Positions 1-64,000 of a stretch of 64,000 nt of DNA are shown piece by piece. The notes beneath the pieces were generated by a model, which saw only the letters and a list, made by a program, of their open reading frames with translations, searched no databases and had not been told where the DNA came from. The stretch's first letter is position 1; every line of letters starts with the position of its first letter. The stretch is taken from NCBI GenBank assembly GCA_021325515.1, contig JAJPHC010000013.1:126001-190000 (forward strand). The letters are read 5' to 3'. Source of the DNA: Acidobacteriota bacterium. GTDB taxonomy: Bacteria; Acidobacteriota; Thermoanaerobaculia; Gp7-AA8. Position numbers and translations under genes: made by a program.

Positions 1-918
1 GACGCAGGCTCCGATCCCGGCCGCAACACGGGCGTCGCGATGGGAACGGCGTTCGGTCCGGTGCAGACATCGGTCGATTACATGCAGGAGTACGTCGCGA
101 AGGGTGCGGCGCTCGCTCCTCCGCAACTGTTTGCGGAGTCGGTGGCGAACGCGCCGGGAAGTCACATCGCGATCGAGTCCGATCTGCGCGGCTTCAACGT
201 CACCATCACGCAGCGCGAGTCGTCGGCGCTCGCCGCGGCGATGCATGCGTCCGCGCAACTCGTGAAAGGCGCAGTCGATGCGGCGCTCGTGGGCGGTGTC
301 GAAGAAGTGAGCGAGATGATGTTCAGCGTGCTCGATGGGATCGGAGCGCTGTCGGGGCAGGGGGCGCGGCCGTTCGACCGGACGCGCGATGGCATGACGG
401 TGGGCGAGGGGAGTGCCGTCCTCGTGCTTCAGCCCGGCGCGGCGAAGGCGTACGCTTATTTCTCCGGTTTCGGCATGGCAAGAGACACGACGGCCTCGAT
501 CTCCGATTGGGGCAATGACCATGGCGCTGTGGTGACCGCGATGCGTGCGGCACTCGAGGATGCGGAGCTCAGCGTCAGCGACATCGACGCGGTCTACGCG
601 AGTGCCAACGGCACGATCCGCGGCGACCTCGTCGAGGCGCGCGCCATCGAAGCGCTGTTCGCCGATCGCATTCCGCACGTCGTTGCGACGAAGGGGATCT
701 TCGGCGAATACGCCGCGGGCGGCGCGCTGCAGCTTCTCGCCGCGGTGATCGCGCTCGACGCACAGGTGGTGCATCGTTCGGTTGGGTTCGGGCATGGCGA
801 TTTCCGTTTCGAGCCGACGCGCGAGCAGCAGTCCGCGAGGCTTCGGCACGTGCTGGTGAATTCGGTCTCGGCCGGCGGCGGCATCGTCTGCGCGGTCCTG
901 TCGAAGGAGGCGGCGTGA
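1..918 (+). CDS. Ketosynthase-like protein lacking the catalytic triad (chain-length-factor type), 5' truncated
   Basis: The reading frame is open from base 1, so the gene begins outside the window; an internal ATG at 40 is unlikely to be the start. The thiolase-fold signature is clear: an FNVTIT core strand, a VGEGSAVLVL segment like the KAS 'GEGA' region, and a C-terminal NSVSAGGGIVCAVL. The position of the nucleophilic Cys reads Q-R-E-S-S (211-225). The first active-site His (normally AHGT) is Asn in SANGT (607-609), and the second (normally GHLLGAAG) is Glu in FGEYAAGG (706-708). With Cys, His and His all missing, the protein cannot condense. Inactive KAS homologues paired with a working KAS act as chain-length factors in type II PKS, aryl polyene and similar systems. 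The stop overlaps the next gene by 4 bp, so the two are co-translated. The chain-length role is inferred, since the partner KAS is out of view. Confidence 0.8.
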   Translation, partial: DAGSDPGRNTGVAMGTAFGPVQTSVDYMQEYVAKGAALAPPQLFAESVANAPGSHIAIESDLRGFNVTITQRESSALAAAMHASAQLVKGAVDAALVGGVEEVSEMMFSVLDGIGALSGQGARPFDRTRDGMTVGEGSAVLVLQPGAAKAYAYFSGFGMARDTTASISDWGNDHGAVVTAMRAALEDAELSVSDIDAVYASANGTIRGDLVEARAIEALFADRIPHVVATKGIFGEYAAGGALQLLAAVIALDAQVVHRSVGFGHGDFRFEPTREQQSARLRHVLVNSVSAGGGIVCAVLSKEAA

Positions 919-1595
919 TCAGCGACATCGCGGTGATCATCCCTGCGCTGAATGCCGCGAAATCGATCGGGCCGATCGTTGCCGGCGCGAGGCAGTTCGT
1001 CGACCTCGTCGTCGTCATCGATGACGGCTCGAGCGATGGCACCGGCGATCGCGCGCGTGAAGCCGGCGCGCATGTGATCCGCCACGAAGTGAATCGCGGC
1101 AAAGGCTGCGCGCTGCGCACGGGATTCAACTGGGCCATCGAGCAGGGATTGGACGGCGTGATCACGCTCGATGCAGATGGCCAGCATCTGCCGCGGCAGA
1201 TTCCCGATTTCATCGAGCAGCGGCGTGCGACAGGCGCCGATCTCATCATCGGCGGGCGCGCACATCTCTTCGACGGCATGCTTCCGCGCCGCCGCATGGC
1301 GAATCGCTTCTCCGCCTGGGCCGTGGCGAAGGCTTCGCGCACGAACATCAAGGATTCACAGAGCGGCTTCCGCTTCTACTCGGCGCGCCTTCTGCGCGAG
1401 ATCCCGCTGCGCACCGAGGGGTTCGACATGGAGACGGAGGTCATCATCCGCGCCGGTGTGCGCGGCCTCAAAGTCATCCAGATCCCGATCGACCTCGGCT
1501 TCGTCGACGGCCTGTCGACCAGCCACTACAAGCCGCTGATGGACACGCTGCGGATCGCCTGGACAGGAGTGAGGGCGCGGTTTTTGTGGAGGTGA
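915..1595 (+). CDS. Family 2 glycosyltransferase (DPM1-like)
   Basis: This is a GT-A fold glycosyltransferase of 226 residues. The N-terminal half carries IIPALNAAKSIG, the nucleotide-binding VVIDDGSSDGT and the metal-binding DADGQH, in the usual order for family GT2 of the dolichyl-phosphate mannosyltransferase or polyprenyl-phosphate sugar transferase type. The conserved QSGFRFYS segment follows. No transmembrane helix is evident, so it is probably a peripheral membrane enzyme. GTG at 915 overlaps the stop of the ketosynthase-like gene (GTGA), so the two are translationally coupled. Polyketide and aryl polyene clusters often carry a GT2 that modifies the lipid or polyene. The donor and acceptor cannot be read from the sequence. 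Confidence 0.85.
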   Translation: MISDIAVIIPALNAAKSIGPIVAGARQFVDLVVVIDDGSSDGTGDRAREAGAHVIRHEVNRGKGCALRTGFNWAIEQGLDGVITLDADGQHLPRQIPDFIEQRRATGADLIIGGRAHLFDGMLPRRRMANRFSAWAVAKASRTNIKDSQSGFRFYSARLLREIPLRTEGFDMETEVIIRAGVRGLKVIQIPIDLGFVDGLSTSHYKPLMDTLRIAWTGVRARFLWR

Positions 1596-1603
1596 TTCTG
1601 AGG

Positions 1604-1720
1604 GGTCACGCGGGCTCGCGGGTTTGCGGGCTCGCGGTGGGGTTTCCGTAACGATCCCCTGCTGCGCCTGTTGCACGAGGCCTCACCTCCGAGCCCGCGT
1701 ATCCGCGAGCCCGCGTGACC
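1604..1720. repeat. Inverted repeat, GCGGGCTCGCGG word family (copy 1)
   Basis: The outer arms 1604-1621 and 1703-1720 are an exact 18-bp inverted match (GGTCACGCGGGCTCGCGG). Inside each arm the GCGGGCTCG word is repeated and again pairs with its counterpart. The element sits between two convergent genes (GT2 and the MinD-like ATPase). The same word occurs near 13196, 15718 and 30766. There is no T-run after the stem, so it is not a classic intrinsic terminator. Confidence 0.85.
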
Positions 1721-1726
1721 CGGAGG

Positions 1727-3007
1727 TCACTCCAGTTCCGACCAGTCCACCGTCGTCGGCAGATTCGATTTCGCGAACAGCGTCGACAGCATTTCTTTCG
1801 GCGAGTAGACGCGGACATCGCCGAACTCGCTCGGGCGGCGGTTCTTCATCGTGAAGAGTGCGCGCTGTGATGTGTAGTCGAAGTTGGCGAAGTAGTCGTC
1901 GTCCTTCTTCTGATCGAACATCGTCTTCAGCACGTTGAGCTGCGATGTGAGGTGATCCGTGGAATCGGAGAGCGAGGACTTCGTCTTCGTCGCGCGTCTC
2001 GTGGGCTCGAGGCCGATGGCTACGCGGAGATCGTCCAGCTCCTTCGCGGCCTTGTCGGCTTTCGCCGCCTTCTTCGCCTGATGATGCGGCAGGAGCAGCG
2101 CGGGGATCTTGTTGCAATTGGCCTGGTGAATCATGTCGCTGCGCGTGATCCAGCCGAGATTCGTCACGCCGCAACGCGCGGAGACATTCTGCGTGAGGTT
2201 CTCGATGAAGGGCCGCACGGCCGTGTTGAACGAGTCGTCGACGCCGTTGAAGAGATTCAGCACGTAGTGGACGCGGAATTCGTCGAGTGTCTGCTGCACG
2301 GTGCGCGTGATCGGATGATCGCCGAGGTTTTGCGCGAGGTCGTCGGCGAAGGCGTCGAGGTTCGGGATCGAGTTGTCGTACACGTCTTCGACGCGGTCGA
2401 TCAGATCGTTGATCAACTTCCAGTAGTCGAGCTGGCGTCCGCCCAGCGTGTCGTAGAACGGCGACTCCTTGCTGAAGATGAGCCGCAGCTTGCGGAACAG
2501 AATCGCCTTCACGATGTCCGAGGCCGCGAGCGTGGCGCTCGGAAGGTGGGGCGTGAAGATGAGGATGCCGGAGTTCGAGAACGGCAGGAAATCGATCACG
2601 TTCGAGTCGAGTCCGGCGCGCATGTCGAGGACGACATAGTCGGCATGCAGCTCGTTGATGGCCGCGATCAGCTTCGCTTTGTGTCCGGCGCCGAAGTTCG
2701 TGATCTCGTCGATGAGGTGCATCGGCCCGGCGACGAATCCGAATTTCCTGTAGCGGTCTTCCGGGTCGATCTTCGTGTCGAGCGTCGTCACGCACTCGTT
2801 GAGCGACGCTCCCTTGCGGAAGAAGTGGTAGAGGTCCTTGCCGATCGGAACGTCGACCGCATTGCGGATCGCGGACGTGCCGGTATCGAGATCGACGAGC
2901 ACCGTCCGGCCGTACCGGGAAAGGGCCAGCGAGAAATTGATCGCGAACGTGGTCTTGCCGACGCCGCCTTTTCCCGATGAGATAGGGATGATTCGTTTGA
3001 TGGCCAT
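1727..3007 (-). CDS. MinD/ParA-family P-loop ATPase
   Basis: The 426-residue protein starts with a deviant Walker A, SSGKGGVGKTT, at residues 8-18. The Walker A' strand VLVDLDTGTSAIRNA and the switch strand YVVLDMRAGLDS follow, all typical of the MinD/ParA/FleN ATPases that dimerise on ATP. It is longer than MinD (about 270 residues). The C-terminal 150 residues contain a Lys/Ala-rich stretch (HHQAKKAAKADKAAKE) and no recognised partner motif. It is a stand-alone gene without parB, so a role in positioning a surface machine or in regulation is more likely than plasmid partition. It is divergent from a Crp/Fnr regulator, and the intergenic region holds a repeat hairpin. Function beyond the ATPase class is unknown. 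Confidence 0.85.
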   Translation of the reverse strand: MAIKRIIPISSGKGGVGKTTFAINFSLALSRYGRTVLVDLDTGTSAIRNAVDVPIGKDLYHFFRKGASLNECVTTLDTKIDPEDRYRKFGFVAGPMHLIDEITNFGAGHKAKLIAAINELHADYVVLDMRAGLDSNVIDFLPFSNSGILIFTPHLPSATLAASDIVKAILFRKLRLIFSKESPFYDTLGGRQLDYWKLINDLIDRVEDVYDNSIPNLDAFADDLAQNLGDHPITRTVQQTLDEFRVHYVLNLFNGVDDSFNTAVRPFIENLTQNVSARCGVTNLGWITRSDMIHQANCNKIPALLLPHHQAKKAAKADKAAKELDDLRVAIGLEPTRRATKTKSSLSDSTDHLTSQLNVLKTMFDQKKDDDYFANFDYTSQRALFTMKNRRPSEFGDVRVYSPKEMLSTLFAKSNLPTTVDWSELE

Positions 3008-3012
3008 GCGAC

Positions 3013-3176
3013 GAGTGCTGAGTACCGAGTAGTGATGAGTGCTGAGTGCTGAGTACCGAGTTGTGGGTGGGAGTTTATCCGACTCAGCACTCAGAACTCA
3101 GCACTCAGCACTCAGAACTCACAACTCAGCACTCAGAACTCACCCTCAGCACTCAGAACTCAGCACTCCGCACTCG
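3013..3176. repeat. Inverted repeat with 10-bp tandem words (GAGTGCTGAGT / ACTCAGCACT)
   Basis: The left arm (3013-3067) is built of GAGTGCTGAGTACCGAGT-like words. The right arm (3082-3176) is a tandem array of the complementary words ACTCAGCACT and CAGAACTCAG at 10-bp periodicity. The two halves can form a long imperfect hairpin. It occupies almost the whole divergent region between the ATPase gene and the Crp/Fnr gene, so it must lie next to both promoters. It is a simple-sequence element, not a CRISPR: the units are 10 bp with no spacers. Confidence 0.85.
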
Positions 3177-3183
3177 GTTGGTC

Positions 3184-3189
3184 TACAAT
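3184..3189 (+). promoter_or_regulatory. Candidate -10 box (TACAAT) of the Crp/Fnr gene
   Basis: TACAAT ends 8 nt before the GTG start at 3198. Transcription would begin at or next to the start codon, implying a leaderless or nearly leaderless mRNA. No Shine-Dalgarno is seen upstream of this GTG. Confidence 0.45.
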
Positions 3190-3197
3190 CGCCGCCA

Positions 3198-3878
3198 GTG
3201 CAGACGGCCCTCTTCCGGAAATTCGCTCTCTTTGCGGAGCTCGATGAGCGTGAACTTTCGTCCATCGCGGCCGTCGCGAAGTCGCGCCGGTACGCGAAGG
3301 ACGATGTCGTCTTTCACGCCGATGAGAGCGGCGACATCTTCTGCCTGATCCGCGAAGGTCAGGTCAAGGTGACGATGATCTCGCCGGAAGGGAAAGAGAT
3401 CATCCTGTCGATGCTCGGGCCGGGAGACTTCTTCGGCGAGATGGCGCTGCTCGACAACGAGCCGCGCTCGGCGACGGTGATCGCGACCGAGCAGCTCGAT
3501 GTCGTCACGATCTGGCGGAGCGATTTCCTGCAGATCCTGCAGGAGAATTTCTCCATCGCCAAGAAGGTCCTGGCGGAATTGTCGCGCCGCCTGCGCAATG
3601 CCTCGAACCGCATCGAGTCGCTGGCGACGATGGACGTCTACGGCCGTCTGGCCCGCTTCTTCCTCGATCTCGCCGCGAAGCAGGGAAAGGTGCTCGACAA
3701 CGGATACGTCGCCGTGACGCGTCCGACGCATCAGTCGATCGCGAACATGATCGGCACCTCGCGCGAGACCGTCTCCCGCCTCATTCACGATCTGATGAAG
3801 CAGAACCTGCTGCTGTCGGAAGGAAAGACGATCTATCTCCGCAAGACCGCGCTGGATCAATTCCGGGCGGAGGTATGA
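3198..3878 (+). CDS. Crp/Fnr-family transcriptional regulator
   Basis: The protein has 226 residues, the normal Crp/Fnr length. The N-terminal cyclic-nucleotide-binding beta-barrel covers residues 1-115, with GDFFGEMALLDNEPRSATVIA matching the phosphate-binding cassette (GExALLxxxPRSATV, the residues that contact cAMP in Crp). A dimerisation helix follows, then a winged helix-turn-helix at about 165-215 with the recognition segment IANMIGTSRETVSRLIHDL. No FNR-type N-terminal Cys cluster is visible, so oxygen sensing by Fe-S is unlikely. The frame is open further upstream, but that part only translates the simple repeat, so GTG at 3198 is the better start. The effector is unknown. Confidence 0.9.
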   Translation: MQTALFRKFALFAELDERELSSIAAVAKSRRYAKDDVVFHADESGDIFCLIREGQVKVTMISPEGKEIILSMLGPGDFFGEMALLDNEPRSATVIATEQLDVVTIWRSDFLQILQENFSIAKKVLAELSRRLRNASNRIESLATMDVYGRLARFFLDLAAKQGKVLDNGYVAVTRPTHQSIANMIGTSRETVSRLIHDLMKQNLLLSEGKTIYLRKTALDQFRAEV

Positions 3879-3929
3879 CGCGCAGTCACGCAGTAGCGCG
3901 GGACCGCAGGCTCGCTGCATGACCCGATC

Positions 3930-4508
3930 ATGATCCTCACCGTCCCCAACGTCCTCACGCTCCTCCGGCTTCTCCTCGTCCCATGCTTCATGGTGGCGTC
4001 GTTCCGTGAGCACTTCATGCTCGCCTTCGTGCTGTTCGTGACGGCGGCGGTGACGGACATCTTCGACGGCATGATCGCCCGCCGTTTCAACCAGCGATCG
4101 CGCATCGGCGCGCTGCTCGATCCTGCGGCGGACAAGACGATGATGATCTGCGGTTACCTCTTCTACACGCTGCATGCGAGCGTGCGGATGCCGATTCCGG
4201 CGTTTCTGACGGTCACCGTATTCGTTCGCGACATTCTCATCATCATGTTTGCGTACCTGCTCTACACGCGGATCCAGGTGAAGCGTTTCGATCCCTCGTG
4301 GGCCGGAAAGCTCTCCACGGTGCTGCAGGCGGTGGCGCTGGGGGCGGGGATTGCGATGAACGCGTTTCTTCCGCCGTCGCTGCACTGGCTTCCGGAGATT
4401 CTGTTTCGTCTCTCGCTGGTGGCGACGCTCTACTCTGCATTCGATTACCTTCGGTTGGGCCGCCGGCTGCTCGACAACAGCTTGACCGGCGCCGCGGCCC
4501 GCCCATAA
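3930..4508 (+). CDS. CDP-alcohol phosphatidyltransferase (PgsA-like)
   Basis: This is a 192-residue integral membrane enzyme of the CDP-alcohol phosphotransferase family. The full signature D-x2-DG-x2-AR-x8-G-x3-D-x3-D is present in the DIFDGMIARRF ... GALLDPAADK region, about residues 42-70. Several hydrophobic helices follow. The family exchanges CMP from CDP-diacylglycerol with an alcohol such as glycerol-3-phosphate (PgsA), and the size suits PgsA or a cardiolipin-type enzyme. It lies 50 bp after the Crp/Fnr gene and just before the tRNA genes. The acceptor alcohol cannot be assigned from the motif alone. Confidence 0.85.
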   Translation: MILTVPNVLTLLRLLLVPCFMVASFREHFMLAFVLFVTAAVTDIFDGMIARRFNQRSRIGALLDPAADKTMMICGYLFYTLHASVRMPIPAFLTVTVFVRDILIIMFAYLLYTRIQVKRFDPSWAGKLSTVLQAVALGAGIAMNAFLPPSLHWLPEILFRLSLVATLYSAFDYLRLGRRLLDNSLTGAAARP

Positions 4509-4570
4509 AATCCGCCTCCCCGCGCGCGAAATACCGCGCCGGGCGATGCGGTTAGAAGGAACTCCAACGA

Positions 4571-4646
4571 GCCTCCATAGCTCAATTGGTAGAGCAGCGG
4601 ACTCTTAATCCGTTGGTTCCAGGTTCGAGTCCTGGTGGGGGCACCA
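4571..4646 (+). tRNA. tRNA-Lys (CTT)
   Basis: This is a 76-nt cloverleaf including an encoded CCA. The acceptor stem GCCTCCA pairs with TGGGGGC with one G-U pair. The D arm reads TAGCTCAATTGGTAGAGCA, the anticodon loop CTCTTAA gives anticodon CTT, and the T loop is GGTTCGAGTCC. Confidence 0.96.
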
Positions 4647-4659
4647 AACAGACTCTTCG

Positions 4660-4692
4660 AGGACCGAGGTCATCCCGCCTCGGTCCTTTTTT
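4660..4692 (+). terminator. Intrinsic terminator after tRNA-Lys
   Basis: GGACCGAGG (4661-4669) pairs with CCTCGGTCC (4678-4686), followed directly by a run of six T. It separates the tRNA-Lys and tRNA-Leu transcripts. Confidence 0.85.
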
Positions 4693-4709
4693 ATATGCTT
4701 TGCCACTGT

Positions 4710-4795
4710 GCGAAAGTGGCGGAATTGGCAGACGCGCTGGTCTTAGGAGCCAGTGGCCCAAAGCCGTGTGGGTTCGAGTCCCACCTTTCGCACCA
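4710..4795 (+). tRNA. tRNA-Leu (TAG)
   Basis: This is an 86-nt class II tRNA with a long variable arm and an encoded CCA. The acceptor stem GCGAAAG pairs with CTTTCGC. The anticodon loop CTTAGGA gives TAG, and the T arm is GGGTTCGAGTCCC. It lies directly upstream of tig. Confidence 0.96.
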
Positions 4796-4804
4796 TATCC
4801 AAAA

Positions 4805-4896
4805 CGCAGAACGCAGAATGAAGAATGAAGAATTTGGAAAAGAGAACGTGCGCGAAGCGCTACCGCAATTCTCAGTTCTAAATTCTGCGTTCTGCG
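4805..4896. repeat. Inverted repeat, CGCAGAACGCAGAAT word
   Basis: CGCAGAACGCAGAAT (4805-4819) is matched exactly by its reverse complement at 4882-4896. The arms are flanked by further tandem copies of the same letters (GAAGAATGAAGAAT on the left, GCGTTCTGC on the right). It fills the gap between tRNA-Leu and tig. Confidence 0.8.
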
Positions 4897-4932
4897 TTCT
4901 GCATTTCGCTTCTGAACCTAAGAGGTAAGACC

Positions 4933-6198
4933 ATGCTCCTGAACTACACCGACGTCTCCCCAATCAAGAAAACGATCGAGGTCGAAATCCCGGCCGAGTT
5001 GATCGAAAAAGAATCGCGCCGAGTCACCAACGACTTCGCGAAGCATGCGAAGATCCCCGGCTTCCGCCCCGGCAAGGTGCCGCCGGCGGTTGCGCGGAAT
5101 CGCTTTGCCAAAGAGATTCAGGAAGAGGTGATGAGCAATCTCCTTCCTGCCTCGTTCCGCGACGCGATCGCCGATCGCGGCGTGGAGCCCGTCGGTGATC
5201 CGCAGCTCGAGCATCTCGATCCGTTCATCGACGGCGCGCCGGTCAAGTACAAGGCGACGTTCGAGGTGAAGCCGAAGATCGAGCTTGCCGACTATCGCGG
5301 CATCCACGTCACGGAGCCGAAGGTCGAAGTCAGCGATGCCGACATCGACGGCATGATCGAGCGGATGCGCGAGCAGGCGAGCTCGTATCGTCCGGAGACC
5401 GAGCGCGGCCTCGAGGATGGCGACTACGCGATCATCGAGATCACGACGAGCGGCGAAGGCATCGAGCCCGAGACGCGCGGCGGCCATTTCCGCGTCGGCG
5501 AAGAGACGCCGCTGCCGGAGCTGCACGATGCATTGCGCGGCAAGAAGCCGGGCGACACCGGGTCGTTCGATCACACCTATGGCGATGATGCGAACAACGA
5601 GAACTTCCGCGGCAAGACGATCCATCACGAAGTCACGCTGAAGGAGATTCGCGTTCAGGAAAAGCCCGAGGTCAACGACGAGTTCGCGAAGAGCGTGGGC
5701 GACTGGGAGTCGGTCGAGAAGATGCGCGAGCAGATCGCCGCGGACATCCGCCGTCACCGCGAGGCCGAAGCGCTGCGCGAGAAGCGGAATCAGATCGGCG
5801 AGTATCTGCTGAAGACGCATCAGCTCGAGGCGCCGGAAGTGCTCGTCGAGGAAGAGCTCGGACGCTCGCTCACGAACTACGCGCGGTTCCTGGCGTCGCA
5901 GGGCGTCGATCTCGACAAGGCGGAGATCGACTGGGCGAAGATGCGCGAAGACTTCCGCGCCGAAGCGGAGAAGCGCGTGAAGCGTTCGCTGATTCTCGAG
6001 GCGATCGCGCGCAATGAAAAGATCCAGGTCAGCGATGTCGAAGTCGACGCGGAGATCCGCCGCGCGGCGAACGAGCAGCAGCGCGATTTTGCCGAGGTGA
6101 AGCACCGTCTGAAGCACGACGGCGGGTACGAAGCGCTGCGCGCGTCGCTCGCTCAGGAGAAAGCGCTCGAGCTGGTCCTGAACGCCGCCAAAGTGTAG
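4933..6198 (+). CDS. tig: Trigger factor, ribosome-associated chaperone and PPIase
   Basis: The 421-residue protein has the three trigger-factor domains in order. The N-terminal ribosome-binding domain has the signature GFRPGKVP (about residues 44-51), which docks on ribosomal protein uL23. The FKBP-type PPIase domain spans about 150-240, and the long helical C-terminal arm ends in VLNAAKV. It acts on nascent chains in the cytosol. The gene order tig-clpP-clpX-lon seen here is conserved in many bacteria. Its stop codon lies inside the 27-bp hairpin at 6195-6221. The upstream gap has only the repeat element and 'agaggtaag' as a moderate ribosome-binding site. Confidence 0.95.
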   Translation: MLLNYTDVSPIKKTIEVEIPAELIEKESRRVTNDFAKHAKIPGFRPGKVPPAVARNRFAKEIQEEVMSNLLPASFRDAIADRGVEPVGDPQLEHLDPFIDGAPVKYKATFEVKPKIELADYRGIHVTEPKVEVSDADIDGMIERMREQASSYRPETERGLEDGDYAIIEITTSGEGIEPETRGGHFRVGEETPLPELHDALRGKKPGDTGSFDHTYGDDANNENFRGKTIHHEVTLKEIRVQEKPEVNDEFAKSVGDWESVEKMREQIAADIRRHREAEALREKRNQIGEYLLKTHQLEAPEVLVEEELGRSLTNYARFLASQGVDLDKAEIDWAKMREDFRAEAEKRVKRSLILEAIARNEKIQVSDVEVDAEIRRAANEQQRDFAEVKHRLKHDGGYEALRASLAQEKALELVLNAAKV

Positions 6199-6286
6199 GA
6201 CAGGCGCCTCGCCTGTCCTACAGGGTGCGTTGGACGTTGTGACAGGCGAGGGCGCCTGGGAGACAGGCGAGGGCGCCTGTCCTACA
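6195..6286. repeat. Inverted repeat, GTAGGACAGGCG word family (copy 1)
   Basis: GTAGGACAGGCG (6195-6206), a 3-nt loop, and CGCCTGTCCTAC (6210-6221) form a perfect 12-bp hairpin that contains the tig stop codon. Two further GACAGGCGAGGGCGCCTG units follow up to 6286. The second copy of the same arrangement lies after lon at 10861-10937. Confidence 0.88.
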
Positions 6287-6320
6287 CCTTCGGGCAGGTC
6301 GGGCCGAGGCGAATCAACGA

Positions 6321-6326
6321 TAGACT
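6321..6326 (+). promoter_or_regulatory. Candidate -10 box (TAGACT) of clpP
   Basis: TAGACT lies 19 nt before the clpP ATG, with AAGGAG (6333-6338) in between as a good ribosome-binding site. No clear -35 element is visible. Confidence 0.35.
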
Positions 6327-6345
6327 CCCGCCAAGGAGACTCACA

Positions 6346-6933
6346 ATGGTGCTGATTCCGATGGTGGTCGAGCAGACGTCGCGCGGCGAGCGTGCGTACG
6401 ACATCTACTCCCGCCTCCTCAAAGACAACGTCATCTTCCTCGGGCAGCCGATCGACGACACGGTCTCGAACCTGATCATCGCGCAGTTGCTCTTTCTCGA
6501 AGCGGAGAATCCCGAGAAGGACATCTCGATCTACATCAACTCGCCGGGCGGCTCCATCACCGCAGGCCTCGCCATCTACGACACGATGCAGTACGTGAAG
6601 CCCGACATCGCCACCATCTGCATCGGTCAGGCTGCGTCGATGGCTGCGGTGCTGCTCGCGGCCGGCAAGAAAGGGAAGCGTTACGCGCTGCCCAACTCAC
6701 GCGTGCTCATCCATCAGCCGCTCATGCACGGCCTCGGAGGCCAGGCCACCGAGATCGACATTCACGCGAAGGACATCATGCGCATGAAGGCGCGCATGAA
6801 TCAGATTCTGTCGAACCACACGGGGCAGCCTGTGGACAAGGTCGATCGCGATACCGATCGCGATTACATCCTGCAGGCAGCCGATGCGGTTGAGTACGGC
6901 CTCGTCGATCAGGTGATCGCGAAGCGCGAGTAG
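6346..6933 (+). CDS. clpP: ATP-dependent Clp protease proteolytic subunit
   Basis: The protein has 195 residues, typical for ClpP. The catalytic Ser is in GQAASMAA (S98), His is in LIHQPL (H123), and the Asp lies near residue 172. The oxyanion-forming SPGGSITAG loop is intact. ClpP forms a double heptameric ring and degrades substrates fed by ClpX, encoded about 100 bp downstream. AAGGAG ahead of the ATG supports the start. It probably shares regulation with clpX, although clpX has its own good promoter. Confidence 0.97.
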
Positions 6934-6975
6934 GTGTCGTACACGCGGCAGGGAATGGGGTGGCGGCTCTCCGAG

Positions 6976-7004
6976 TTGACTTGAGGGCGCCACAGGGCAA
7001 CAAT
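6976..7004 (+). promoter_or_regulatory. Candidate sigma70-type promoter of clpX
   Basis: TTGACT (6976-6981), a 17-bp spacer and AACAAT (6999-7004) form the best housekeeping-type promoter in the window. It lies about 36 nt before the clpX start, with AAAAAGGGA as ribosome-binding site. Confidence 0.55.
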
Positions 7005-7040
7005 TTCTAAGCGAATCCAGAAAAAGGGACCAATTACACA

Positions 7041-8291
7041 ATGTCAAAGAAGGGGAACAGCGGCGACGTTCTGCGTTGTAGCTTCTGCAACAAGTCTCAG
7101 CGCGACGTCAAAAAGCTGATCGCCGGCCCGACGGTCTACATCTGCGATGAGTGCGTCGACATCTGTCTCGACATCATCGCCGAAGACCGGAAGGATGAGC
7201 CGGGCACTCTGGAAGGCTCCGGGCAGTTGCCGAAGCCGAAAGAGATCAAGGAATTCCTCGACCTCTACGTGATTGGTCAGGAGCGCGCGAAGAAGAAGCT
7301 CGCGGTCGCGGTCTACAACCACTACAAGCGGATCGACTATCACCAGCGCAACACGCGCCAGGATGTCGAGCTGCAGAAGTCGAACATTCTGCTGATCGGT
7401 CCCACGGGCACCGGCAAGACGCTGCTGGCGCAGACGCTGGCGCGCATGCTCTCCGTTCCGTTCACGATCGTCGACGCGACGACGCTGACGGAAGCGGGCT
7501 ACGTCGGTGAGGATGTCGAGAACATCATCCTCAAGCTCTATCAGGCTGCGGGCAACGACAAAGAGAAGACGCAGCGCGGCATCGTCTACATCGACGAAGT
7601 CGACAAGATCTGCCGCAAGGGCGACAACCCTTCGATCACGCGCGACGTCTCCGGCGAAGGCGTGCAGCAGGCGCTGCTGAAGATTCTGGAGGGGACGGTT
7701 GCGAATGTTCCGCCGCAGGGCGGCCGCAAGCATCCGCATCAGGAGTTCATCCAGATCGACACGACGAACATTCTCTTCATCTGCGGCGGTGCGTTCGTCG
7801 GGCTCGACAATGTGATCGAGCGCCGTCTGTCGCAGACGTCGATGGGCTTCGGCGCGAAGATCGCGACGAAGAAAGAGAAGAAGACGGGCGAACTGCTCTC
7901 GCAGGTTCATCCCGAAGATCTGATCAAGTTCGGTCTGATCCCGGAGTTCGTCGGGCGTCTTCCCGTCGTGGCGACGCTGGGCGAGCTCGACAAAGGTGCG
8001 CTCATCGAGATTCTCCGCGAGCCGAAGAACTCGCTGGTGCGCCAGTACCAGACGATCATGGGCTTCGAGAATGTCGAGCTCCGCTTTACCGAAGATGCGC
8101 TGGAGGCCATCGCCGAAGAGGCGCTCAAGCGCAACGTCGGCGCGCGCGGACTGAAGATCATCATCGAGGAGCTCATGCTCGAGATCATGTACACGATCCC
8201 GTCACAGCATGAGATCAGCGAATGCGTGATCACGCGCGAAGTGGTGGACAACCGCAGCCAGCCGATCACGCTGTACAAGAAGGCCGGGTAG
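7041..8291 (+). CDS. clpX: Clp protease ATP-binding subunit
   Basis: The 416-residue protein begins with the zinc-binding ClpX domain (C13, C16, C35, C38), which recruits substrates and adaptors. The AAA+ module has Walker A GPTGTGKT (residues 120-127), Walker B VYIDEVDK and the sensor region NVGARGLK. The tripeptide IGF used by ClpX to dock on ClpP is not obvious; the corresponding loop reads MGFG near residue 270. It unfolds and translocates substrates into ClpP. The gene is followed by an intrinsic terminator, so lon is transcribed separately. Confidence 0.97.
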
Positions 8292-8320
8292 ATTCCCGGT
8301 TTTCAAAAGCAGCCTACGCA

Positions 8321-8350
8321 AAGCCGCCGGGAAGTTTCGGCGGCTTTTTT
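8321..8350 (+). terminator. Intrinsic terminator after clpX
   Basis: AAGCCGCC (8321-8328) pairs with GGCGGCTT (8339-8346), followed by a T-run to 8350. Confidence 0.85.
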
Positions 8351-8464
8351 CGTTCTGCACTATCGGGCAGGTTCGCTTTACCGGCAATCGGCGTAGTCTG
8401 GCTTCATAGATCCCTTCGCTTCGCGGCGGGATAAACTGGAAAACGAACCAACTCAAAACCAAAC

Positions 8465-10855
<2,391 letters not shown>

Positions 10856-10860
10856 CGCAT

Positions 10861-10937
10861 GTGTAGGACAGGCGTCTCGCCTGTCCTACCGAAACAGGCG
10901 AGGGCGCCAGGGACAGGCGAGGGCGCCTGTCCTACAC
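10861..10937. repeat. Inverted repeat, GTAGGACAGGCG word family (copy 2)
   Basis: GTGTAGGACAGGCG (10861-10874) pairs exactly with CGCCTGTCCTACAC (10924-10937). The left part alone also forms the 12-bp GTAGGACAGGCG/CGCCTGTCCTAC hairpin with a 3-nt loop. The layout is the same as in copy 1 after tig. Confidence 0.88.
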
Positions 10938-10944
10938 CACTCAG

Positions 10945-10972
10945 TTGACTTCCGCGTGATTTTGCGCACAAT
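10945..10972 (+). promoter_or_regulatory. Candidate promoter upstream of engB
   Basis: TTGACT (10945-10950), a 16-bp spacer and CACAAT (10967-10972) fit a housekeeping promoter. They would give a leader of roughly 110 nt before engB. No riboswitch fold was recognised in that leader. Confidence 0.45.
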
Positions 10973-11092
10973 CACCGACGTACAGCCTTTCTACAATTCT
11001 TCGAAGTACACACACCGCCTTCTGCAAATCCCCGAATGACAGCACCCCGTTGACGTCAGCCGTGGCGTTGCACGAAGAGCAAGAACAATCAG

Positions 11093-11671
11093 TTGGACAT
11101 TCGATCGGTACAGTTTGATCGGGCTGCCTATGCGCCCGGCGATTTCCCGCGTGACAAGCGGCCACAGTTCGCAATGGTGGGCCGCTCCAACGTGGGCAAA
11201 TCGAGCCTGATCAATGCGGTGCTCAATCGGAAGGGAATCGCAAGAGTCAGCCAGACCCCCGGCAAGACCCAGGCGATTCACTTCTATCTGATCAACGAGC
11301 AGTTCCACATCGTCGACCTTCCCGGTTACGGATACGCAAAAGTGCCGAAGACGATGATGAAGTCTTGGGGGGAGCTGGTTCGAGGTTATCTCGACGGAGC
11401 GGACTCGCTCCGGCTGATCTTTCTACTGATGGATGTGAGGCGTGAACCGAGCGAGCACGATCGGCAGATGACCGCGTGGACACAATCCGCCGGCATCGAT
11501 TTCAAGATCGTGCTGACCAAGAGCGATAAGTTGTCCAACAACGAGCTCGCGAAGCAACGCTCGCTGATCGCACGTGAGCTGCAGGTCGATCCTTCCGATC
11601 TCATCGCCGCTTCGGCGGTGACGAAGAAAGGGATCGACCAGGTGCGGCGCGAGATCATCTCGCGCCTTTGA
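11093..11671 (+). CDS. engB: Ribosome biogenesis GTPase EngB/YsxC
   Basis: This is a 192-residue TRAFAC-class GTPase. The G1 loop is GRSNVGKS (about residues 30-37), G2 lies in TPGKTQ, G3 is DLPGYG, G4 is TKSD and G5 is in the SAVTKKG region. EngB assists large-subunit assembly in the cytosol. Its place after lon matches the conserved lon-engB neighbourhood. The start is TTG at 11093, preceded by GAACAATCAG, a weak ribosome-binding site. The length agrees with the family, so the unusual start is credible. The rho gene begins 14 bp downstream. Confidence 0.92.
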   Translation: MDIRSVQFDRAAYAPGDFPRDKRPQFAMVGRSNVGKSSLINAVLNRKGIARVSQTPGKTQAIHFYLINEQFHIVDLPGYGYAKVPKTMMKSWGELVRGYLDGADSLRLIFLLMDVRREPSEHDRQMTAWTQSAGIDFKIVLTKSDKLSNNELAKQRSLIARELQVDPSDLIAASAVTKKGIDQVRREIISRL

Positions 11672-11684
11672 GTGAGGAATCCAA

Positions 11685-13187
<1,503 letters not shown>

Positions 13188-13195
13188 TGGATACG

Positions 13196-13266
13196 GGGGC
13201 TCGCGGGCCCGCGGGCTCGCGGTGGGGTTCTACCGCATGCCCGCGTGCCCGCGTAACCGCGTAACC
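13196..13266. repeat. Inverted repeat, GCGGGCTCGCGG word family (copy 2)
   Basis: GGGGGCTCGCGGGCCCGCGG (from 13196) and its continuation to about 13227 face a right half of GCCCGCGTGCCCGCGTAACC-type words (about 13239-13266). Pairing is imperfect. It lies between rho and the PBP gene, only 1-2 nt before the PBP start. Confidence 0.75.
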
Positions 13267-13267
13267 A

Positions 13268-15703
13268 ATGCCGAAATCGAACCGTTCCTGGATCAAAGAC
13301 TTCCTCTGGCGCCACTCCGCCGGACTCGCCACGCTGGTGATGGTGGTCTTCGTTGCCTTCATCGGCTTCGTCGGCTTGACCTACGTCACGGTCACGAAGA
13401 AATTCGACTCGTCGCGGCGGTGGGATCTGCCGAGCCGCGTCTACTCCGATGCGACGCCGCTCGTGCCGGGCATGTCGTATCCGCGCGCGCTGCTCGAGCC
13501 GAAGCTGAATCACGTCGGCTACCACGAAGTCCGCGAGCGCGTCGCGAATCCCGGCGAGTATCGCTACATCGACGGCAACCTCGAGATCTATCTCCAGAAC
13601 TTCGACTATCCCGACATCGAGTTCCATGCGCTGCCGGTGCTGATCTCGTTCGACGGCGCCGAAGTCCGTGATGTGAAGCGGCTCGATGACGGCGTCTCGC
13701 TGCGCGGTGTGCGCATCGAGCCGGAGCTGATCACCTCCATCTTCGACAACGAGATGGAAGATCGGCTGCCGGTGAAGCTCGACGCGGTGCCGCAGGTGCT
13801 CATCAACGCGATCATCGCCACGGAAGACAAGAACTTCTACCACCACGAAGGCATCTCGATCCGCGGCACGATCGGCGCGCTCGTCACCGATCTGCGCCAG
13901 AAGGCCTTCACGCACGGCGGCTCCACGCTGACGCAGCAGCTCGTGAAGAACCTCTATCTCAACCCGGAACGCTCGTGGCGTCGCAAAGCTCAGGAAGCGC
14001 TGATGGCGATCCTGCTCGAGGCGCGCTACTCCAAGAAAGACATCCTCGAGGCTTACGTCAACGAGATCTACCTCGGGCAGAACGGCGCGGTGCAGATCAT
14101 CGGCGTCGAGCAGGCCTCGCAGGTTTACTTCGGCAAGCATGTGACCTATCTGACGCTGCCCGAGGCGGCGACGCTCGCCGGGATCATCCGATCGCCGAAT
14201 GTGTTGTCGCCGCTGAATCATCCCGAGCGTGCGAAGCCGCGGCGCGACACCGTGCTCGCGTTGATGCGCGATCAGGGAATGATCACGCCCGATGTCTATG
14301 CGCAGACCGTGGCTCAGCCGCTCGCGGTCACGCGCTTCCCCAAGACTTCGCGCAGCGCGCCGTTCTTCGTCGATCTCGTGATGAAGCAGTTGCGCGAGAC
14401 CTATCCGGAGACGCAGTTGAAGACTGAAGGTCTCCGCATCTTCACCACGCTCGATACGGTGATGCAGCGCTCCGCGGAGCAGGCGCTCGATGCCGGAATC
14501 GAATCGCTGAACAAAAAATATCCGCACATCAGGAAGTCGCCGGTACCGCTCGAAGGCGTGATCGTGACGATCCAGCCGGGCACCGGATACGTGAAGGCGC
14601 TCGTCGGCGGCCGCAACTACTCGAAGACGCAATTCAATCGCGCGATTCAGGCGAAGCGCCAGCCGGGATCGCTGTTCAAGCCTTTCGTTTACGTCGCAGC
14701 GATGGATCCCGCGCGCCAGCACAACGCCCTCACGGCAGCGACGGTGCTCGACGACTCGCCGATTTCCGTGAAGAGCGGCTCAGCCGTGTGGGAACCGCAG
14801 AACTACGATCTGAAGTTCCACGGGCACGTCACGGTGCGCGAAGCGCTCGCGCATTCGTACAACATTCCTGCCGTGCGCGCCGCGATCGACGCCGGAGTGC
14901 CGAACGTCGTGAAGGAAGCGTCGGCCATCGGCATTCAATCGCGCCTCGAGCCCTATCCATCGATTGCACTCGGCGCCTTCGAAGTCACGCCGCTCGAGAT
15001 CGCTTACGCCTATTCAGCCTTCGCCAATCTCGGCGTGAAGGCGGAGCCGATCTCCATCCTCGCCGTGTCGACGCGCGACGGGACACTGCTCGAGAGCCGG
15101 GAAGTGAAGATGCGCCGCGTTGCGCCGGCCAACATCTGTTACGTGATGAACGACATTCTGAAGGACGTGTTCAACTACGGCACGGCGGGAAAGGCGCGGC
15201 AGCTCGGCTTCGAGCGCGCCTTCGCAGGGAAAACCGGCACGACGAGCAACTATCGCGATGCGTGGTTCATCGGCTACTCGCCCCGCATTCTCTCGCTCGT
15301 GTGGGTGGGCTTCGACGACGGCCACAGCGTGCGGCTGGCAGGCGGCGATGCGTGCGTGCCGATCTGGACCGCGCACATGAACCGAATCGTCGGAACGATT
15401 CCCGACGTCGATTGGAAGCGGCCGGAGGATGTCGTCGAGCGGCAGGTCGATCCGGAATCGGGGATGCTGGCGACACCGTACTGCCCGACCACGCGAAGCG
15501 AAGTGTTCGCTGCCGGAACGGAACCTGCTTCGGTCTGCCCGCTGCATGCAGGAAGCGGCGAGCCCTCGCCCCTGATGCAGGAAACGGAACCGATGTTCCC
15601 GCGCGCGGATGGGGCGCAGCAGCGGCCTGTGCCGCAGACGGAAGCAGAGCGACGCCGCGAAAGCGCAATCCGTAGACTGATGCACAGGATCTTTGGAGAC
15701 TGA
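13268..15703 (+). CDS. Bifunctional class A penicillin-binding protein (PBP1)
   Basis: This is an 811-residue peptidoglycan synthase. A short cytoplasmic N-terminus and one transmembrane helix (about 20-45) anchor it in the inner membrane. A UB2H-like region (to about 150) resembles PBP1b. The GT51 transglycosylase domain has the catalytic Glu186 in ATEDKNFYHHEG and the GGSTLTQQLVKN motif. The transpeptidase domain has SxxK at S468 (PGSLFKP), SYN, and KTGTT. It polymerises lipid II and cross-links the chains. The ribosome-binding site is obscured by the upstream repeat. PBP1b rather than PBP1a architecture is suggested by the UB2H-like region, but this is inferred. Confidence 0.93.
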   Translation: MPKSNRSWIKDFLWRHSAGLATLVMVVFVAFIGFVGLTYVTVTKKFDSSRRWDLPSRVYSDATPLVPGMSYPRALLEPKLNHVGYHEVRERVANPGEYRYIDGNLEIYLQNFDYPDIEFHALPVLISFDGAEVRDVKRLDDGVSLRGVRIEPELITSIFDNEMEDRLPVKLDAVPQVLINAIIATEDKNFYHHEGISIRGTIGALVTDLRQKAFTHGGSTLTQQLVKNLYLNPERSWRRKAQEALMAILLEARYSKKDILEAYVNEIYLGQNGAVQIIGVEQASQVYFGKHVTYLTLPEAATLAGIIRSPNVLSPLNHPERAKPRRDTVLALMRDQGMITPDVYAQTVAQPLAVTRFPKTSRSAPFFVDLVMKQLRETYPETQLKTEGLRIFTTLDTVMQRSAEQALDAGIESLNKKYPHIRKSPVPLEGVIVTIQPGTGYVKALVGGRNYSKTQFNRAIQAKRQPGSLFKPFVYVAAMDPARQHNALTAATVLDDSPISVKSGSAVWEPQNYDLKFHGHVTVREALAHSYNIPAVRAAIDAGVPNVVKEASAIGIQSRLEPYPSIALGAFEVTPLEIAYAYSAFANLGVKAEPISILAVSTRDGTLLESREVKMRRVAPANICYVMNDILKDVFNYGTAGKARQLGFERAFAGKTGTTSNYRDAWFIGYSPRILSLVWVGFDDGHSVRLAGGDACVPIWTAHMNRIVGTIPDVDWKRPEDVVERQVDPESGMLATPYCPTTRSEVFAAGTEPASVCPLHAGSGEPSPLMQETEPMFPRADGAQQRPVPQTEAERRRESAIRRLMHRIFGD

Positions 15704-15717
15704 TGTTTGATCGCACA

Positions 15718-15773
15718 GGCTCGCGGTTGCGCGGGCTTGCGGCGGCGGGACCACGAGCCCGCGTGACCGCGGA
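15718..15773. repeat. Inverted repeat, GCGGGCTCGCGG word family (copy 3)
   Basis: AGGCTCGCGGTTGCGCGGGC (from 15718) faces CACGAGCCCGCGTGACCGCG (ending about 15772). The stem is imperfect. It separates the PBP gene from mlaE and precedes the mlaE -10 box. Confidence 0.75.
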
Positions 15774-15783
15774 TCGATTCGAA

Positions 15784-15789
15784 TACACT
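15784..15789 (+). promoter_or_regulatory. Candidate -10 box (TACACT) of mlaE
   Basis: TACACT ends 11 nt before the ATG at 15801, leaving a leader of only a few nucleotides. No Shine-Dalgarno is visible. Confidence 0.4.
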
Positions 15790-15800
15790 CTCACAAACTC

Positions 15801-16610
15801 ATGACGGAGATCGTTGCGACAACCCACACCGAGCCCGGCTTTTTCGTGCGGATGCACGACAAGGCGGAGTCCGCTCTGCTCTACATCGGCGAGCTGATGA
15901 CGCTCGGCGGGCAGACGATTCAGCAGGCGTGGAGCGGAAAGATCGAGATGCCGCTGCTCGTCGCGCAGTTCGATCAGATCGGCGTCCGCTCGTTCTCGAT
16001 CGTCGGCATCACGTCGCTCTTCATCGGCATGGTGCTCGCGCTGCAGACCGCGTATTCGCTCGCCGAGTTCGGCGGTGCGCTCTTCATCGGAAAGGTCGTG
16101 TCGCTGTCGCTGATTCGCGAGCTCGCGCCGGTGCTGATGTCGCTGATGGTCGGCGGTCGTGTCGGAGCCGGCATCACCGCGGAGCTTGGCACGATGAAAG
16201 TGACCGAGCAGATCGATGCGCTGCGCGCGCTGGCGACGAATCCCGTGCGCAAGCTCGTGGTGCCGCGCGTGATCGCCACGACCATCATGCTGCCGCTGCT
16301 GACCGTGCTCGCGAACTTCATCGGCATCTTTGGCGGACTCCTGATCGCCGTCGGCTCGCTGCATCTCAACGCGAACTTCTACACGCGCAGCGTCATCGAG
16401 ACCGTGAAGTACAACGATCTCGCGTCGGGCATCGGCAAGACCTTCTTCTTCGGATTCGCGATCGGACTCATCGCCTGCTACAACGGTCTGCGGACCACCG
16501 GCGGGGCGGATGGCGTCGGACGCTCGACGACGGCCACGGTCGTCACGGCGTCGATCACGATTCTCATCATGGACTTCTTTCTCACGAAGCTGTTTCTTCT
16601 CGCATTCTGA
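15801..16610 (+). CDS. mlaE: MlaE-family ABC transporter permease
   Basis: The 269-residue polytopic inner-membrane protein belongs to the MlaE/YrbE permease family. Features are the conserved VGGRVGAGITAELGTMKVTEQ segment, five hydrophobic stretches and a C-terminal SITILIMDFFLTKLF helix. With MlaF and MlaD it forms the MCE-type transporter that moves phospholipids between the membranes. Its stop overlaps the mlaF start (TGATG), so the two are translationally coupled. The order E-F-D is the usual core; mlaB and mlaC are absent from this operon. Confidence 0.92.
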   Translation: MTEIVATTHTEPGFFVRMHDKAESALLYIGELMTLGGQTIQQAWSGKIEMPLLVAQFDQIGVRSFSIVGITSLFIGMVLALQTAYSLAEFGGALFIGKVVSLSLIRELAPVLMSLMVGGRVGAGITAELGTMKVTEQIDALRALATNPVRKLVVPRVIATTIMLPLLTVLANFIGIFGGLLIAVGSLHLNANFYTRSVIETVKYNDLASGIGKTFFFGFAIGLIACYNGLRTTGGADGVGRSTTATVVTASITILIMDFFLTKLFLLAF

Positions 16611-17443
16611 TGAGCAGCACGATTCCAGCCGACCGCCGCGCATCGTCGCGTGACGTTCCCGATCGCCGCTCCCACGCGCGCGAGCCGTTCGTCGAGTTCC
16701 GCGATGTGCACAAGGCCTACGGAAGGAAGCAGGTCCTGCGCGGCGCCGACCTCACCGTCTACCGCGGCGAAGTCCTCGTCATCCTCGGCGGCTCCGGTAC
16801 GGGAAAGTCGGTGACGTTGCGCCACATGCTCGGCCTCGAGGCGCCCGATTCCGGACGCGTGCTCGTGGAAGAGGAAGACATCACCGATCTGCCGGAAGAA
16901 GAGCTTTATCGCGTGCGCAAGAAGTTCGGAATGCTCTTCCAGAGCGGTGCGCTGTTCGATTCGATGACCGTCTTCGAGAACGTCGCATTTCCGCTGCGTG
17001 AACATACGGAGATGGGGGAAGAGGAGATCGCGCGTGCCGTGCGCGAACGGCTCGAGCTGGTGAACCTGCCGGGGACCGAACATCTGATGCCCGTCGATCT
17101 CTCCGGCGGCATGCGCAAGCGCGTGGGACTGGCGCGCTCGATCGTTCTCGATCCGAAGATGATCCTCTATGACGAGCCGACGACCGGACTCGATCCGATC
17201 ACCGCGCAGAAGATCAACGAGCTGATCATCGATCTGCAGTCGAAGTTGAACGTGACGTCGGTCGTCGTGACGCACGACATCCAGTCGGCGTTCTCCGTCG
17301 GCGACCGCATCGCATTTCTGAACCAGGGCGTATTCGAGTGGGTGGGGACGATGGAAGCAGCCCGCGATTCCGCCCATCCGATTCTTCGGGAGTTCTTCAA
17401 GGCCAGCGCGGTCTCCGCCGCGCAGCCGACGGGACGAGAGTGA
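16610..17443 (+). CDS. mlaF: MlaF-family ABC transporter ATPase
   Basis: This is a 277-residue ABC ATPase. Walker A is GGSGTGKSV, the signature is LSGGMRKRVGLARS, Walker B is MILYDEPTTGLDP and the switch His is in VVTHD. The GMRKR variant of the signature is typical for MlaF. A Ser/Arg-rich tail of about 22 residues precedes the ABC domain. The open frame extends far upstream through mlaE, but the ATG at 16610, overlapping the mlaE stop, is the credible start. The mlaF stop codon lies in the first unit of the tandem repeat at 17438. Confidence 0.93.
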   Translation: MSSTIPADRRASSRDVPDRRSHAREPFVEFRDVHKAYGRKQVLRGADLTVYRGEVLVILGGSGTGKSVTLRHMLGLEAPDSGRVLVEEEDITDLPEEELYRVRKKFGMLFQSGALFDSMTVFENVAFPLREHTEMGEEEIARAVRERLELVNLPGTEHLMPVDLSGGMRKRVGLARSIVLDPKMILYDEPTTGLDPITAQKINELIIDLQSKLNVTSVVVTHDIQSAFSVGDRIAFLNQGVFEWVGTMEAARDSAHPILREFFKASAVSAAQPTGRE

Positions 17444-17532
17444 TGAGTGAAGAGTGATGAGTGAAGAGTGATGAGTGAAGAGTGATGAGTGAAGAGTGAA
17501 GAGTGTGACTCGTCACTCTTCACTCTTCACTC
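17438..17532. repeat. 14-bp tandem repeat ending in a perfect 19-bp hairpin, between mlaF and mlaD
   Basis: Four exact copies of a 14-bp unit (GAGTGATGAGTGAA) run from 17438 to 17493. They continue into GAGTGAA and GAGTG (to 17505). The last 19 nt (17487-17505) are perfectly complementary to 17514-17532 across an 8-nt loop. The mlaF stop is in unit 1, and mlaD starts 15 nt after the hairpin. It is related in style to the GAGTGCTGAGT element at 3013. Confidence 0.92.
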
Positions 17533-17547
17533 GATACTGGACAAACT

Positions 17548-18759
17548 ATGGCACCTGCATCCAAAGAGAAATCGATTCGCGTCGGAATGCTCGTTTCGAT
17601 TGCGATCATCATCCTGATGGTCTTCATCTTCGTGATCGGATCCGAGCAGAAGATCTTTTCGCGCAAGAACGAATACGAAGTGCGCTTCGACAGCGTGGCC
17701 GGACTCGCGGAAGGGAATCCGGTGAAGATCTCCGGCGTCACCGTCGGCGTGGTGAAGGACATCCGCCTGCCGCGCGATCCTAAGGCGAAGGACGTGCAGA
17801 TCTCGCTGATGGTCGACCGCAAGTATGCAGAGCGCATTCGGGGCGACTCGCGCGCGCGGCTCAAGAAGCTCGGCCTGCTGGCCGGCGACAACTACATCGA
17901 CATCACGCCGGGCAGCCCGCGCTTCGACGTCGTCGATCCCGGTTCGATCATTCCCGCGCAGCGCCAGACGAACGTCGATCAGCTCATTTCGTCCGGCGAA
18001 GATCTCGTCGACAACTTCGTGCAGATCTCGTATTCGCTCAAGAACGTTCTGGCGCGCGTCGATCGCGGCGAAGGCCTCCTCGGTGAGCTCACCAGCACGC
18101 CGGACACGAAACAGCGTTTGACCGACACCGTGCTCACGACGCTGAACAAGACGAACGCGATTCTCGCTCATGTGGAGAGCGGCAAGGGTGTCGTCGGCAA
18201 GCTCGTGTACGACGATCAGTTCGCGAATCAGCTCACGACGTCGCTCTCCTCGAGCGCGACCTCGCTCGCGGCGATCACGGGCCACCTGCAGCACGATCTC
18301 GAAGGGGGCAACGGCGCTCTTCCCGCGCTGCTCAGCGATCCGGAAGGAAAGAAGAAGGTGTACGACCTCGTCGACAACCTGCGCACGACGTCGGCCAATC
18401 TCGCGCTCTTCACGGCGTCGCTCAAGGAAGGACAGGGCCTCGTGCCGCGTCTGTTGAACGACAAGGAGTACGGCGATCAGGCGCTGACCGAATTCAAGTC
18501 GCTGGTCACGCAGCTCGACGAGACGGTGAAGAAGATCAACACCGGCGAAGGAACGGCGGGCAAGATCGTCAACGATCCGAGCGTCTACGAGTCGATCAAC
18601 GACATCCTCATCGGCATCAACGAATCGAAGATGCTGCGCTGGCTGATTCGCAACCGCCAGCAGAAGGGGATCGAGAAACGGTTCGACACGGAGCAGAAAG
18701 CGCCGCCGGCGCCGCCGGCACCGGAACCCAGCGAAACTCCCAACAGCGCCAAGCCGTGA
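17548..18759 (+). CDS. mlaD: MCE/MlaD-family substrate-binding protein
   Basis: The 403-residue protein has an N-terminal signal anchor (about residues 12-32), one MCE domain (about 38-118, with VRFDSVAGLAEGNPVKISGVTVG) and a long helical C-terminus. It ends in a Pro-rich tail (APPAPPAPEPSE). MlaD-type proteins form a periplasmic hexamer on the MlaFE complex that binds lipid. It is longer than E. coli MlaD (183 residues); the extra helical part may form a tube or needle as in PqiB/YebT relatives. This is inferred from length and helix content. A weak -10 (GATACT, 17533-17538) lies 9 nt before the ATG. Confidence 0.9.
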   Translation: MAPASKEKSIRVGMLVSIAIIILMVFIFVIGSEQKIFSRKNEYEVRFDSVAGLAEGNPVKISGVTVGVVKDIRLPRDPKAKDVQISLMVDRKYAERIRGDSRARLKKLGLLAGDNYIDITPGSPRFDVVDPGSIIPAQRQTNVDQLISSGEDLVDNFVQISYSLKNVLARVDRGEGLLGELTSTPDTKQRLTDTVLTTLNKTNAILAHVESGKGVVGKLVYDDQFANQLTTSLSSSATSLAAITGHLQHDLEGGNGALPALLSDPEGKKKVYDLVDNLRTTSANLALFTASLKEGQGLVPRLLNDKEYGDQALTEFKSLVTQLDETVKKINTGEGTAGKIVNDPSVYESINDILIGINESKMLRWLIRNRQQKGIEKRFDTEQKAPPAPPAPEPSETPNSAKP

Positions 18760-18762
18760 CGT

Positions 18763-18789
18763 GGAGTGCGGACGTCTCGTCCGCACTCC
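18763..18789. repeat. 12-bp hairpin, GGAGTGCGGACG word
   Basis: GGAGTGCGGACG (18763-18774), loop TCT, and CGTCCGCACTCC (18778-18789) form a perfect stem. It has the same geometry as the GTAGGACAGGCG hairpins (12-bp arms, 3-nt loop) but a different word. It lies just upstream of the -10 box of the UDP-glucose dehydrogenase gene. There is no T-run. Confidence 0.85.
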
Positions 18790-18791
18790 GC

Positions 18792-18797
18792 TACAAT
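18792..18797 (+). promoter_or_regulatory. Candidate -10 box (TACAAT) of the UDP-glucose dehydrogenase gene
   Basis: TACAAT lies 27 nt before the GTG start, with the strong ribosome-binding site TTGGAGGA (18813-18820) between. The hairpin at 18763-18789 occupies the place of a -35 element. Confidence 0.45.
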
Positions 18798-18824
18798 GCG
18801 CGCGGTTTTTCTTGGAGGACTCCT

Positions 18825-20126
18825 GTGCAAATTGCGGTCATCGGGACGGGCTATGTCGGCCTGGTCACCGGCGCCGGTCTTGCCGACTTCGGCAATGACG
18901 TCACGTGCGTCGACATCGACGTCAACAAGATCGAAGCCCTGAAGCAGGGCAAGATCCCGATCTACGAGCCCGGCCTCGACATCCTCGTCAGCAAGAACGT
19001 CCGTGAGCAGCGCCTGAGCTTCACGACGGATCTGGCGAGCTCCATTCGGAACGCGCGCGCAATTTTCATTGCGGTCGGCACACCGCCGCGGCCGGACGGC
19101 TCGGCCGATCTCCGCTACGTCGAAGATGTCGCCCGCACGATCGCGAAGCACATGAACGGCCCCAAGCTCGTCATCACGAAATCGACGGTGCCCATCGGCA
19201 CCGGCCGCATGATCGAGAAAATCATCTCCGAGACCGGCCCCGGGCATAAGGCGTCCGTCGTCTCGAATCCGGAGTTCCTGAGGGAAGGTTCGGCGATCGA
19301 GGACTTCATGAAGCCCGATCGTCTGGTGATCGGCGCCTCGGATCAGGAATCGGTCGACTTGATGAAGGAGATCTACGCGCCTCTTCATTCGCTCGAGATC
19401 CCGTTTGTCGTGACGAACGTCGAGTCGTCGGAGCTGATCAAGTACGCGTCGAACGGTTTCCTCGCGACGAAGATCTCGTTCATCAACGAGATCGCCGTGC
19501 TCTGCGAGAAGATCGGCGGCGACGTTCACGACGTCGCGATCGGCATGGGTCTCGACTCGCGGATCGGCCCGAAGTTCCTGCAGGCCGGTCCCGGTTTCGG
19601 CGGCTCCTGCTTTCCGAAGGACACGCTCGCGGTCGCCGACATCGCGCGGCGCTACGACTACAACTTCCAGATCATCGAGGCGGTGCTCCGCGTCAACAAG
19701 GAGATCAAGGAGCGGATGGTCGTGAAGGTGGCCGAGGCGATGGGTGAGGTCGACGGAAAAATCGTCGGAGTCCTCGGTCTCGCATTCAAACCGGAGACCG
19801 ACGACATGCGCGATTCGCCCACGCTGCCGCTCATCGCCGGACTTCAGAAGCAGGGCGCGAAGATCCGCGCGTACGATCCTCAGGCGATGGACAACGCGAA
19901 GACGATGTTCGAGAACGTGGAGTTCTGTCAGGACGCCTATGACTGCGCGAGCGGCGCGGATGCACTGGTCATCGCGACGGAGTGGAACGAGTTCCGCGCG
20001 CTGAATCTCAAGCGCATCAAGGCGGCGCTCCGGCAGCCGCTCATCATCGACCTGCGCAACGTCTATGATCCGCAGCGCATGAAGGGCGAAGGTTTCCGCT
20101 ACTACTCCGTGGGGCGTGCAAAGTAA
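18825..20126 (+). CDS. ugd: UDP-glucose 6-dehydrogenase
   Basis: The 433-residue enzyme oxidises UDP-glucose to UDP-glucuronate with two NAD+. The N-terminal Rossmann motif is [14 protein letters not shown], the catalytic Cys262 lies in GGSCFPKD, and the C-terminal UDP-binding domain has [16 protein letters not shown]. Although the frame is open further upstream, GTG at 18825 with GGAGGA eight nt before it puts the Rossmann strand at the N-terminus, as in the family. The stop overlaps the next gene, which uses the product. The pair feeds UDP-glucuronate or UDP-xylose into surface polysaccharide. Confidence 0.95.
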
Positions 20127-21061
20127 TGGGCCGTGCTCTCATCACCGGCGGCGCCGGATTCCTCGGATCTCACCTCTGCGAGCTCTTTCTGGCGCGCGGT
20201 CATGAAGTCATCTGCATGGACAACTTCATCACCGGCAATCCGAAGAACGTCGAACACCTCTTCGGCCGCGACGGTTTCTCGTTCGTCAAGTACGACGTCA
20301 CCAATTACATCCATGTCGACGGCGCGCTCGACTATGTGCTGCACTTCGCTTCCCCTGCCAGTCCGATCGACTATCTCGAGAAGCCGATCCAGACGCTGAA
20401 AGTCGGATCTCTCGGCACGCACAAGACGCTTGGAGTCGCAAAGGACAAGAACGCGCGTTACCTGATCGCGTCGACGTCGGAGGTCTACGGCGATCCGCTC
20501 GTGCATCCGCAGAAGGAGGACTACTGGGGCAATGTGAATCCCGTAGGTCCGCGCGGCGTGTACGACGAAGCGAAGCGCTACGCCGAGGCGATGACGATGG
20601 CGTACCAGCGGTTCCACGGCGTCGAGACGCGCATCGTGCGCATCTTCAACACGTACGGCGAGCGGATGCGCGTCAACGACGGGCGCGTCGTCCCGGCGTT
20701 CATCTCCCAGGCGTTGCGCAATGAGCCGATGACGGTGTTCGGCGACGGATCGCAGACGCGCTCGTTCTGTTATGTCTCCGACCTCGTCGAAGGGATCTAT
20801 CGCCTGCTGATGTCGGACGAAAAGATGCCGACGAACATCGGCAATCCGAACGAGATGACGGTGCTGCAGTTCGCGCAGGAGATCAAGCGTCTGACCGGCA
20901 CGAATGCTCCGATCGAGTTCCGGCCGCTGCCGGAAGATGATCCGAAGATCCGCAGACCGGACATCACGAAGGCGAAGTCGATTCTGAAATGGGAGCCGGT
21001 GGTGCCGCTGGAGACCGGACTGACGCGGACGATCGACTACTTCCGCAGCGTGTTGCTCTAG
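20126..21061 (+). CDS. NAD-dependent epimerase, probable UDP-glucuronate decarboxylase (UDP-xylose synthase)
   Basis: This 311-residue extended short-chain dehydrogenase has the NAD-binding [12 protein letters not shown] at the N-terminus. The catalytic Tyr146 and Lys150 are in YDEAK, and the Ser/Thr is in [34 protein letters not shown] and the MRVNDGRVV segment are diagnostic of UXS-type UDP-glucuronate decarboxylases rather than GalE. It starts on the last base of ugd (TAATG), so the two are coupled: Ugd makes UDP-glucuronate and this enzyme converts it to UDP-xylose. It is cytosolic. Confidence 0.92.
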
Positions 21062-21087
21062 CAGAACCGCGCGCGCGTCGCGGCGGA

Positions 21088-23016
21088 TCAGCTCACGCCG
21101 TTGCGCAGCTCGGTGATGTGAACCGCCTTCACGGTGGTTGACGCGGGCAGGCCGGCGTCGGTGTAGGAGAGAGCCGCGAGACCGAGTGCAGCGCGTGCGG
21201 CGTCGAGAGCGGTGCGGAGCTCGAGAACATGCACTCTGCGAATCTGAGTCTGTTGCGGTGTCACCGGCGCATCAGAGAACGAGAAATCGTTGGAAGTGCC
21301 GTTGTTGGCGAGCTTCCGCACGGCGTTGACGGCGGTGCGCAATTCCGTGATGTGGGCTGCCTTGATCGTCGTTGTGTTGGCGGCGAGCGTGGAGTCCGTG
21401 AAGAGAACCGTCGTCGCCAGATCGCGATTGCTGTCCGCCGACTCGACACCGGAGATCACCGCGCGAACCTTGTAGAGATACGCAGTGTTCGGCATCGCCG
21501 TCGAATCCGTGAACGCGTTGGTCGTCGAGCTGCCGGCGTTCGAATACGAAGATCCATTCGCGCTGCGATAGATCGTGTACGAGAGCGCGCCGGTGCTGGC
21601 CGTCCACGACAGGCCGACACTCGAAGCGGAAACAGCCGTCGCCACGAGGTTGGACGGCACGGCGGGCGCCGGATAGGCGGCTTCCACCGCACGCTGGTCC
21701 CATGGAGTGAGGACGCCATTCAGGCCGGAGATGAGGATGTGATTCATGATCGCGCTGTTCGAACAATCGTAGGCCGCGAAATCGGTGCACAACTGGCTGT
21801 TCGTCCGCGACTTGTCGGAGTGGCGGAAGCCGAGGGTGTGGCCGCTTTCATGAGTCACGACACTGATGTAGTTGCCGATCGTCAGCGTGCCGGCTCCACC
21901 CGGCAGGCAGGCTCCGACTCCCTGATTCATGCTGATGTCGGTCTCGCCGGTCTTGTAGAACGTCTCGCCGTTGAGGACGTTCGAGGCATCGACGGTTGCG
22001 ATGTGAACGCCGCCCGAGCCGAGCACGCCGCCAGTGGTGCAGCTATATGCGGCGACTCCCCGGAAGGTCATGTCCTTCTCGAAAACGACGTTGTTGACTC
22101 CATCCAGAGCGTCGAAGATCCCGTTGCTGTTCGGCGTCGCGCTGACCAGTGTGTAGTTGACGTTCGAGCTCACCTCGTTGTTCCACGAAGCGAAGGCCGC
22201 GTTGATCGCATCGGCGCCTGAATTGCTCGCGTTGATCTCCGCGTTGCCGCGATTCCAGAGAACTGCGTTGGGAAACGTCATCCAGCGCGGAGCGAGACTG
22301 TTCTCGTTGTTGCTGTCCGTGGCGAACATGTAGCTGCTGACGGCATACGAGGCGGATGCCGGATCGACGCGCCGGGCTTGCGGCTTTCCGGAATGACCAT
22401 GCGAGTGGATGATCGAATCCGGCGCCGTCACGCGGCGTCCCTGCACGGTCTCGCGAATGAACGCGATGAAGCGATCGGCGTCGCGCAACGGTTCCTCGTG
22501 GATCGATCCATCGAGATCCCAGCCGGAGATCTCGTCTCGCGTGACGATGCGATGACCGAGATCATCCGACGCGAAGTGGAACGCGCCGAGGCCGAGATCC
22601 GTCGTCGCGTACTCATCGCCTTCGATTTGCGAGAGGAACAACAGCACGCGCTCGCCGTCTCTGAAATGCGGGATTCCCGGAACGGCTTCGATGCGAGAGC
22701 CGAGGCGGCCGCCCGCTTCGCGCACGCGCACTCCGCCGATGAGTGCAGGATTTCCTTTGAGCACTTCTTCCACGGCGAAGATCGTCACGGTGTCGATGGC
22801 GCCGCCCGGCAGCTCTTCCGGATGGGAGCCCAGCGCGCTGCCGATCACGATCGCGGAGGCTCTGCCGGCCATCGTCTCGTCCCTGGGGACTACGTAGGTC
22901 GTTGCGCTGATCGGGATGGTGACGAGCGAAAGCGCGATGACTGCGAATCTGATCGATGGTTTCACGTGGACGGGGTGCCTTGAGGAGAACATGGGGCTTC
23001 GCGCCGCTGCCATCAA
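21088..23016 (-). CDS. Secreted metzincin metalloprotease with FnIII domain and C-terminal HITELR repeats
   Basis: The protein has up to 642 residues. After a signal peptide (VIALSLVTIPISA) comes a region of about 200 residues without known motif, then a matrixin-like catalytic domain with HESGHTLGFRH at 389-399 (three His and the Glu). A fibronectin type III domain follows at about 445-535. The last 104 residues (DNA 21091-21402) contain three copies of a unit with the core IKAAHITELR / IRRVHVLELR / VKAVHITELR, spaced about 48 and 39 residues. This unit is not a standard named domain to my knowledge and may anchor or stabilise the protein outside the cell. The start is uncertain: ATG at 23016, ATG at 22992 or GTG at 22965 all precede the signal peptide. 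It is convergent with the decarboxylase gene. Confidence 0.85.
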   Translation of the reverse strand: MMAAARSPMFSSRHPVHVKPSIRFAVIALSLVTIPISATTYVVPRDETMAGRASAIVIGSALGSHPEELPGGAIDTVTIFAVEEVLKGNPALIGGVRVREAGGRLGSRIEAVPGIPHFRDGERVLLFLSQIEGDEYATTDLGLGAFHFASDDLGHRIVTRDEISGWDLDGSIHEEPLRDADRFIAFIRETVQGRRVTAPDSIIHSHGHSGKPQARRVDPASASYAVSSYMFATDSNNENSLAPRWMTFPNAVLWNRGNAEINASNSGADAINAAFASWNNEVSSNVNYTLVSATPNSNGIFDALDGVNNVVFEKDMTFRGVAAYSCTTGGVLGSGGVHIATVDASNVLNGETFYKTGETDISMNQGVGACLPGGAGTLTIGNYISVVTHESGHTLGFRHSDKSRTNSQLCTDFAAYDCSNSAIMNHILISGLNGVLTPWDQRAVEAAYPAPAVPSNLVATAVSASSVGLSWTASTGALSYTIYRSANGSSYSNAGSSTTNAFTDSTAMPNTAYLYKVRAVISGVESADSNRDLATTVLFTDSTLAANTTTIKAAHITELRTAVNAVRKLANNGTSNDFSFSDAPVTPQQTQIRRVHVLELRTALDAARAALGLAALSYTDAGLPASTTVKAVHITELRNGVS

Positions 23017-23085
23017 TGACCCAGGTCACAAAAGCCGGGCGCAGTTCCGAAAAAGACGTCCGTCCGCAGGGGGCATCTCAGCGGA

Positions 23086-23091
23086 TACACT
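23086..23091 (+). promoter_or_regulatory. Candidate -10 box (TACACT) of the small membrane protein gene
   Basis: TACACT ends only 6 nt before the ATG at 23098, so the transcript would be leaderless. Confidence 0.42.
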
Positions 23092-23097
23092 GATTGG

Positions 23098-23505
23098 ATG
23101 ATGCGTGCAGTGCTCGCCTTTCTCGCAGGCTTCCTTGCCACCCTGCTGTTTCATCAGCCGGTGCTCTGGCTCTTTCATCTCATGCACGTGACGCCGCGTG
23201 CGCCGTATGCGATGAATCCCGTGCCGCCGCTCGGTGTGCCGGCGGTGATCTCACTCGCATTCTGGGGCGGCGTGTGGGGCGTGATCATGATTCCGCTGAT
23301 CGCGAAAGCGAAGGGCGCGGGATGGTGGATCGCGGCGATCGCATTCGGCGCCGTCTTTCCGACGCTCGTTGCGGGACTCGTCATCGCATCGCTGAAACAC
23401 ATGCCGATGCCGCACACGCCGGCGATGGTCGTACTGGGGCTGAGCGTGAATGGAGCGTGGGGACTGGGGACCGCCTTCTTCTACAAGCTCTTCGGCGGCA
23501 AATGA
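23098..23505 (+). CDS. Small integral membrane protein of unknown function
   Basis: The 135-residue protein has four predicted membrane helices (about 5-25, 45-70, 75-98 and 105-128). HQPVLWLFHLM and conserved-looking Gly-rich turns lie between them. It resembles a family of uncharacterised four-helix proteins in proteobacteria and acidobacteria; no catalytic motif is visible. It is divergent from the metzincin gene and ends directly in a bidirectional terminator. ATG at 23098 is followed by a second ATG at 23101, and either could be used. Confidence 0.75.
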   Translation: MMRAVLAFLAGFLATLLFHQPVLWLFHLMHVTPRAPYAMNPVPPLGVPAVISLAFWGGVWGVIMIPLIAKAKGAGWWIAAIAFGAVFPTLVAGLVIASLKHMPMPHTPAMVVLGLSVNGAWGLGTAFFYKLFGGK

Positions 23506-23506
23506 A

Positions 23507-23535
23507 AAACCCTCTCGCTCGTCGCGAGAGGGTTT
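23507..23535. terminator. Bidirectional intrinsic terminator
   Basis: AAACCCTCTCG (23507-23517) pairs with CGAGAGGGTTT (23525-23535). It has A-tracts and T-tracts on its two sides and lies between two convergent genes. Confidence 0.8.
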
Positions 23536-23556
23536 CTGAAAACAGATCTCGAGGCT

Positions 23557-25617
23557 CTACGTGCGGCGGATTGCGAACAGCGCGATCGCGCACAGGAGCG
23601 CCGTGAGAAGAACGAGCTCGCGCGCACCGAGAACCGGAATCGGCACAGCGATGATGACGGCTGCGGATCCCGGTGCGTTCGTGTTGTTCGCTGCGTTTGG
23701 ATCCGCGGTCGCTGACGAAACCGTCGCGACATTCGACTTGCTGCCGACTGCATTCGGTGCAGTCACGTTGATCGTGATCGGCGTGCTGTCCGTGCTCGCG
23801 GCCAGCGTCGGAAGCGTGCAGGTCACGGTGCCCGCGGCCTGGCCGCATGTCCATCCGCTGCCGCTTGCGCTGACGAAGGTCACTCCCGCAGGAAGTGGAT
23901 CGGTGACCGTGAGCGACGTCGCGCCGCTCGGCCCCGCATTGTGAACCGTCAGCGAGTAGCTGTACGGATATCCGGGAAGAAGCTGAGACGTCGACGCCGT
24001 CTTGATCATGCTCAGGTCGGCCTGCGCGACGACGGTCAGATTGTTCGTCGATGAGTTGTTGCCCGGTGTCGGATCCGTCGTGCTCGACGACACGGTCGCG
24101 GTATTCGACAGCGCGCCGGTAGAAACAGGCGCCGTGACGTTGATCGTGATCGGATTCGCCGGTCCGACGGCAAGCGTAGGCATCGTGCAGGTGACCGTGC
24201 CCGCGGCCTGATTGCAGGTCCAGCCGGTTCCACTCGCGCTGACGAAAGTCACGCCGGCTGGCAGCGGATCGGTGACGCTCACGCCGCTCGCTGGTGCCGG
24301 ACCGTTGTTGGTGACCGTGAGGGTGTAGCTGTACGCCGCACCGGCGTTCACGTTCGTGACGGCAGACGCCGTCTTCGAAATGCTCAGATCGGTGCCGCCG
24401 ACGAAGTTCACGATCTGACCGAGCTCCGTTGCGGAGAAGCATTGCTGCGGCTTCGCACCGAAGGCGGCGATCGCAGCGGCCTGCGTTGCAGCCGCGGCCT
24501 TGCTCCCCTGGCCCGTGGCGTAGTTCACGATTGCCTTGGTCTGACCGGGGTTCAGCGTGATCGAGTACGCCCAGTACGGATTGTCGTCGCCGTCTGCGAA
24601 ATTGGTGAAGGAAACCGGGGTCGGCGCGCCGGTCCCCTGGAACACATGGCCGATTCGCGGATCCGTGGACGTTCCCCCGGAGTAGTTCTGGAAGGTGGTG
24701 GCCCACAGGTCGCCGGTGGTGACGACGGCATCGCCGCTCGAGGAACTGACGATCACCGTATTGGAGTCGGAACCGAGGTTGTTCGACGTGACCATCGTGA
24801 ACGTGATCGGAGCGCCGGTCGTGTTCGTGAAGAAATTCGTCCAGCGGATGTATTGGTCATTCGTCGGGACGTAGACCTTGCGATAGACGCTCAGGCCGCC
24901 GATGGTCTGTGCGGGATAGACATACTGCCGGTTGGTGCACTCGGGAACGGCGGGAACGCTGGCGTCGACGGTCGCCGCTCCGTTCTTCTCGTACATCGTG
25001 TAGTTCGCGTTTCCGGTTGAACAGGGACCTGTCGCGTTTGTCAGGCTGACGCACAACCCCTGATAGCCGTCGAACATGTCGTTGAGCGTCGACATCGTGG
25101 TGCCGCCTGCGCTCGTACTCGCTACGACCGGTCCGGTAAATGACGCTTCCGAAGCAGCGCCCGATGCCGAAGAGCTCGTGGAGAACGTAATGTTCGTGTT
25201 GATGAAGTACTGCAGCCCGCCGGAGTCGATGAGTTGCACGGAGCCGGTCGCATCGGCGCGTGCCGTGAGCGACGAACTGCCGTATCTCGAGAACTTTCCC
25301 TTGTGCGCGCGCTTCGCATCGCGCTTGGCCTTGTTGGCGTCGCGGATGGCCTGCTTCTGCGCGGGCGTCAGCGGCGTCGCGTGATCGAGGCCGACGCGCA
25401 TCTTCGGACCGCCGCTCTTTTTGGCATCGCGCTTCGCCTTGTTCGCATCGCGAATCGCCTGCTTCTGCGCGGGGGTTAGAGGTGTGGCCTTCTCCGATGC
25501 GGCCTGGCCGGAATCGGAAATGATCCGCAGCGCGGATTGCCGGTCGGTCAATGAGACGTCGCCGAATACAGGAATCGCCAGAAGGGAAACCAAAGCCAGA
25601 GCTGCACTGCGCTCCAT
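23557..25617 (-). CDS. Secreted DUF11-domain surface protein with C-terminal sorting-like tail
   Basis: The 686-residue protein has a signal peptide (ALALVSLLAIPVFG). Two copies of TPLTPAQKQAIRDANKAKRD form a charged repeat at about residues 40-95. A unique region of about 300 residues follows, then two DUF11 beta-sandwich domains (about 425-530 and 540-650), each with VTDPLPAGVTFVSASG and WTC-AAGTVTC. The C-terminus VPIPVLGARELVLLTAL plus a hydrophobic helix and the final RRT resembles an IPTL-CTERM type signal: Ile-Pro motif, membrane helix, basic end. Such tails are processed by exosortase-like or archaeosortase-like enzymes. It is probably an adhesin or envelope protein. No sortase gene is in the window. 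Confidence 0.85.
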   Translation of the reverse strand: MERSAALALVSLLAIPVFGDVSLTDRQSALRIISDSGQAASEKATPLTPAQKQAIRDANKAKRDAKKSGGPKMRVGLDHATPLTPAQKQAIRDANKAKRDAKRAHKGKFSRYGSSSLTARADATGSVQLIDSGGLQYFINTNITFSTSSSASGAASEASFTGPVVASTSAGGTTMSTLNDMFDGYQGLCVSLTNATGPCSTGNANYTMYEKNGAATVDASVPAVPECTNRQYVYPAQTIGGLSVYRKVYVPTNDQYIRWTNFFTNTTGAPITFTMVTSNNLGSDSNTVIVSSSSGDAVVTTGDLWATTFQNYSGGTSTDPRIGHVFQGTGAPTPVSFTNFADGDDNPYWAYSITLNPGQTKAIVNYATGQGSKAAAATQAAAIAAFGAKPQQCFSATELGQIVNFVGGTDLSISKTASAVTNVNAGAAYSYTLTVTNNGPAPASGVSVTDPLPAGVTFVSASGTGWTCNQAAGTVTCTMPTLAVGPANPITINVTAPVSTGALSNTATVSSSTTDPTPGNNSSTNNLTVVAQADLSMIKTASTSQLLPGYPYSYSLTVHNAGPSGATSLTVTDPLPAGVTFVSASGSGWTCGQAAGTVTCTLPTLAASTDSTPITINVTAPNAVGSKSNVATVSSATADPNAANNTNAPGSAAVIIAVPIPVLGARELVLLTALLCAIALFAIRRT

Positions 25618-25664
25618 GTGTTACTCCCGTCTCTCGAGTGTGATTGGAATGGGGCGACCGCGGC

Positions 25665-25670
25665 TATGAT
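25665..25670 (+). promoter_or_regulatory. Candidate -10 box (TATGAT) of the sulfatase-TPR gene
   Basis: TATGAT ends 9 nt before GTG 25680. TTGGAA (25644-25649) stands 15 bp upstream as a possible -35. Confidence 0.42.
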
Positions 25671-25679
25671 GGACCAGCC

Positions 25680-27842
25680 GTGCGATCGTTGCAACTTTGC
25701 CGCTTTTTCATGATAGCCGCAGGAATTGCATTACTACCTTTTTCCTGTGGACGCACTCATCGCCGCCCCAACGTCCTGGTGATCACCATCGACACGCTGC
25801 GCGCCGATCATCTCGGGTGCTACGGATTTCACCTCGCGCGCACGCCGGCGATCGACAAGCTCGCAGCCGGCGGTGTTCGCTGCGCGGACGCGGTTGCCGC
25901 TGCTCCGATCACGATGCCCGCGCACTCGTCGATCTTCACCGGTCTGTTCCCCGTGGCGCATGGTGTGCGCGACAACGGTGCGTATGCTCTCGGCGACGGT
26001 ACGGTCACTCTTGCCGAGCGTCTGCGGGATGCCGGGTACACCACGCACGCCTTCATTTCCGCGCTGGTGCTCAATCGCCGCTACCACCTCGATCAGGGAT
26101 TCGAGACGTATGACGACGATCTCTGGGCCGAGGAAGATCCGCGACTCTTCATGATCCGGGAGCGTCGCGCGCCGAAGACGGCAGCGCGATTTCTGCAGTG
26201 GCTCGATGGCTGGAATCGCGAGCGCTCCAAACCATTTTTCACCTGGGTCCACTTCTTCGATCCGCACCAGCCCTATCGTCCCGATCCCGCGGATGCTGTG
26301 CTGTCGCCATCGTCCTACGATGCGGAGATCGCAGGTGTCGATCACCAGATCGAGAAGATCATCGATACGCTGCGCCGCGACGGGATCCTCGACGACACGA
26401 TCGTCGTCCTCACTGCTGATCATGGCGAGAGCCTCGGCGAGCATGGCGAGAAGACGCACGCCATCTTTCTCTATGACGCCACCGTTCGCGTGCCGCTGAT
26501 CATCCGGTATCCAAAGCAATTCGAGCCTCGCGTTTACGAGGGGCCGGTGCGGTCCGTCGACATTACTCCGACGCTTCTCGACATCCTCGGCATCGAGCCG
26601 CGCGAAGCGCTCGATGGGCGAAGTCTGCTGGCTGCGCTGCGCGGCAAGGAACCGCCGCCGCCCCTGCCGCAGTATTCGGAATCGCTGCTCGCGGAAGTTG
26701 GCTTCGGAATGGCGCCGCTCTATTCGCTGCGAAGCGGCGGGTTCAAGTACGTTCGTGCGCCGAGGCCCGAGCTCTACGATCTCACCAGGGATCCTCACGA
26801 GCTCACGAACATCATCGCGCAACAACCGCGCGTCGCGCTGCGGCTGAGCAACGAGCTCACGAGCCTGATGCAGCGAAGCAGTGCGCATGCTGTGAAGACC
26901 GCGGCGAATCCGCTCTCGCGCGAGACCGAGGAGTCGCTGCAGGCCCTCGGATATCTCGCGCCGCATGGCGAGCGCACCTCGATGCAGGGCATCGATCCGA
27001 AAGACGGGCTTCCGATTCACAACATGCTCGAGGATGCGCGGCATTTTGCGCAGCAGGGCCGCTGGGTAGAAGCGCAGAAACTGGCGGAGAAGGTCCTGAC
27101 GCTCACTCCTCGCAACGTCTCCGCGATCAACGTACTCGGTCTGCTGGGAATCAAGACCGGCGATCGTGAGGAAGCGATTCGGCGCTACAGGCAATCGCTC
27201 GAGATCGATCCGGCTCAGTTCCGCGTACACGCGATCCTCGGGTCGCTCGCGATGTCGGATGGCAACCTCGCCGATGCGGAGAACGAGTATCACGCAGCGC
27301 TCACCCTCAATCCGAACTTCGCCGAAGTCATGGCGAATCTCGGATTTCTCGAGTCGTTCCGCGGACATCGGCGGGAGGCGGAGGAGTGGTATCGGAAGGG
27401 AATCGCTGCCGATCCCTCGTTCCCGCGCGTCTATCGCCGTCTTGCGGATCTCTATTACGAGAGAAACGACTATCTCCACGCGTATGAGAACTACGCGAAG
27501 GCGTCACGGATGCTGCCGACGGATGTGCGTTCCATCGTGCAGCAGGGGAATTGTGCGCGGCGGCTTGGCCGCATGCAGGAAGCGGAAGCGCTCTTCCGGC
27601 GCGCGGAATCGCTCAGGCCCGACGGCTGGATTCCGGCATACAACCGGGCATGCCTGCTCGCCGTGACGGGAAAGCCGCAGGAGGCGCTCGATGTGCTGAA
27701 CGCGCTCGCGTGGCGCCGCGATCTGCCCGAACGGCTCGTCGATCGCGACGCCGATCTCGCATCCGTTCGCGCGCTCCCGGGATTCCCCGAGCTTCAGCGC
27801 AAGCTCGAACCCGAGCAAGACGCCGAGGAACCCCCCGCTTAA
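25680..27842 (+). CDS. Sulfatase-like hydrolase/transferase with TPR domain (lipoprotein-like N-terminus)
   Basis: The protein has about 720 residues. An N-terminal signal with the lipobox-like LLPFSCG is followed by an alkaline-phosphatase-superfamily domain (to about residue 400). Metal ligands are visible as ITIDTLRADH and LTADHGESLGEH. The nucleophile position, normally formylglycine Cys/Ser in CxPSR, reads T-M-P-A-H. A Thr nucleophile is what phosphoglycerol transferases (LtaS-like) use, so this is probably a phosphoryl or phosphonate transferase or hydrolase, not a formylglycine sulfatase. The C-terminal half has about six TPR units. The start may be GTG 25680 or ATG 25710; the frame opens at 25644. 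The stop lies in the arm of the 42-bp inverted repeat. Confidence 0.85.
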   Translation: MRSLQLCRFFMIAAGIALLPFSCGRTHRRPNVLVITIDTLRADHLGCYGFHLARTPAIDKLAAGGVRCADAVAAAPITMPAHSSIFTGLFPVAHGVRDNGAYALGDGTVTLAERLRDAGYTTHAFISALVLNRRYHLDQGFETYDDDLWAEEDPRLFMIRERRAPKTAARFLQWLDGWNRERSKPFFTWVHFFDPHQPYRPDPADAVLSPSSYDAEIAGVDHQIEKIIDTLRRDGILDDTIVVLTADHGESLGEHGEKTHAIFLYDATVRVPLIIRYPKQFEPRVYEGPVRSVDITPTLLDILGIEPREALDGRSLLAALRGKEPPPPLPQYSESLLAEVGFGMAPLYSLRSGGFKYVRAPRPELYDLTRDPHELTNIIAQQPRVALRLSNELTSLMQRSSAHAVKTAANPLSRETEESLQALGYLAPHGERTSMQGIDPKDGLPIHNMLEDARHFAQQGRWVEAQKLAEKVLTLTPRNVSAINVLGLLGIKTGDREEAIRRYRQSLEIDPAQFRVHAILGSLAMSDGNLADAENEYHAALTLNPNFAEVMANLGFLESFRGHRREAEEWYRKGIAADPSFPRVYRRLADLYYERNDYLHAYENYAKASRMLPTDVRSIVQQGNCARRLGRMQEAEALFRRAESLRPDGWIPAYNRACLLAVTGKPQEALDVLNALAWRRDLPERLVDRDADLASVRALPGFPELQRKLEPEQDAEEPPA

Positions 27843-27943
27843 GTTGGTTTTCGGGGGTCACACCTGGAAAATCAACTTAACTGGCAGGAGTCAGGCGAGA
27901 GTTAAGTTGATTTTCCAGGTGTGACCCCCGAAAACCAACTTAA
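27839..27943. repeat. Perfect 42-bp inverted repeat between convergent genes
   Basis: The arm 27839-27880 and the arm 27902-27943 are exact reverse complements over 42 bp with a 21-nt loop. Each arm is itself a partial palindrome, beginning TTAAGTTGGTTTTC and ending GAAAATCAACTTAA. The TTAA ends supply the stop codons of both flanking genes (sulfatase TAA at 27840-27842, purA TAA at 27942-27940). The inner GGGGGTCACACC is similar in style to REP or MITE elements that move with Y1 transposases; this is a resemblance only. Confidence 0.95.
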
Positions 27944-29229
27944 CGGAGGATGGTTTCTTCGCGGCGTGGGCCGGTGGAGATGATGGACGCCTTGGTTTCG
28001 GTCTGCTCTTCAATGAACTGGACGTAGTCCTTTGCCTGCGGAGGCAGATCGTCGTACGACGTGATGCCGGCGGTCGAGGTCTTCCATCCTTTGAACGTCC
28101 GGTACTCCGGCTCGTAGTCGTGATGCGCGACGGCGAACGCGGGGAACGTGTTCCACGTCGCTCCACGAACCTTGTATCCGACGCACACCGGAATCTCGTC
28201 CAGTTCGTCCAGCACGTCGAGCTTCGTGATCGCGATCTCGTCGACTCCGTTGAGCATCGCGCACGTGCGCAGCACCGCGAGGTCTAACCATCCGGTGCGC
28301 CGCGGCCGCCCGGTCACGGTGCCGAACTCGTTGCCCCGCCTCCGGAGATGCTCGCCCATCTCGTTCTCGAGCTCCGTCGGGAACGCGCCGGCGCCGACCC
28401 GCGTCGTGTATGCCTTCACCACGCCGATCACTTTGTGGATGTGCTTCGGCGCGACGCCGAGGCCGGTGCAGATCCCGCCCACGACCGTGTTCGAGGAGGT
28501 GACGAATGGATACGTGCCGTGGTCGATGTCGAGCATCGTTCCCTGGGCTCCTTCGAACATCACGCTCCTGCCGGCGCGGATCTGCTCGTTGATGAGCAGC
28601 GTCCCGCTGGTGATGCGATCCGCGAGCTGCTGTCCGAAGGCGACGTACATCTCGAAGAGCTGCTTCGGGTCGAACGTCTCTTTCTTATAGACGCTGCCCA
28701 GCACCGCATTGCGCTCGGCGCACGTGAACTCGATCTTCGCCCGCAGCACCTCCGCATCGAGCAGGTCTGCGACGCGGATGCCGTAACGTCCCACCTTCGA
28801 CTCGTACGCCGGCCCGATGCCGCGTCCGGTCGTGCCGATCTTTGCGGTGCCTGCGGCCTCCTCGCGCGCGATGTCCAGCGCCTTGTGATACGGGAGGATG
28901 ACGTGCGCCGAGTCGCTGATCTTCAGATTGCTTTCGATCGTGACGCCGAGCGCGCGCAGCTTCTCGATCTCTTCGAGCAGCGCGGCCGGATCGATGACCA
29001 TGCCGTAGCCCAGCAGGCAGAGCTTGTTCGCGTGAAGGATGCCCGAGGGGATGAGCCGCAGCGCGAAATGCTTGTCCCCGAATTTGACCGTGTGACCGGC
29101 GTTATGACCGCCCTGATAGCGGGCAACGACATCGAAGGATTCGCAGAGAAGATCGACGATCTTCCCCTTTCCTTCGTCTCCCCATTGCGTCCCGAGGACG
29201 GCGACGTTCTGACCCATAGCGGGGCGCAT
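27940..29229 (-). CDS. purA: Adenylosuccinate synthetase
   Basis: The 429-residue enzyme joins IMP and aspartate with GTP to give adenylosuccinate, the first committed step to AMP. The family signature GTQWGDEGKGKIVDLL lies at the N-terminus with the catalytic Asp and the adjacent His in GHNAGHT. QGTMLDIDHGTYPFVTSSN and the GTP-binding TKLDVLD follow. The start may be ATG 29229 (GGTGG just upstream) or ATG 29217. It is a single gene. Its stop codon falls within the 42-bp inverted repeat. Confidence 0.97.
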   Translation of the reverse strand: MRPAMGQNVAVLGTQWGDEGKGKIVDLLCESFDVVARYQGGHNAGHTVKFGDKHFALRLIPSGILHANKLCLLGYGMVIDPAALLEEIEKLRALGVTIESNLKISDSAHVILPYHKALDIAREEAAGTAKIGTTGRGIGPAYESKVGRYGIRVADLLDAEVLRAKIEFTCAERNAVLGSVYKKETFDPKQLFEMYVAFGQQLADRITSGTLLINEQIRAGRSVMFEGAQGTMLDIDHGTYPFVTSSNTVVGGICTGLGVAPKHIHKVIGVVKAYTTRVGAGAFPTELENEMGEHLRRRGNEFGTVTGRPRRTGWLDLAVLRTCAMLNGVDEIAITKLDVLDELDEIPVCVGYKVRGATWNTFPAFAVAHHDYEPEYRTFKGWKTSTAGITSYDDLPPQAKDYVQFIEEQTETKASIISTGPRREETILR

Positions 29230-29280
29230 GCTACCACCCGTCAGGCGGCAGCAACAGGCACCAGGCGACAGTGGCCGTGA

Positions 29281-30060
29281 CTACTTCATCGACACCGGCA
29301 TATAGGACAGATCGGGGCGATAGAACGAGTCCTTGCGCTCGAGACGCCGCGTCACCGACAACGCCCGTGCCTGCAGCGCGCGCAGCGCGTCTCCGAGGGT
29401 CGCGGTGTTCTTCTGATCCGCCATCGCGAAATCGGCGGGGCTCTTCGCCGTGACCACCGCGACGAGCAGCGGCAGATCCGTCCCGCTCATCGCCATGTAG
29501 ATCGTGAAGCCGTCGGGGATGTTCTTCGACTTGAAGAGCGCGATGTAGTCCCTGCAGATCTGCTCCGCTTCCTGTTCGGTGCCCGGCTTGAGGTAGTAGT
29601 ACTCGAGCCGGCCGAACGTCGCCTCATCCGGCTTCAGGCGCGGATTGTCCGGCACGTAGGAGAGATCGTCGCGGCGCGCGGCGACGACATCGCTGTACGA
29701 CACCATCGACGCGCTGCCGCGCTTCGTCAGATCGGCGAATCGATCCTTTCCGATGACGTCGGCCAGCCCCATCCAGTCTTTGTATGCCGTTTCGATCTGT
29801 CCCCAGTTCGCGATCGGCGTGAGATAGAGGTAATGAAGATCGGCCGTCATGTACGTGTTGACGACGAACGATGGCGAGGTGACCTTCTTCTCCGCAAACG
29901 CCTTGATCAGATCCTTCGTCACACCTTCGTACTGCTGGATCGCTCCCGGGACGGCGATCTCCTCATGAATCATGAAGAGCTGCGGCTTCGGGGCGTCAGC
30001 AGCGAGCGCTGCCATGGGGAGCAGCAGAGCGAGCGCAACCATCGAGAGTCGTTTCATCAC
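29281..30060 (-). CDS. Secreted protein of unknown function
   Basis: The 259-residue protein has a clear signal peptide (ALALLLPMAALA, cut before ADAPK). The mature part may hold two ferredoxin-like (dimeric alpha-beta barrel) halves: FMIHEEIAVPGAIQQYE and GRLEYYYLKPGTEQEAEQ start similar beta-alpha units. NIPSNAP-like or monooxygenase-like proteins share such a fold. This is only a resemblance, and no catalytic residues can be assigned. It is divergent from cysteine dioxygenase. ATG at 30057 is an equally good start. Confidence 0.7.
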   Translation of the reverse strand: MMKRLSMVALALLLPMAALAADAPKPQLFMIHEEIAVPGAIQQYEGVTKDLIKAFAEKKVTSPSFVVNTYMTADLHYLYLTPIANWGQIETAYKDWMGLADVIGKDRFADLTKRGSASMVSYSDVVAARRDDLSYVPDNPRLKPDEATFGRLEYYYLKPGTEQEAEQICRDYIALFKSKNIPDGFTIYMAMSGTDLPLLVAVVTAKSPADFAMADQKNTATLGDALRALQARALSVTRRLERKDSFYRPDLSYMPVSMK

Positions 30061-30089
30061 GTACTCCTTTCGCTTTGTTCAGACCGCGA

Positions 30090-30095
30090 TATAGT
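30090..30095 (+). promoter_or_regulatory. Candidate -10 box (TATAGT) of the cysteine dioxygenase gene
   Basis: TATAGT lies 22 nt before the ATG at 30118, and GAGGAAA (30106-30112) serves as ribosome-binding site. Confidence 0.4.
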
Positions 30096-30117
30096 TGATC
30101 GGATCGAGGAAACTACG

Positions 30118-30759
30118 ATGGAAACACCGGATTCGGTTTCAATCCCGAAGCAGCCAGCCCATGTCGCCGACCCCGTCGCCCTTCCGGTCGATGAGTTCAT
30201 CGAAGGCGTGCGAAAGCTGTCTGAGGGCTTGATCACCAAACAGAAGATGTACGAGTTCCTCGTATCCTACTCCCTTCGCCGGGAAGACCTCGAGCGCTAC
30301 AAGCACTGGAATCCCGATCGCCACACGCGCAACAAGATCTTCCGCAACGACATGCTGGAAGTGATGATCATCTGCTGGCCGGTCGGAGTGAAGACGCCGC
30401 TGCACACGCACAACGGGCAGCTCGGCTGGATGTCGATGTACGAAGGGAAGCTGCTCGTCGAGAACTTCAAGAAGATTCGATGTAATGCGCCGGAAAACGA
30501 GCAGGTCGTCGGCATCGACTGCATCGCCGGCGCGACGAAGATCGAGATGCAGCACCTCGCCAACGAGCTCGCCGTTCCCGGCGGGCCGCTGAACACCGTC
30601 GACAAGACGCAGACGATTCACCGCATCCAGAATCTCGCCGAGTGGAACGAGCGCGCCGTGAGCATGCACGTCTATTCACGCCCGATCGACTCCTGCGTCG
30701 TCTTCGACATGGATGCGCAGACGTGTTATCGGCGGGATTTGAAGTACGACTACGAATAG
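30118..30759 (+). CDS. Cysteine dioxygenase family protein
   Basis: This is a 213-residue cupin enzyme. The iron ligands are visible as HTH in PLHTHNGQLGW and the later His in MHVYSRPID. The family oxidises cysteine to cysteine sulfinate with O2 and non-heme Fe(II). The N-terminal 20 residues (DSVSIPKQPAHVAD) are outside the domain. The ATG at 30118 has GAGGA 7 nt before it; a longer open frame upstream is not needed. The relation to the next gene, kbl, suggests amino-acid catabolism; an inverted repeat separates them. Confidence 0.88.
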   Translation: METPDSVSIPKQPAHVADPVALPVDEFIEGVRKLSEGLITKQKMYEFLVSYSLRREDLERYKHWNPDRHTRNKIFRNDMLEVMIICWPVGVKTPLHTHNGQLGWMSMYEGKLLVENFKKIRCNAPENEQVVGIDCIAGATKIEMQHLANELAVPGGPLNTVDKTQTIHRIQNLAEWNERAVSMHVYSRPIDSCVVFDMDAQTCYRRDLKYDYE

Positions 30760-30765
30760 GTCGCG

Positions 30766-30847
30766 CGGATACGCGGGCTTGCGGGCTCGCGGTCTCTGAT
30801 GCACCTTCACTACCGCGAGCCTGCGAACCCGCGAGCCCGCGTATCCG
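30766..30847. repeat. Inverted repeat, GCGGGCTCGCGG word family (copy 4)
   Basis: CGGATACGCGGGCT (30766-30779) pairs exactly with AGCCCGCGTATCCG (30834-30847). The inner GCGGGCTCGCGGT (about 30781-30793) pairs with ACCGCGAGCCTGC-like sequence on the right. It lies between cysteine dioxygenase and kbl. Confidence 0.85.
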
Positions 30848-30856
30848 AGGAATCGC

Positions 30857-32026
30857 ATGACACTGCTCTCCACACTCTCATCCGAGCTCGACCAGATGGC
30901 CGCGGCCGGCACGCTCAAGAAAGAGCTCTCGCTCAAATCTGCGCAGGGTCCCGTCGTCGACGTCGAAGGCTTCGGCAAAGTCATCATGCTGACGTCGAAC
31001 AACTACCTCGGGCTCGCCGATCACCCGGCGATCGTCGAGGCGGCGGAGAAGGCGGAGCGCGACTACGGCTACGGCCTCGCCTCCGTCCGCTTCATCTGCG
31101 GAACCCAGACGATCCATCGCCAGCTCGAAGAGCGCATCGCGCGCTTCTTCGGCACCGAGGACACGATCCTCTATGGCTCCTGCTGGAACGCGAACGAAGG
31201 TCTCTTTCAGACCGTCGCGCAGGAGCAGGACGCGATCATCTCCGATGAGTTGAATCACGCGTCGATCATCGACGGCGTGCGCCTTTCGAAGGCGCGCAAG
31301 GAACGCTACAGGAATCGCGATCTCGCCGATCTGCGGCGCGCCCTCGAAGCGACGCGCGACGCGCGCAACAAAGTCGTGATGACGGATGGCGTCTTCTCGA
31401 TGGAAGGCTCGCTCGCGCCGCTGCCGGAGATGATCGACCTCGCGCGCGAGTTCGACGCGTTCCTCGTCGTCGACGAGTCGCACGGCACCGGAGTGCTCGG
31501 CAGGACCGGGCGCGGGACGGCCGAGGAGCTGGGAGTGTTCGGGAAGATCGACGCCTACACGTCGACGCTCGGCAAGGCACTCGGCGGCTCGCACGGCGGA
31601 TTCACGACGGGGCCGAAGGTCCTCGTCGATTACCTCCGCCAGAAGTCGCGGCCCTATCTCTTCTCGAACACGCTGCCGCCGGCAGTGGTGATGGGATCGC
31701 TCGCCGCGCTCGATCTCCTCGAAAAGGATGCGAGCTTCATCACGCGGCTGCGCGAGAACACGATGTACTTCCGCAGCCAGCTCACGGCGAAGGGAATCAC
31801 GGTGCGCGAAGGCATTCACCCGATCGTGCCGATCATCATCGGCGACACGGCGAAGGCGATCGCGATGTCGCGCGAGCTGCTCAGCCGCGGCGTCTATGTG
31901 TCGGGCTTCGGATTTCCCGTCGTGCCGCAAGGCCAGGCGAGACTGCGCTGCCAGATCAGCGCCGCGCATACGCGCGAACATCTCGACAAGGCGATCAGCG
32001 CGATCGTCGAGGTTGCGCGCAGCTGA
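30857..32026 (+). CDS. kbl: Glycine C-acetyltransferase (2-amino-3-ketobutyrate CoA ligase) family
   Basis: This is a 389-residue fold-type I PLP enzyme of the alpha-oxoamine synthase group. SNNYLGLADHP and GLASVRFICGTQTIHRQLEE match Kbl more closely than BioF or serine palmitoyltransferase. The PLP Lys lies in STLGKALGGSHGG. Kbl joins glycine and acetyl-CoA, or cleaves 2-amino-3-ketobutyrate in threonine breakdown. The usual partner tdh (threonine dehydrogenase) is not adjacent, so a BioF-like or sphingolipid role cannot be ruled out. GAGGAA (30847-30852) is the ribosome-binding site. Confidence 0.85.
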   Translation: MTLLSTLSSELDQMAAAGTLKKELSLKSAQGPVVDVEGFGKVIMLTSNNYLGLADHPAIVEAAEKAERDYGYGLASVRFICGTQTIHRQLEERIARFFGTEDTILYGSCWNANEGLFQTVAQEQDAIISDELNHASIIDGVRLSKARKERYRNRDLADLRRALEATRDARNKVVMTDGVFSMEGSLAPLPEMIDLAREFDAFLVVDESHGTGVLGRTGRGTAEELGVFGKIDAYTSTLGKALGGSHGGFTTGPKVLVDYLRQKSRPYLFSNTLPPAVVMGSLAALDLLEKDASFITRLRENTMYFRSQLTAKGITVREGIHPIVPIIIGDTAKAIAMSRELLSRGVYVSGFGFPVVPQGQARLRCQISAAHTREHLDKAISAIVEVARS

Positions 32027-32050
32027 CGAATCGTACGTGACCGGTGGAGC

Positions 32051-33424
32051 TCAGCGCGCCGCGCGCCGCCGCGCCGGCGCCACCGGCTCGGTGATCCGCA
32101 CCACGCTCGCATTCCCCGCCGCATCCGATACCGCTGCGAGCCGCGTCTCGCCATACAACGCGATGCTGTTGTAGTGACCGATGAACAGCGCGTCGATCGA
32201 GAAGGGCGGTGTCACCGCCCACGCAGGCGCGAACGTCTCTCCACCATCGTGCGACACCGTCGCGTAGAGACGCGCCAGCGTGTTCCGCGGATCATCGCGG
32301 CGATCGAGCCAGGTGATCATCACGTCGCCTGTGATCGGATCCGTTGCGATCGCAGGAAGCACCGCATCGCGCTTGAGCGAGGCCGGCGCGGACAATCGCA
32401 CCGCCTTCGACCACGTCGCGCCGCCATCCGCCGATCGCACGAACCAGACCGATGCCGGCGGTGCGCCGCCCGGCTCGGAACCCGGATACGCGAGATAGAC
32501 GTTTCCGCGCCACGGCTTGTTCGAGACATCCACGGCCATCTGCTGCAGCACGTTCGCTGTCGCTTTCACGTTCGGCAGCGTCGTCGGATTGAGCAGCGAC
32601 ATCGGAACGCCTTTGCCCGCAGGCGTCAGCGTTGCCCCTCCATCGCTCGAGGTCTGCACGACGTAACCGATCCCGCCGCTGTGCGAGAAGTAAACGCGGC
32701 CGTCAGCGCCCGCCGCGACGAACGCGCATCCTGCGGAGCCGGTGGAGATCGGAGGCGTCCACGTGTGGCCGCCATTCGTCGAGTGCGACAGAAACATCTC
32801 CTGGCTCGTGTTCTTGTCGACGGGCAGCGTGCTGCGCAGCCAGGCGAGGTACACGGTTCCATCATGCTCGCCGCCCGAGTTGTCGACGGCGATCCACTCC
32901 TTGTCGTCGAACGGGAGCTTGCCGTTCGCGACCTGATACTCGCTCAGGGTGATCGTCTCCCACGTCTGCCCGTCGTCTGTCGAGCGGAAGAGGGCCATGC
33001 CCTCATTCGTCGTCCACTCGACGAAGAGCAGCGCGCAATACGCGACGCCGGTGCGATCGAAGGCGAGGACGGGATCGGCCTGCCCGCGATACGTGTGAGT
33101 CGCGAGCGAAAGCGGCAGCGGCACCGGATCCTTCCACGTCCTTCCACCATCCTCGGATCTGCGAATCTCGCAGCGGAAATACGTGTCGTCGATGTGGCGC
33201 ATCGCACTCGCGAGCACGATGTTCGGATTGGCCGGGGATATCGCGACCTGTGTTTCCCATGCGGGCGATGCGATGTGCCGGACCGTGTCGCTCTCTTCGA
33301 GAACTGGAAGCGGCGTTTCGAGCGCCATGGGCGCGCGCTCCATCTCGATCTCGAACGGCGTGCGCGGCGCGGCCGCACAGCCGCAGACGAGAAGTGCCAG
33401 CAGAAGGTTCCACGGATGTTTCAC
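32051..33424 (-). CDS. BNR/Asp-box lipoprotein (sialidase-like propeller)
   Basis: The 457-residue protein has a lipobox (LLVCGCAAAP). At least six Asp-boxes are seen: SEDGGRTW, STDDGQTW, STNGGHTW, SSDGGATL, SADGGATW and SHDGGETF. They indicate a six-bladed beta-propeller. The catalytic Arg triad of true sialidases cannot be recognised, so the substrate is unknown. It overlaps the LanC-like gene by 4 bp (ATGA) and follows it in one operon. Both are exported, and the propeller probably acts at the cell surface or periplasm. Confidence 0.85.
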   Translation of the reverse strand: MKHPWNLLLALLVCGCAAAPRTPFEIEMERAPMALETPLPVLEESDTVRHIASPAWETQVAISPANPNIVLASAMRHIDDTYFRCEIRRSEDGGRTWKDPVPLPLSLATHTYRGQADPVLAFDRTGVAYCALLFVEWTTNEGMALFRSTDDGQTWETITLSEYQVANGKLPFDDKEWIAVDNSGGEHDGTVYLAWLRSTLPVDKNTSQEMFLSHSTNGGHTWTPPISTGSAGCAFVAAGADGRVYFSHSGGIGYVVQTSSDGGATLTPAGKGVPMSLLNPTTLPNVKATANVLQQMAVDVSNKPWRGNVYLAYPGSEPGGAPPASVWFVRSADGGATWSKAVRLSAPASLKRDAVLPAIATDPITGDVMITWLDRRDDPRNTLARLYATVSHDGGETFAPAWAVTPPFSIDALFIGHYNSIALYGETRLAAVSDAAGNASVVRITEPVAPARRRAAR

Positions 33425-34806
33425 GGATTCACTCCCGAGAAGAAGTCCGACGGGCCGCTGCCGTTGTCCGCCTCATCGAGCTCGAGGAGAAAAAGGCCGA
33501 TGCCCGCCGCCCCCTCGTACCAGCCGGTCTGATACGCCGGCGCCGTGTCGCCGGGCTGCTGCGCATTCAATTGGTCGAGCCAGCGGCTCTGGCCCGCGGC
33601 GGGATGATCCGCGATGCTTTCCAGAAACGCGGCTGCCGCGTGCGCCTGCTGCAGATAGGCGGGATTCTTTTCGACGCGATAGAGGCGCAGGTACGTATGG
33701 CCGATCGATGCGGTGCCGGTGAGAAAGCCGGTGAAGTGATACGCGCTCGACGGGTCGTGATGCCAGGAGAGTCCGTTCGTCTGAGGCGCAGCCGCAGCAT
33801 CGATCCACGCCGCGGCTTTCACCGCCGCATCGCGATAGCGCGCGTCGCTCGTCACGACGAACGCATCCTCGAGCGCCGCGGCGACCGAGGCGACGCCGTG
33901 GCAATAGATCGTCGACGTCGCGGATGAAGGACCGTACTGCCGCCACGCGAGTCTGCCGTCATTCGAGTCGATCGCCGTGGCGAGAAAGCCGTTCGCCGTT
34001 CGGATCAGCGCATCGCGGTACGCCGCATCACCCGTCACGTCGTACAGTCGATGCAGAAAAAAGAGAATGCCCGTCGAGCCACCGCACCAGCCCGGATAGT
34101 CCACCTTGTCGGTCGTAAGCCGCTTCCAGGTGATCGCGTTCGTTCCGGCGTCGATGGAATAGCGCGAGGTCCAGTTCCACGCGCGTTTCGCGTAGTCGAG
34201 GTACGTCTGCTCTCGCGTCGCCTGGTAGAGATCGAGCAGGAAGATGCCGACGCCGGCGGGTCCGTGCGCGAGCCCCGTGTAGTCGCGCGTGAGCTGCGGC
34301 AGTGTCCAGTGGACGCCGTCGCCGCTGACGATCGCGTGCGCGATCAGCCAGTCGCCGTAGGCGCGTGCGCCGTTGACGTAGCGTTCGTCGCCGGTTTCCG
34401 AGTGCATCGCGAGCAGGAACTCTCCACAACCCGCTGCACCATTCAGCCAGTCGTACGAATCGATGCTCGTGCTGCGCGCTGCGACGTAGTTCGCCGCCTT
34501 CTTCGCCTTCTCCAGAAACGCCGTCTCGCCGGTGGCACGATAGAGACGGAGCAGAAAAAATCCGACGCCCGAAGCGCCGCCGTCGATCCCGGGTCCGGTG
34601 ACCGATGGGTTGTCTGACGAGTAGGCCCACGCAAGGCCGTCCGGCGCGACCGGGCGCTCCATGGCCGTGAGCCACGCAGCCGCTTCGCGTGCGAGGCGAA
34701 CGCTGCCCGATTCTGTGTGGTGCGGCGGGCTCGCGGCGCGGCGATGTTGTGCGTGCAGCGGAACAGCGAGAAAGAGAATCGCGACAGCAATACTTCGGTA
34801 CGGCAT
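33421..34806 (-). CDS. Exported LanC-like (lanthionine cyclase fold) protein
   Basis: The 461-residue protein has a signal peptide (VAILFLAVPLHAQ, residues 8-20) and seven repeats of the GxxGxxxFLLxLYxxTG type, as in the alpha/alpha toroid of LanC. The zinc ligands of LanC are conserved: Cys241 in GWCGGSTGI and Cys302-His303 in YCHGVAS. His181 in AHGPAGVG matches the catalytic His of LanC. LanC enzymes add Cys thiols to dehydroamino acids in the cytosol. An exported one with all these residues is unusual. No lantibiotic precursor or LanB/LanM is seen nearby. It may alternatively be a glycoside-hydrolase-like toroid. It is the first gene of an operon with the BNR lipoprotein. Confidence 0.8.
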   Translation of the reverse strand: MPYRSIAVAILFLAVPLHAQHRRAASPPHHTESGSVRLAREAAAWLTAMERPVAPDGLAWAYSSDNPSVTGPGIDGGASGVGFFLLRLYRATGETAFLEKAKKAANYVAARSTSIDSYDWLNGAAGCGEFLLAMHSETGDERYVNGARAYGDWLIAHAIVSGDGVHWTLPQLTRDYTGLAHGPAGVGIFLLDLYQATREQTYLDYAKRAWNWTSRYSIDAGTNAITWKRLTTDKVDYPGWCGGSTGILFFLHRLYDVTGDAAYRDALIRTANGFLATAIDSNDGRLAWRQYGPSSATSTIYCHGVASVAAALEDAFVVTSDARYRDAAVKAAAWIDAAAAPQTNGLSWHHDPSSAYHFTGFLTGTASIGHTYLRLYRVEKNPAYLQQAHAAAAFLESIADHPAAGQSRWLDQLNAQQPGDTAPAYQTGWYEGAAGIGLFLLELDEADNGSGPSDFFSGVNP

Positions 34807-34870
34807 GCGGTGCCGGACTGTAGCATTTCCGCCTCGCGCGCGTCTCCGTGAAACGCCCCGGCAAAATCGC

Positions 34871-34876
34871 TACACT
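34871..34876 (+). promoter_or_regulatory. Candidate -10 box (TACACT) of the SNF2 gene
   Basis: TACACT lies 17 nt before the ATG at 34894, so the leader is about 10 nt without a clear ribosome-binding site. Confidence 0.4.
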
Positions 34877-34893
34877 ACGCGGCCCCGGCCAGC

Positions 34894-37527
34894 ATGTCCC
34901 TCGATCGTTTCCGCAACTCCTTTTCCCCGGCCACGGTCGCGTCGCTCGAACGCCTCGGCGCGAAGCTGCAGGTGCGCCAGCCGCTCTTTTTTCGCACCGC
35001 GTACACCGCCTACGTCATCGAGAACGAGCGCCGGAGCTTCTCGCCGGTCGTCGTGCTCGACGCGGCGAAGGTGACGAGCGCGCGCTGCGGCTGCGCGCCT
35101 GCGATGAAGCCGAACGACTTGTGCAGGCACATCGCTGCGCTCGTCTCGCGGAGCGCAGGGGAGTCGGAGAAGTTCGAGTCGAGCGTCTGGAAGGCCGCCG
35201 GTTTCGCATCGTTCAGCGCGGGCCACGAGCTGCGTCTCGCGGTCAACGAATCCGATCCGCGCGAACAACTGCTGCGCAAGTACGTGCTCACCGATCAGGA
35301 GCAGGCGTTGTTGCAGCGCGGCTCGGGCAGCATGAAGCTGCAGTGGGAAGCCTCGCCGTGGTATCGCTGGGCGAAGTCGATGTTTCTGCTGGATCCCGCC
35401 GGCGAAGCCGCGACGCTGAAGCTCGGCGACGGCCAGTTCAGTCTCGATGACGTCGTGATCGCGAACGCCGCGGTCGAGCATGTCGTGCTGACGCCGATCG
35501 CCGCGCGCAGCGGCTTTCAGGTTGCTCCGCAGGCTCTCGACGCGTCGCTGAAGATCGAGCTCACTCCCGATCGCGAGCTGCTGTTCACGCCGGTCCTCAT
35601 CGATGGCGCGGCGATTCACACGCGCGCGCGCCTGCCGCAGTTCGGCAAGTTCTTTCTCATCGGCAGGCGCTTCGCCTCGGCACGGCCGGCACTGCCGATG
35701 TTCGCGGAGCAGCGGGGCCCGCAGGCTTCGCTCTTCGAAGCGCGATCGACCGCGGGACTTCCGCTCGACCGCCCGACGGTGATCGCGGAATCGGACGTCT
35801 TCGCGTTCATCGAGCGGCATCGCGAGGAGCTGTCGGCGATGCCGCCCTCGCTCGTACCGGAGTTCGTGCGCAACGCGAAGCCGGTGCGGCTGGAGGGGGA
35901 GGTGCGCTTCGATTTCGCCGCGGCGGATCGCGGCCTGCTCGACATCGCGATCGAGTTCGAGCATGGAGTGACGATCGGCGACATCGCGCAGGCGCGGCGG
36001 GAGGGAGTGAAGGCGCTCGTGCGCGGCAATGTCTGGATCGACGTCGATGACCGGCAGTTCGCCTGGCTCGACTCGATGTCGCCGCGCGAAGGGCGGCTGC
36101 TCGTCACGAAGCTGGAGCTGCTGCGCATCCGCGCGGCGCTGCGCGGAAAGGCGGTTTTCAGCGGCGACGAGTCGTGCCGCAAAGTCTTCTCGATGTTCGA
36201 CGAGATCCAGACCGCGACCGATGCGCCCGCCACCGGTCTCGATCTCTACGGCTATCAGCAGACCGGCTACCAGTGGCTCTGGCTTCTGCAGCAGAACGGT
36301 TTCGGCGGTCTTCTCTGCGACGACATGGGTCTCGGCAAGACGCATCAGGCGATGGCGTTGATTCGCGCGGTGACGCTCGTGCAGCGCGATGCGAAGGTGA
36401 TCGTCGTCTGCCCGACGTCCGTGATCGATCACTGGCGCGACAAACTCGCGCGCTACGTGCCCGATGCGGCGATCGAGCTGACGACGTACGGAATCGTGCG
36501 CAATCGCATCGAGCAGTTTCGCGGCAGGAAGTACGACCTGCTGGTGCTCGACGAGATGCAGACCATCAAGAACGCCGACACGACGACGCATCAGGCGCTG
36601 CGCGCGCTCGACAAGCGGATCGCGGTGGGGTTGACGGGAACGCCGATCGAGAATCACGAGCGCGAACTGAAGGCGCTGCTGGACTTCGTGGTGCCCGGCT
36701 ATCTTCCTGCGGACGCGGAAGACGACCGGCGAATGCTGCAGCGGTTGGTTAGCCCGTTCGTGCTGCGCCGCACCAAGCAGCAGGTGCTCACCGAGCTCCC
36801 TCCGAAGTTCGAGGACAAGCGCTACTGCGAATTGACGCCGCAGCAGCGCGCGCTCTACCGCCGCGTGATGGAAGCGCGCGCGAAGCCGCTGCGGATGCAG
36901 TTGCGCGCCGGCGCCAGCGTTTCCTACGTACACGTCTTCGCCGCGCTGAATCTCTTCAAACAGATCTGCAATCATCCGCTGTCGGCCGGCGGCGGGTTCG
37001 CGGAGAACGCCCCCTCGGGCAAGTGGGAGACCTTTGCCGGCCTGCTCGATGAGTGCCTGGCGTCCGGCCTGAAGGTCGTCGTCTTCAGCCAGTATGTGAG
37101 GATGCTGGAGATCATCGAGCAGCATCTCCGCTCGAACGACATCGGCTTCGCGACCGTGAAGGGTTCGACGCGGGAACGCGGCGCCGAGATCGCGCGCTTC
37201 CGCAACCACGACAACTGCCGCGTCTTCACCGCATCGCTGCGCGCGGGCGGACTCGGCATCGATCTCACCAGCGCGTCCGTCGTCATTCATTACGATCGCT
37301 GGTGGAACCAGGCGCGCGAAGATCAGGCCACCGACCGCGTTCACCGCCTCGGGCAGAACAAAGGCGTGCACGTCATCAAGCTCATCACGCGCGGCACGGT
37401 CGAAGAGAAGATCCACGATCTGATCGCGCGCAAGGCGCGGCTCGCAACGGAGCTCATCCGCCCCGACGATCCGTCCCTGGTCAAGCAGTTCACCGTAGAC
37501 GAGCTCGAACAGCTCCTCGAGGAATAA
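34894..37527 (+). CDS. SNF2-family helicase with N-terminal SWIM zinc finger
   Basis: The 877-residue protein starts with a SWIM finger (CxCx11CxH: CGCAPAMKPNDLCRH, residues 65-85), which binds nucleic acid or protein. A long middle region follows. The SNF2 motor has motif I DDMGLGKT (about residue 480), DEMQ as motif II, TGTPIEN as motif III, and VVVFSQYVRML and QATDRVHRLGQ as C-terminal motifs. It translocates on double-stranded DNA. Bacterial SWIM-SNF2 proteins (RapA-like, SWF/SNF) are widespread, and several have been linked to transcription recycling or repair. It is followed 53 bp later by glycogen phosphorylase; the two have no evident functional link. Confidence 0.92.
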   Translation: MSLDRFRNSFSPATVASLERLGAKLQVRQPLFFRTAYTAYVIENERRSFSPVVVLDAAKVTSARCGCAPAMKPNDLCRHIAALVSRSAGESEKFESSVWKAAGFASFSAGHELRLAVNESDPREQLLRKYVLTDQEQALLQRGSGSMKLQWEASPWYRWAKSMFLLDPAGEAATLKLGDGQFSLDDVVIANAAVEHVVLTPIAARSGFQVAPQALDASLKIELTPDRELLFTPVLIDGAAIHTRARLPQFGKFFLIGRRFASARPALPMFAEQRGPQASLFEARSTAGLPLDRPTVIAESDVFAFIERHREELSAMPPSLVPEFVRNAKPVRLEGEVRFDFAAADRGLLDIAIEFEHGVTIGDIAQARREGVKALVRGNVWIDVDDRQFAWLDSMSPREGRLLVTKLELLRIRAALRGKAVFSGDESCRKVFSMFDEIQTATDAPATGLDLYGYQQTGYQWLWLLQQNGFGGLLCDDMGLGKTHQAMALIRAVTLVQRDAKVIVVCPTSVIDHWRDKLARYVPDAAIELTTYGIVRNRIEQFRGRKYDLLVLDEMQTIKNADTTTHQALRALDKRIAVGLTGTPIENHERELKALLDFVVPGYLPADAEDDRRMLQRLVSPFVLRRTKQQVLTELPPKFEDKRYCELTPQQRALYRRVMEARAKPLRMQLRAGASVSYVHVFAALNLFKQICNHPLSAGGGFAENAPSGKWETFAGLLDECLASGLKVVVFSQYVRMLEIIEQHLRSNDIGFATVKGSTRERGAEIARFRNHDNCRVFTASLRAGGLGIDLTSASVVIHYDRWWNQAREDQATDRVHRLGQNKGVHVIKLITRGTVEEKIHDLIARKARLATELIRPDDPSLVKQFTVDELEQLLEE

Positions 37528-37543
37528 CGCCCCGTCAAACGGA

Positions 37544-37549
37544 TAGAAT
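37544..37549 (+). promoter_or_regulatory. Candidate -10 box (TAGAAT) of glgP
   Basis: TAGAAT lies 31 nt before the ATG at 37581, in the 53-bp gap after the SNF2 gene. No good -35 is seen. Confidence 0.4.
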
Positions 37550-37580
37550 CTCGCTGCTTCGGCGTGCGTTGAACTCTGCG

Positions 37581-40058
37581 ATGGTAAGAACCGTATCCAG
37601 TCCCGGCCCCGCCATCCACCTTCGCGAAGGAATCGAGACGTATCTCCGGTTCGCGAAAGGGCGCCTCTGGCGCGATGCCTCGCCGCACGAGCGGCTCTCC
37701 GCTCTGGCGACTTCGGTGCGAAGGCCCGCCCTCGACGCGATGCGCGAGACCGAGCGCCGCTACACCGAGCAGGATGCCAAGCGCCTCTACTATCTCTCGA
37801 TGGAGTTCCTCATGGGCCGCGCCCTCGGGAACAACCTGACGAACCTCGGCATCTACGACGAAGCGCGCACGGTACTCACCGAGCTCGGCGCCGATCTCGA
37901 AGAGCTCGCGTCGCTCGAGCCCGATGCCGCCCTCGGAAACGGTGGCCTCGGCCGGCTCGCGGCATGCTTCCTCGACTCGCTGGCGACGCTCGATCTGCCC
38001 GGCTTCGGCTACGGCATCAATTACGAATTCGGCCTCTTCCGCCAGACGTTCGTGAATGGTGCGCAGGTCGAGCAACCGGATCAGTGGCTCGATGCCGCGT
38101 CGCCGTGGCTGATCGAGCGCAACGACGAAGCGGTGATCGTCCCGGTCTACGGCACGATCGCCCATACGCACGACCGCAGCGGCGCGTATGCGCCAAGCTG
38201 GGTCGACTTCAAAGTGATCATCGGCGTGCCGCACGACATGCCGGTCGTCGGCTACGGCGGGCAGACCGTCAACGTGCTGCGGCTCTACTCTGCGCGCGCA
38301 TCGCATCAATTCGACATCGGCATCTTCAACTCCGGCGATTACATCCGCGCCGTGCAGCAGAAGATCAGCACCGAGGCCATCTCGAAGATTCTCTATCCGT
38401 CCGACGCGGTGCAGTCGGGCCGCGAGCTGCGGCTGCTGCAGGAGTACTTCCTCGTCGCCTGCGCGGTGCGCGACATCATGCGCCGTTATCTCGAACGGCA
38501 TGAGTCGCTCGAGCAGTTCGCCGCGAAGAACGCGATTCAGATGAACGACACGCATCCCGCGCTCACGGTCGCGGAGCTGATGCGGACGTTCATCGACGAG
38601 CATCGGATCCCGTGGGAGCAGGCGTGGCCGATGACGGTCGACGCGCTGGGTTACACGAATCACACGCTTCTGCCGGAGGCGCTGGAGAGGTATCCGCTCG
38701 ATCTGATGTCGGCGGTGCTGCCGCGGCACACGCAGATCATCCACGAGATCAACCGCAGGCTGATCGCGGAGGCGGAGCGGAGATTTCCGGGAGACGCGAC
38801 GATTCCGCCGAAGGTCGCGATCGTCGACAACGGCGAAGTGCGGATGGCGAATCTGGCGATGGCCGGATCGCACTCCGTGAACGGCGTTGCGGAATTGCAC
38901 TCGCAGCTCGTGAAGACGACGCTCGCGCCGGAGTTTCACAAGCTCTATCCCGATCGCTTCAACAACAAGACGAATGGCGTGACGCCGCGGCGCTGGCTGC
39001 TGCACGCGAACCGTTCGCTGGCGGCGCTGATTACGAAGCAGATCGGCGAGGGATGGATTCGCAATCTCGATGAACTGAAGCAGCTCGAGCTCTTCGCCGA
39101 CGACAACGGACTGCTGGAGAAGCTGGAGACGGTGAAGCGGCGCAACAAGGTCGCGCTGGCGCGGATGACGAAGGAGCTCACTGGAGTGCCCGTCGATCCG
39201 CTGTCGATGTTCGACGTGCAGGTGAAGCGGATTCACGAATACAAGCGGCAGTTGCTCAACGCGCTGCACATCGTCGACCGCTACTGGCGCATCGTCGAGG
39301 ACGGCCAGCAGCCGCTCGTGCCGCGCACGTTCATCTTCGCCGGCAAGGCGGCGCCGGGCTATTTCATGGCGAAGCTGATCATCAAGTTCATTCACTCGGT
39401 GGGCGAAGTCGTGAATGCGGATCCGCGCACGCGTGACTGGATGCGCGTCGTCTTCCTCCCCGACTATCGCGTGACGCTGGCCGAGGCGATCATTCCCGCG
39501 GCGGAGCTGTCGGAGCAGATCTCGACGGCGGGCAAGGAAGCGTCGGGCACGGGCAACATGAAGCTGGCCCTCAACGGAGCGCTGACGATCGGCACGCTCG
39601 ATGGCGCGACGATCGAGATTCGCGACGAGGTGGGCGAGGAGAACATCTTCATCTTCGGACTGCGCGCCGAAGAGGTGGCGATGCTGATGCTCGACGGCTA
39701 CAGCCCCGAGCTCTACCTCGGCGAGCATCCCTGGATGCGGCGCGTGATCGATTCGATCTCGTCGGGACACTTCTCGCGCGGCGACAAGGACCTCTTCCGC
39801 CCGCTGATCGCGAAGGTGCTCGGCTCGCGCGACGAGTACGTGCACCTCGCCGATCTGGCGTCGTATGTCGAGGTGCAGCGGCGGGTTGATGACGCGTACC
39901 GCGACCGCCGGAGCTGGCAGCGCAAGTCGCTGCTGAACATCGCGCGGATGGGAAAGTTCTCATCGGACCGCACGATCAGCGAATACGCGCGCGACATCTG
40001 GCACATCAAGCCGGCCGTCATCGGCAATTTCGCGCACGCCGCACTGCTCGAGGAGTAG
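37581..40058 (+). CDS. glgP: Glycogen/starch phosphorylase
   Basis: The 825-residue GT35 enzyme releases glucose-1-phosphate from glycogen with PLP as cofactor. The PLP-binding Lys661 is in EASGTGNMKLALNGA, the glucan-binding region has MEFLMGRALGNNL, and the catalytic pocket contains NDTHPALTVAELMR. The frame is open up to 37053, but that stretch is antisense to nothing and overlaps SNF2 codons in another frame; ATG at 37581 gives the family's usual length. It is cytosolic. No other glg genes are near, so regulation of glycogen metabolism is not clustered here. Confidence 0.96.
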   Translation: MVRTVSSPGPAIHLREGIETYLRFAKGRLWRDASPHERLSALATSVRRPALDAMRETERRYTEQDAKRLYYLSMEFLMGRALGNNLTNLGIYDEARTVLTELGADLEELASLEPDAALGNGGLGRLAACFLDSLATLDLPGFGYGINYEFGLFRQTFVNGAQVEQPDQWLDAASPWLIERNDEAVIVPVYGTIAHTHDRSGAYAPSWVDFKVIIGVPHDMPVVGYGGQTVNVLRLYSARASHQFDIGIFNSGDYIRAVQQKISTEAISKILYPSDAVQSGRELRLLQEYFLVACAVRDIMRRYLERHESLEQFAAKNAIQMNDTHPALTVAELMRTFIDEHRIPWEQAWPMTVDALGYTNHTLLPEALERYPLDLMSAVLPRHTQIIHEINRRLIAEAERRFPGDATIPPKVAIVDNGEVRMANLAMAGSHSVNGVAELHSQLVKTTLAPEFHKLYPDRFNNKTNGVTPRRWLLHANRSLAALITKQIGEGWIRNLDELKQLELFADDNGLLEKLETVKRRNKVALARMTKELTGVPVDPLSMFDVQVKRIHEYKRQLLNALHIVDRYWRIVEDGQQPLVPRTFIFAGKAAPGYFMAKLIIKFIHSVGEVVNADPRTRDWMRVVFLPDYRVTLAEAIIPAAELSEQISTAGKEASGTGNMKLALNGALTIGTLDGATIEIRDEVGEENIFIFGLRAEEVAMLMLDGYSPELYLGEHPWMRRVIDSISSGHFSRGDKDLFRPLIAKVLGSRDEYVHLADLASYVEVQRRVDDAYRDRRSWQRKSLLNIARMGKFSSDRTISEYARDIWHIKPAVIGNFAHAALLEE

Positions 40059-40159
40059 ACAGGGGTTGTATCGCGCGGCTAACCAGCCGTTGCACCAGAA
40101 TCCCGCTTCGGGCGGATTTGATGCGCATCGAAGCCCGGTGAACTCGGGAACGACCGCGA

Positions 40160-40165
40160 TATACT
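40160..40165 (+). promoter_or_regulatory. Candidate -10 box (TATACT) of the DUF433/DUF5615 pair
   Basis: TATACT ends 6 nt before the GTG at 40172, so the antitoxin mRNA would be leaderless. Confidence 0.45.
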
Positions 40166-40171
40166 TTCACC

Positions 40172-40393
40172 GTGGAACTCGTCGAAAGGATCACCGTCGA
40201 TCCGGATCAATGTGGTGGAAGGCCCTGCGTTCGCGGGATGCGCATCCGCGTCACCGACGTTCTGGACCTTTTCGCCGCCGGCCTCTCCTCGCAGGAAATT
40301 CTCGACGAGATCCCGGATCTCGAACCTGGTGACTTGCAGGCCTGCCTGCGTTTCGCCGCGCGGTCTCTCGACCATCCGGTTTTGGTCGCGTGA
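40172..40393 (+). CDS. DUF433 antitoxin-like protein
   Basis: The 73-residue protein has the DUF433 pattern: ITVDPDQCGGRPCVRGMRIRVTDVL at the start, then LSSQEILDEIPDLEPGDLQACL. DUF433 folds as a helix-turn-helix and occurs as the antitoxin of PIN-like toxins. GTG at 40172 overlaps nothing upstream. The stop overlaps the start of the next gene by 4 bp (GTGA), which couples antitoxin and toxin translation, typical of type II toxin-antitoxin operons. Confidence 0.9.
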   Translation: MELVERITVDPDQCGGRPCVRGMRIRVTDVLDLFAAGLSSQEILDEIPDLEPGDLQACLRFAARSLDHPVLVA

Positions 40394-40749
40394 TTATCTG
40401 GGTTGATGCGCAGATCTCCCCCTCGATCGCAGATTTCATCGAAAAGGAATTTGGTGTGGCAGCCGCCTCGGCTCGCCGTCTCGGGCTTTTGCGCGCGAAC
40501 GATACTGAAATCTTTGACGCTGCCCGTACTGCACAGGCCATCGTCCTGACGAAGGACGGCGATTTTGTTCTCCAACTCGAGCGGTATGGACCTCCTCCGA
40601 AGATCGTATGGCTGCGCTGTGGAAACACGTCTAACTCTCATCTTCGAGAGCTCCTGAAGCAACTCTTTCCCGCGGCGCTGCGGCTACTGGATTCTGGCGA
40701 GTCGCTGGTAGAGATCGTCGACAGCGGCGGTGTCGCTGTTGAGCAGTGA
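40390..40749 (+). CDS. DUF5615 PIN-like toxin
   Basis: The 119-residue protein begins IIWVDAQISPSIADFIE, the DUF5615/PIN-like start with an acidic residue. LTKDGDF and the NTSN segment follow, which provide further PIN-type acidic or polar active-site positions. DUF5615 proteins are predicted RNases paired with DUF433. The C-terminal tail of about 25 residues is variable. GTG at 40390 overlaps the antitoxin stop. The toxic activity is known for the family only by prediction and homology to VapC. Confidence 0.85.
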   Translation: MIIWVDAQISPSIADFIEKEFGVAAASARRLGLLRANDTEIFDAARTAQAIVLTKDGDFVLQLERYGPPPKIVWLRCGNTSNSHLRELLKQLFPAALRLLDSGESLVEIVDSGGVAVEQ

Positions 40750-40754
40750 CGCCG

Positions 40755-41354
40755 TTACGCCAGCCCGTTGACCATCGCCTCGAACACTTTGCGCACGGAC
40801 TCGTCGTCGAACGGCATCTCCCTGCCGCTTCGTCTGGCGATGATCTGATCGCGGATCATCCCTTCCGCGGCGCCCATCATCGCGGAGGCGAGCGCCACGT
40901 CGTTCACATCCTTGCGGAACGAGCCGTCGGCCTGGCCGCGCTGGATCAATTTGCAGACGAGATCGAGAAAGTGCTGGAAGCCTCTTGACAGCGCTACCTC
41001 GGGACCGCGCACGCGGCGCCCTTCGAACATGAAGATCGACGCGACTTCCGGATCGTTCGCGAACGCTCGCAGCATCAACGCAAAGACGCCGAGGATCGCT
41101 TCGCGTCCGTGCTCGGACTCGGCGATCGTGCGCGTCACCACGTCGTTCAGCCCGTTCCAGCTCTCGTTGAAGATCGCGTCGAGCAGACCGCTCTTGCCGC
41201 CGAAATAGCGGACGAGCTGCGATTCCGACGTTCCCGCCTCGCGGGCTATGGCAGATGTCGACGTCCCTTCGTAGCCCAGCCGTGCGAAGAGAGTTTTTCC
41301 CGACGACAGGAGCCGTCCCCGTGAGGTTTGCGTGTCGTCAGTCGATGCAGCCAT
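40755..41354 (-). CDS. TetR-family transcriptional regulator
   Basis: The 199-residue protein has an N-terminal DNA-binding domain with GYEGTSTSAIAREAGTSESQLVRYFGGKSGLLDAIF (residues about 30-65), the standard TetR helix-turn-helix. A helical ligand and dimer domain follows. It is convergent with the PIN toxin (5 bp apart) and divergent from the subtilase gene. Two matching 17-bp operator candidates flank the divergent region, one directly before its own start (41361-41377) and one before the protease (41444-41460), so autorepression and control of the protease operon are likely. The ligand is unknown. Confidence 0.9.
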   Translation of the reverse strand: MAASTDDTQTSRGRLLSSGKTLFARLGYEGTSTSAIAREAGTSESQLVRYFGGKSGLLDAIFNESWNGLNDVVTRTIAESEHGREAILGVFALMLRAFANDPEVASIFMFEGRRVRGPEVALSRGFQHFLDLVCKLIQRGQADGSFRKDVNDVALASAMMGAAEGMIRDQIIARRSGREMPFDDESVRKVFEAMVNGLA

Positions 41355-41360
41355 TCCGAA

Positions 41361-41377
41361 GTAGTAGTTCTACCAGC
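41361..41377 (-). promoter_or_regulatory. TetR operator candidate 1
   Basis: GTAGTAGTTCTACCAGC lies 7 nt upstream of the TetR start. It matches the reverse complement of the site at 41444-41460 in 15 of 17 positions. It contains GTAG/CTAC half sites. Confidence 0.6.
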
Positions 41378-41443
41378 TTCGCAACTCTTTGCCAATGATG
41401 AACTTCTGCCAAATGGCCCCAGGATTGCTTGCCAAAGGCGAGC

Positions 41444-41460
41444 GCTGGTAGTACAACTAC
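41444..41460 (+). promoter_or_regulatory. TetR operator candidate 2
   Basis: GCTGGTAGTACAACTAC, extended to ACTACC at 41462, contains the perfect palindrome GGTAGT-ACA-ACTACC. It is inverted relative to site 1 and lies about 20 nt before the subtilase start. Confidence 0.6.
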
Positions 41461-41480
41461 CACCAAAAAAAGGGGAACGC

Positions 41481-43229
41481 ATGAAACTTCGGTTATCCGG
41501 AATCCTCGTCGTCTTGCTTATGGCCGCCGGTCTGAGCGCCCAGGTCCTCGATCCGGCACTCAAGCTCAAACTCGGAACGGTCGGCTCCGCGGAAACGATC
41601 CGCGTGGTCGCGACCTTCGACCACGTTCCGACGCTCGCCGACCGCACGCTCATCCGGAACGTCTCGGCACGCAGCCAGTTTCTGACTTCGCTGCCGATGG
41701 CGCTCATGATCACCACACCGGCGCAGGTGCAGTCGCTGGTTGGGACTCCCGGCCTCGCGTCGCTCTACCTCGACAAACAACTGAAGTACTACCTGCACGA
41801 GAGCGTTCCGCTGATCGGCGCGCCGCAGGCGTGGAAGGACTTCGGCGCCGATGGGCATGGCGTAGGAGTCGCGATCATCGACAGCGGCATCGACGCGACG
41901 CATCCCGATCTTCCCTCCGGCACCAAGGTCGTGCAGAACGTGAAGATCGCCGGCGTCGACAGCGGCGACTCGCCGACCGGTTCCTCGATCGTCGTTCCGA
42001 TCGAGAACCTTCCCAGCTCCGACTCCTCGAGCGGCCACGGCACGCATTGCGCCGGCATCGTCGGAGGACTCGGCAACGCCTCGAAAACCAACAGCGCGGA
42101 TGACATCGGCGGCTACGGCTACTTCACCGGCGTCGCTCCGGGTGCACAACTGGTGGGCGTCGGCACCGGCGACGCCATCTTCGTCTTCTACGCGCTCGAG
42201 GGCTTCGACTATGTGCTTTCGCACGCGCGCACGTACAACATCAAAGTCATCTCGAACTCGTGGGGAACATCGGTTCCGCCGAACACTCCCTTCGACGCGA
42301 ACGATCCGGTGAACGTGGCCTCCAGGGCGGCCCACGACGCAGGGATGACCGTGTGCTTCGCCGCGGGCAATGAAGGGCCGGGCACCGACACGCTCAACCC
42401 CTATTCGATCGCGCCGTGGGTGATCGGCGTCGCCGCCGGCAACAAGGATGGGAAGACGCTGGCCGACTTCTCATCGCGCGGCCGCTACGACGATCCGGTC
42501 TTTCATCCGGCGATCACCGCGCCGGGCAATGCCATCGTCTCCACCCGCGCACCCAACACGATTCTTCCAGTGCTCGGGCTCGCCGAAGGCGACACCGACA
42601 TTCAGACCGCATGGATTCCCTATTACACGACGATGAGCGGCACGTCGATGGCGACGCCGCACATCGCCGGTGTCGTCGCGCTGCTCTATTCGATCCGCAG
42701 CGACATGACCCCGGATCTCGCGAAGCGCATCATCATCAACACGGCCACGCCGATGCCGGACTACAAGGCGTACGCATGCGGCGCCGGCTACGTGAATGCC
42801 TATGCCGCGGTGCAGACGGCGAAGGCGATCAAGACCATCAAGTCCTACAAGGATCCGAGAAGCGGCAAGACGATCGACGTCTACGTAGTCGAACAGACGT
42901 TCACCGGCTCCGTCGGGCCGGCGGTCGCGAGCTACAACAGCCAGCTCTCGACGACCTCCCAGAACGTGACGGTGAATGCAGGCGCGGTCTTCGTCGACAC
43001 GCATCTGACCTGGGATCTCTTCGCGAACGACCTCGATCTCTTCCTCTTCGATCCGAGCGGCACGCAGGCCGGAGCGTCGCAGGCGACGCAGGCTTTGACG
43101 CAGACCGCGGTCGAAGGTGTGGCGATCGACTATCCGGCTGCAGGGACGTGGCGAGCGGTTGTGCGCGGATGGCTTACCGCGCCGGCGAGCTACACGCTGA
43201 CCGTGCAGCAGTACTTCCCGGTCAAATGA
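41481..43229 (+). CDS. Secreted subtilisin-family (S8) serine protease
   Basis: The 582-residue protein has a signal peptide (GILVVLLMAAGLSAQ) and a propeptide of about 90 residues. The S8 catalytic domain has Asp134 (IIDSGID), His186 (GHGTHCAG) and Ser389 (GTSMATPHIAG), with the oxyanion Asn in AAGNEG. The C-terminal 120 residues form a beta-rich domain (LTWDLFANDLDLFLFDPSG) like pre-peptidase or P-domains. ATG at 41481 has AAAGGGGAA just upstream, and the longer open frame from 41328 runs through the regulatory region. The next gene encodes another secreted protease 41 bp downstream, making a likely extracellular proteolysis operon under TetR control. Confidence 0.93.
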   Translation: MKLRLSGILVVLLMAAGLSAQVLDPALKLKLGTVGSAETIRVVATFDHVPTLADRTLIRNVSARSQFLTSLPMALMITTPAQVQSLVGTPGLASLYLDKQLKYYLHESVPLIGAPQAWKDFGADGHGVGVAIIDSGIDATHPDLPSGTKVVQNVKIAGVDSGDSPTGSSIVVPIENLPSSDSSSGHGTHCAGIVGGLGNASKTNSADDIGGYGYFTGVAPGAQLVGVGTGDAIFVFYALEGFDYVLSHARTYNIKVISNSWGTSVPPNTPFDANDPVNVASRAAHDAGMTVCFAAGNEGPGTDTLNPYSIAPWVIGVAAGNKDGKTLADFSSRGRYDDPVFHPAITAPGNAIVSTRAPNTILPVLGLAEGDTDIQTAWIPYYTTMSGTSMATPHIAGVVALLYSIRSDMTPDLAKRIIINTATPMPDYKAYACGAGYVNAYAAVQTAKAIKTIKSYKDPRSGKTIDVYVVEQTFTGSVGPAVASYNSQLSTTSQNVTVNAGAVFVDTHLTWDLFANDLDLFLFDPSGTQAGASQATQALTQTAVEGVAIDYPAAGTWRAVVRGWLTAPASYTLTVQQYFPVK

Positions 43230-43233
43230 GACG

Positions 43234-43258
43234 GAAGACAAGCGGAGAGCTTGTCTTC
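43234..43258 (+). promoter_or_regulatory. Perfect 10-bp intra-operon hairpin
   Basis: GAAGACAAGC (43234-43243), loop GGAGA, and GCTTGTCTTC (43249-43258) form a perfect stem between the two protease genes. There is no T-run, so mRNA stabilisation or differential expression is more likely than termination. The loop carries a GGAG that may compete with the ribosome-binding site. Confidence 0.65.
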
Positions 43259-43270
43259 ATGGAGCACTGA

Positions 43271-46200
43271 ATGCGTCGAATGATTCTCATCCTTGCCCTT
43301 GCAACCTCCGCGTTCGCGATCGACGTCCGTCAGCCGCAATCGCTCGACGGAAAGACGCTCACGCTGCCGCCGCTCGCGCCGAAGTACGACACCTCGCGCG
43401 TGCAGAGCTACCTCGCCGATCCGGCCTGGATCGCATTCAATCAGTCGCACGGCGGCAACTGGTTCGCGCAGTACGACGTCCTCACCGGACATCCGCGCCG
43501 TGTTCTCGGCGGCTCGATTCCCTGGCTGCAGGCGGGGGCGGCCAACGCGGATGTCGAGCGCGTTGCCCGCGATTTCATCTCCGCCAACGCCCCGATCCTC
43601 GGCGTGTCTAACGACAAGCTGCACTTCGTGAGCGACGCGGCCACGCCGTCGCGCGACGGCCGTATCCGCTTCGCGGCCTTCGACTACTACATCAACAACG
43701 TGCCGGTGGAGAACGCGCGCCTCGTCTTCGCGATCAACAACGGCAACATGATCTATTGGCATTCGTCGAACATCGCCGATGTCCCGGCGGTGACGACGCC
43801 GGCCATCTCCGCATCGCAGGCGCTGGCCACGCTGCTCGCGTACGCCGGCGTGAGCGCCGCGAGCACGACGATCGTCGAGCCGCCCACGCTCAAGCTTCTG
43901 CCGCGCAATGGCAGCGCGGACCTGCTCACCTACCAGCTCGTCTATGAAGCGATCTTCAAGACGAGCGGCAGCAACGCGACGTGGGCCGCATACATCGACG
44001 CGCTCACCGGCAGCGTGATCGCCTTCGCCGACAACAACGATTACGCGACCTGCCCGGCGCGTACGTCGTCCACCGGCCGCGTGATGGGCGGCATTCGTCC
44101 CGCGCAGTCGACGGATGCCGAAGTCGTGCGGTCGCTGCCGTCCGTCGCGGTGGATCAGACGGCGGGATCTTCGGTGACTACCGGCAACGGCACGTTCTCC
44201 TTCAATGGAACGAACGCGTCGACGGGACTCAATGGGCGCTACTTCGACACCGATTGCGTCGACTGCATCAAGTCCGAGACCGATCCGCAGTCGGGATTCC
44301 AACCATTCGTTGCATCCAGCAGCGGCATCCTGAATCTCGGCACGGGCGGCCGCGACGTGCAGCATGGCCCCGGCCAGCCGACGGACTCCTACGGCAACGG
44401 CTTCTCCACGCCCGCCGATCGCACCGCGTTCTTCCACACCAACGTCGCGCGCCAGATCGCGCTCAAATGGCTGCAACTGCCGTGGCTTCTCAACGCGACG
44501 ATTCCGGTCAAGGTCAACATCAATGACGTGTGCAATGCGTTCTGGGACGGCTCGTCGCTGAACTTCTTCAAGAGCGGCGTGCTCGCGCGCAGCAGCGGCA
44601 ATCTGATCTGCGCCAATACGGGCGAGATCCGCGATGTGATGCAGCACGAATGGGGACACGGCCTCGACTCCAACGACGGCCGTCCTCCCGGACTCGTCCT
44701 CGGGCTCGGCGATCTTGCGACCGGAGAGGCCGCGGCCGATCACATTGCGCTCTTCGTCGATCACGACTCCTGCATCGGCCAGTCGTTCTACAACCGGCTG
44801 AGCGGACCCTTCGTGACCGATCCCGACACGAACGCCATCCGCGATTGCGATGGCGTCCGCAATGTCGACGAACTGCGCGCATCTCACGGAACAATGACCG
44901 TCACCAACGTGACGCAGAAATGCGGCGGACCTCCGGTCTCCACGTCGTCCCCGACGGTGATCGTCTACGTCGGACCGATGCTGAACGAAGGCCACTGCGA
45001 AGGTGAGATCTGGGGCCAGACCGACTGGCATCTCGCGCAGGACCTGCTCACGGGCCGCAAGTACGGCACCGTCACACTCGATGCGAACAAGCAGAACGCG
45101 ACATATGCGGGCGATCCGCTGCCAAACGGCACGGACGGCTCCGCGAATCCTGCATACGACAAGGATGCCGCGTGGGATCTGCTCGAGCGGCTCTACTTCG
45201 ATTCACGGCCGATCGTTGCTTCCTACGCCTCGTCGCGCAATCAGGCCATCGGGCCATCGGCCTATGACGGGTACCTTGTCGTCGATGACGAAGGCGATGG
45301 TCTGTCCAACGGCACGCCGCACGCCGCGTACATCAACGATGCCTACGCGCATCACGGCATCGAGGAGTGGGGCCTGCCGGGCGGTGTGCCGCAGGGCACC
45401 GACTCCGCGAACTGTGCGGCGCCCGCGCCGCCTTCGTACACGCTGGCGCAGGGAATCGACGGCGAGACCGGCACTCCGGCGGTGACGATCAATTTCACGC
45501 CCGTCGCCGGTGCGAGCGGCTATTCGATTCTGCGCAACGAGCGGCGCAACGACGTCTTCCTCGAAGTCGCGCGCGTCAACGGCGTGACGTCCGTCGTCGA
45601 CCGCGGCGTCGACAACGGGGTCACGTACAACTACCGCGTCGCGGCGATCGGCTCGAGCTGTTATGCGAGCTCGAATGCGAACGTGAAGTCGATTCGCATT
45701 GCGCAGCCGGATGTCGCGGTCAAGTCGGTGGTGATTGCCGACAGCAACGGCGATGGCCTGCTCGACCCGGGCGAGAAGGCGCAGCTCTACATCAGCCTCA
45801 CGAATACAGGACTCGCCGGACTCACGAATGTGACCGGCGTTCTCACCGCGACGAGCGGCGGTGTCACGGTGACGAAGGCAGGCCCGCGGACGTACGGTTC
45901 GTTGGCCGCCGGCGCATCCGCAGGACCGAACCTGTCGTACGCCATCAGCGTCGCCGCCGACGGCGCGCTCTGCGGCTCGGTCGCTACGTTCGTGGTGAAC
46001 GTCAGCACCGATCAGGGCTGCTTTGCGGTGCCGGTCTCGATCCCGCTCGGCAGCAATTGCTCGGTCTACAGGAACGCCTATGCGCGCGCGTCGTCGATGG
46101 CGATCACCTCGGACAAGCTCTCGCCGACCTGCGGGGATGGCGACCTCGTTCCCGATCCCGGCGAGACGGTGCAGCTCTCGGTTAGTGTCGACAACCTCGG

Positions 46201-46996
46201 CACGAAGTCGGCTTCGGGAGTCACGGTGAAGCTGACCGCGGACAAGCCGTATCTCACGATCGCCAACAGCCTCGTGACGCTCGGATCGCTCGCTGCAAGT
46301 GGTGCGGAAACGAAGACGGCGACCTTCGCCGTGACGGTGGCGCGCAATGCGCCGTTTGCGGACATCGCGACGTTCACGGCCGTGGTCACGAGCTCCGGCA
46401 GCACGGTTCCGGCGGTCCGCACCATGCAGACGGTCGTGAATCGCGACAAGGTCATGCGCACGCTGAGCTACAACTTCGACACGGATGCGCAGGGGTGGAC
46501 CTCCTCGGATCCTGCCGGCTGGCAGCTCGCGCTCGCGCCGACCACTGGCGATCTCACGCAGCTCTGGCACGAGCAGTATGCATCGAGCCGCTGCGACTAC
46601 CTGACGTCGCCGTCGATCGAGGCGTCGCCGTCTTCCGCGATCTCCTTCGATCTCGCATATGTGAGCGAGAACAGCGACGCGCCATACGACGGACTCGATG
46701 TGCAAGTCTCTGCCGACGGCGGTGCCACGTGGCAGACGATCGATGTCACGCAAGGCTATGCAGCGTTATCGGCCGGTACGGGATGCATGACCGCCGGCCA
46801 GGGATTCTTCTCCGGCGTCAGTCCGCTGATGGCGCGCTACGACGCGGATCTGTCGGCGTTCGCCGGAAAAGTGATCAAGGTGCGGTTCCGCTTCTCATCG
46901 GATCAACTGGTCGATGCGTCGCCCGCCGGCGCATGGATCGACAACGTAACGACGTCGAATGTGATCGTTTCGGTACCCAGCGTTCCCTGCCCGTAA
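43271..46996 (+). CDS. Large secreted gluzincin-type metalloprotease with C-terminal beta domains
   Basis: The 1241-residue protein has a signal peptide (MILILALATSAFA). An FTP-like propeptide spans about 60-200 (FAAFDYYINNVPVENARLVFA). The metalloprotease domain has HEWGH at 459-463 and a downstream zinc-ligand Glu486 in TGEAAADH, the gluzincin arrangement of the M4/M36 group. FnIII-like and CARDB-like beta domains follow (VAVKSVVIADSNGDGLLDPGEK and SMAITSDKLSPTCGDGDLVPDPGE start similar units). A C-terminal jelly-roll-like domain ends the protein. Propeptide removal by the neighbouring S8 protease is plausible. It shares an operon with the subtilase and ends in a strong terminator. Confidence 0.88.
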   Translation: MRRMILILALATSAFAIDVRQPQSLDGKTLTLPPLAPKYDTSRVQSYLADPAWIAFNQSHGGNWFAQYDVLTGHPRRVLGGSIPWLQAGAANADVERVARDFISANAPILGVSNDKLHFVSDAATPSRDGRIRFAAFDYYINNVPVENARLVFAINNGNMIYWHSSNIADVPAVTTPAISASQALATLLAYAGVSAASTTIVEPPTLKLLPRNGSADLLTYQLVYEAIFKTSGSNATWAAYIDALTGSVIAFADNNDYATCPARTSSTGRVMGGIRPAQSTDAEVVRSLPSVAVDQTAGSSVTTGNGTFSFNGTNASTGLNGRYFDTDCVDCIKSETDPQSGFQPFVASSSGILNLGTGGRDVQHGPGQPTDSYGNGFSTPADRTAFFHTNVARQIALKWLQLPWLLNATIPVKVNINDVCNAFWDGSSLNFFKSGVLARSSGNLICANTGEIRDVMQHEWGHGLDSNDGRPPGLVLGLGDLATGEAAADHIALFVDHDSCIGQSFYNRLSGPFVTDPDTNAIRDCDGVRNVDELRASHGTMTVTNVTQKCGGPPVSTSSPTVIVYVGPMLNEGHCEGEIWGQTDWHLAQDLLTGRKYGTVTLDANKQNATYAGDPLPNGTDGSANPAYDKDAAWDLLERLYFDSRPIVASYASSRNQAIGPSAYDGYLVVDDEGDGLSNGTPHAAYINDAYAHHGIEEWGLPGGVPQGTDSANCAAPAPPSYTLAQGIDGETGTPAVTINFTPVAGASGYSILRNERRNDVFLEVARVNGVTSVVDRGVDNGVTYNYRVAAIGSSCYASSNANVKSIRIAQPDVAVKSVVIADSNGDGLLDPGEKAQLYISLTNTGLAGLTNVTGVLTATSGGVTVTKAGPRTYGSLAAGASAGPNLSYAISVAADGALCGSVATFVVNVSTDQGCFAVPVSIPLGSNCSVYRNAYARASSMAITSDKLSPTCGDGDLVPDPGETVQLSVSVDNLGTKSASGVTVKLTADKPYLTIANSLVTLGSLAASGAETKTATFAVTVARNAPFADIATFTAVVTSSGSTVPAVRTMQTVVNRDKVMRTLSYNFDTDAQGWTSSDPAGWQLALAPTTGDLTQLWHEQYASSRCDYLTSPSIEASPSSAISFDLAYVSENSDAPYDGLDVQVSADGGATWQTIDVTQGYAALSAGTGCMTAGQGFFSGVSPLMARYDADLSAFAGKVIKVRFRFSSDQLVDASPAGAWIDNVTTSNVIVSVPSVPCP

Positions 46997-47005
46997 CGAT
47001 CATGG

Positions 47006-47045
47006 TGGGCCGCCGCGCGCGTCGCGCGGCGGCCCATGTTTTTTT
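47006..47045 (+). terminator. Strong intrinsic terminator of the protease operon
   Basis: A 14-bp GC stem (TGGGCCGCCGCGCG, 47006-47019, with its complement at 47023-47036) and a 3-nt loop are followed by a run of T at 47039-47045. Confidence 0.93.
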
Positions 47046-47092
47046 CGTCTCGTTCCACAGAGCACTAGCCGGGCGAATCCGAGGGACCGCGC

Positions 47093-47098
47093 TAGAAT
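47093..47098 (+). promoter_or_regulatory. Candidate -10 box (TAGAAT) of the partner-switching operon
   Basis: TAGAAT ends 12 nt before the ATG at 47111, giving a very short leader. Confidence 0.45.
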
Positions 47099-47110
47099 GC
47101 CCGTTACACC

Positions 47111-48562
47111 ATGGCGCGGTTCCGGGATCTCTCCATCCGCAGCAAGTTGATGACGGGCTTCATGTTCACCAGTCTGGTGGCGTTGCTCATCACCATGACT
47201 GCACTCGCGCTTTACGACCGCGAGACTTTCAAGAAGAAGCTCCTCTCCGATCTCGAAGCGCTGGGCGGCGTCGTTGGCGAGAACTCCGTTTCGCCGCTCG
47301 TCTTCAATGATCGCGAAACCGCTCGCTCGGTCCTCGGCGCGCTCAGGGCGCAGCCGCACGTCGTTTCCGCGTTTCTCTTCGACAACAACGGCAAGCTCTT
47401 CGCGTCGTACGTGACGCCGTCCGCACCGGCGGCGCCGCAGTCCATTCCGCGCGACGGCTCCACGATCGACACCGCCGGCGTCTCCGTCGTCCGTCCGGTC
47501 ATCTTCAACGGCACACGCGCCGGGACTCTGGCGATTCGCTCCGATCTCGGCGAGCTCGCCGCGCGCAAGTCGCAATATCTCGGCATCGCCGGCGCGGTGA
47601 TCGCGGGCGCCGGCATCGTGGCGCTCATTCTCGCCGCGCTGTTTCAGCGCGCGATCTCTGCGCCGATTCTCCGCCTCCTCGAAACCGAGAAGCGCGTGTC
47701 GAAGGAGAAGGACTACTCGCTGCACGTGACGAAGGATGCCGACGACGAAGTCGGCAAGTTGATCGACGGCTTCAACGAGATGCTCTCCGAGATCCGCACG
47801 CGCGACGCGGAGATTCAGCAGAAGCACGATCAGGAGATGGCGCTGGCGCGCACGATCCAGACCTCGGTGCTGCCGAAATCATTCGAGCTGAATGGATTCG
47901 ACATCTCGGCGATCATGCTGCCGGCAGAGGAAGTCGGCGGCGACTTCTACGAATTCCGCCCGATTCAGAACGGCGGCGCATGGATCGGCGTCGGCGATGT
48001 CACCGGCCACGGCGTGACCTCGGGCCTCATCATGATGATGGCGCAGTCGATGTTCACGGTGCTGTGCGAGCAGCATCAGAACGGCGCGACGCCTTCGAAG
48101 TTCCTCACGCTCCTCAATCGCGCGATGTTCTACAACCTCAGGTCGCGCCTCGACCAGGACAAGTTCATGACGATGGTCGTCGCGAAGATCAACCGCGATG
48201 GGCAGATGGTCTTCGCCGGCGCGCACACCGACCTGCTGGTCTATCGCGCGAAGAGCGGCGAGGTCGAGCGCATTCCGACCGAGGGGTTGTGGCTGGGGAT
48301 GGAAGCAGAGATCGAGAGTGTGACGACGGATCAAACCGTCATGCTCGAGCGCGGCGATGTCGCGCTGTTCCACACCGACGGCGTCACCGAAGCGCGCGAC
48401 GCGCACGGCGAGTGCTTCGACGTCGATCGTCTGACCCGGCAATTGATTGCGCTGCAGCGGCGCCCGGCCGCGGAGATCGTCACCGAGATTGCCCAGTGTG
48501 CGTGGCGATGGGCCGCGCAGCCCTCGGATGACGTCAGTCTCATGGCTGTGAAGAGAACATGA
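47111..48562 (+). CDS. Membrane-bound SpoIIE-type (PP2C) protein serine phosphatase with HAMP
   Basis: The 483-residue protein has an N-terminal transmembrane helix (about 15-35), an extracytoplasmic sensor like CHASE8 (about 35-150), a second helix (about 155-180) and a HAMP linker (RAISAPILRLLE to about 235). The SpoIIE/PP2C phosphatase has the metal ligands in EVGGDFYEF and VGDVTGHGV. Such phosphatases dephosphorylate a STAS antagonist in partner switching. The two downstream genes encode the matching anti-sigma kinase and STAS protein, so the product senses an external signal and releases the switch. The gap to the next gene is 13 bp. Confidence 0.92.
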   Translation: MARFRDLSIRSKLMTGFMFTSLVALLITMTALALYDRETFKKKLLSDLEALGGVVGENSVSPLVFNDRETARSVLGALRAQPHVVSAFLFDNNGKLFASYVTPSAPAAPQSIPRDGSTIDTAGVSVVRPVIFNGTRAGTLAIRSDLGELAARKSQYLGIAGAVIAGAGIVALILAALFQRAISAPILRLLETEKRVSKEKDYSLHVTKDADDEVGKLIDGFNEMLSEIRTRDAEIQQKHDQEMALARTIQTSVLPKSFELNGFDISAIMLPAEEVGGDFYEFRPIQNGGAWIGVGDVTGHGVTSGLIMMMAQSMFTVLCEQHQNGATPSKFLTLLNRAMFYNLRSRLDQDKFMTMVVAKINRDGQMVFAGAHTDLLVYRAKSGEVERIPTEGLWLGMEAEIESVTTDQTVMLERGDVALFHTDGVTEARDAHGECFDVDRLTRQLIALQRRPAAEIVTEIAQCAWRWAAQPSDDVSLMAVKRT

Positions 48563-48575
48563 GTGGAGGGAGCGA

Positions 48576-49040
48576 TTGTCTGACTACGTAGAGATGCGAT
48601 TCGGTCCGCGATGGACCTACATCAGTTGCGTCCGCAAGTTCGTGGCGAGCTTCTTCATGATCGGGCTCGCCGACAAGGAGCGCGCCGAGCAGATCTCCAT
48701 GGCCGCGTCCGAGCTCCTCGAGAATGCGGTGAAGTACGCGTCGGAGGAAGAGGGCTACCTCAAGATCTCCATCGAGAAGCAGAACAACGAAGTCGATGTC
48801 TGCGTGAAGAATCACGCCGAGGCGCAGCAGATCAACACGCTGCGGCGGGAGTTCGCACTCATTCACGCCGGCGAGCCGGAATCCGTCTATCTGAAAAAAA
48901 TGGAAGAAGCTGCGATGACCGAGGGTCAGAGCCGCCTCGGTCTCATCAGAATTCTGTTCGAAGCCGGTGCGCGCCTACGGCTGGATGTGAATGACAGCGA
49001 GGTCTCGATTCACGCCATCTTCCCGCTGGAGAACGCCTGA
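48576..49040 (+). CDS. Anti-sigma-factor-type serine kinase (HATPase_c_2, RsbW-like)
   Basis: The 154-residue protein has a GHKL ATPase fold. N-box ASELLENAVKYA lies at about 45-55, with acidic ATP-lid residues and TEGQSRLGLIRI as the G-box-like region. The length and pattern fit RsbW/SpoIIAB, which bind a sigma or other target and phosphorylate the STAS antagonist. TTG at 48576 is the start: GGAGGGA ends 4-5 nt before it, and a later ATG at 48594 would remove little. The stop overlaps the STAS gene start, so kinase and antagonist are made in fixed ratio. Confidence 0.88.
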   Translation: MSDYVEMRFGPRWTYISCVRKFVASFFMIGLADKERAEQISMAASELLENAVKYASEEEGYLKISIEKQNNEVDVCVKNHAEAQQINTLRREFALIHAGEPESVYLKKMEEAAMTEGQSRLGLIRILFEAGARLRLDVNDSEVSIHAIFPLENA

Positions 49041-49423
49041 TGGTCGCCGAGACGCTTGCTCCTCTCACCGCCGAAGGGCTGAGCATCGTGCCGGCCGTGC
49101 ACGATACGAAGATGAGGCTCACGATGTCGGGCACGGTCGAGATGCGCGATCCCGGCGAGATGCTGAATCCCTTCTGGTCGCGCATCGACATGGAGGCGCG
49201 CAACCGAAGCCTGCAATCCGTCGAAGTCGATCTGCAGGACCTCAGCTTCATGAACAGCTCCGGGATCCTGACGCTCGTGCGCTGGATCACGAAGCTCAAG
49301 GCCAGCGCGGCATATCGTCTGGTCATCCGGTACGACCGCAATGTGACGTGGCAGCGCAGCAGCATTCCGACGCTGGCGAAACTGGCGCCGAACGTCGTCG
49401 TACCGCAAGAGATCAATGGATAG
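49040..49423 (+). CDS. STAS-domain anti-sigma antagonist
   Basis: The 127-residue protein has one STAS domain. The phosphoacceptor Ser is in FMNSSGIL (Ser73 or Ser74), matching the DxSxxxFMDSSG motif of SpoIIAA/RsbV. The kinase encoded before it would phosphorylate this Ser, and the SpoIIE protein would remove it. The start codon shares one base with the stop of the kinase gene (TGATG), and its end overlaps the protein kinase gene by 8 bp. No sigma factor gene is in the operon, so the switch may act on a distant sigma factor or directly on the next gene's kinase. Confidence 0.88.
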   Translation: MVAETLAPLTAEGLSIVPAVHDTKMRLTMSGTVEMRDPGEMLNPFWSRIDMEARNRSLQSVEVDLQDLSFMNSSGILTLVRWITKLKASAAYRLVIRYDRNVTWQRSSIPTLAKLAPNVVVPQEING

Positions 49424-50996
49424 CGACCTGCTGATGCCGGGCGCCTGGCCCGGCTATGACCTCACGTGTGTGAGCTGCGGTTGCGGCGTTCGTCCGATCG
49501 ATCGCTTCTGCAGCCAGTGCGGAAGGGAAAGCCCGACCACGATCACGGCGGAAGAGGAAGGGCTGACGTCGCCGACGGTCATCGTCGGAACGGATGAGGG
49601 GACCGGGTCGCAGACGTTCGCTTCGCCCGAACAGAATTTCAGCGATCCGCTGCTGCCGACGGTTAGCCGGCGCGCGCGCCGGATCGAGATGCAGAAGCAG
49701 CGCGAGGAAGATCTTCGCCAGTTGCTCTCGCCCGGTTCGGTATTCGGCCGCCGCTATCGTGTGCAGCGCTTTCTCGGAGCAGGCGCCATGGGGCATGTCT
49801 GCTCCGCCATCGATGAGTCGATCGACGAAGTGGTCGCGCTGAAAGTGCTCTCCGCGCCGATGCAGGAGGATCCCGACGCGTTCGAGCGCTTCAAGCTCGG
49901 GCTGAAGCTGGCGCGCAAGATCCGCCATCGCAATGTCGTGCAGAGCTTCGACCTCGGCTTCGCCGATGGGTTCCCCTACATCTCGATGGAGTACATCGAC
50001 GCCGACAACCTGCTCAGGCATCTGCATCGAAAGGGAACGTTCGATGAGACGTCAGCGCTGGCGATCGTGCGCCAGGTGCTGCGCGGGCTGCGCGCGGCGC
50101 ATGACCTCGGCATCATCCATCGCGACATCAAGCCCGAGAACATCCTGCTGAACAAAGACCGCATCGCGTTCATCACCGACTTCGGCATCGCGACGCCTTC
50201 GAATCTCGGCAAGACGCGCGAGCTCGCGGGAACGCCGGACTACATGGCGCCGGAACAGTTGCGTTGCGATCCGGTGACGCCCGCTTCCGACATCTATTCG
50301 TGCGGCGTGCTTTTCTATCGGATGCTGACGGGCAATCTGCCGTATGCGGGGGAGAGCATCACGCAGATCATCGATGCACACCGGCATGCGGAGCCGGCGC
50401 CGATTCCGGGTGAGCTGCCCATTTCGTGGGAGACGCGCGACCTCGTGATGTGGATGCTGCAGAAGGAAGTCGCACTGCGGCCGGCGAGTGCGTATCCGCT
50501 GCTGGAGCGGATCGACGCGATGCTGTCGGAAGGTGTGAAGCGAAGCCGCTCGTCGCGCGTGAGCGTGCTGGTGGTGGAGGATGATCCGGGCACGCTTTCG
50601 TTCATTCGCGGCGTGCTGGAGGGCGATGGGTTCCGCGTGATCCCGGCAACGAATGCACGCGAGGGAGTGGAGCTGGCGTTCGAATTGAGTCCGTCGGTGA
50701 TCCTGCTCGATGCGAAGATCCGCGGCGGCTTCGATCTGGGCGAAGTGCCGGACGATCCGACCGGCGTCGACGGCCTCGGCTTCTGCAGAATTCTTCGCGG
50801 CGATGCGAAGCTGCGCGAAGTGCCGATCATCGTGATGAGCGAGCAGACGCTGTCGATGCTTCAGCCGGCGTTCCAGGTGAGCGGCGCCGCCGACATCATC
50901 ATCAAGCCCCTGGGCGGCGACGACATCCTGAGCTCCGTGCGCGAGGCGATGTCGAAGGCAGCGCTCGCGATCGGCGACGACACCGCGCGCCGCTGA
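49416..50996 (+). CDS. Zinc-ribbon Ser/Thr protein kinase with C-terminal receiver domain
   Basis: The 526-residue protein fuses three parts: an N-terminal zinc ribbon (C18, C21, C32, C35), a Hanks-type kinase (about 108-370), and a REC domain (about 390-515). The kinase has GAGAMG, VALKVL, IHRDIKPEN, DFGIA and TPDYMAPEQ, all intact. REC has Asp432 in ILLDAKI, DD at the start (EDDPG) and a Lys in IIKPLGG. No transmembrane helix is present, so it is cytosolic. REC at the C-terminus of a Ser/Thr kinase is uncommon and links phosphorelay to Hanks-type signalling. It overlaps the STAS gene, so it belongs to the partner-switching operon. Confidence 0.9.
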   Translation: MDSDLLMPGAWPGYDLTCVSCGCGVRPIDRFCSQCGRESPTTITAEEEGLTSPTVIVGTDEGTGSQTFASPEQNFSDPLLPTVSRRARRIEMQKQREEDLRQLLSPGSVFGRRYRVQRFLGAGAMGHVCSAIDESIDEVVALKVLSAPMQEDPDAFERFKLGLKLARKIRHRNVVQSFDLGFADGFPYISMEYIDADNLLRHLHRKGTFDETSALAIVRQVLRGLRAAHDLGIIHRDIKPENILLNKDRIAFITDFGIATPSNLGKTRELAGTPDYMAPEQLRCDPVTPASDIYSCGVLFYRMLTGNLPYAGESITQIIDAHRHAEPAPIPGELPISWETRDLVMWMLQKEVALRPASAYPLLERIDAMLSEGVKRSRSSRVSVLVVEDDPGTLSFIRGVLEGDGFRVIPATNAREGVELAFELSPSVILLDAKIRGGFDLGEVPDDPTGVDGLGFCRILRGDAKLREVPIIVMSEQTLSMLQPAFQVSGAADIIIKPLGGDDILSSVREAMSKAALAIGDDTARR

Positions 50997-51033
50997 AGCC
51001 CATCTGGAACTGCTCTCGCAAAGGGGACATGCC

Positions 51034-51471
51034 ATGGCTCTCAAGCGAATGGACAACGTAGGCATCGTCGTCGAATCACTCGACAACGCCATCTCCTTCT
51101 TCGTCGAGCTCGGTCTCGAGCTGGAAGGGCGCGCCGCGATCGAAGGTGAATGGGCCGAGCGCGTGACGGGACTGCACCCCATGCGCGTGGAGATCGCGAT
51201 GATGCGCACTCCCGACGGCCACAGCCGCCTCGAGCTCTCGCGATTTCTCACGCCGGCTCCTGTCGCCGATCACCGGAATGCTCCGGTGAACGCGCTCGGC
51301 TATCTGCGCGTGATGTTCACCGTCGACGACATCGACGACACGCTGGCGCGGCTTCGCAAGCATGGCGCGCAGGTCGTCGACGAAGTCGTGCAGTACGAGA
51401 ATGCGTACCGGCTCTGCTACATCCGCGGCCCAGAGGGAGTGCTCATCGGGCTGGCTGAGGAGTTGCGGTAA
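51034..51471 (+). CDS. Glyoxalase/VOC-superfamily protein
   Basis: The 145-residue protein has the paired beta-alpha-beta-beta-beta units of the vicinal oxygen chelate fold: RMDNVGIVVESLDNAISFFVELG and YLRVMFTVDDIDDTLARLRKHGA. VOC metal sites need His/Glu pairs. Candidate Glu residues are in RPHSRLELS-like (HSRLELSRF) and at the end of GVLIGLAEEL. The substrate could be an aromatic diol, a methylglyoxal adduct or an antibiotic. AAAGGGGA precedes the ATG. It is a single gene after the kinase operon. Confidence 0.8.
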   Translation: MALKRMDNVGIVVESLDNAISFFVELGLELEGRAAIEGEWAERVTGLHPMRVEIAMMRTPDGHSRLELSRFLTPAPVADHRNAPVNALGYLRVMFTVDDIDDTLARLRKHGAQVVDEVVQYENAYRLCYIRGPEGVLIGLAEELR

Positions 51472-51497
51472 GAGTTTCACAAGGTAAACGGTGCGGC

Positions 51498-52625
51498 GTG
51501 TTCGTGCGTACTGTTTGCGTGGCCCGCCTCGTCCCTCTCGTTCTCATCATCACTGCATGTACCTTCGCGCGTGCGGAGACCGTCGCCCTCGAGCTGCTTG
51601 CGTCCGGCTTCGACCGCCCTGTCCAGGTCGTGAGCGCGCACGACGGCAGTGGTGCTCTCTACGTCGCGCAGCAGAATGGGATCGTCATTCGGATCGCGGC
51701 GGATGGCTCGCGCTCGACCTTCCTCGATCTATCCCAGGTCGTCTCCTGCTGCGACAACGGCGGGCTCCTGAGCGTCGTCTTTCATCCGCAGTTCGGGAGC
51801 AATCGCCGTCTGTTCGTGCAGTACGTGAATCGCGACGGCGACACCGCGATTGCGCGGGTGCAGGCGCCGAACGACCTCGACGTTCTGCTGACGATCGACC
51901 AGCCGAAGGATGAAGTGCCGAATCATCACGGCGGGACGCTGCAGTTCGGCCCCGACGGATATCTCTATGCGTCAGTCGGCGACGGAGGCGCGTACGTTCG
52001 CGTCACTAACCGGGCGCAGCAGCTCGAGCTGCTGCTCGGCAAGCTGCTGCGCATCGATGTCGATCACGCAAGCGGCTACTCGGTTCCCTTCGACAATCCG
52101 TATGCCGGACTTCCCGGCACGCGGCCGGAGATCTGGTCGTCGGGACTTCGCAATCCGTGGCGCTTCAGCTTCGATCGCGTGACCGGTGAGCTTCTGCTCG
52201 CGGATGTCGGACAGGACTCCTGGGAAGAGGTCGACATCCTCACGCTCGCCGCGGCGAGAGCCGCCAATTTCGGTTGGCCGATCGCGGAAGGAAGCCACTG
52301 TTATCCGCCAGGCTCGCCGTGCAGTACGAATGGACTCGTCATGCCGCAACTCGAGTACTCGCACGCGCAGGGATGCTCCATCACCGGCGGGTATCGATAT
52401 CGCGGCCGCGCGTGGCCGCAGTGGACGGGAACGTATTTCTACGGCGACCTGTGCTCCGGAAAGTTGTGGATCGCTTCACGGAGCGCATCGACGCTGCAGG
52501 AAACGGGGAAGATGATCGTGTCGTTTGGCGAAGACGACGACGGCGAGCTCTATCTCGTCGACTATCGCGGAGCGGTGTACCGGATGAAGCCGGCTCCTCT
52601 GCGCCGTAGAGCGGCTCCGCGCTGA
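51498..52625 (+). CDS. Secreted PQQ-type sugar dehydrogenase (sorbosone dehydrogenase family)
   Basis: The 375-residue protein has a signal peptide (LVLIITACTFARA). The soluble glucose dehydrogenase propeller motifs follow in order: YVAQQNGIVIRI, FHPQFGSNRRLFVQYV, PNHHGGTLQFGPDGYLYASVGDGG with the catalytic His, and GLRNPWRFSFD. Such enzymes oxidise aldoses with PQQ in the periplasm. Other family members lack PQQ binding, so PQQ use is inferred. GTG at 51498 is taken as start, with AAGGTAAAC upstream. The Arg-rich C-terminus (LRRRAAPR) is odd. It is convergent with the TPR gene, with no gap. Confidence 0.85.
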   Translation: MFVRTVCVARLVPLVLIITACTFARAETVALELLASGFDRPVQVVSAHDGSGALYVAQQNGIVIRIAADGSRSTFLDLSQVVSCCDNGGLLSVVFHPQFGSNRRLFVQYVNRDGDTAIARVQAPNDLDVLLTIDQPKDEVPNHHGGTLQFGPDGYLYASVGDGGAYVRVTNRAQQLELLLGKLLRIDVDHASGYSVPFDNPYAGLPGTRPEIWSSGLRNPWRFSFDRVTGELLLADVGQDSWEEVDILTLAAARAANFGWPIAEGSHCYPPGSPCSTNGLVMPQLEYSHAQGCSITGGYRYRGRAWPQWTGTYFYGDLCSGKLWIASRSASTLQETGKMIVSFGEDDDGELYLVDYRGAVYRMKPAPLRRRAAPR

Positions 52626-55466
52626 TTACGGTGTGCCGAAGAGGTCTTCCTGAATTTGCACCGGCGGCATTTCGGTGTTCACGCGAAGCGTGACGGCCGG
52701 ACGTTCTCCCGATGTCCTGAGTCCGAGCGCGGACGCGGAGACGGTTACGGCTTCGATTGCCTTCGCTTCGGGACGCGGGCGCGGCTCGCGCTCCAGCGAT
52801 GCGAGTGACGTGAAGAGCGGCAGCCGCGCGCCGAAGTTGCGCAGGCCGTTCTCCAGCGCTGTGCGATCGTTCGCCGGCATCGGCGCGAACGCGATTACCG
52901 GCAGCGGCATCGCGCCGGACGTGTGCACCACGCGAAGTCCGCGCGCGAGCATCGGATTCGCCTCGGACACCAGCGCCGCGTCGCTCTTTCCGTACAGCGC
53001 GTTCGCCGCCGCCGCGGCATCGTCCGGCGTGCGATAGACATTGGCGAAGGTCTTTTCGATCACGGCGTCGCCGAGCGCGTCGACCGTGCTCAGCGTCTTT
53101 CCCTTCAGGTCCGCGAGCGACGTGGCCTTGCTCTTCTCCGGCACGACGACCACGCGCCGGTACGACGTGCTGCCGTTGCGTGCGAACTGAAAGCGTCCGG
53201 TGAGCTCGCCGCCGAGCCCGGAGATGAATTCGGGATTGGAGATGATGACGCCCACCTTGCCGCGATTCTCCGCGAAGTACGAGCGTGCGTCGTCGCTGCG
53301 GCGGAAGAACTCGATCTGCAGGCCGAGCTGCGTCAGCATGCTGTTCATCATCTCGGCGAGCTTCTTGTCGCTCTCGGCCGGCGCATCCGGCAGAAACACC
53401 ATCGCGGTTCTGCGAGGGGTCGTAGGCTCCTGTGCTTTCGGCTCGGGCTCCGGCTGCTGCGCCGCCGCCGCGGCCTCGTCGATCGCGCGGATGTTGCTCT
53501 TCGCCGCGCTCTCCGCCTGCTGCGTGAGTCCGCCGAGCGAGAGCGCGCGATTGAATGCCTCGCGCGCGGCCGTCGTATTGCCGGCATTCAGATCGAGGAC
53601 GCCGCGCAGAAACTGCGCTGCCGATTGCGATCGCGCATCGAGCGGCAGCGACATGGCGCGCTCGAGTGACTGCCGCGCGTTGCGCCCGCTCGCAGCGGAC
53701 GTCAGCAAGGCAACCGCGAGATCCTGCCTCGCGCGTGCGCAAAACGCCGAATCCTTCCCTTCGCATCGCGCGGCCGCGGCGCTCAGCGCATCGATGTCCT
53801 CGGTGATCTCGCCGTAGGCAAGCATCACCTCGGGCCAGTCCTGTTTCGCGGCACGTGCGGCCGCGAGATGCGGCTTCGCATCTGCATCGCGTCCGGCACT
53901 CCAGAGGAGGAGGCCGAGATTGCCGCGCGAGGTTGGATCGTCGAGGCCGGAGAGCTGCTTGATGGCGTTGTCGCGATTGCCTGCGTTCGCCTCTTTCACA
54001 GCCTGCAGCGCGCGGCGCATCGCATTGAGATCCGGCTGCGCGGCGAGCTCGATCTGGTGAAGTGCCTCGTCGTAGGCGTTCTGCCTGAGGAGAACCGAGA
54101 TCAGCTCGCGCCGCAGCACGGGGTCGTTCTTCGCGGCGAGCAGTTGCTCGAGCAGCGAGCGTTCGCGCGCGTAGTCGCCGAGGTCGCGCGCGACGAGCGC
54201 GGCTTCGAGAATGACGGACTCCTGTTTCGGCGCGAGTGCGAGCGCCTCATCGGCGAGCGGCTTCGCGGCGGCCGCCTGCTTCTCCGCGCGATCGAGCCGC
54301 GACAGCGCGACGCGCGACGTCACATCGTCCCTGCTTCCGCTGACGGCTTGCAGCAGCGATTCCTTCGCCGCCGCGCGATCACCCTTCGCGAGTTGCGCGA
54401 GGCCGAGCTCGCGCATCGCTGCCGGCTTCGAATCCGCGTCGAGATGCGGCATCGCATCGCGCACGATCTGGATCGCCCTGTCGTAATCCTTCGCGCGCCG
54501 GGCCATCGTTGCGAGATGAACCCAGGCGAGCGGCAGATCGGGATTCTGGGCGAGTGCAGCGCGGTACTCCATCGCCGCGTTGTCCGGTTGATTGCGCGAG
54601 AAATAGATGAAGCCGAGGTTGTAGTGGGCGTTGCCGTTCTTCGGATCGATCGCCAGCGCCTTGCGATAGGCCGCGATCGCATCGTCGTAGCGCTGCTGCT
54701 TCAGAAACATCGCGCCGATGTTCGCGAATGCGCCGGCGTGAATGACATCGACCTTCTGCTTCTTCGCAAGCTGCTGTTCGATCGGCTCGAGGGCCATCTT
54801 GTACGCGGCGAGCGCATCATCGTAGCGGCCTTCTTCGAAGAGCAGCGCGCCGAGGTTGTACTGTGCGCGGAGGAGCGTCTTGTCGAGCGAGACCGCCTTC
54901 TTGTATGCCGCAATCGCTTCGCCGCGGCGTCCCGCGGCATACAGCGCGTTGCCGAGGCTGAACTGAATGCGTGCGTCATTCGGAGAAAGGTCCGCGGCCT
55001 GCTGCATGGTGGCGAGCGCTTCGTCATTCCGGCCGAGCGCGCGCAACGACGTCGCGCGCAGCGAGAGCAGAGAGGTGTCTCTCCTGTTCTTCTCCAGCGC
55101 GCGGTCGGCGAACGCCAGCGCCTCCGCTGATTTCCCGAGCTGCTGCGCGGCTGCGGCTGCGTTGGAGAGAAGCGTGCGGTCGTCCGGCGCCTTCTCCAGA
55201 CCGCGCATGAGGATGTCGTACGACTCCTGAATCTTCCCGGCCTGGTAATAGACCGCGCCGAGATCGGCATAGGCCGACGCGAGTTGCGGAGCGGCCTCGA
55301 TGACGCGTCTGTACTTCGCGATCGCATCATCGACGCGGCCGGCGTCGCGCGCGCGCTGCGCATCTTCCATCAGACTGCGCGCGATCTCCGGCACGTCGTC
55401 GACTTGAGCCGCGGCGACCGCTGCCAGGCAAGCGAGAGTGAGAGCGAGAAGAAGCTTGCGGGCCAC
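52626..55466 (-). CDS. Periplasmic TPR protein fused to a PhnD-like substrate-binding domain
   Basis: The 946-residue protein has a signal peptide (LLALTLACLAAVAAA). A TPR superhelix covers about 25-640 with at least a dozen units, for example YADLGAVYYQAGKIQESYD and AHYNLGFIYFSRNQPDNAA. A periplasmic binding protein type 2 domain of the PhnD family spans about 690-900 (VGVIISNPEFI, SLADLKGKTLSTVDALGDAV). PhnD domains bind phosphate, phosphonate or similar anions as the solute binding part of ABC importers. Here a binding domain is attached to a protein-interaction scaffold, with no ABC genes nearby. It starts 3 bp after the TonB receptor gene, in the same operon. Confidence 0.85.
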   Translation of the reverse strand: MARKLLLALTLACLAAVAAAQVDDVPEIARSLMEDAQRARDAGRVDDAIAKYRRVIEAAPQLASAYADLGAVYYQAGKIQESYDILMRGLEKAPDDRTLLSNAAAAAQQLGKSAEALAFADRALEKNRRDTSLLSLRATSLRALGRNDEALATMQQAADLSPNDARIQFSLGNALYAAGRRGEAIAAYKKAVSLDKTLLRAQYNLGALLFEEGRYDDALAAYKMALEPIEQQLAKKQKVDVIHAGAFANIGAMFLKQQRYDDAIAAYRKALAIDPKNGNAHYNLGFIYFSRNQPDNAAMEYRAALAQNPDLPLAWVHLATMARRAKDYDRAIQIVRDAMPHLDADSKPAAMRELGLAQLAKGDRAAAKESLLQAVSGSRDDVTSRVALSRLDRAEKQAAAAKPLADEALALAPKQESVILEAALVARDLGDYARERSLLEQLLAAKNDPVLRRELISVLLRQNAYDEALHQIELAAQPDLNAMRRALQAVKEANAGNRDNAIKQLSGLDDPTSRGNLGLLLWSAGRDADAKPHLAAARAAKQDWPEVMLAYGEITEDIDALSAAAARCEGKDSAFCARARQDLAVALLTSAASGRNARQSLERAMSLPLDARSQSAAQFLRGVLDLNAGNTTAAREAFNRALSLGGLTQQAESAAKSNIRAIDEAAAAAQQPEPEPKAQEPTTPRRTAMVFLPDAPAESDKKLAEMMNSMLTQLGLQIEFFRRSDDARSYFAENRGKVGVIISNPEFISGLGGELTGRFQFARNGSTSYRRVVVVPEKSKATSLADLKGKTLSTVDALGDAVIEKTFANVYRTPDDAAAAANALYGKSDAALVSEANPMLARGLRVVHTSGAMPLPVIAFAPMPANDRTALENGLRNFGARLPLFTSLASLEREPRPRPEAKAIEAVTVSASALGLRTSGERPAVTLRVNTEMPPVQIQEDLFGTP

Positions 55467-55469
55467 CTT

Positions 55470-57518
55470 CTAGAAGTGTACTTCGACCTGCCCGAACACC
55501 TCACGTCCCGTCAATCCTGTTTCGACGCCGAGCACCGTCTCGTCCGGTTTCTTGTTCAGCAGGTTCTGGCCGATCACGCTGAGGCGCACCGGCTGCTTCA
55601 GGCCGAACGCGTTGACGTCGTAGCTGGCGCGCGCGCCGAGGAGTGTGTAGCTCGGCAGCGGACGGATGGTGGGATCCGTGAAGTTCGAGTGCAGCAGATA
55701 CTGGAACTGCGGCGCGACATACTGGCCTCGCCACGATGCTTCGAGCGCGGCGCGCCATCCGTTCCACGGTCCGCCGTAGGCGCCGACGTTGATCTTGTTC
55801 TTCGGCGCATAGACGAATTCGAGCGGCCGGCTGCCGCCATCCTGATGCCCGGTCTGATGGGCCCAGTTCGCGAATCCGGTGATGCCGTTGAGATTCGCAC
55901 GCATCTCGAGCTCGCCGCCGGTGATCGTTCCCTTGCCCGGATTGTTCGACCAGCCGATGCCGGTCAATTGCGGCGTGAGCTGCGGCTCGATGATGTCGAT
56001 GAACTTCGACACGCGTGAGCGATAGACATCGAAGCGTCCCGAGACGGTTGGATTGAACTGATATTCGCCGCCGGCGTCGAGCGTCTGAATCTCTTCCGGC
56101 CGGAGCGTTGGATTCGGCGCGAATACCGCGAGCGGGAAGGTCGCGAACGGGCTCGTCACGTTGATGAACCACGTCGACTGATAGAGCTCGCTGAACGTCG
56201 GGAAGCGGAACGCCGTCGAATATCCGCCGCGCAGCACGAGGCGATCGTTCGGCGTGTAGACGAGTGCAGCGCGCGGCGAGGTCTTCTCCGGCGTGATGTC
56301 CGTCTTCTTGTCGTAGCGGAGGCCGAGCGTCGCGCGCAGGCGGTCGCGTATCAGATCGAATTGATCCTGCGCGTACACCGCTTCCTTGTCGTAGCCCTTC
56401 ACGATGTTGCCGCCGGGCGTCAGCTCCTTCGCATGTTCGCCGCGATCGAGCCGGCGCAACTCCGTTCCGAACAGGATCTCGTGCCCGGGGATCATCCGGA
56501 TGCCGAGGCGGAAATCGCCGATGGCCTGGTAGCCGTGGTTTGCGGTGTGGCCGAACTCGGCGGGATCTTCCGGCAACGCGTGACACGCGGCGCAGTGCAT
56601 TCCGGTGCGATGCGAATACGAGAGGTCGGCGCTGAAGGTGAGCTTCGCGTCGGCGGGTGCGTGGTTGTAACGCAGCGCGAGCGTGTCCATCGTCTGCTTG
56701 ATGCGATGCGCCGATGTGAACGCCGAGCCGGGCGGCAGCCCCGGGATGTCGAACGCCTCACTGAAGCCGTCGAGGTTGTCGTCGTGGCGATAGATCTCGC
56801 CCTGAAAATCCTTGTACGTTCCCTTGACGAAGACATCGGTTCCGCGGAAATGCGATTGGTCGTCTTTCCAGAACTCGAGCGGGAACATCGTCCGCTGCAT
56901 CTTCACGCCGGCAATGGCCGTCGCACCATTCGCGAAGCGATTGCCGTACATCAGTGTGCCCGCTGCCGTGTCGCGCGTGCCGCCCGCGTAGAGCTGCGCC
57001 GAGCCGCCGGCGAGATCGTCGCCGGACAGAGTGACGATGTTGATGACGCCCCAGTACGCGTTCTCACCGTAGAGCGATGATCCCGGCCCGCGCACGACCT
57101 CGATTCGCTTGATCAGTTGCACGGGGAAGAGATCGAACGCGGGGCTGAGCGGGAAGCCGCCGGTGTCGCCGGAGTTGAACGGCGCTCCGTCGATGAGGAT
57201 CAGCACGCGGCTGCTGAAGGGATTCTCGCCGAAGCCGCGGATGTCGACCGTCGCCACCATCGGGTTCCAGCGCACATTGACGCCGGCCACGAGGCGCAGC
57301 AGATCGGGTACGGAGTGCGCGCCCGACTCGCTGATCTGCTTCGCGGTGATGACGGTGACCGGTGCGGGAGCCTTCGAGATCGGGATCTCGGTCTTGGTCG
57401 CCGCCTCGACCTTCGGCTGTTCTTCTCCGAACAGCGTGACCTCTCCGATCGTCTTTCCCGTCTTCTGTTGCGCTTGCAGAGAAACAGCCACAAGGAGAAA
57501 CAGAGTCGTCCATCTCAT
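55470..57518 (-). CDS. TonB-dependent outer membrane receptor with a CxxCH motif
   Basis: The 682-residue protein has a signal peptide (TTLFLLVAVSLQAQ). The plug domain (about 45-150) has PVTVITAKQISESGAHSVPDLLRLVAGVNV and RGPGSSLYGENAYWGVINIVT. A 22-strand barrel follows with a typical terminal strand (EVFGQVEVHF). Within the barrel, HCAACHALPED carries a CxxCH cytochrome c-type heme motif in what should be a loop. ATG at 57518 is preferred over the open frame start at 57584 because it puts the signal peptide at the N-terminus. It shares an operon with the TPR-PhnD protein, so it imports an unknown siderophore, sugar or anion complex. Confidence 0.9.
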   Translation of the reverse strand: MRWTTLFLLVAVSLQAQQKTGKTIGEVTLFGEEQPKVEAATKTEIPISKAPAPVTVITAKQISESGAHSVPDLLRLVAGVNVRWNPMVATVDIRGFGENPFSSRVLILIDGAPFNSGDTGGFPLSPAFDLFPVQLIKRIEVVRGPGSSLYGENAYWGVINIVTLSGDDLAGGSAQLYAGGTRDTAAGTLMYGNRFANGATAIAGVKMQRTMFPLEFWKDDQSHFRGTDVFVKGTYKDFQGEIYRHDDNLDGFSEAFDIPGLPPGSAFTSAHRIKQTMDTLALRYNHAPADAKLTFSADLSYSHRTGMHCAACHALPEDPAEFGHTANHGYQAIGDFRLGIRMIPGHEILFGTELRRLDRGEHAKELTPGGNIVKGYDKEAVYAQDQFDLIRDRLRATLGLRYDKKTDITPEKTSPRAALVYTPNDRLVLRGGYSTAFRFPTFSELYQSTWFINVTSPFATFPLAVFAPNPTLRPEEIQTLDAGGEYQFNPTVSGRFDVYRSRVSKFIDIIEPQLTPQLTGIGWSNNPGKGTITGGELEMRANLNGITGFANWAHQTGHQDGGSRPLEFVYAPKNKINVGAYGGPWNGWRAALEASWRGQYVAPQFQYLLHSNFTDPTIRPLPSYTLLGARASYDVNAFGLKQPVRLSVIGQNLLNKKPDETVLGVETGLTGREVFGQVEVHF

Positions 57519-57595
57519 GTGTGGAGAAAGTTTACCAACGTCCGCCTCGCCCCGCGAAGCGGGCCTGATGTTGATCCCCGTCACAAAGGAATGGC

Positions 57596-58474
57596 ATGAA
57601 TCATGAGAAGGTGCCGGTCGTGAATGTTTTGAAAGTTGGCCGTTACCGCATGCTCGAGCGCCTCGGCGACGGTGCGTCGGGAGCTGTCTACCTCGCCGAG
57701 GACACGGTCATTCGCCGGAAAGTCGCACTGAAGCTGTTCCGGCAGCAGGAAGCCGATGCGCGCGCGCTGCGCAACTTCGAGCGCGAGGCGCAGTGCGCGT
57801 CACTGCTCAATCATCCGAACATCGTCACGCTGTTCGATGTCGGCGTCGAGGACGACGTCCGTTACATCGCCAGCGAGTACGTCGAAGGGGAGACGCTCCG
57901 CGAGCTTCTCCAGAATGGACCGCTGCCGATCATCGACGCGATCGACATCGCGCTCGGAGTCGCATCCGCGCTCGTTGCGGCGCACGAGGCGTGGGTCGTT
58001 CATCGCGATGTGAAACCGGAGAACATCATGCTGCGTCGCGACCGCTGCGTGAAGGTTCTCGACTTCGGAGTTGCAAAACTCGCCGGCGGCGGCGAGCAGA
58101 CGGATCCGCTCAAGCGTGGCCACAAGCTCGTCGGCACCCTGCCCTATCTCTCGCCGGAGCAGGTGCGCGGCGAGCCGATCATCGACACTCGCTCCGACAT
58201 CTACAGCCTCGGCGTCGTGATGTACGAGATGCTCGCCGGAGTGCCGCCGTTCACCGGCGCGACTCCGATCGACGTGCTCGCAGCGATCGTCGAGGCGGAG
58301 GTGCCGCCGCTGCCGGGCTCGGTACCGGCGGCGATCGCCGAGCTCGTGATGGGCTGCCTGCGCAAGGCAGTGCACGAGCGGGTGCAAACCGCGGCGGAAG
58401 TGGTTGCGCAGTTGAGCGATGTGAGGCTGGATTTCGCGATTCGAGAGCGGACGTCGCGGCTCGCGGTGAATTGA
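57596..58474 (+). CDS. Cytosolic Hanks-type Ser/Thr protein kinase
   Basis: The 292-residue protein contains one kinase domain (about residues 12-270) and no membrane helix. GDGASGAVY, VALKLF, VHRDVKPEN, DFGVAKL and TLPYLSPEQ are complete, so it should be active. AAAGGA precedes ATG 57596. It is divergent from the TonB receptor operon. No partner domain is fused. The next genes form a histidine kinase/response regulator pair, but the inverted repeat at 58473 separates them, so the signalling link is only by proximity. Confidence 0.9.
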   Translation: MNHEKVPVVNVLKVGRYRMLERLGDGASGAVYLAEDTVIRRKVALKLFRQQEADARALRNFEREAQCASLLNHPNIVTLFDVGVEDDVRYIASEYVEGETLRELLQNGPLPIIDAIDIALGVASALVAAHEAWVVHRDVKPENIMLRRDRCVKVLDFGVAKLAGGGEQTDPLKRGHKLVGTLPYLSPEQVRGEPIIDTRSDIYSLGVVMYEMLAGVPPFTGATPIDVLAAIVEAEVPPLPGSVPAAIAELVMGCLRKAVHERVQTAAEVVAQLSDVRLDFAIRERTSRLAVN

Positions 58475-58607
58475 GGGTGGGAGATGGGACGGATGGGACC
58501 TATGTGACCCATAGGTGGAACCAGCGTCAAGCCGTGTTCCTCGGCATCAAGCCCTCGTTCCTCCCATAGGTCCCATAGGTCCCATTCGTCCCATTCCTCC
58601 CATCGGC
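58473..58607. repeat. Inverted repeat, TCCCATAGGTCCCAT word family
   Basis: The left words (GGATGGGACCTATG, GACCCATAGGTGG; about 58473-58516) pair with the right tandem words (CCATAGGTCCCATAGGTCCC, CCCATTCGTCCCATTCC; about 58561-58607). The stem is imperfect but long. It starts at the kinase stop codon and ends just before the histidine kinase start. If read as protein in the histidine kinase frame it gives a false Pro-rich stretch (IGPIGPIRPIPPIG). Confidence 0.82.
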
Positions 58608-58634
58608 TCGCTCCTTGCTTGCTCCCTCGCAGCC

Positions 58635-59768
58635 GTGCTCCAGTACAACGAACTGGCGAAGAGCCCACTGCTCGACCGCCGCGATCCCGACGACCGCGCG
58701 CGCCTGCTGAAGGCGATCGAGCGGAAGGGAATCGAGTGGGCTCTCACGTTCGACGCGATCGAGTTTCCGATCTTTCTCGCGTCGAGCGAAGGCATCGTCG
58801 TCCGGATGAATCGCGCCGCGCGCGATCTCGCCGGAGGAACGTACGCCTCCATCCTCGGCCGCAACATCGCGAGCCTTGGCGATGGCGAGCTCTGGCGCTC
58901 GCTCGATGACCTCGTCCACGCGGTTCTCGATGCACGCGACTCCTGCACGGCTCGCGCGATCGATGATCACGCCCGCCACTGGGACATCACCTGCAATCTC
59001 TGCGAAGCCGAGGGGGAAGAACGGCTGATCCTGATTCTTCGCGACATCACGAGGATCGTTGCGCTGCAGGAATCCGTACAGCGCGGCGAGCAGCTCGCGG
59101 CGCTCGGCGAGCTGGTGGCCGGAGTCGCTCACGAAGTGCGCAATCCGCTGTTCGGGATGATGGTGACGCTCGATGCCTACGAGCCGCTCGTGAAGCAGAG
59201 CGAGGATGCGGAGGAGATGTTCTCGTCGCTGCGGCTCTGGATTCACCGGCTGAATCAGTTGATGGAAGACCTGCTGCAGTACGGAAAGTCGTGGCAGATC
59301 GAGCTGGTGGAAGGGGATCTCGGTGACGTGATCCAGCAGGCGATCGCGCAGTCGCAGCCGGAGGCGAGCAAGGCGAATGTGCGGGTGACGAAGAAGCTGG
59401 AGCCCGCGCTGCGCATGCTGATGGATGGAGACAGGCTTACGCACGCCGTGCAGAACGCCATCATGAACGGGATTCAGCACTCGGATCCGGGGATGGAAGT
59501 CGAAGTCGCGGCGTGCCGGCGCGATGGCGGTGTCATCGAGTGCGCGGTGAGGGACCATGGCCCCGGTTTCCCGGCCACGGATCTCGCGAAGATTTTCCAG
59601 CCGTTCTTTACGCGGCGGCGTGGCGGTACGGGCCTCGGTCTTTCCATCGCCCATCGCGTCATTGAAGAGCACGGTGGCACCGTTGCTGCAGAAAACGCCG
59701 CAGGCGGAGGGGCCGTCGTGCGCATGCGGTTTCCCGAATACAACACCGCCGGCGAGGCAAAGGCATGA
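58635..59768 (+). CDS. PAS-containing cytosolic histidine kinase
   Basis: The 377-residue protein contains a PAS domain (about 45-150), a HisKA domain with the phospho-His in GVAHEVRNPLFGM, and a HATPase with the G1 box DHGPGFP and the G2 box RRGGTGLGLSIAHR. No membrane helix is present, so it senses a cytosolic signal through PAS. The frame is open from 58515, but that part only translates the repeat element; GTG at 58635 is the first good start. The stop overlaps the receiver gene start (ATGATG). The cognate response regulator follows. Confidence 0.85.
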   Translation: MLQYNELAKSPLLDRRDPDDRARLLKAIERKGIEWALTFDAIEFPIFLASSEGIVVRMNRAARDLAGGTYASILGRNIASLGDGELWRSLDDLVHAVLDARDSCTARAIDDHARHWDITCNLCEAEGEERLILILRDITRIVALQESVQRGEQLAALGELVAGVAHEVRNPLFGMMVTLDAYEPLVKQSEDAEEMFSSLRLWIHRLNQLMEDLLQYGKSWQIELVEGDLGDVIQQAIAQSQPEASKANVRVTKKLEPALRMLMDGDRLTHAVQNAIMNGIQHSDPGMEVEVAACRRDGGVIECAVRDHGPGFPATDLAKIFQPFFTRRRGGTGLGLSIAHRVIEEHGGTVAAENAAGGGAVVRMRFPEYNTAGEAKA

Positions 59769-60166
59769 TGGTTCTGCGGAGCGAATCGAGTCCTCGTTAC
59801 CGCATCCTCATCGTGGATGACGAGGAGCTCATCGTCCAGGCGATGAAGAAGTACTTCGGCGGCCTTGGCTACGATGTCGACACCGCGTTCGAGCTCGAAG
59901 AAGCGCAGGCTCTCCTCGCGAACAACTGCTACGACCTCGTCATCGCGGACCTTCGTCTCACCGGCGTCGGCGGCGTCGAAGGTCTGCAGATCGTCTCCGA
60001 CGTGCGGCAGCGGTACGCGGGTGCGCGCGTGATCCTGCTCAGCGCGTACGGCACCGCGGAGATCGAGCGCGAGTCGTATCAGCGCGGCGCGGACGCGTTT
60101 CTGCACAAGCCGAAAGCGATGATGGAGATCGCTCAGGTGTCGGTCAGTCTTCTGGAGAATTCATGA
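59765..60166 (+). CDS. Single-domain response regulator (CheY-like)
   Basis: The 133-residue protein has one REC domain: acidic pair DDEE, phosphoacceptor Asp in VIADLRLTG, Ser in LLSAYG and Lys in LHKPKAM. There is no output domain, so it acts through protein interaction. It overlaps the histidine kinase by 4 bp and the EAL gene by 4 bp, so the three are co-translated. The likely chain is histidine kinase to REC to the EAL-like protein. Confidence 0.92.
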   Translation: MMVLRSESSPRYRILIVDDEELIVQAMKKYFGGLGYDVDTAFELEEAQALLANNCYDLVIADLRLTGVGGVEGLQIVSDVRQRYAGARVILLSAYGTAEIERESYQRGADAFLHKPKAMMEIAQVSVSLLENS

Positions 60167-60933
60167 GAGAGCATTCGGCACTGGATCGTCTCGTCGCGCC
60201 GGGCGGTATTCGCCCTCTGTATCAGCCGATCTACATGCTCGGCGAGCCGGCCATGCCTCCCGTGCTGTTCGGATTCGAATGTCTGTCACGCGGACCCGCC
60301 GGGACGAACTTCGAGAAGGCGCCGGTGCTGTTCGACTACGTTCGGTTGAAGCGGCAGGAGGCGCTGGTCGATCGAATCTGCGTGGCCACTGCGCTCGGCG
60401 AGCTTCCGCTGCTCGACCCCGTGACGCGGGTCTGCCTCAACGTTCATGCGTCTGCGCTCGCGCGCGATCACGGCTTCGTCGATTTTCTTTCCCACGCTCT
60501 CGATGATTCGCGGCTGTATCCGGGGCGCGTGATCATCGACGTCGTTCATCCCGATGCGATGTACGACGGAGACGGATTCCGGGCGGCGGTCGCGAGGCTG
60601 CGCGACCTCGGCGTCGCGATCGCCATCGACGACATCGGTTCCGGCGCGGCGAATTTCAAGATGCTGCTCGATGTGGCGCCGGAGTACATGAAGCTCGATC
60701 GCGGCATCGTCAGCGGATGTCACTCGGATCCGCGGCGGCGCGCGATGGTCGAGTCGCTCGTCGCGCTGGCAGCGAAGCTCGATTCCGCCGTCATCGCGGA
60801 GGGAATCGAATGCGACGACGACCTGATGATGATCGAGCTGCTGGGCGTCGACATCGTTCAGGGGTTCCTCCTGGCCGAGCCGATGAGCGGACGGGAGACG
60901 CCGCAGCACTTCATCAGTAGCATTGCGGTGTGA
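60163..60933 (+). CDS. EAL-domain protein with altered metal-binding motif
   Basis: The 256-residue protein is a stand-alone EAL domain. Conserved parts are ECLSRG (EAL position), CLNVHAS (Asn), IDDIGSG (metal Asp pair), YMKLDR (Lys), IAEGIE (Glu) and VQGFLL (Gln). The ELTE motif, whose Glu binds metal in active c-di-GMP phosphodiesterases, reads IIDVVHP, so Glu is replaced by His or Asp. It may be a weak enzyme or a c-di-GMP receptor. ATG at 60163 overlaps the receiver gene, and the stop overlaps the DUF1697 gene. Confidence 0.85.
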   Translation: MREHSALDRLVAPGGIRPLYQPIYMLGEPAMPPVLFGFECLSRGPAGTNFEKAPVLFDYVRLKRQEALVDRICVATALGELPLLDPVTRVCLNVHASALARDHGFVDFLSHALDDSRLYPGRVIIDVVHPDAMYDGDGFRAAVARLRDLGVAIAIDDIGSGAANFKMLLDVAPEYMKLDRGIVSGCHSDPRRRAMVESLVALAAKLDSAVIAEGIECDDDLMMIELLGVDIVQGFLLAEPMSGRETPQHFISSIAV

Positions 60934-61448
60934 CGACCCACGCGGCGTTCATTCGCGGCATCAACGTCGGCGGCAACAAGCAGATCCGGATGTCCGATCT
61001 GAAGAGCGCGTGCGAGTCGGCAGGACTCGCGAACGTGCGGACCCTGCTGCAGAGCGGCAACGTCGTCTTCGAGTGCGCACGCCGCGATCCCGCGAAGATC
61101 ATCGAGAAGGCGCTGGCGCACCTCGATGTCCGCGTGCTCACGAGGACGGCGGACGAGCTGTGCGATCTGATCGCACGCAATCCGTTCGATTCGGATCGCA
61201 ACCCGAGCCAGCTCATCGTCTTCTTTCTGGAGAAGCCGCCGGCGAAGGAGGCACTCGCCGCGCTGCGCGCCGCGATCCAGGGACCGGAGGAACTGCACGC
61301 CTCCGGCCGCGAGCTCTTCGTCTACTACCCCGCGGGCATGGGGAAATCGAAGTTGACGAATGCAGTCGTGGAACGAAAGCTGGGAATGGCAGCGACCGCA
61401 CGCAACTGGAACACGGTGGAGAAGGTGGCCAGTTCATCCCGAGCGTAG
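60930..61448 (+). CDS. DUF1697 family protein
   Basis: The 172-residue protein opens with AAFIRGINVGGNKQIRMSDLK, the DUF1697 signature, and contains VRTLLQSGNVVFE and VYYPAGMGKSKLT. The molecular function of the family is unknown. GTG at 60930 overlaps the EAL gene stop (GTGTGA), so it is in the same operon. Its last codons run into the left arm of the inverted repeat at 61434, which supplies the stop and changes the C-terminal residues to SSRA. Confidence 0.88.
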   Translation: MTTHAAFIRGINVGGNKQIRMSDLKSACESAGLANVRTLLQSGNVVFECARRDPAKIIEKALAHLDVRVLTRTADELCDLIARNPFDSDRNPSQLIVFFLEKPPAKEALAALRAAIQGPEELHASGRELFVYYPAGMGKSKLTNAVVERKLGMAATARNWNTVEKVASSSRA

Positions 61449-61552
61449 CGAGGGATCAACGTCGACACCGCGCCACGCAAGACCACGAGCGATACTCGAA
61501 ACCTCGAGCTCTGCCGGTGTAGCCGTTGATCCCTCGCTTGCGCTCGGGATGA
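61434..61552. repeat. Inverted repeat, TCATCCCGAGCG word family
   Basis: The left arm 61434-61461 (TCATCCCGAGCGTAGCGAGG and on to CAACG) pairs with the right arm 61524-61552 with a single bulge. It separates convergent genes, and the DUF1697 stop is inside the left arm. Confidence 0.88.
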
Positions 61553-61563
61553 ACCTGAACCCG

Positions 61564-63057
61564 CTACACCACCACGAACTGCCCCCGCCCCTTCCGCTTC
61601 GCCTCGTACAACGCGTCGTCGATCCTCCGTTTCGCATCCGCGGGCGACTCGCCGGCGCGGAGGACGCCGAGGCCGCAGGAGGCGCTGAGGTTGCGGGCGG
61701 AGCCGTTGTAGTCGAAGGGAATGCTCTGCAGCGAGTCGTAGACGCGGGCTACGATCCTGCGCGCATCGTCGACCGTCGCATCGGGGAAGAGAATCGCAAA
61801 CTCGTCGCCGCCCACGCGCGCGACGACGTCGGAAGGGCGGATCGCGCTGCGGATCATCGACGCGAAGCGGATCAGCGCCGCATCGCCCGCCGCATGTCCC
61901 AGCTCGTCGTTGATCGGCTTGAAAAAATCGAGGTCGATCATCGCCAGCGCGGTCGTCCGTCCGCTCTTCGCATGATCGCTGAGCGCTTCCTCGAAGAAGC
62001 GGACGTTGTAGAGGCCGGTCAGCGCATCGTGCGTCGACGCCTCCAGCAGCTCTTCCTGCTGCGCGATATTGCGAAGTGTCACGATCGTCGAAGATTCCGT
62101 CTCTCCCGCGAACCGGAACGGCGTGATGTGCACGTCGTACGGCTGATCGTCGATGCGGGCCGGCCCATGTTCCGGAAACGTCAGCAGCGGCGTCATGTCC
62201 ATGCCGAAGTAGAGCAGTCCGAAGATCTCTTCCGCGGCGCGATTCGCGTAGAGCAACGTCTTCGTCGAGCTGATGATGAAGACCGCATCGGGGACTGCGT
62301 CGAATGCAGCCTTCAGATAGTGCTGCTCGGTGATGTCTTCGAGGATGACGTTCGCGTAGGTCGTCCCCTGATGCCGCACGACGCTCACGCGGACGTTCGC
62401 CACGCGGCTCTGATTGTCCAGCGAGTAGACGAGATAGAGCGCCGAGCCTCCGCCGCGCTCCAGCAGTTGCCGCACCCGTTCCGGCGCGGAAAACGCGACG
62501 AGATCGAAGAGCGTCGCGCCGGGTGACGGCGGCTGCTTCGAGAGAAGGCGATTCACGAAGCTCTCGCTGACGTGGACCACGAGCCCCGTGTCGCGATCGA
62601 TGACCGCGCTCGGATGCGGCGACGAATGCAGGATCGTCTGGAAGAGCGTCTGCGCCTCCCGCCGCGCGCTGCGCTCGCTCACTTCTCGCAGCTCGCGCGC
62701 GACGGCCGGCACGAGCCGCGCGAGATTCTCCTTGAGCACGTAGTCCTGCGCGCCGCTGCGCATCATCTCGACGGCGATGTCCTCGCCGACGACGCCGGAG
62801 ACGACGATGAACGGCACATCGAGTCCGGATTCGCGAAAGATCTTCAGCGCATCAGGCGCACTGAACGCAGGGAGGCAGTAGTCGCAGATGACGAGATCGA
62901 ATGCGGAGCCGCGTGCGAGCTCTTCCCGCAGCCGTGCTGCCGTCTCGATGCGCGTGATCTCCGTCTGATAGCCGCCTCGCCGCAGCTCCATTCCGAGCCG
63001 CGCGGCATCGCGCTCCGAGTCCTCGATCAGAAGGAGGCGGATGGTGCTGTCGCTCAT
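61564..63057 (-). CDS. Response regulator with PAS domains and GGDEF diguanylate cyclase
   Basis: The 497-residue protein has an N-terminal REC domain (about 5-125, with DYCLPAFSAPD as phosphorylation site region). Two PAS-like domains follow (about 140-245 and 250-335), then a GGDEF domain (about 340-497) with VGGDEFAI intact. The inhibitory I-site RPSD lies five residues before GGDEF, so product feedback is expected. It makes c-di-GMP after phosphorylation by a histidine kinase, most likely the overlapping upstream gene (ATGA, 4 bp). Loss of a membrane helix indicates a cytosolic protein. Confidence 0.92.
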   Translation of the reverse strand: MSDSTIRLLLIEDSERDAARLGMELRRGGYQTEITRIETAARLREELARGSAFDLVICDYCLPAFSAPDALKIFRESGLDVPFIVVSGVVGEDIAVEMMRSGAQDYVLKENLARLVPAVARELREVSERSARREAQTLFQTILHSSPHPSAVIDRDTGLVVHVSESFVNRLLSKQPPSPGATLFDLVAFSAPERVRQLLERGGGSALYLVYSLDNQSRVANVRVSVVRHQGTTYANVILEDITEQHYLKAAFDAVPDAVFIISSTKTLLYANRAAEEIFGLLYFGMDMTPLLTFPEHGPARIDDQPYDVHITPFRFAGETESSTIVTLRNIAQQEELLEASTHDALTGLYNVRFFEEALSDHAKSGRTTALAMIDLDFFKPINDELGHAAGDAALIRFASMIRSAIRPSDVVARVGGDEFAILFPDATVDDARRIVARVYDSLQSIPFDYNGSARNLSASCGLGVLRAGESPADAKRRIDDALYEAKRKGRGQFVVV

Positions 63058-63980
63058 CTCTGCGCGAGCGTTCGTTCTTCATGAGGACCCGTCGTGAAGT
63101 AGAACGTCGCTCCCTTCTCTACCTCTCCCTCTGCCCAGATTTTTCCGCCGTGGCGATGCAGGATTCGCTGCACCGTCGCCAGACCGATACCTGTTCCCTC
63201 GAACTGTTCCCTCGAGTGCAGGCGCTGGAACGCGCGGAACATCTTGTCGGCGTATGCGGGATCGAAGCCCGCGCCGTCGTCGCGGATGTAAAGCGCCGGG
63301 CGCCCGTTCTGATCGGTGATCCCGAACTCGATCGTCGCGTGCGGGCGTTTCTGCGTGAACTTCCAGGCGTTCGACAGCAGGTTCTCCAGCACGGCGCGCA
63401 GCAGGCGGCGGTCGCCGTTCACGACGATTCCCCGCTGGATGCGCACCGACACTTCGCGCTCCGGCTCGCGCTGCCGCAGGCCGTCGATCACCGACTGCGC
63501 GAGGTCGGAGAGGTTCACCTCTTCGAGGTCCAGCTCCGCGCGGGAGAAGCGCGACATCTGCAGCAGGCCGCCGACGAGCTCCTGCATCTGCAGCGCCGCA
63601 TCGCGGATCCAGTGAACGCATTCCCGTCCGCTCTCGTCCAGCCCGCGGCCGAAGTCGTCGAGCAGCATCTGCGTGAAGCCGTCGATGCTCGCGAGCGGCG
63701 CGCGGAGATCGTGCGAAGCCGAGAACGCGAATGCTTCGAGCTCCTTGTTCGCCGATTCGAGCTCGAGCGTGCGGCGGCGGAGGATCACGTCGTTCGAGTT
63801 GGCCTCGTCGAGAAGGCGCCTGATGGCCGCGCTGAGACGGCCGAGCGAACCGGAGGCAGATGGTGCCGCGCGGTTGTCGATTGCCAGCGCCATCTCCGTG
63901 AGCGCGCGCCGGCTGAGCAACGTAAGCGCAATGGCCGCCAGAAGCGCGGCGATGATCGCGGCTACGGCCACCGTCGTCAT
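63054..63980 (-). CDS. Membrane-anchored histidine kinase (phytochrome-like kinase core), possibly 5' incomplete
   Basis: The 308-residue protein has an N-terminal transmembrane helix (AAIIAALLAAIALTLL), a short coiled linker (VILRRRTLELESANKELEAF), a HisKA domain with the phospho-His in SASHDLRAPLASIDGF, and a HATPase with NLLSNAWKF, DDGAGFD and GTGIGLATVQRI. ATG at 63980 is the first start in the window, but the frame stays open to the window edge, so a longer N-terminus is possible. It overlaps the GGDEF gene and is its likely partner, giving a phosphorelay to c-di-GMP synthesis. Confidence 0.88.
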   Translation of the reverse strand: MTTVAVAAIIAALLAAIALTLLSRRALTEMALAIDNRAAPSASGSLGRLSAAIRRLLDEANSNDVILRRRTLELESANKELEAFAFSASHDLRAPLASIDGFTQMLLDDFGRGLDESGRECVHWIRDAALQMQELVGGLLQMSRFSRAELDLEEVNLSDLAQSVIDGLRQREPEREVSVRIQRGIVVNGDRRLLRAVLENLLSNAWKFTQKRPHATIEFGITDQNGRPALYIRDDGAGFDPAYADKMFRAFQRLHSREQFEGTGIGLATVQRILHRHGGKIWAEGEVEKGATFYFTTGPHEERTLAQR

Positions 63981-64000
63981 TCCGGCCAGCGATGGCGGCC

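Follow-up and report, generated by a model that had tools for sequence, protein, structure and literature searches.

Two described groups of LanC proteins stand closest to the protein considered here. The class I LanC enzymes (PF05147), such as NisC, are seven-repeat alpha,alpha-toroids with an Asp/His/Cys/Cys-His residue set, and the eukaryotic glutathione transferases LanCL1 and LanCL2, which are not known to be secreted, are stand-alone toroids with the same zinc set and no peptide biosynthesis genes. The GH127 and GH146 arabinofuranosidases also fold as toroids. In NisC, zinc is held by Cys284, Cys330 and His331, and the H212 and D141 mutants bind zinc without cyclisation (PMC7296275). LanCL enzymes add glutathione to dehydroamino acids; in the scheme for LanCL1, zinc activates the thiolate, His219 is the acid, and His277 (Tyr285 in NisC) lies near the enolate oxygen, placed to stabilise the enolate (PMC9934072).

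The window analysed here is a stretch of 64,000 nucleotides from an Acidobacteriota genome. On its minus strand, two overlapping genes encode a LanC-like toroid (P0001) followed by a beta-propeller lipoprotein (P0002), both ORFs lying where the initial annotation had placed them (Table 1). The stop codon of the toroid gene and the start codon of the propeller gene share four nucleotides. Because of this overlap the two proteins are likely to be expressed jointly, and their genes may be translationally coupled, as had been stated before. The pair is flanked by a convergent class-II PLP enzyme gene and a divergent SNF2 helicase gene, with adenylosuccinate synthetase and cysteine dioxygenase genes also among the neighbours. 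As had been remarked, no gene for a lanthipeptide precursor or a LanB dehydratase occurs among the adjacent genes, a setting unlike that of NisC and reminiscent of LanCL1 and LanCL2. The window toroid is the sole PF05147 protein of its genome (5.38 Mb, 99.8% complete); PF04738 and PF13575 gave no match in it, but the controls were equally silent, so that genome-wide absence is not established. The cysteine dioxygenase is of type I (PF05995; window 30112-30756, plus strand) and sits beside the class-II PLP acyltransferase-like gene, near the LanC operon and convergent to it; a connection with thiol metabolism is conceivable, though nothing supports it.

Table 1. Coordinates of the toroid and propeller genes and of their main features within the window.
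Feature	Position	Strand	Basis
Exported LanC-like alpha,alpha-toroid P0001, 461 aa, ATG start, seven inner/outer helix pairs	33421..34806	-	PF05147, model, fold matches
Predicted Sec-type signal peptide of P0001, residues 1-19	34750..34806	-	Sequence; hydrophobicity; signals in homologues
Asp119, matching Asp141 of NisC; in repeat 2 (LanC: repeat 3)	34450..34452	-	Planctomycetota exported LanC alignment; NisC DVIEGLSG alignment
His181, proposed acid, matching His212 of NisC and His219 of LanCL1; in repeat 3 (LanC: repeat 4)	34264..34266	-	Alignment; role from PMC9934072
Cys241, predicted zinc ligand 1, matching Cys284 of NisC; in repeat 4 (LanC: repeat 5); followed by Gly242	34084..34086	-	Alignment
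Cys302-His303, predicted zinc ligands 2 and 3, matching Cys330-His331 of NisC; in repeat 5 (LanC: repeat 6)	33898..33903	-	Alignment
GTGA overlap of 4 nt, toroid-gene stop (TGA) and propeller-gene start (GTG, 33424)	33421..33424	-	Sequence
Asp-box beta-propeller lipoprotein P0002, 457 aa, GTG start	32051..33424	-	PF13088 52.6 bits; six Asp boxes; model
Predicted lipoprotein signal peptide of P0002, residues 1-16, lipobox VCG|C16	33377..33424	-	Motif reading in sequence

The homology of P0001 to the LanC superfamily is not in doubt. The LANC_like profile (PF05147) matches it with an E-value of 5.1e-35 and 121 bits against a curated cut-off of 23.2, and the AlphaFold model forms a complete toroid of 7+7 helices (pLDDT 78.9, pTM 0.83), with confidence below 50 at residues 289-302. 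The best solved structures for this model are, in order, CuvL, GCR2, LanCL2, LanCL1, MadC and NisC (Z 36 to 28), with the LanC region of CuvL at 36, LanCL2 at 32 and NisC at 28, followed by toroid glycosidases (GH47 at 27, GH76 at 21.6) and epimerases. Toroid glycosidases with acidic catalytic residues, which the initial annotation had named as the finding that would overturn its LanC-like assignment, thus match less well than LanC proteins, and the assignment holds. So does the signal peptide claimed for the protein: the N-terminus (MPYRSIAVAILFLAVPLHA|Q) reaches an 11-residue Kyte-Doolittle peak of 2.9, and homologues carry export signals as well. Cleavage would probably follow A19. Unlike NisC and other class I LanC enzymes, the toroid therefore bears a plausible Sec signal peptide, which would take it across the inner membrane and out of the cytosol to which LanC proper belongs.

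Each residue required in NisC has a counterpart in the window toroid. Asp141, His212, Cys284, Cys330 and His331 correspond to Asp119, His181, Cys241, Cys302 and His303, in unchanged order and in four consecutive repeats, where they lie in the motifs YDWLNGAAG, GLAHGPAG, PGWCGGSTG and IYCHGVAS. The aspartate was placed through a PDB sequence search, in which DVIEGLSG of NisC aligns with the Asp ahead of inner helix 3 in LanC proteins; counting back from His212 gives position 141. The histidine (AHG) and the two cysteine motifs (WCGG, YCHG) had been pointed out before, and they are found there and align with those of NisC. The protein contains only three cysteines (127, 241 and 302), in three different repeats and with no adjacent pair, and zinc would be bound by Cys241, Cys302 and His303. 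Three departures speak against thiol addition. Gly242 follows the first candidate zinc Cys, a place taken by His277 in LanCL1, by Tyr285 in NisC and by a His or Tyr in each of the 105 other LanC-like proteins counted; the counterpart of NisC Arg280 is lost (Tyr237); and Cys241 and Cys302 are 61 residues apart, against 44-55 in all other LanC-like ORFs parsed. Given Gly242 and the unusual cysteine spacing, the site may be altered or even dead.

A putative zinc-held cysteine in an exported toroid also brings glycan enzymes to mind. The GH127, GH88 and GH76 Pfam models all pass their cut-offs on P0001, and GH127 and GH146 use a zinc-coordinated Cys as nucleophile in a site of three Cys and one Glu (PMC10728902). 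The protein could then be an exported enzyme of this kind, with the propeller lipoprotein binding glycan at the cell surface; an extracellular place suits such work, some lectins and glycan lyases are propellers, and toroid glycosidases and epimerases are next in the fold ranking. However, the GH models score 51, 48 and 31 bits against 121 for LANC_like, the candidate metal set is Cys, Cys and His, joined by His181 and Asp119 as in NisC, rather than Glu and three Cys, and the adjacent genes checked include no carbohydrate-enzyme gene. This reading is distinctly unlikely.

The initial annotation knew of no described system of this form and in effect took it to be unique, but exported LanC-like proteins prove to be common in several phyla. 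A scan of the phylum returned LanC-like proteins that stand alone, measure 430-500 residues and carry export signals, and one large exported family (alignment A2), whose members are 45-63% identical to a reference member, shares the motifs SHGTAG, WCHGP and QCCG. Across 84,980 species genomes the A2 alignment detected 139 loci, of which 80 (L044-L123) were kept for analysis. Apart from a few in other groups, the loci belong to Acidobacteriota, Aminicenantes, Gemmatimonadota, Planctomycetota and Bacteroidota. One locus (L120, identical to L004; record QHVY01000358.1, 'Acidobacteria bacterium gp7 AA10') belongs to a genome of the window's own family. The N-termini carry Sec, lipoprotein or Tat-like signals, the last chiefly in Gemmatimonadota, and by a crude count a strong hydrophobic stretch precedes the toroid in 62 of 82 proteins of the exported type versus 2 of 20 of the cytosolic or LanM type. 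The His/Cys/Cys set is retained in nearly all exported relatives parsed. A second exported family, characterised by QCHG (alignment A4), comes from Planctomycetota, the phylum of one of the records. No published description of exported LanC-like proteins was found in the open-access literature; the QCCG family is apparently undescribed, and these wider families may be a more important find than the window protein itself.

The window toroid resembles both families. With the QCCG family it shares an export signal (Sec, lipoprotein or Tat in that family), an N-terminal AA.WL...G.aW, a C-terminal QTG...GAAGIG..LL.LD repeat and a Tyr at position -4 from the zinc Cys, at 24-28% identity; WCHGP and QCCG stand in repeats 5 and 6 of that family, whereas WCGG and YCHG stand in repeats 4 and 5 of the window protein. 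With the Planctomycetota family it shares a signal peptide and a Cys-His third motif (QCHG in that family); aligned in a shifted register, the two are 33-34% identical across some 290-320 residues. Members of the Planctomycetota family differ in having the site in repeats 4-6, His after the Cys and, for the most part, the Arg280 counterpart. Some relatives show further variation. In L138 (1468-3834), from a genome in the same phylum as the Planctomycetota record L045, the LanC domain is C-terminal to a part of about 430 residues that is gingipain-like by eye. LanC domains of the exported type also end long proteins at L019 (73-2520) and L069 (3956-8284), one of which has TPR-like repeats by eye. 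A Tat-exported relative at L041 (373-1926) has the His of SHG replaced (FEMGTAG) and possibly represents an inactive branch.

M19 peptidases are known for dehydropeptide cleavage, and one such gene (membrane/dehydro-dipeptidase) lies directly downstream of the exported LanC gene at L071 (8322-9656). In Gemmatimonadota a set recurs that consists of a PD40-amidohydrolase, an exported Tat-type LanC and a PLP-dependent decarboxylase, often with an M19 dipeptidase nearby (L093:3375-8302, L098:8284-9849, L079, L080-L083, L090). These neighbours point to amino-acid or peptide breakdown and give the best lead to a substrate, and they would suit an exported zinc enzyme of another chemistry, a hydrolase or lyase that acts on a peptide or amino-acid conjugate in peptide scavenging. 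Such neighbours are nevertheless absent from the window, and we know of no hydrolase in the LanC superfamily. For the window protein this chemistry is very unlikely.

What sets the window toroid apart is the position of its active site in the ring, a displacement that, like Gly242, the initial annotation had overlooked. The His/Cys/Cys motifs occupy repeats 3, 4 and 5, as opposed to 4, 5 and 6 in NisC and every other LanC-like member parsed, the latter position being a regularity among the members compared here and no part of the curated PF05147 definition. Two inner helices precede the His and two follow the Cys-Cys or Cys-His motif, compared with three and one in all others parsed; 181 residues lead up to the His, against at least 201 elsewhere, and 159 follow the last Cys, against at most 136. 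Each protein was also split into its seven repeats, and the window repeats were scored against repeat profiles at different offsets. The best offset was +1 both for the Planctomycetota exported LanC family (184.9 bits versus 121.7 at 0) and for cytosolic LanC (156.5 versus 88.6), while control comparisons among three families peaked at offset 0 in 6 of 6 cases, with clear margins. BLAST against L138 yielded 147 bits in the shifted register and 78 in the unshifted one, and hhalign chose the shifted register against the A4 alignment. Being based on the unshifted alignment A1, the AlphaFold model is silent on the register.

The QCCG family complicates this picture. Over the full length, the unshifted register scores better against it (200.4 versus 163.0 bits), as it does by hhalign, because the first and last window repeats match the ends of that family; for the middle repeats (3-5) the shifted register is still better (81.2 versus 64.4 bits, summed). 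The full-length preference could mean that the zinc set is partly convergent, and a fresh origin of the motifs in neighbouring repeats is less likely. On the simplest reading, the window protein is probably a relative of the QCCG family in which one repeat was lost on the N-terminal side of the active site and another gained on its C-terminal side. A simple circular permutation was rejected as the easiest explanation, because the last window repeat scores better against repeat 7 of the QCCG family than against its repeat 1 (35.1 versus 16.1 bits), and the first window repeat matches that repeat 1. Repeat loss and gain appears to fit better than such a permutation, without settling the ancestry.

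The shifted form appears to be isolated. No orthologue of the window type was found in 18 genomes of its own family, 149 of its class, 396 of its phylum or 294 of Planctomycetota (the phylum of G498, record L045), the best relatives inspected in these searches being of ordinary register, and when the window protein by itself served as query against named genomes, no relative was confirmed. In the tree the window toroid sits between clades on a long branch (1.81 changes per site). This isolation at family and class level, together with the long branch and the three departures at the site, is consistent with a degenerate exported toroid that is non-catalytic and serves the propeller as a binding or scaffold partner. 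In a dead enzyme, however, the NisC-essential residues should have decayed, and here the counterparts of all five are kept and two of the three cysteines of the protein are candidate ligands. Degeneration is fairly unlikely.

The partner P0002 is not a typical sialidase, and the earlier label 'sialidase-like' is too specific. Unlike GH33 sialidases, it has no FRIP motif (RIP/RLP) before its first Asp box or elsewhere in its sequence. Foldseek places sialidases first for its model (pLDDT 74.4), with low TM scores, while the best matches by VIA-align are seven-bladed, led by the CylK propeller (Z 33.9) and followed by lectins with seven blades (Z about 28). Other places in this genome, and other genomes, also encode related propellers, but none of the P0002 type stands beside the exported LanC genes at relative loci, so that the toroid-propeller pair is a local arrangement and its conservation in relatives is not supported. 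The idea of a conserved propeller partner was rejected: just 4 of the 762 ORFs around exported LanC genes, at 4 of 80 loci, are rich in Asp boxes, and they are of another type. At L062, L077 and L085 the Asp-box gene is adjacent to the LanC gene and encodes 892-1075 residues, at L063 it is further off, and the L085 protein, the one that was scanned, matches Sortilin-Vps10. As evidence for a partner these neighbours are weak.

The reading favoured here, tentatively and short of calling it probable, is a two-gene exported system in which a zinc-thiolate toroid adds thiols to electrophiles in the manner of LanC and LanCL enzymes. The toroid would be secreted across the inner membrane and hold one zinc through Cys241, Cys302 and His303. 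By lowering the pKa of a thiol in the substrate, this zinc would yield a thiolate that adds to an electrophile, either a dehydroamino acid or some other Michael acceptor; His181 would then protonate the enolate. The propeller lipoprotein would most likely hold or recognise a partner molecule. All of this would take place at a site lying one repeat nearer the N-terminus than usual, probably through loss of a repeat before it and gain of one after it. To our knowledge, no extracytosolic thiol or electrophile has been described for the source organism.

LanC chemistry is thought of as cytosolic, and exported LanC-like proteins with an intact metal set in at least five phyla make extracytosolic thiol addition a testable proposition. 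A more far-reaching view holds that the window protein is an exported LanC-superfamily enzyme whose whole zinc and catalytic set works one repeat off its usual place in the seven-fold toroid, and that it is one of a wide class of as yet undescribed enzymes carrying out thiol addition outside the cytoplasm; this is possible but rather doubtful. If it is true, losing and gaining repeats can carry a toroid's active site to a new place in the ring. The window protein is in any case a natural experiment in active-site displacement within a repeat-built barrel.
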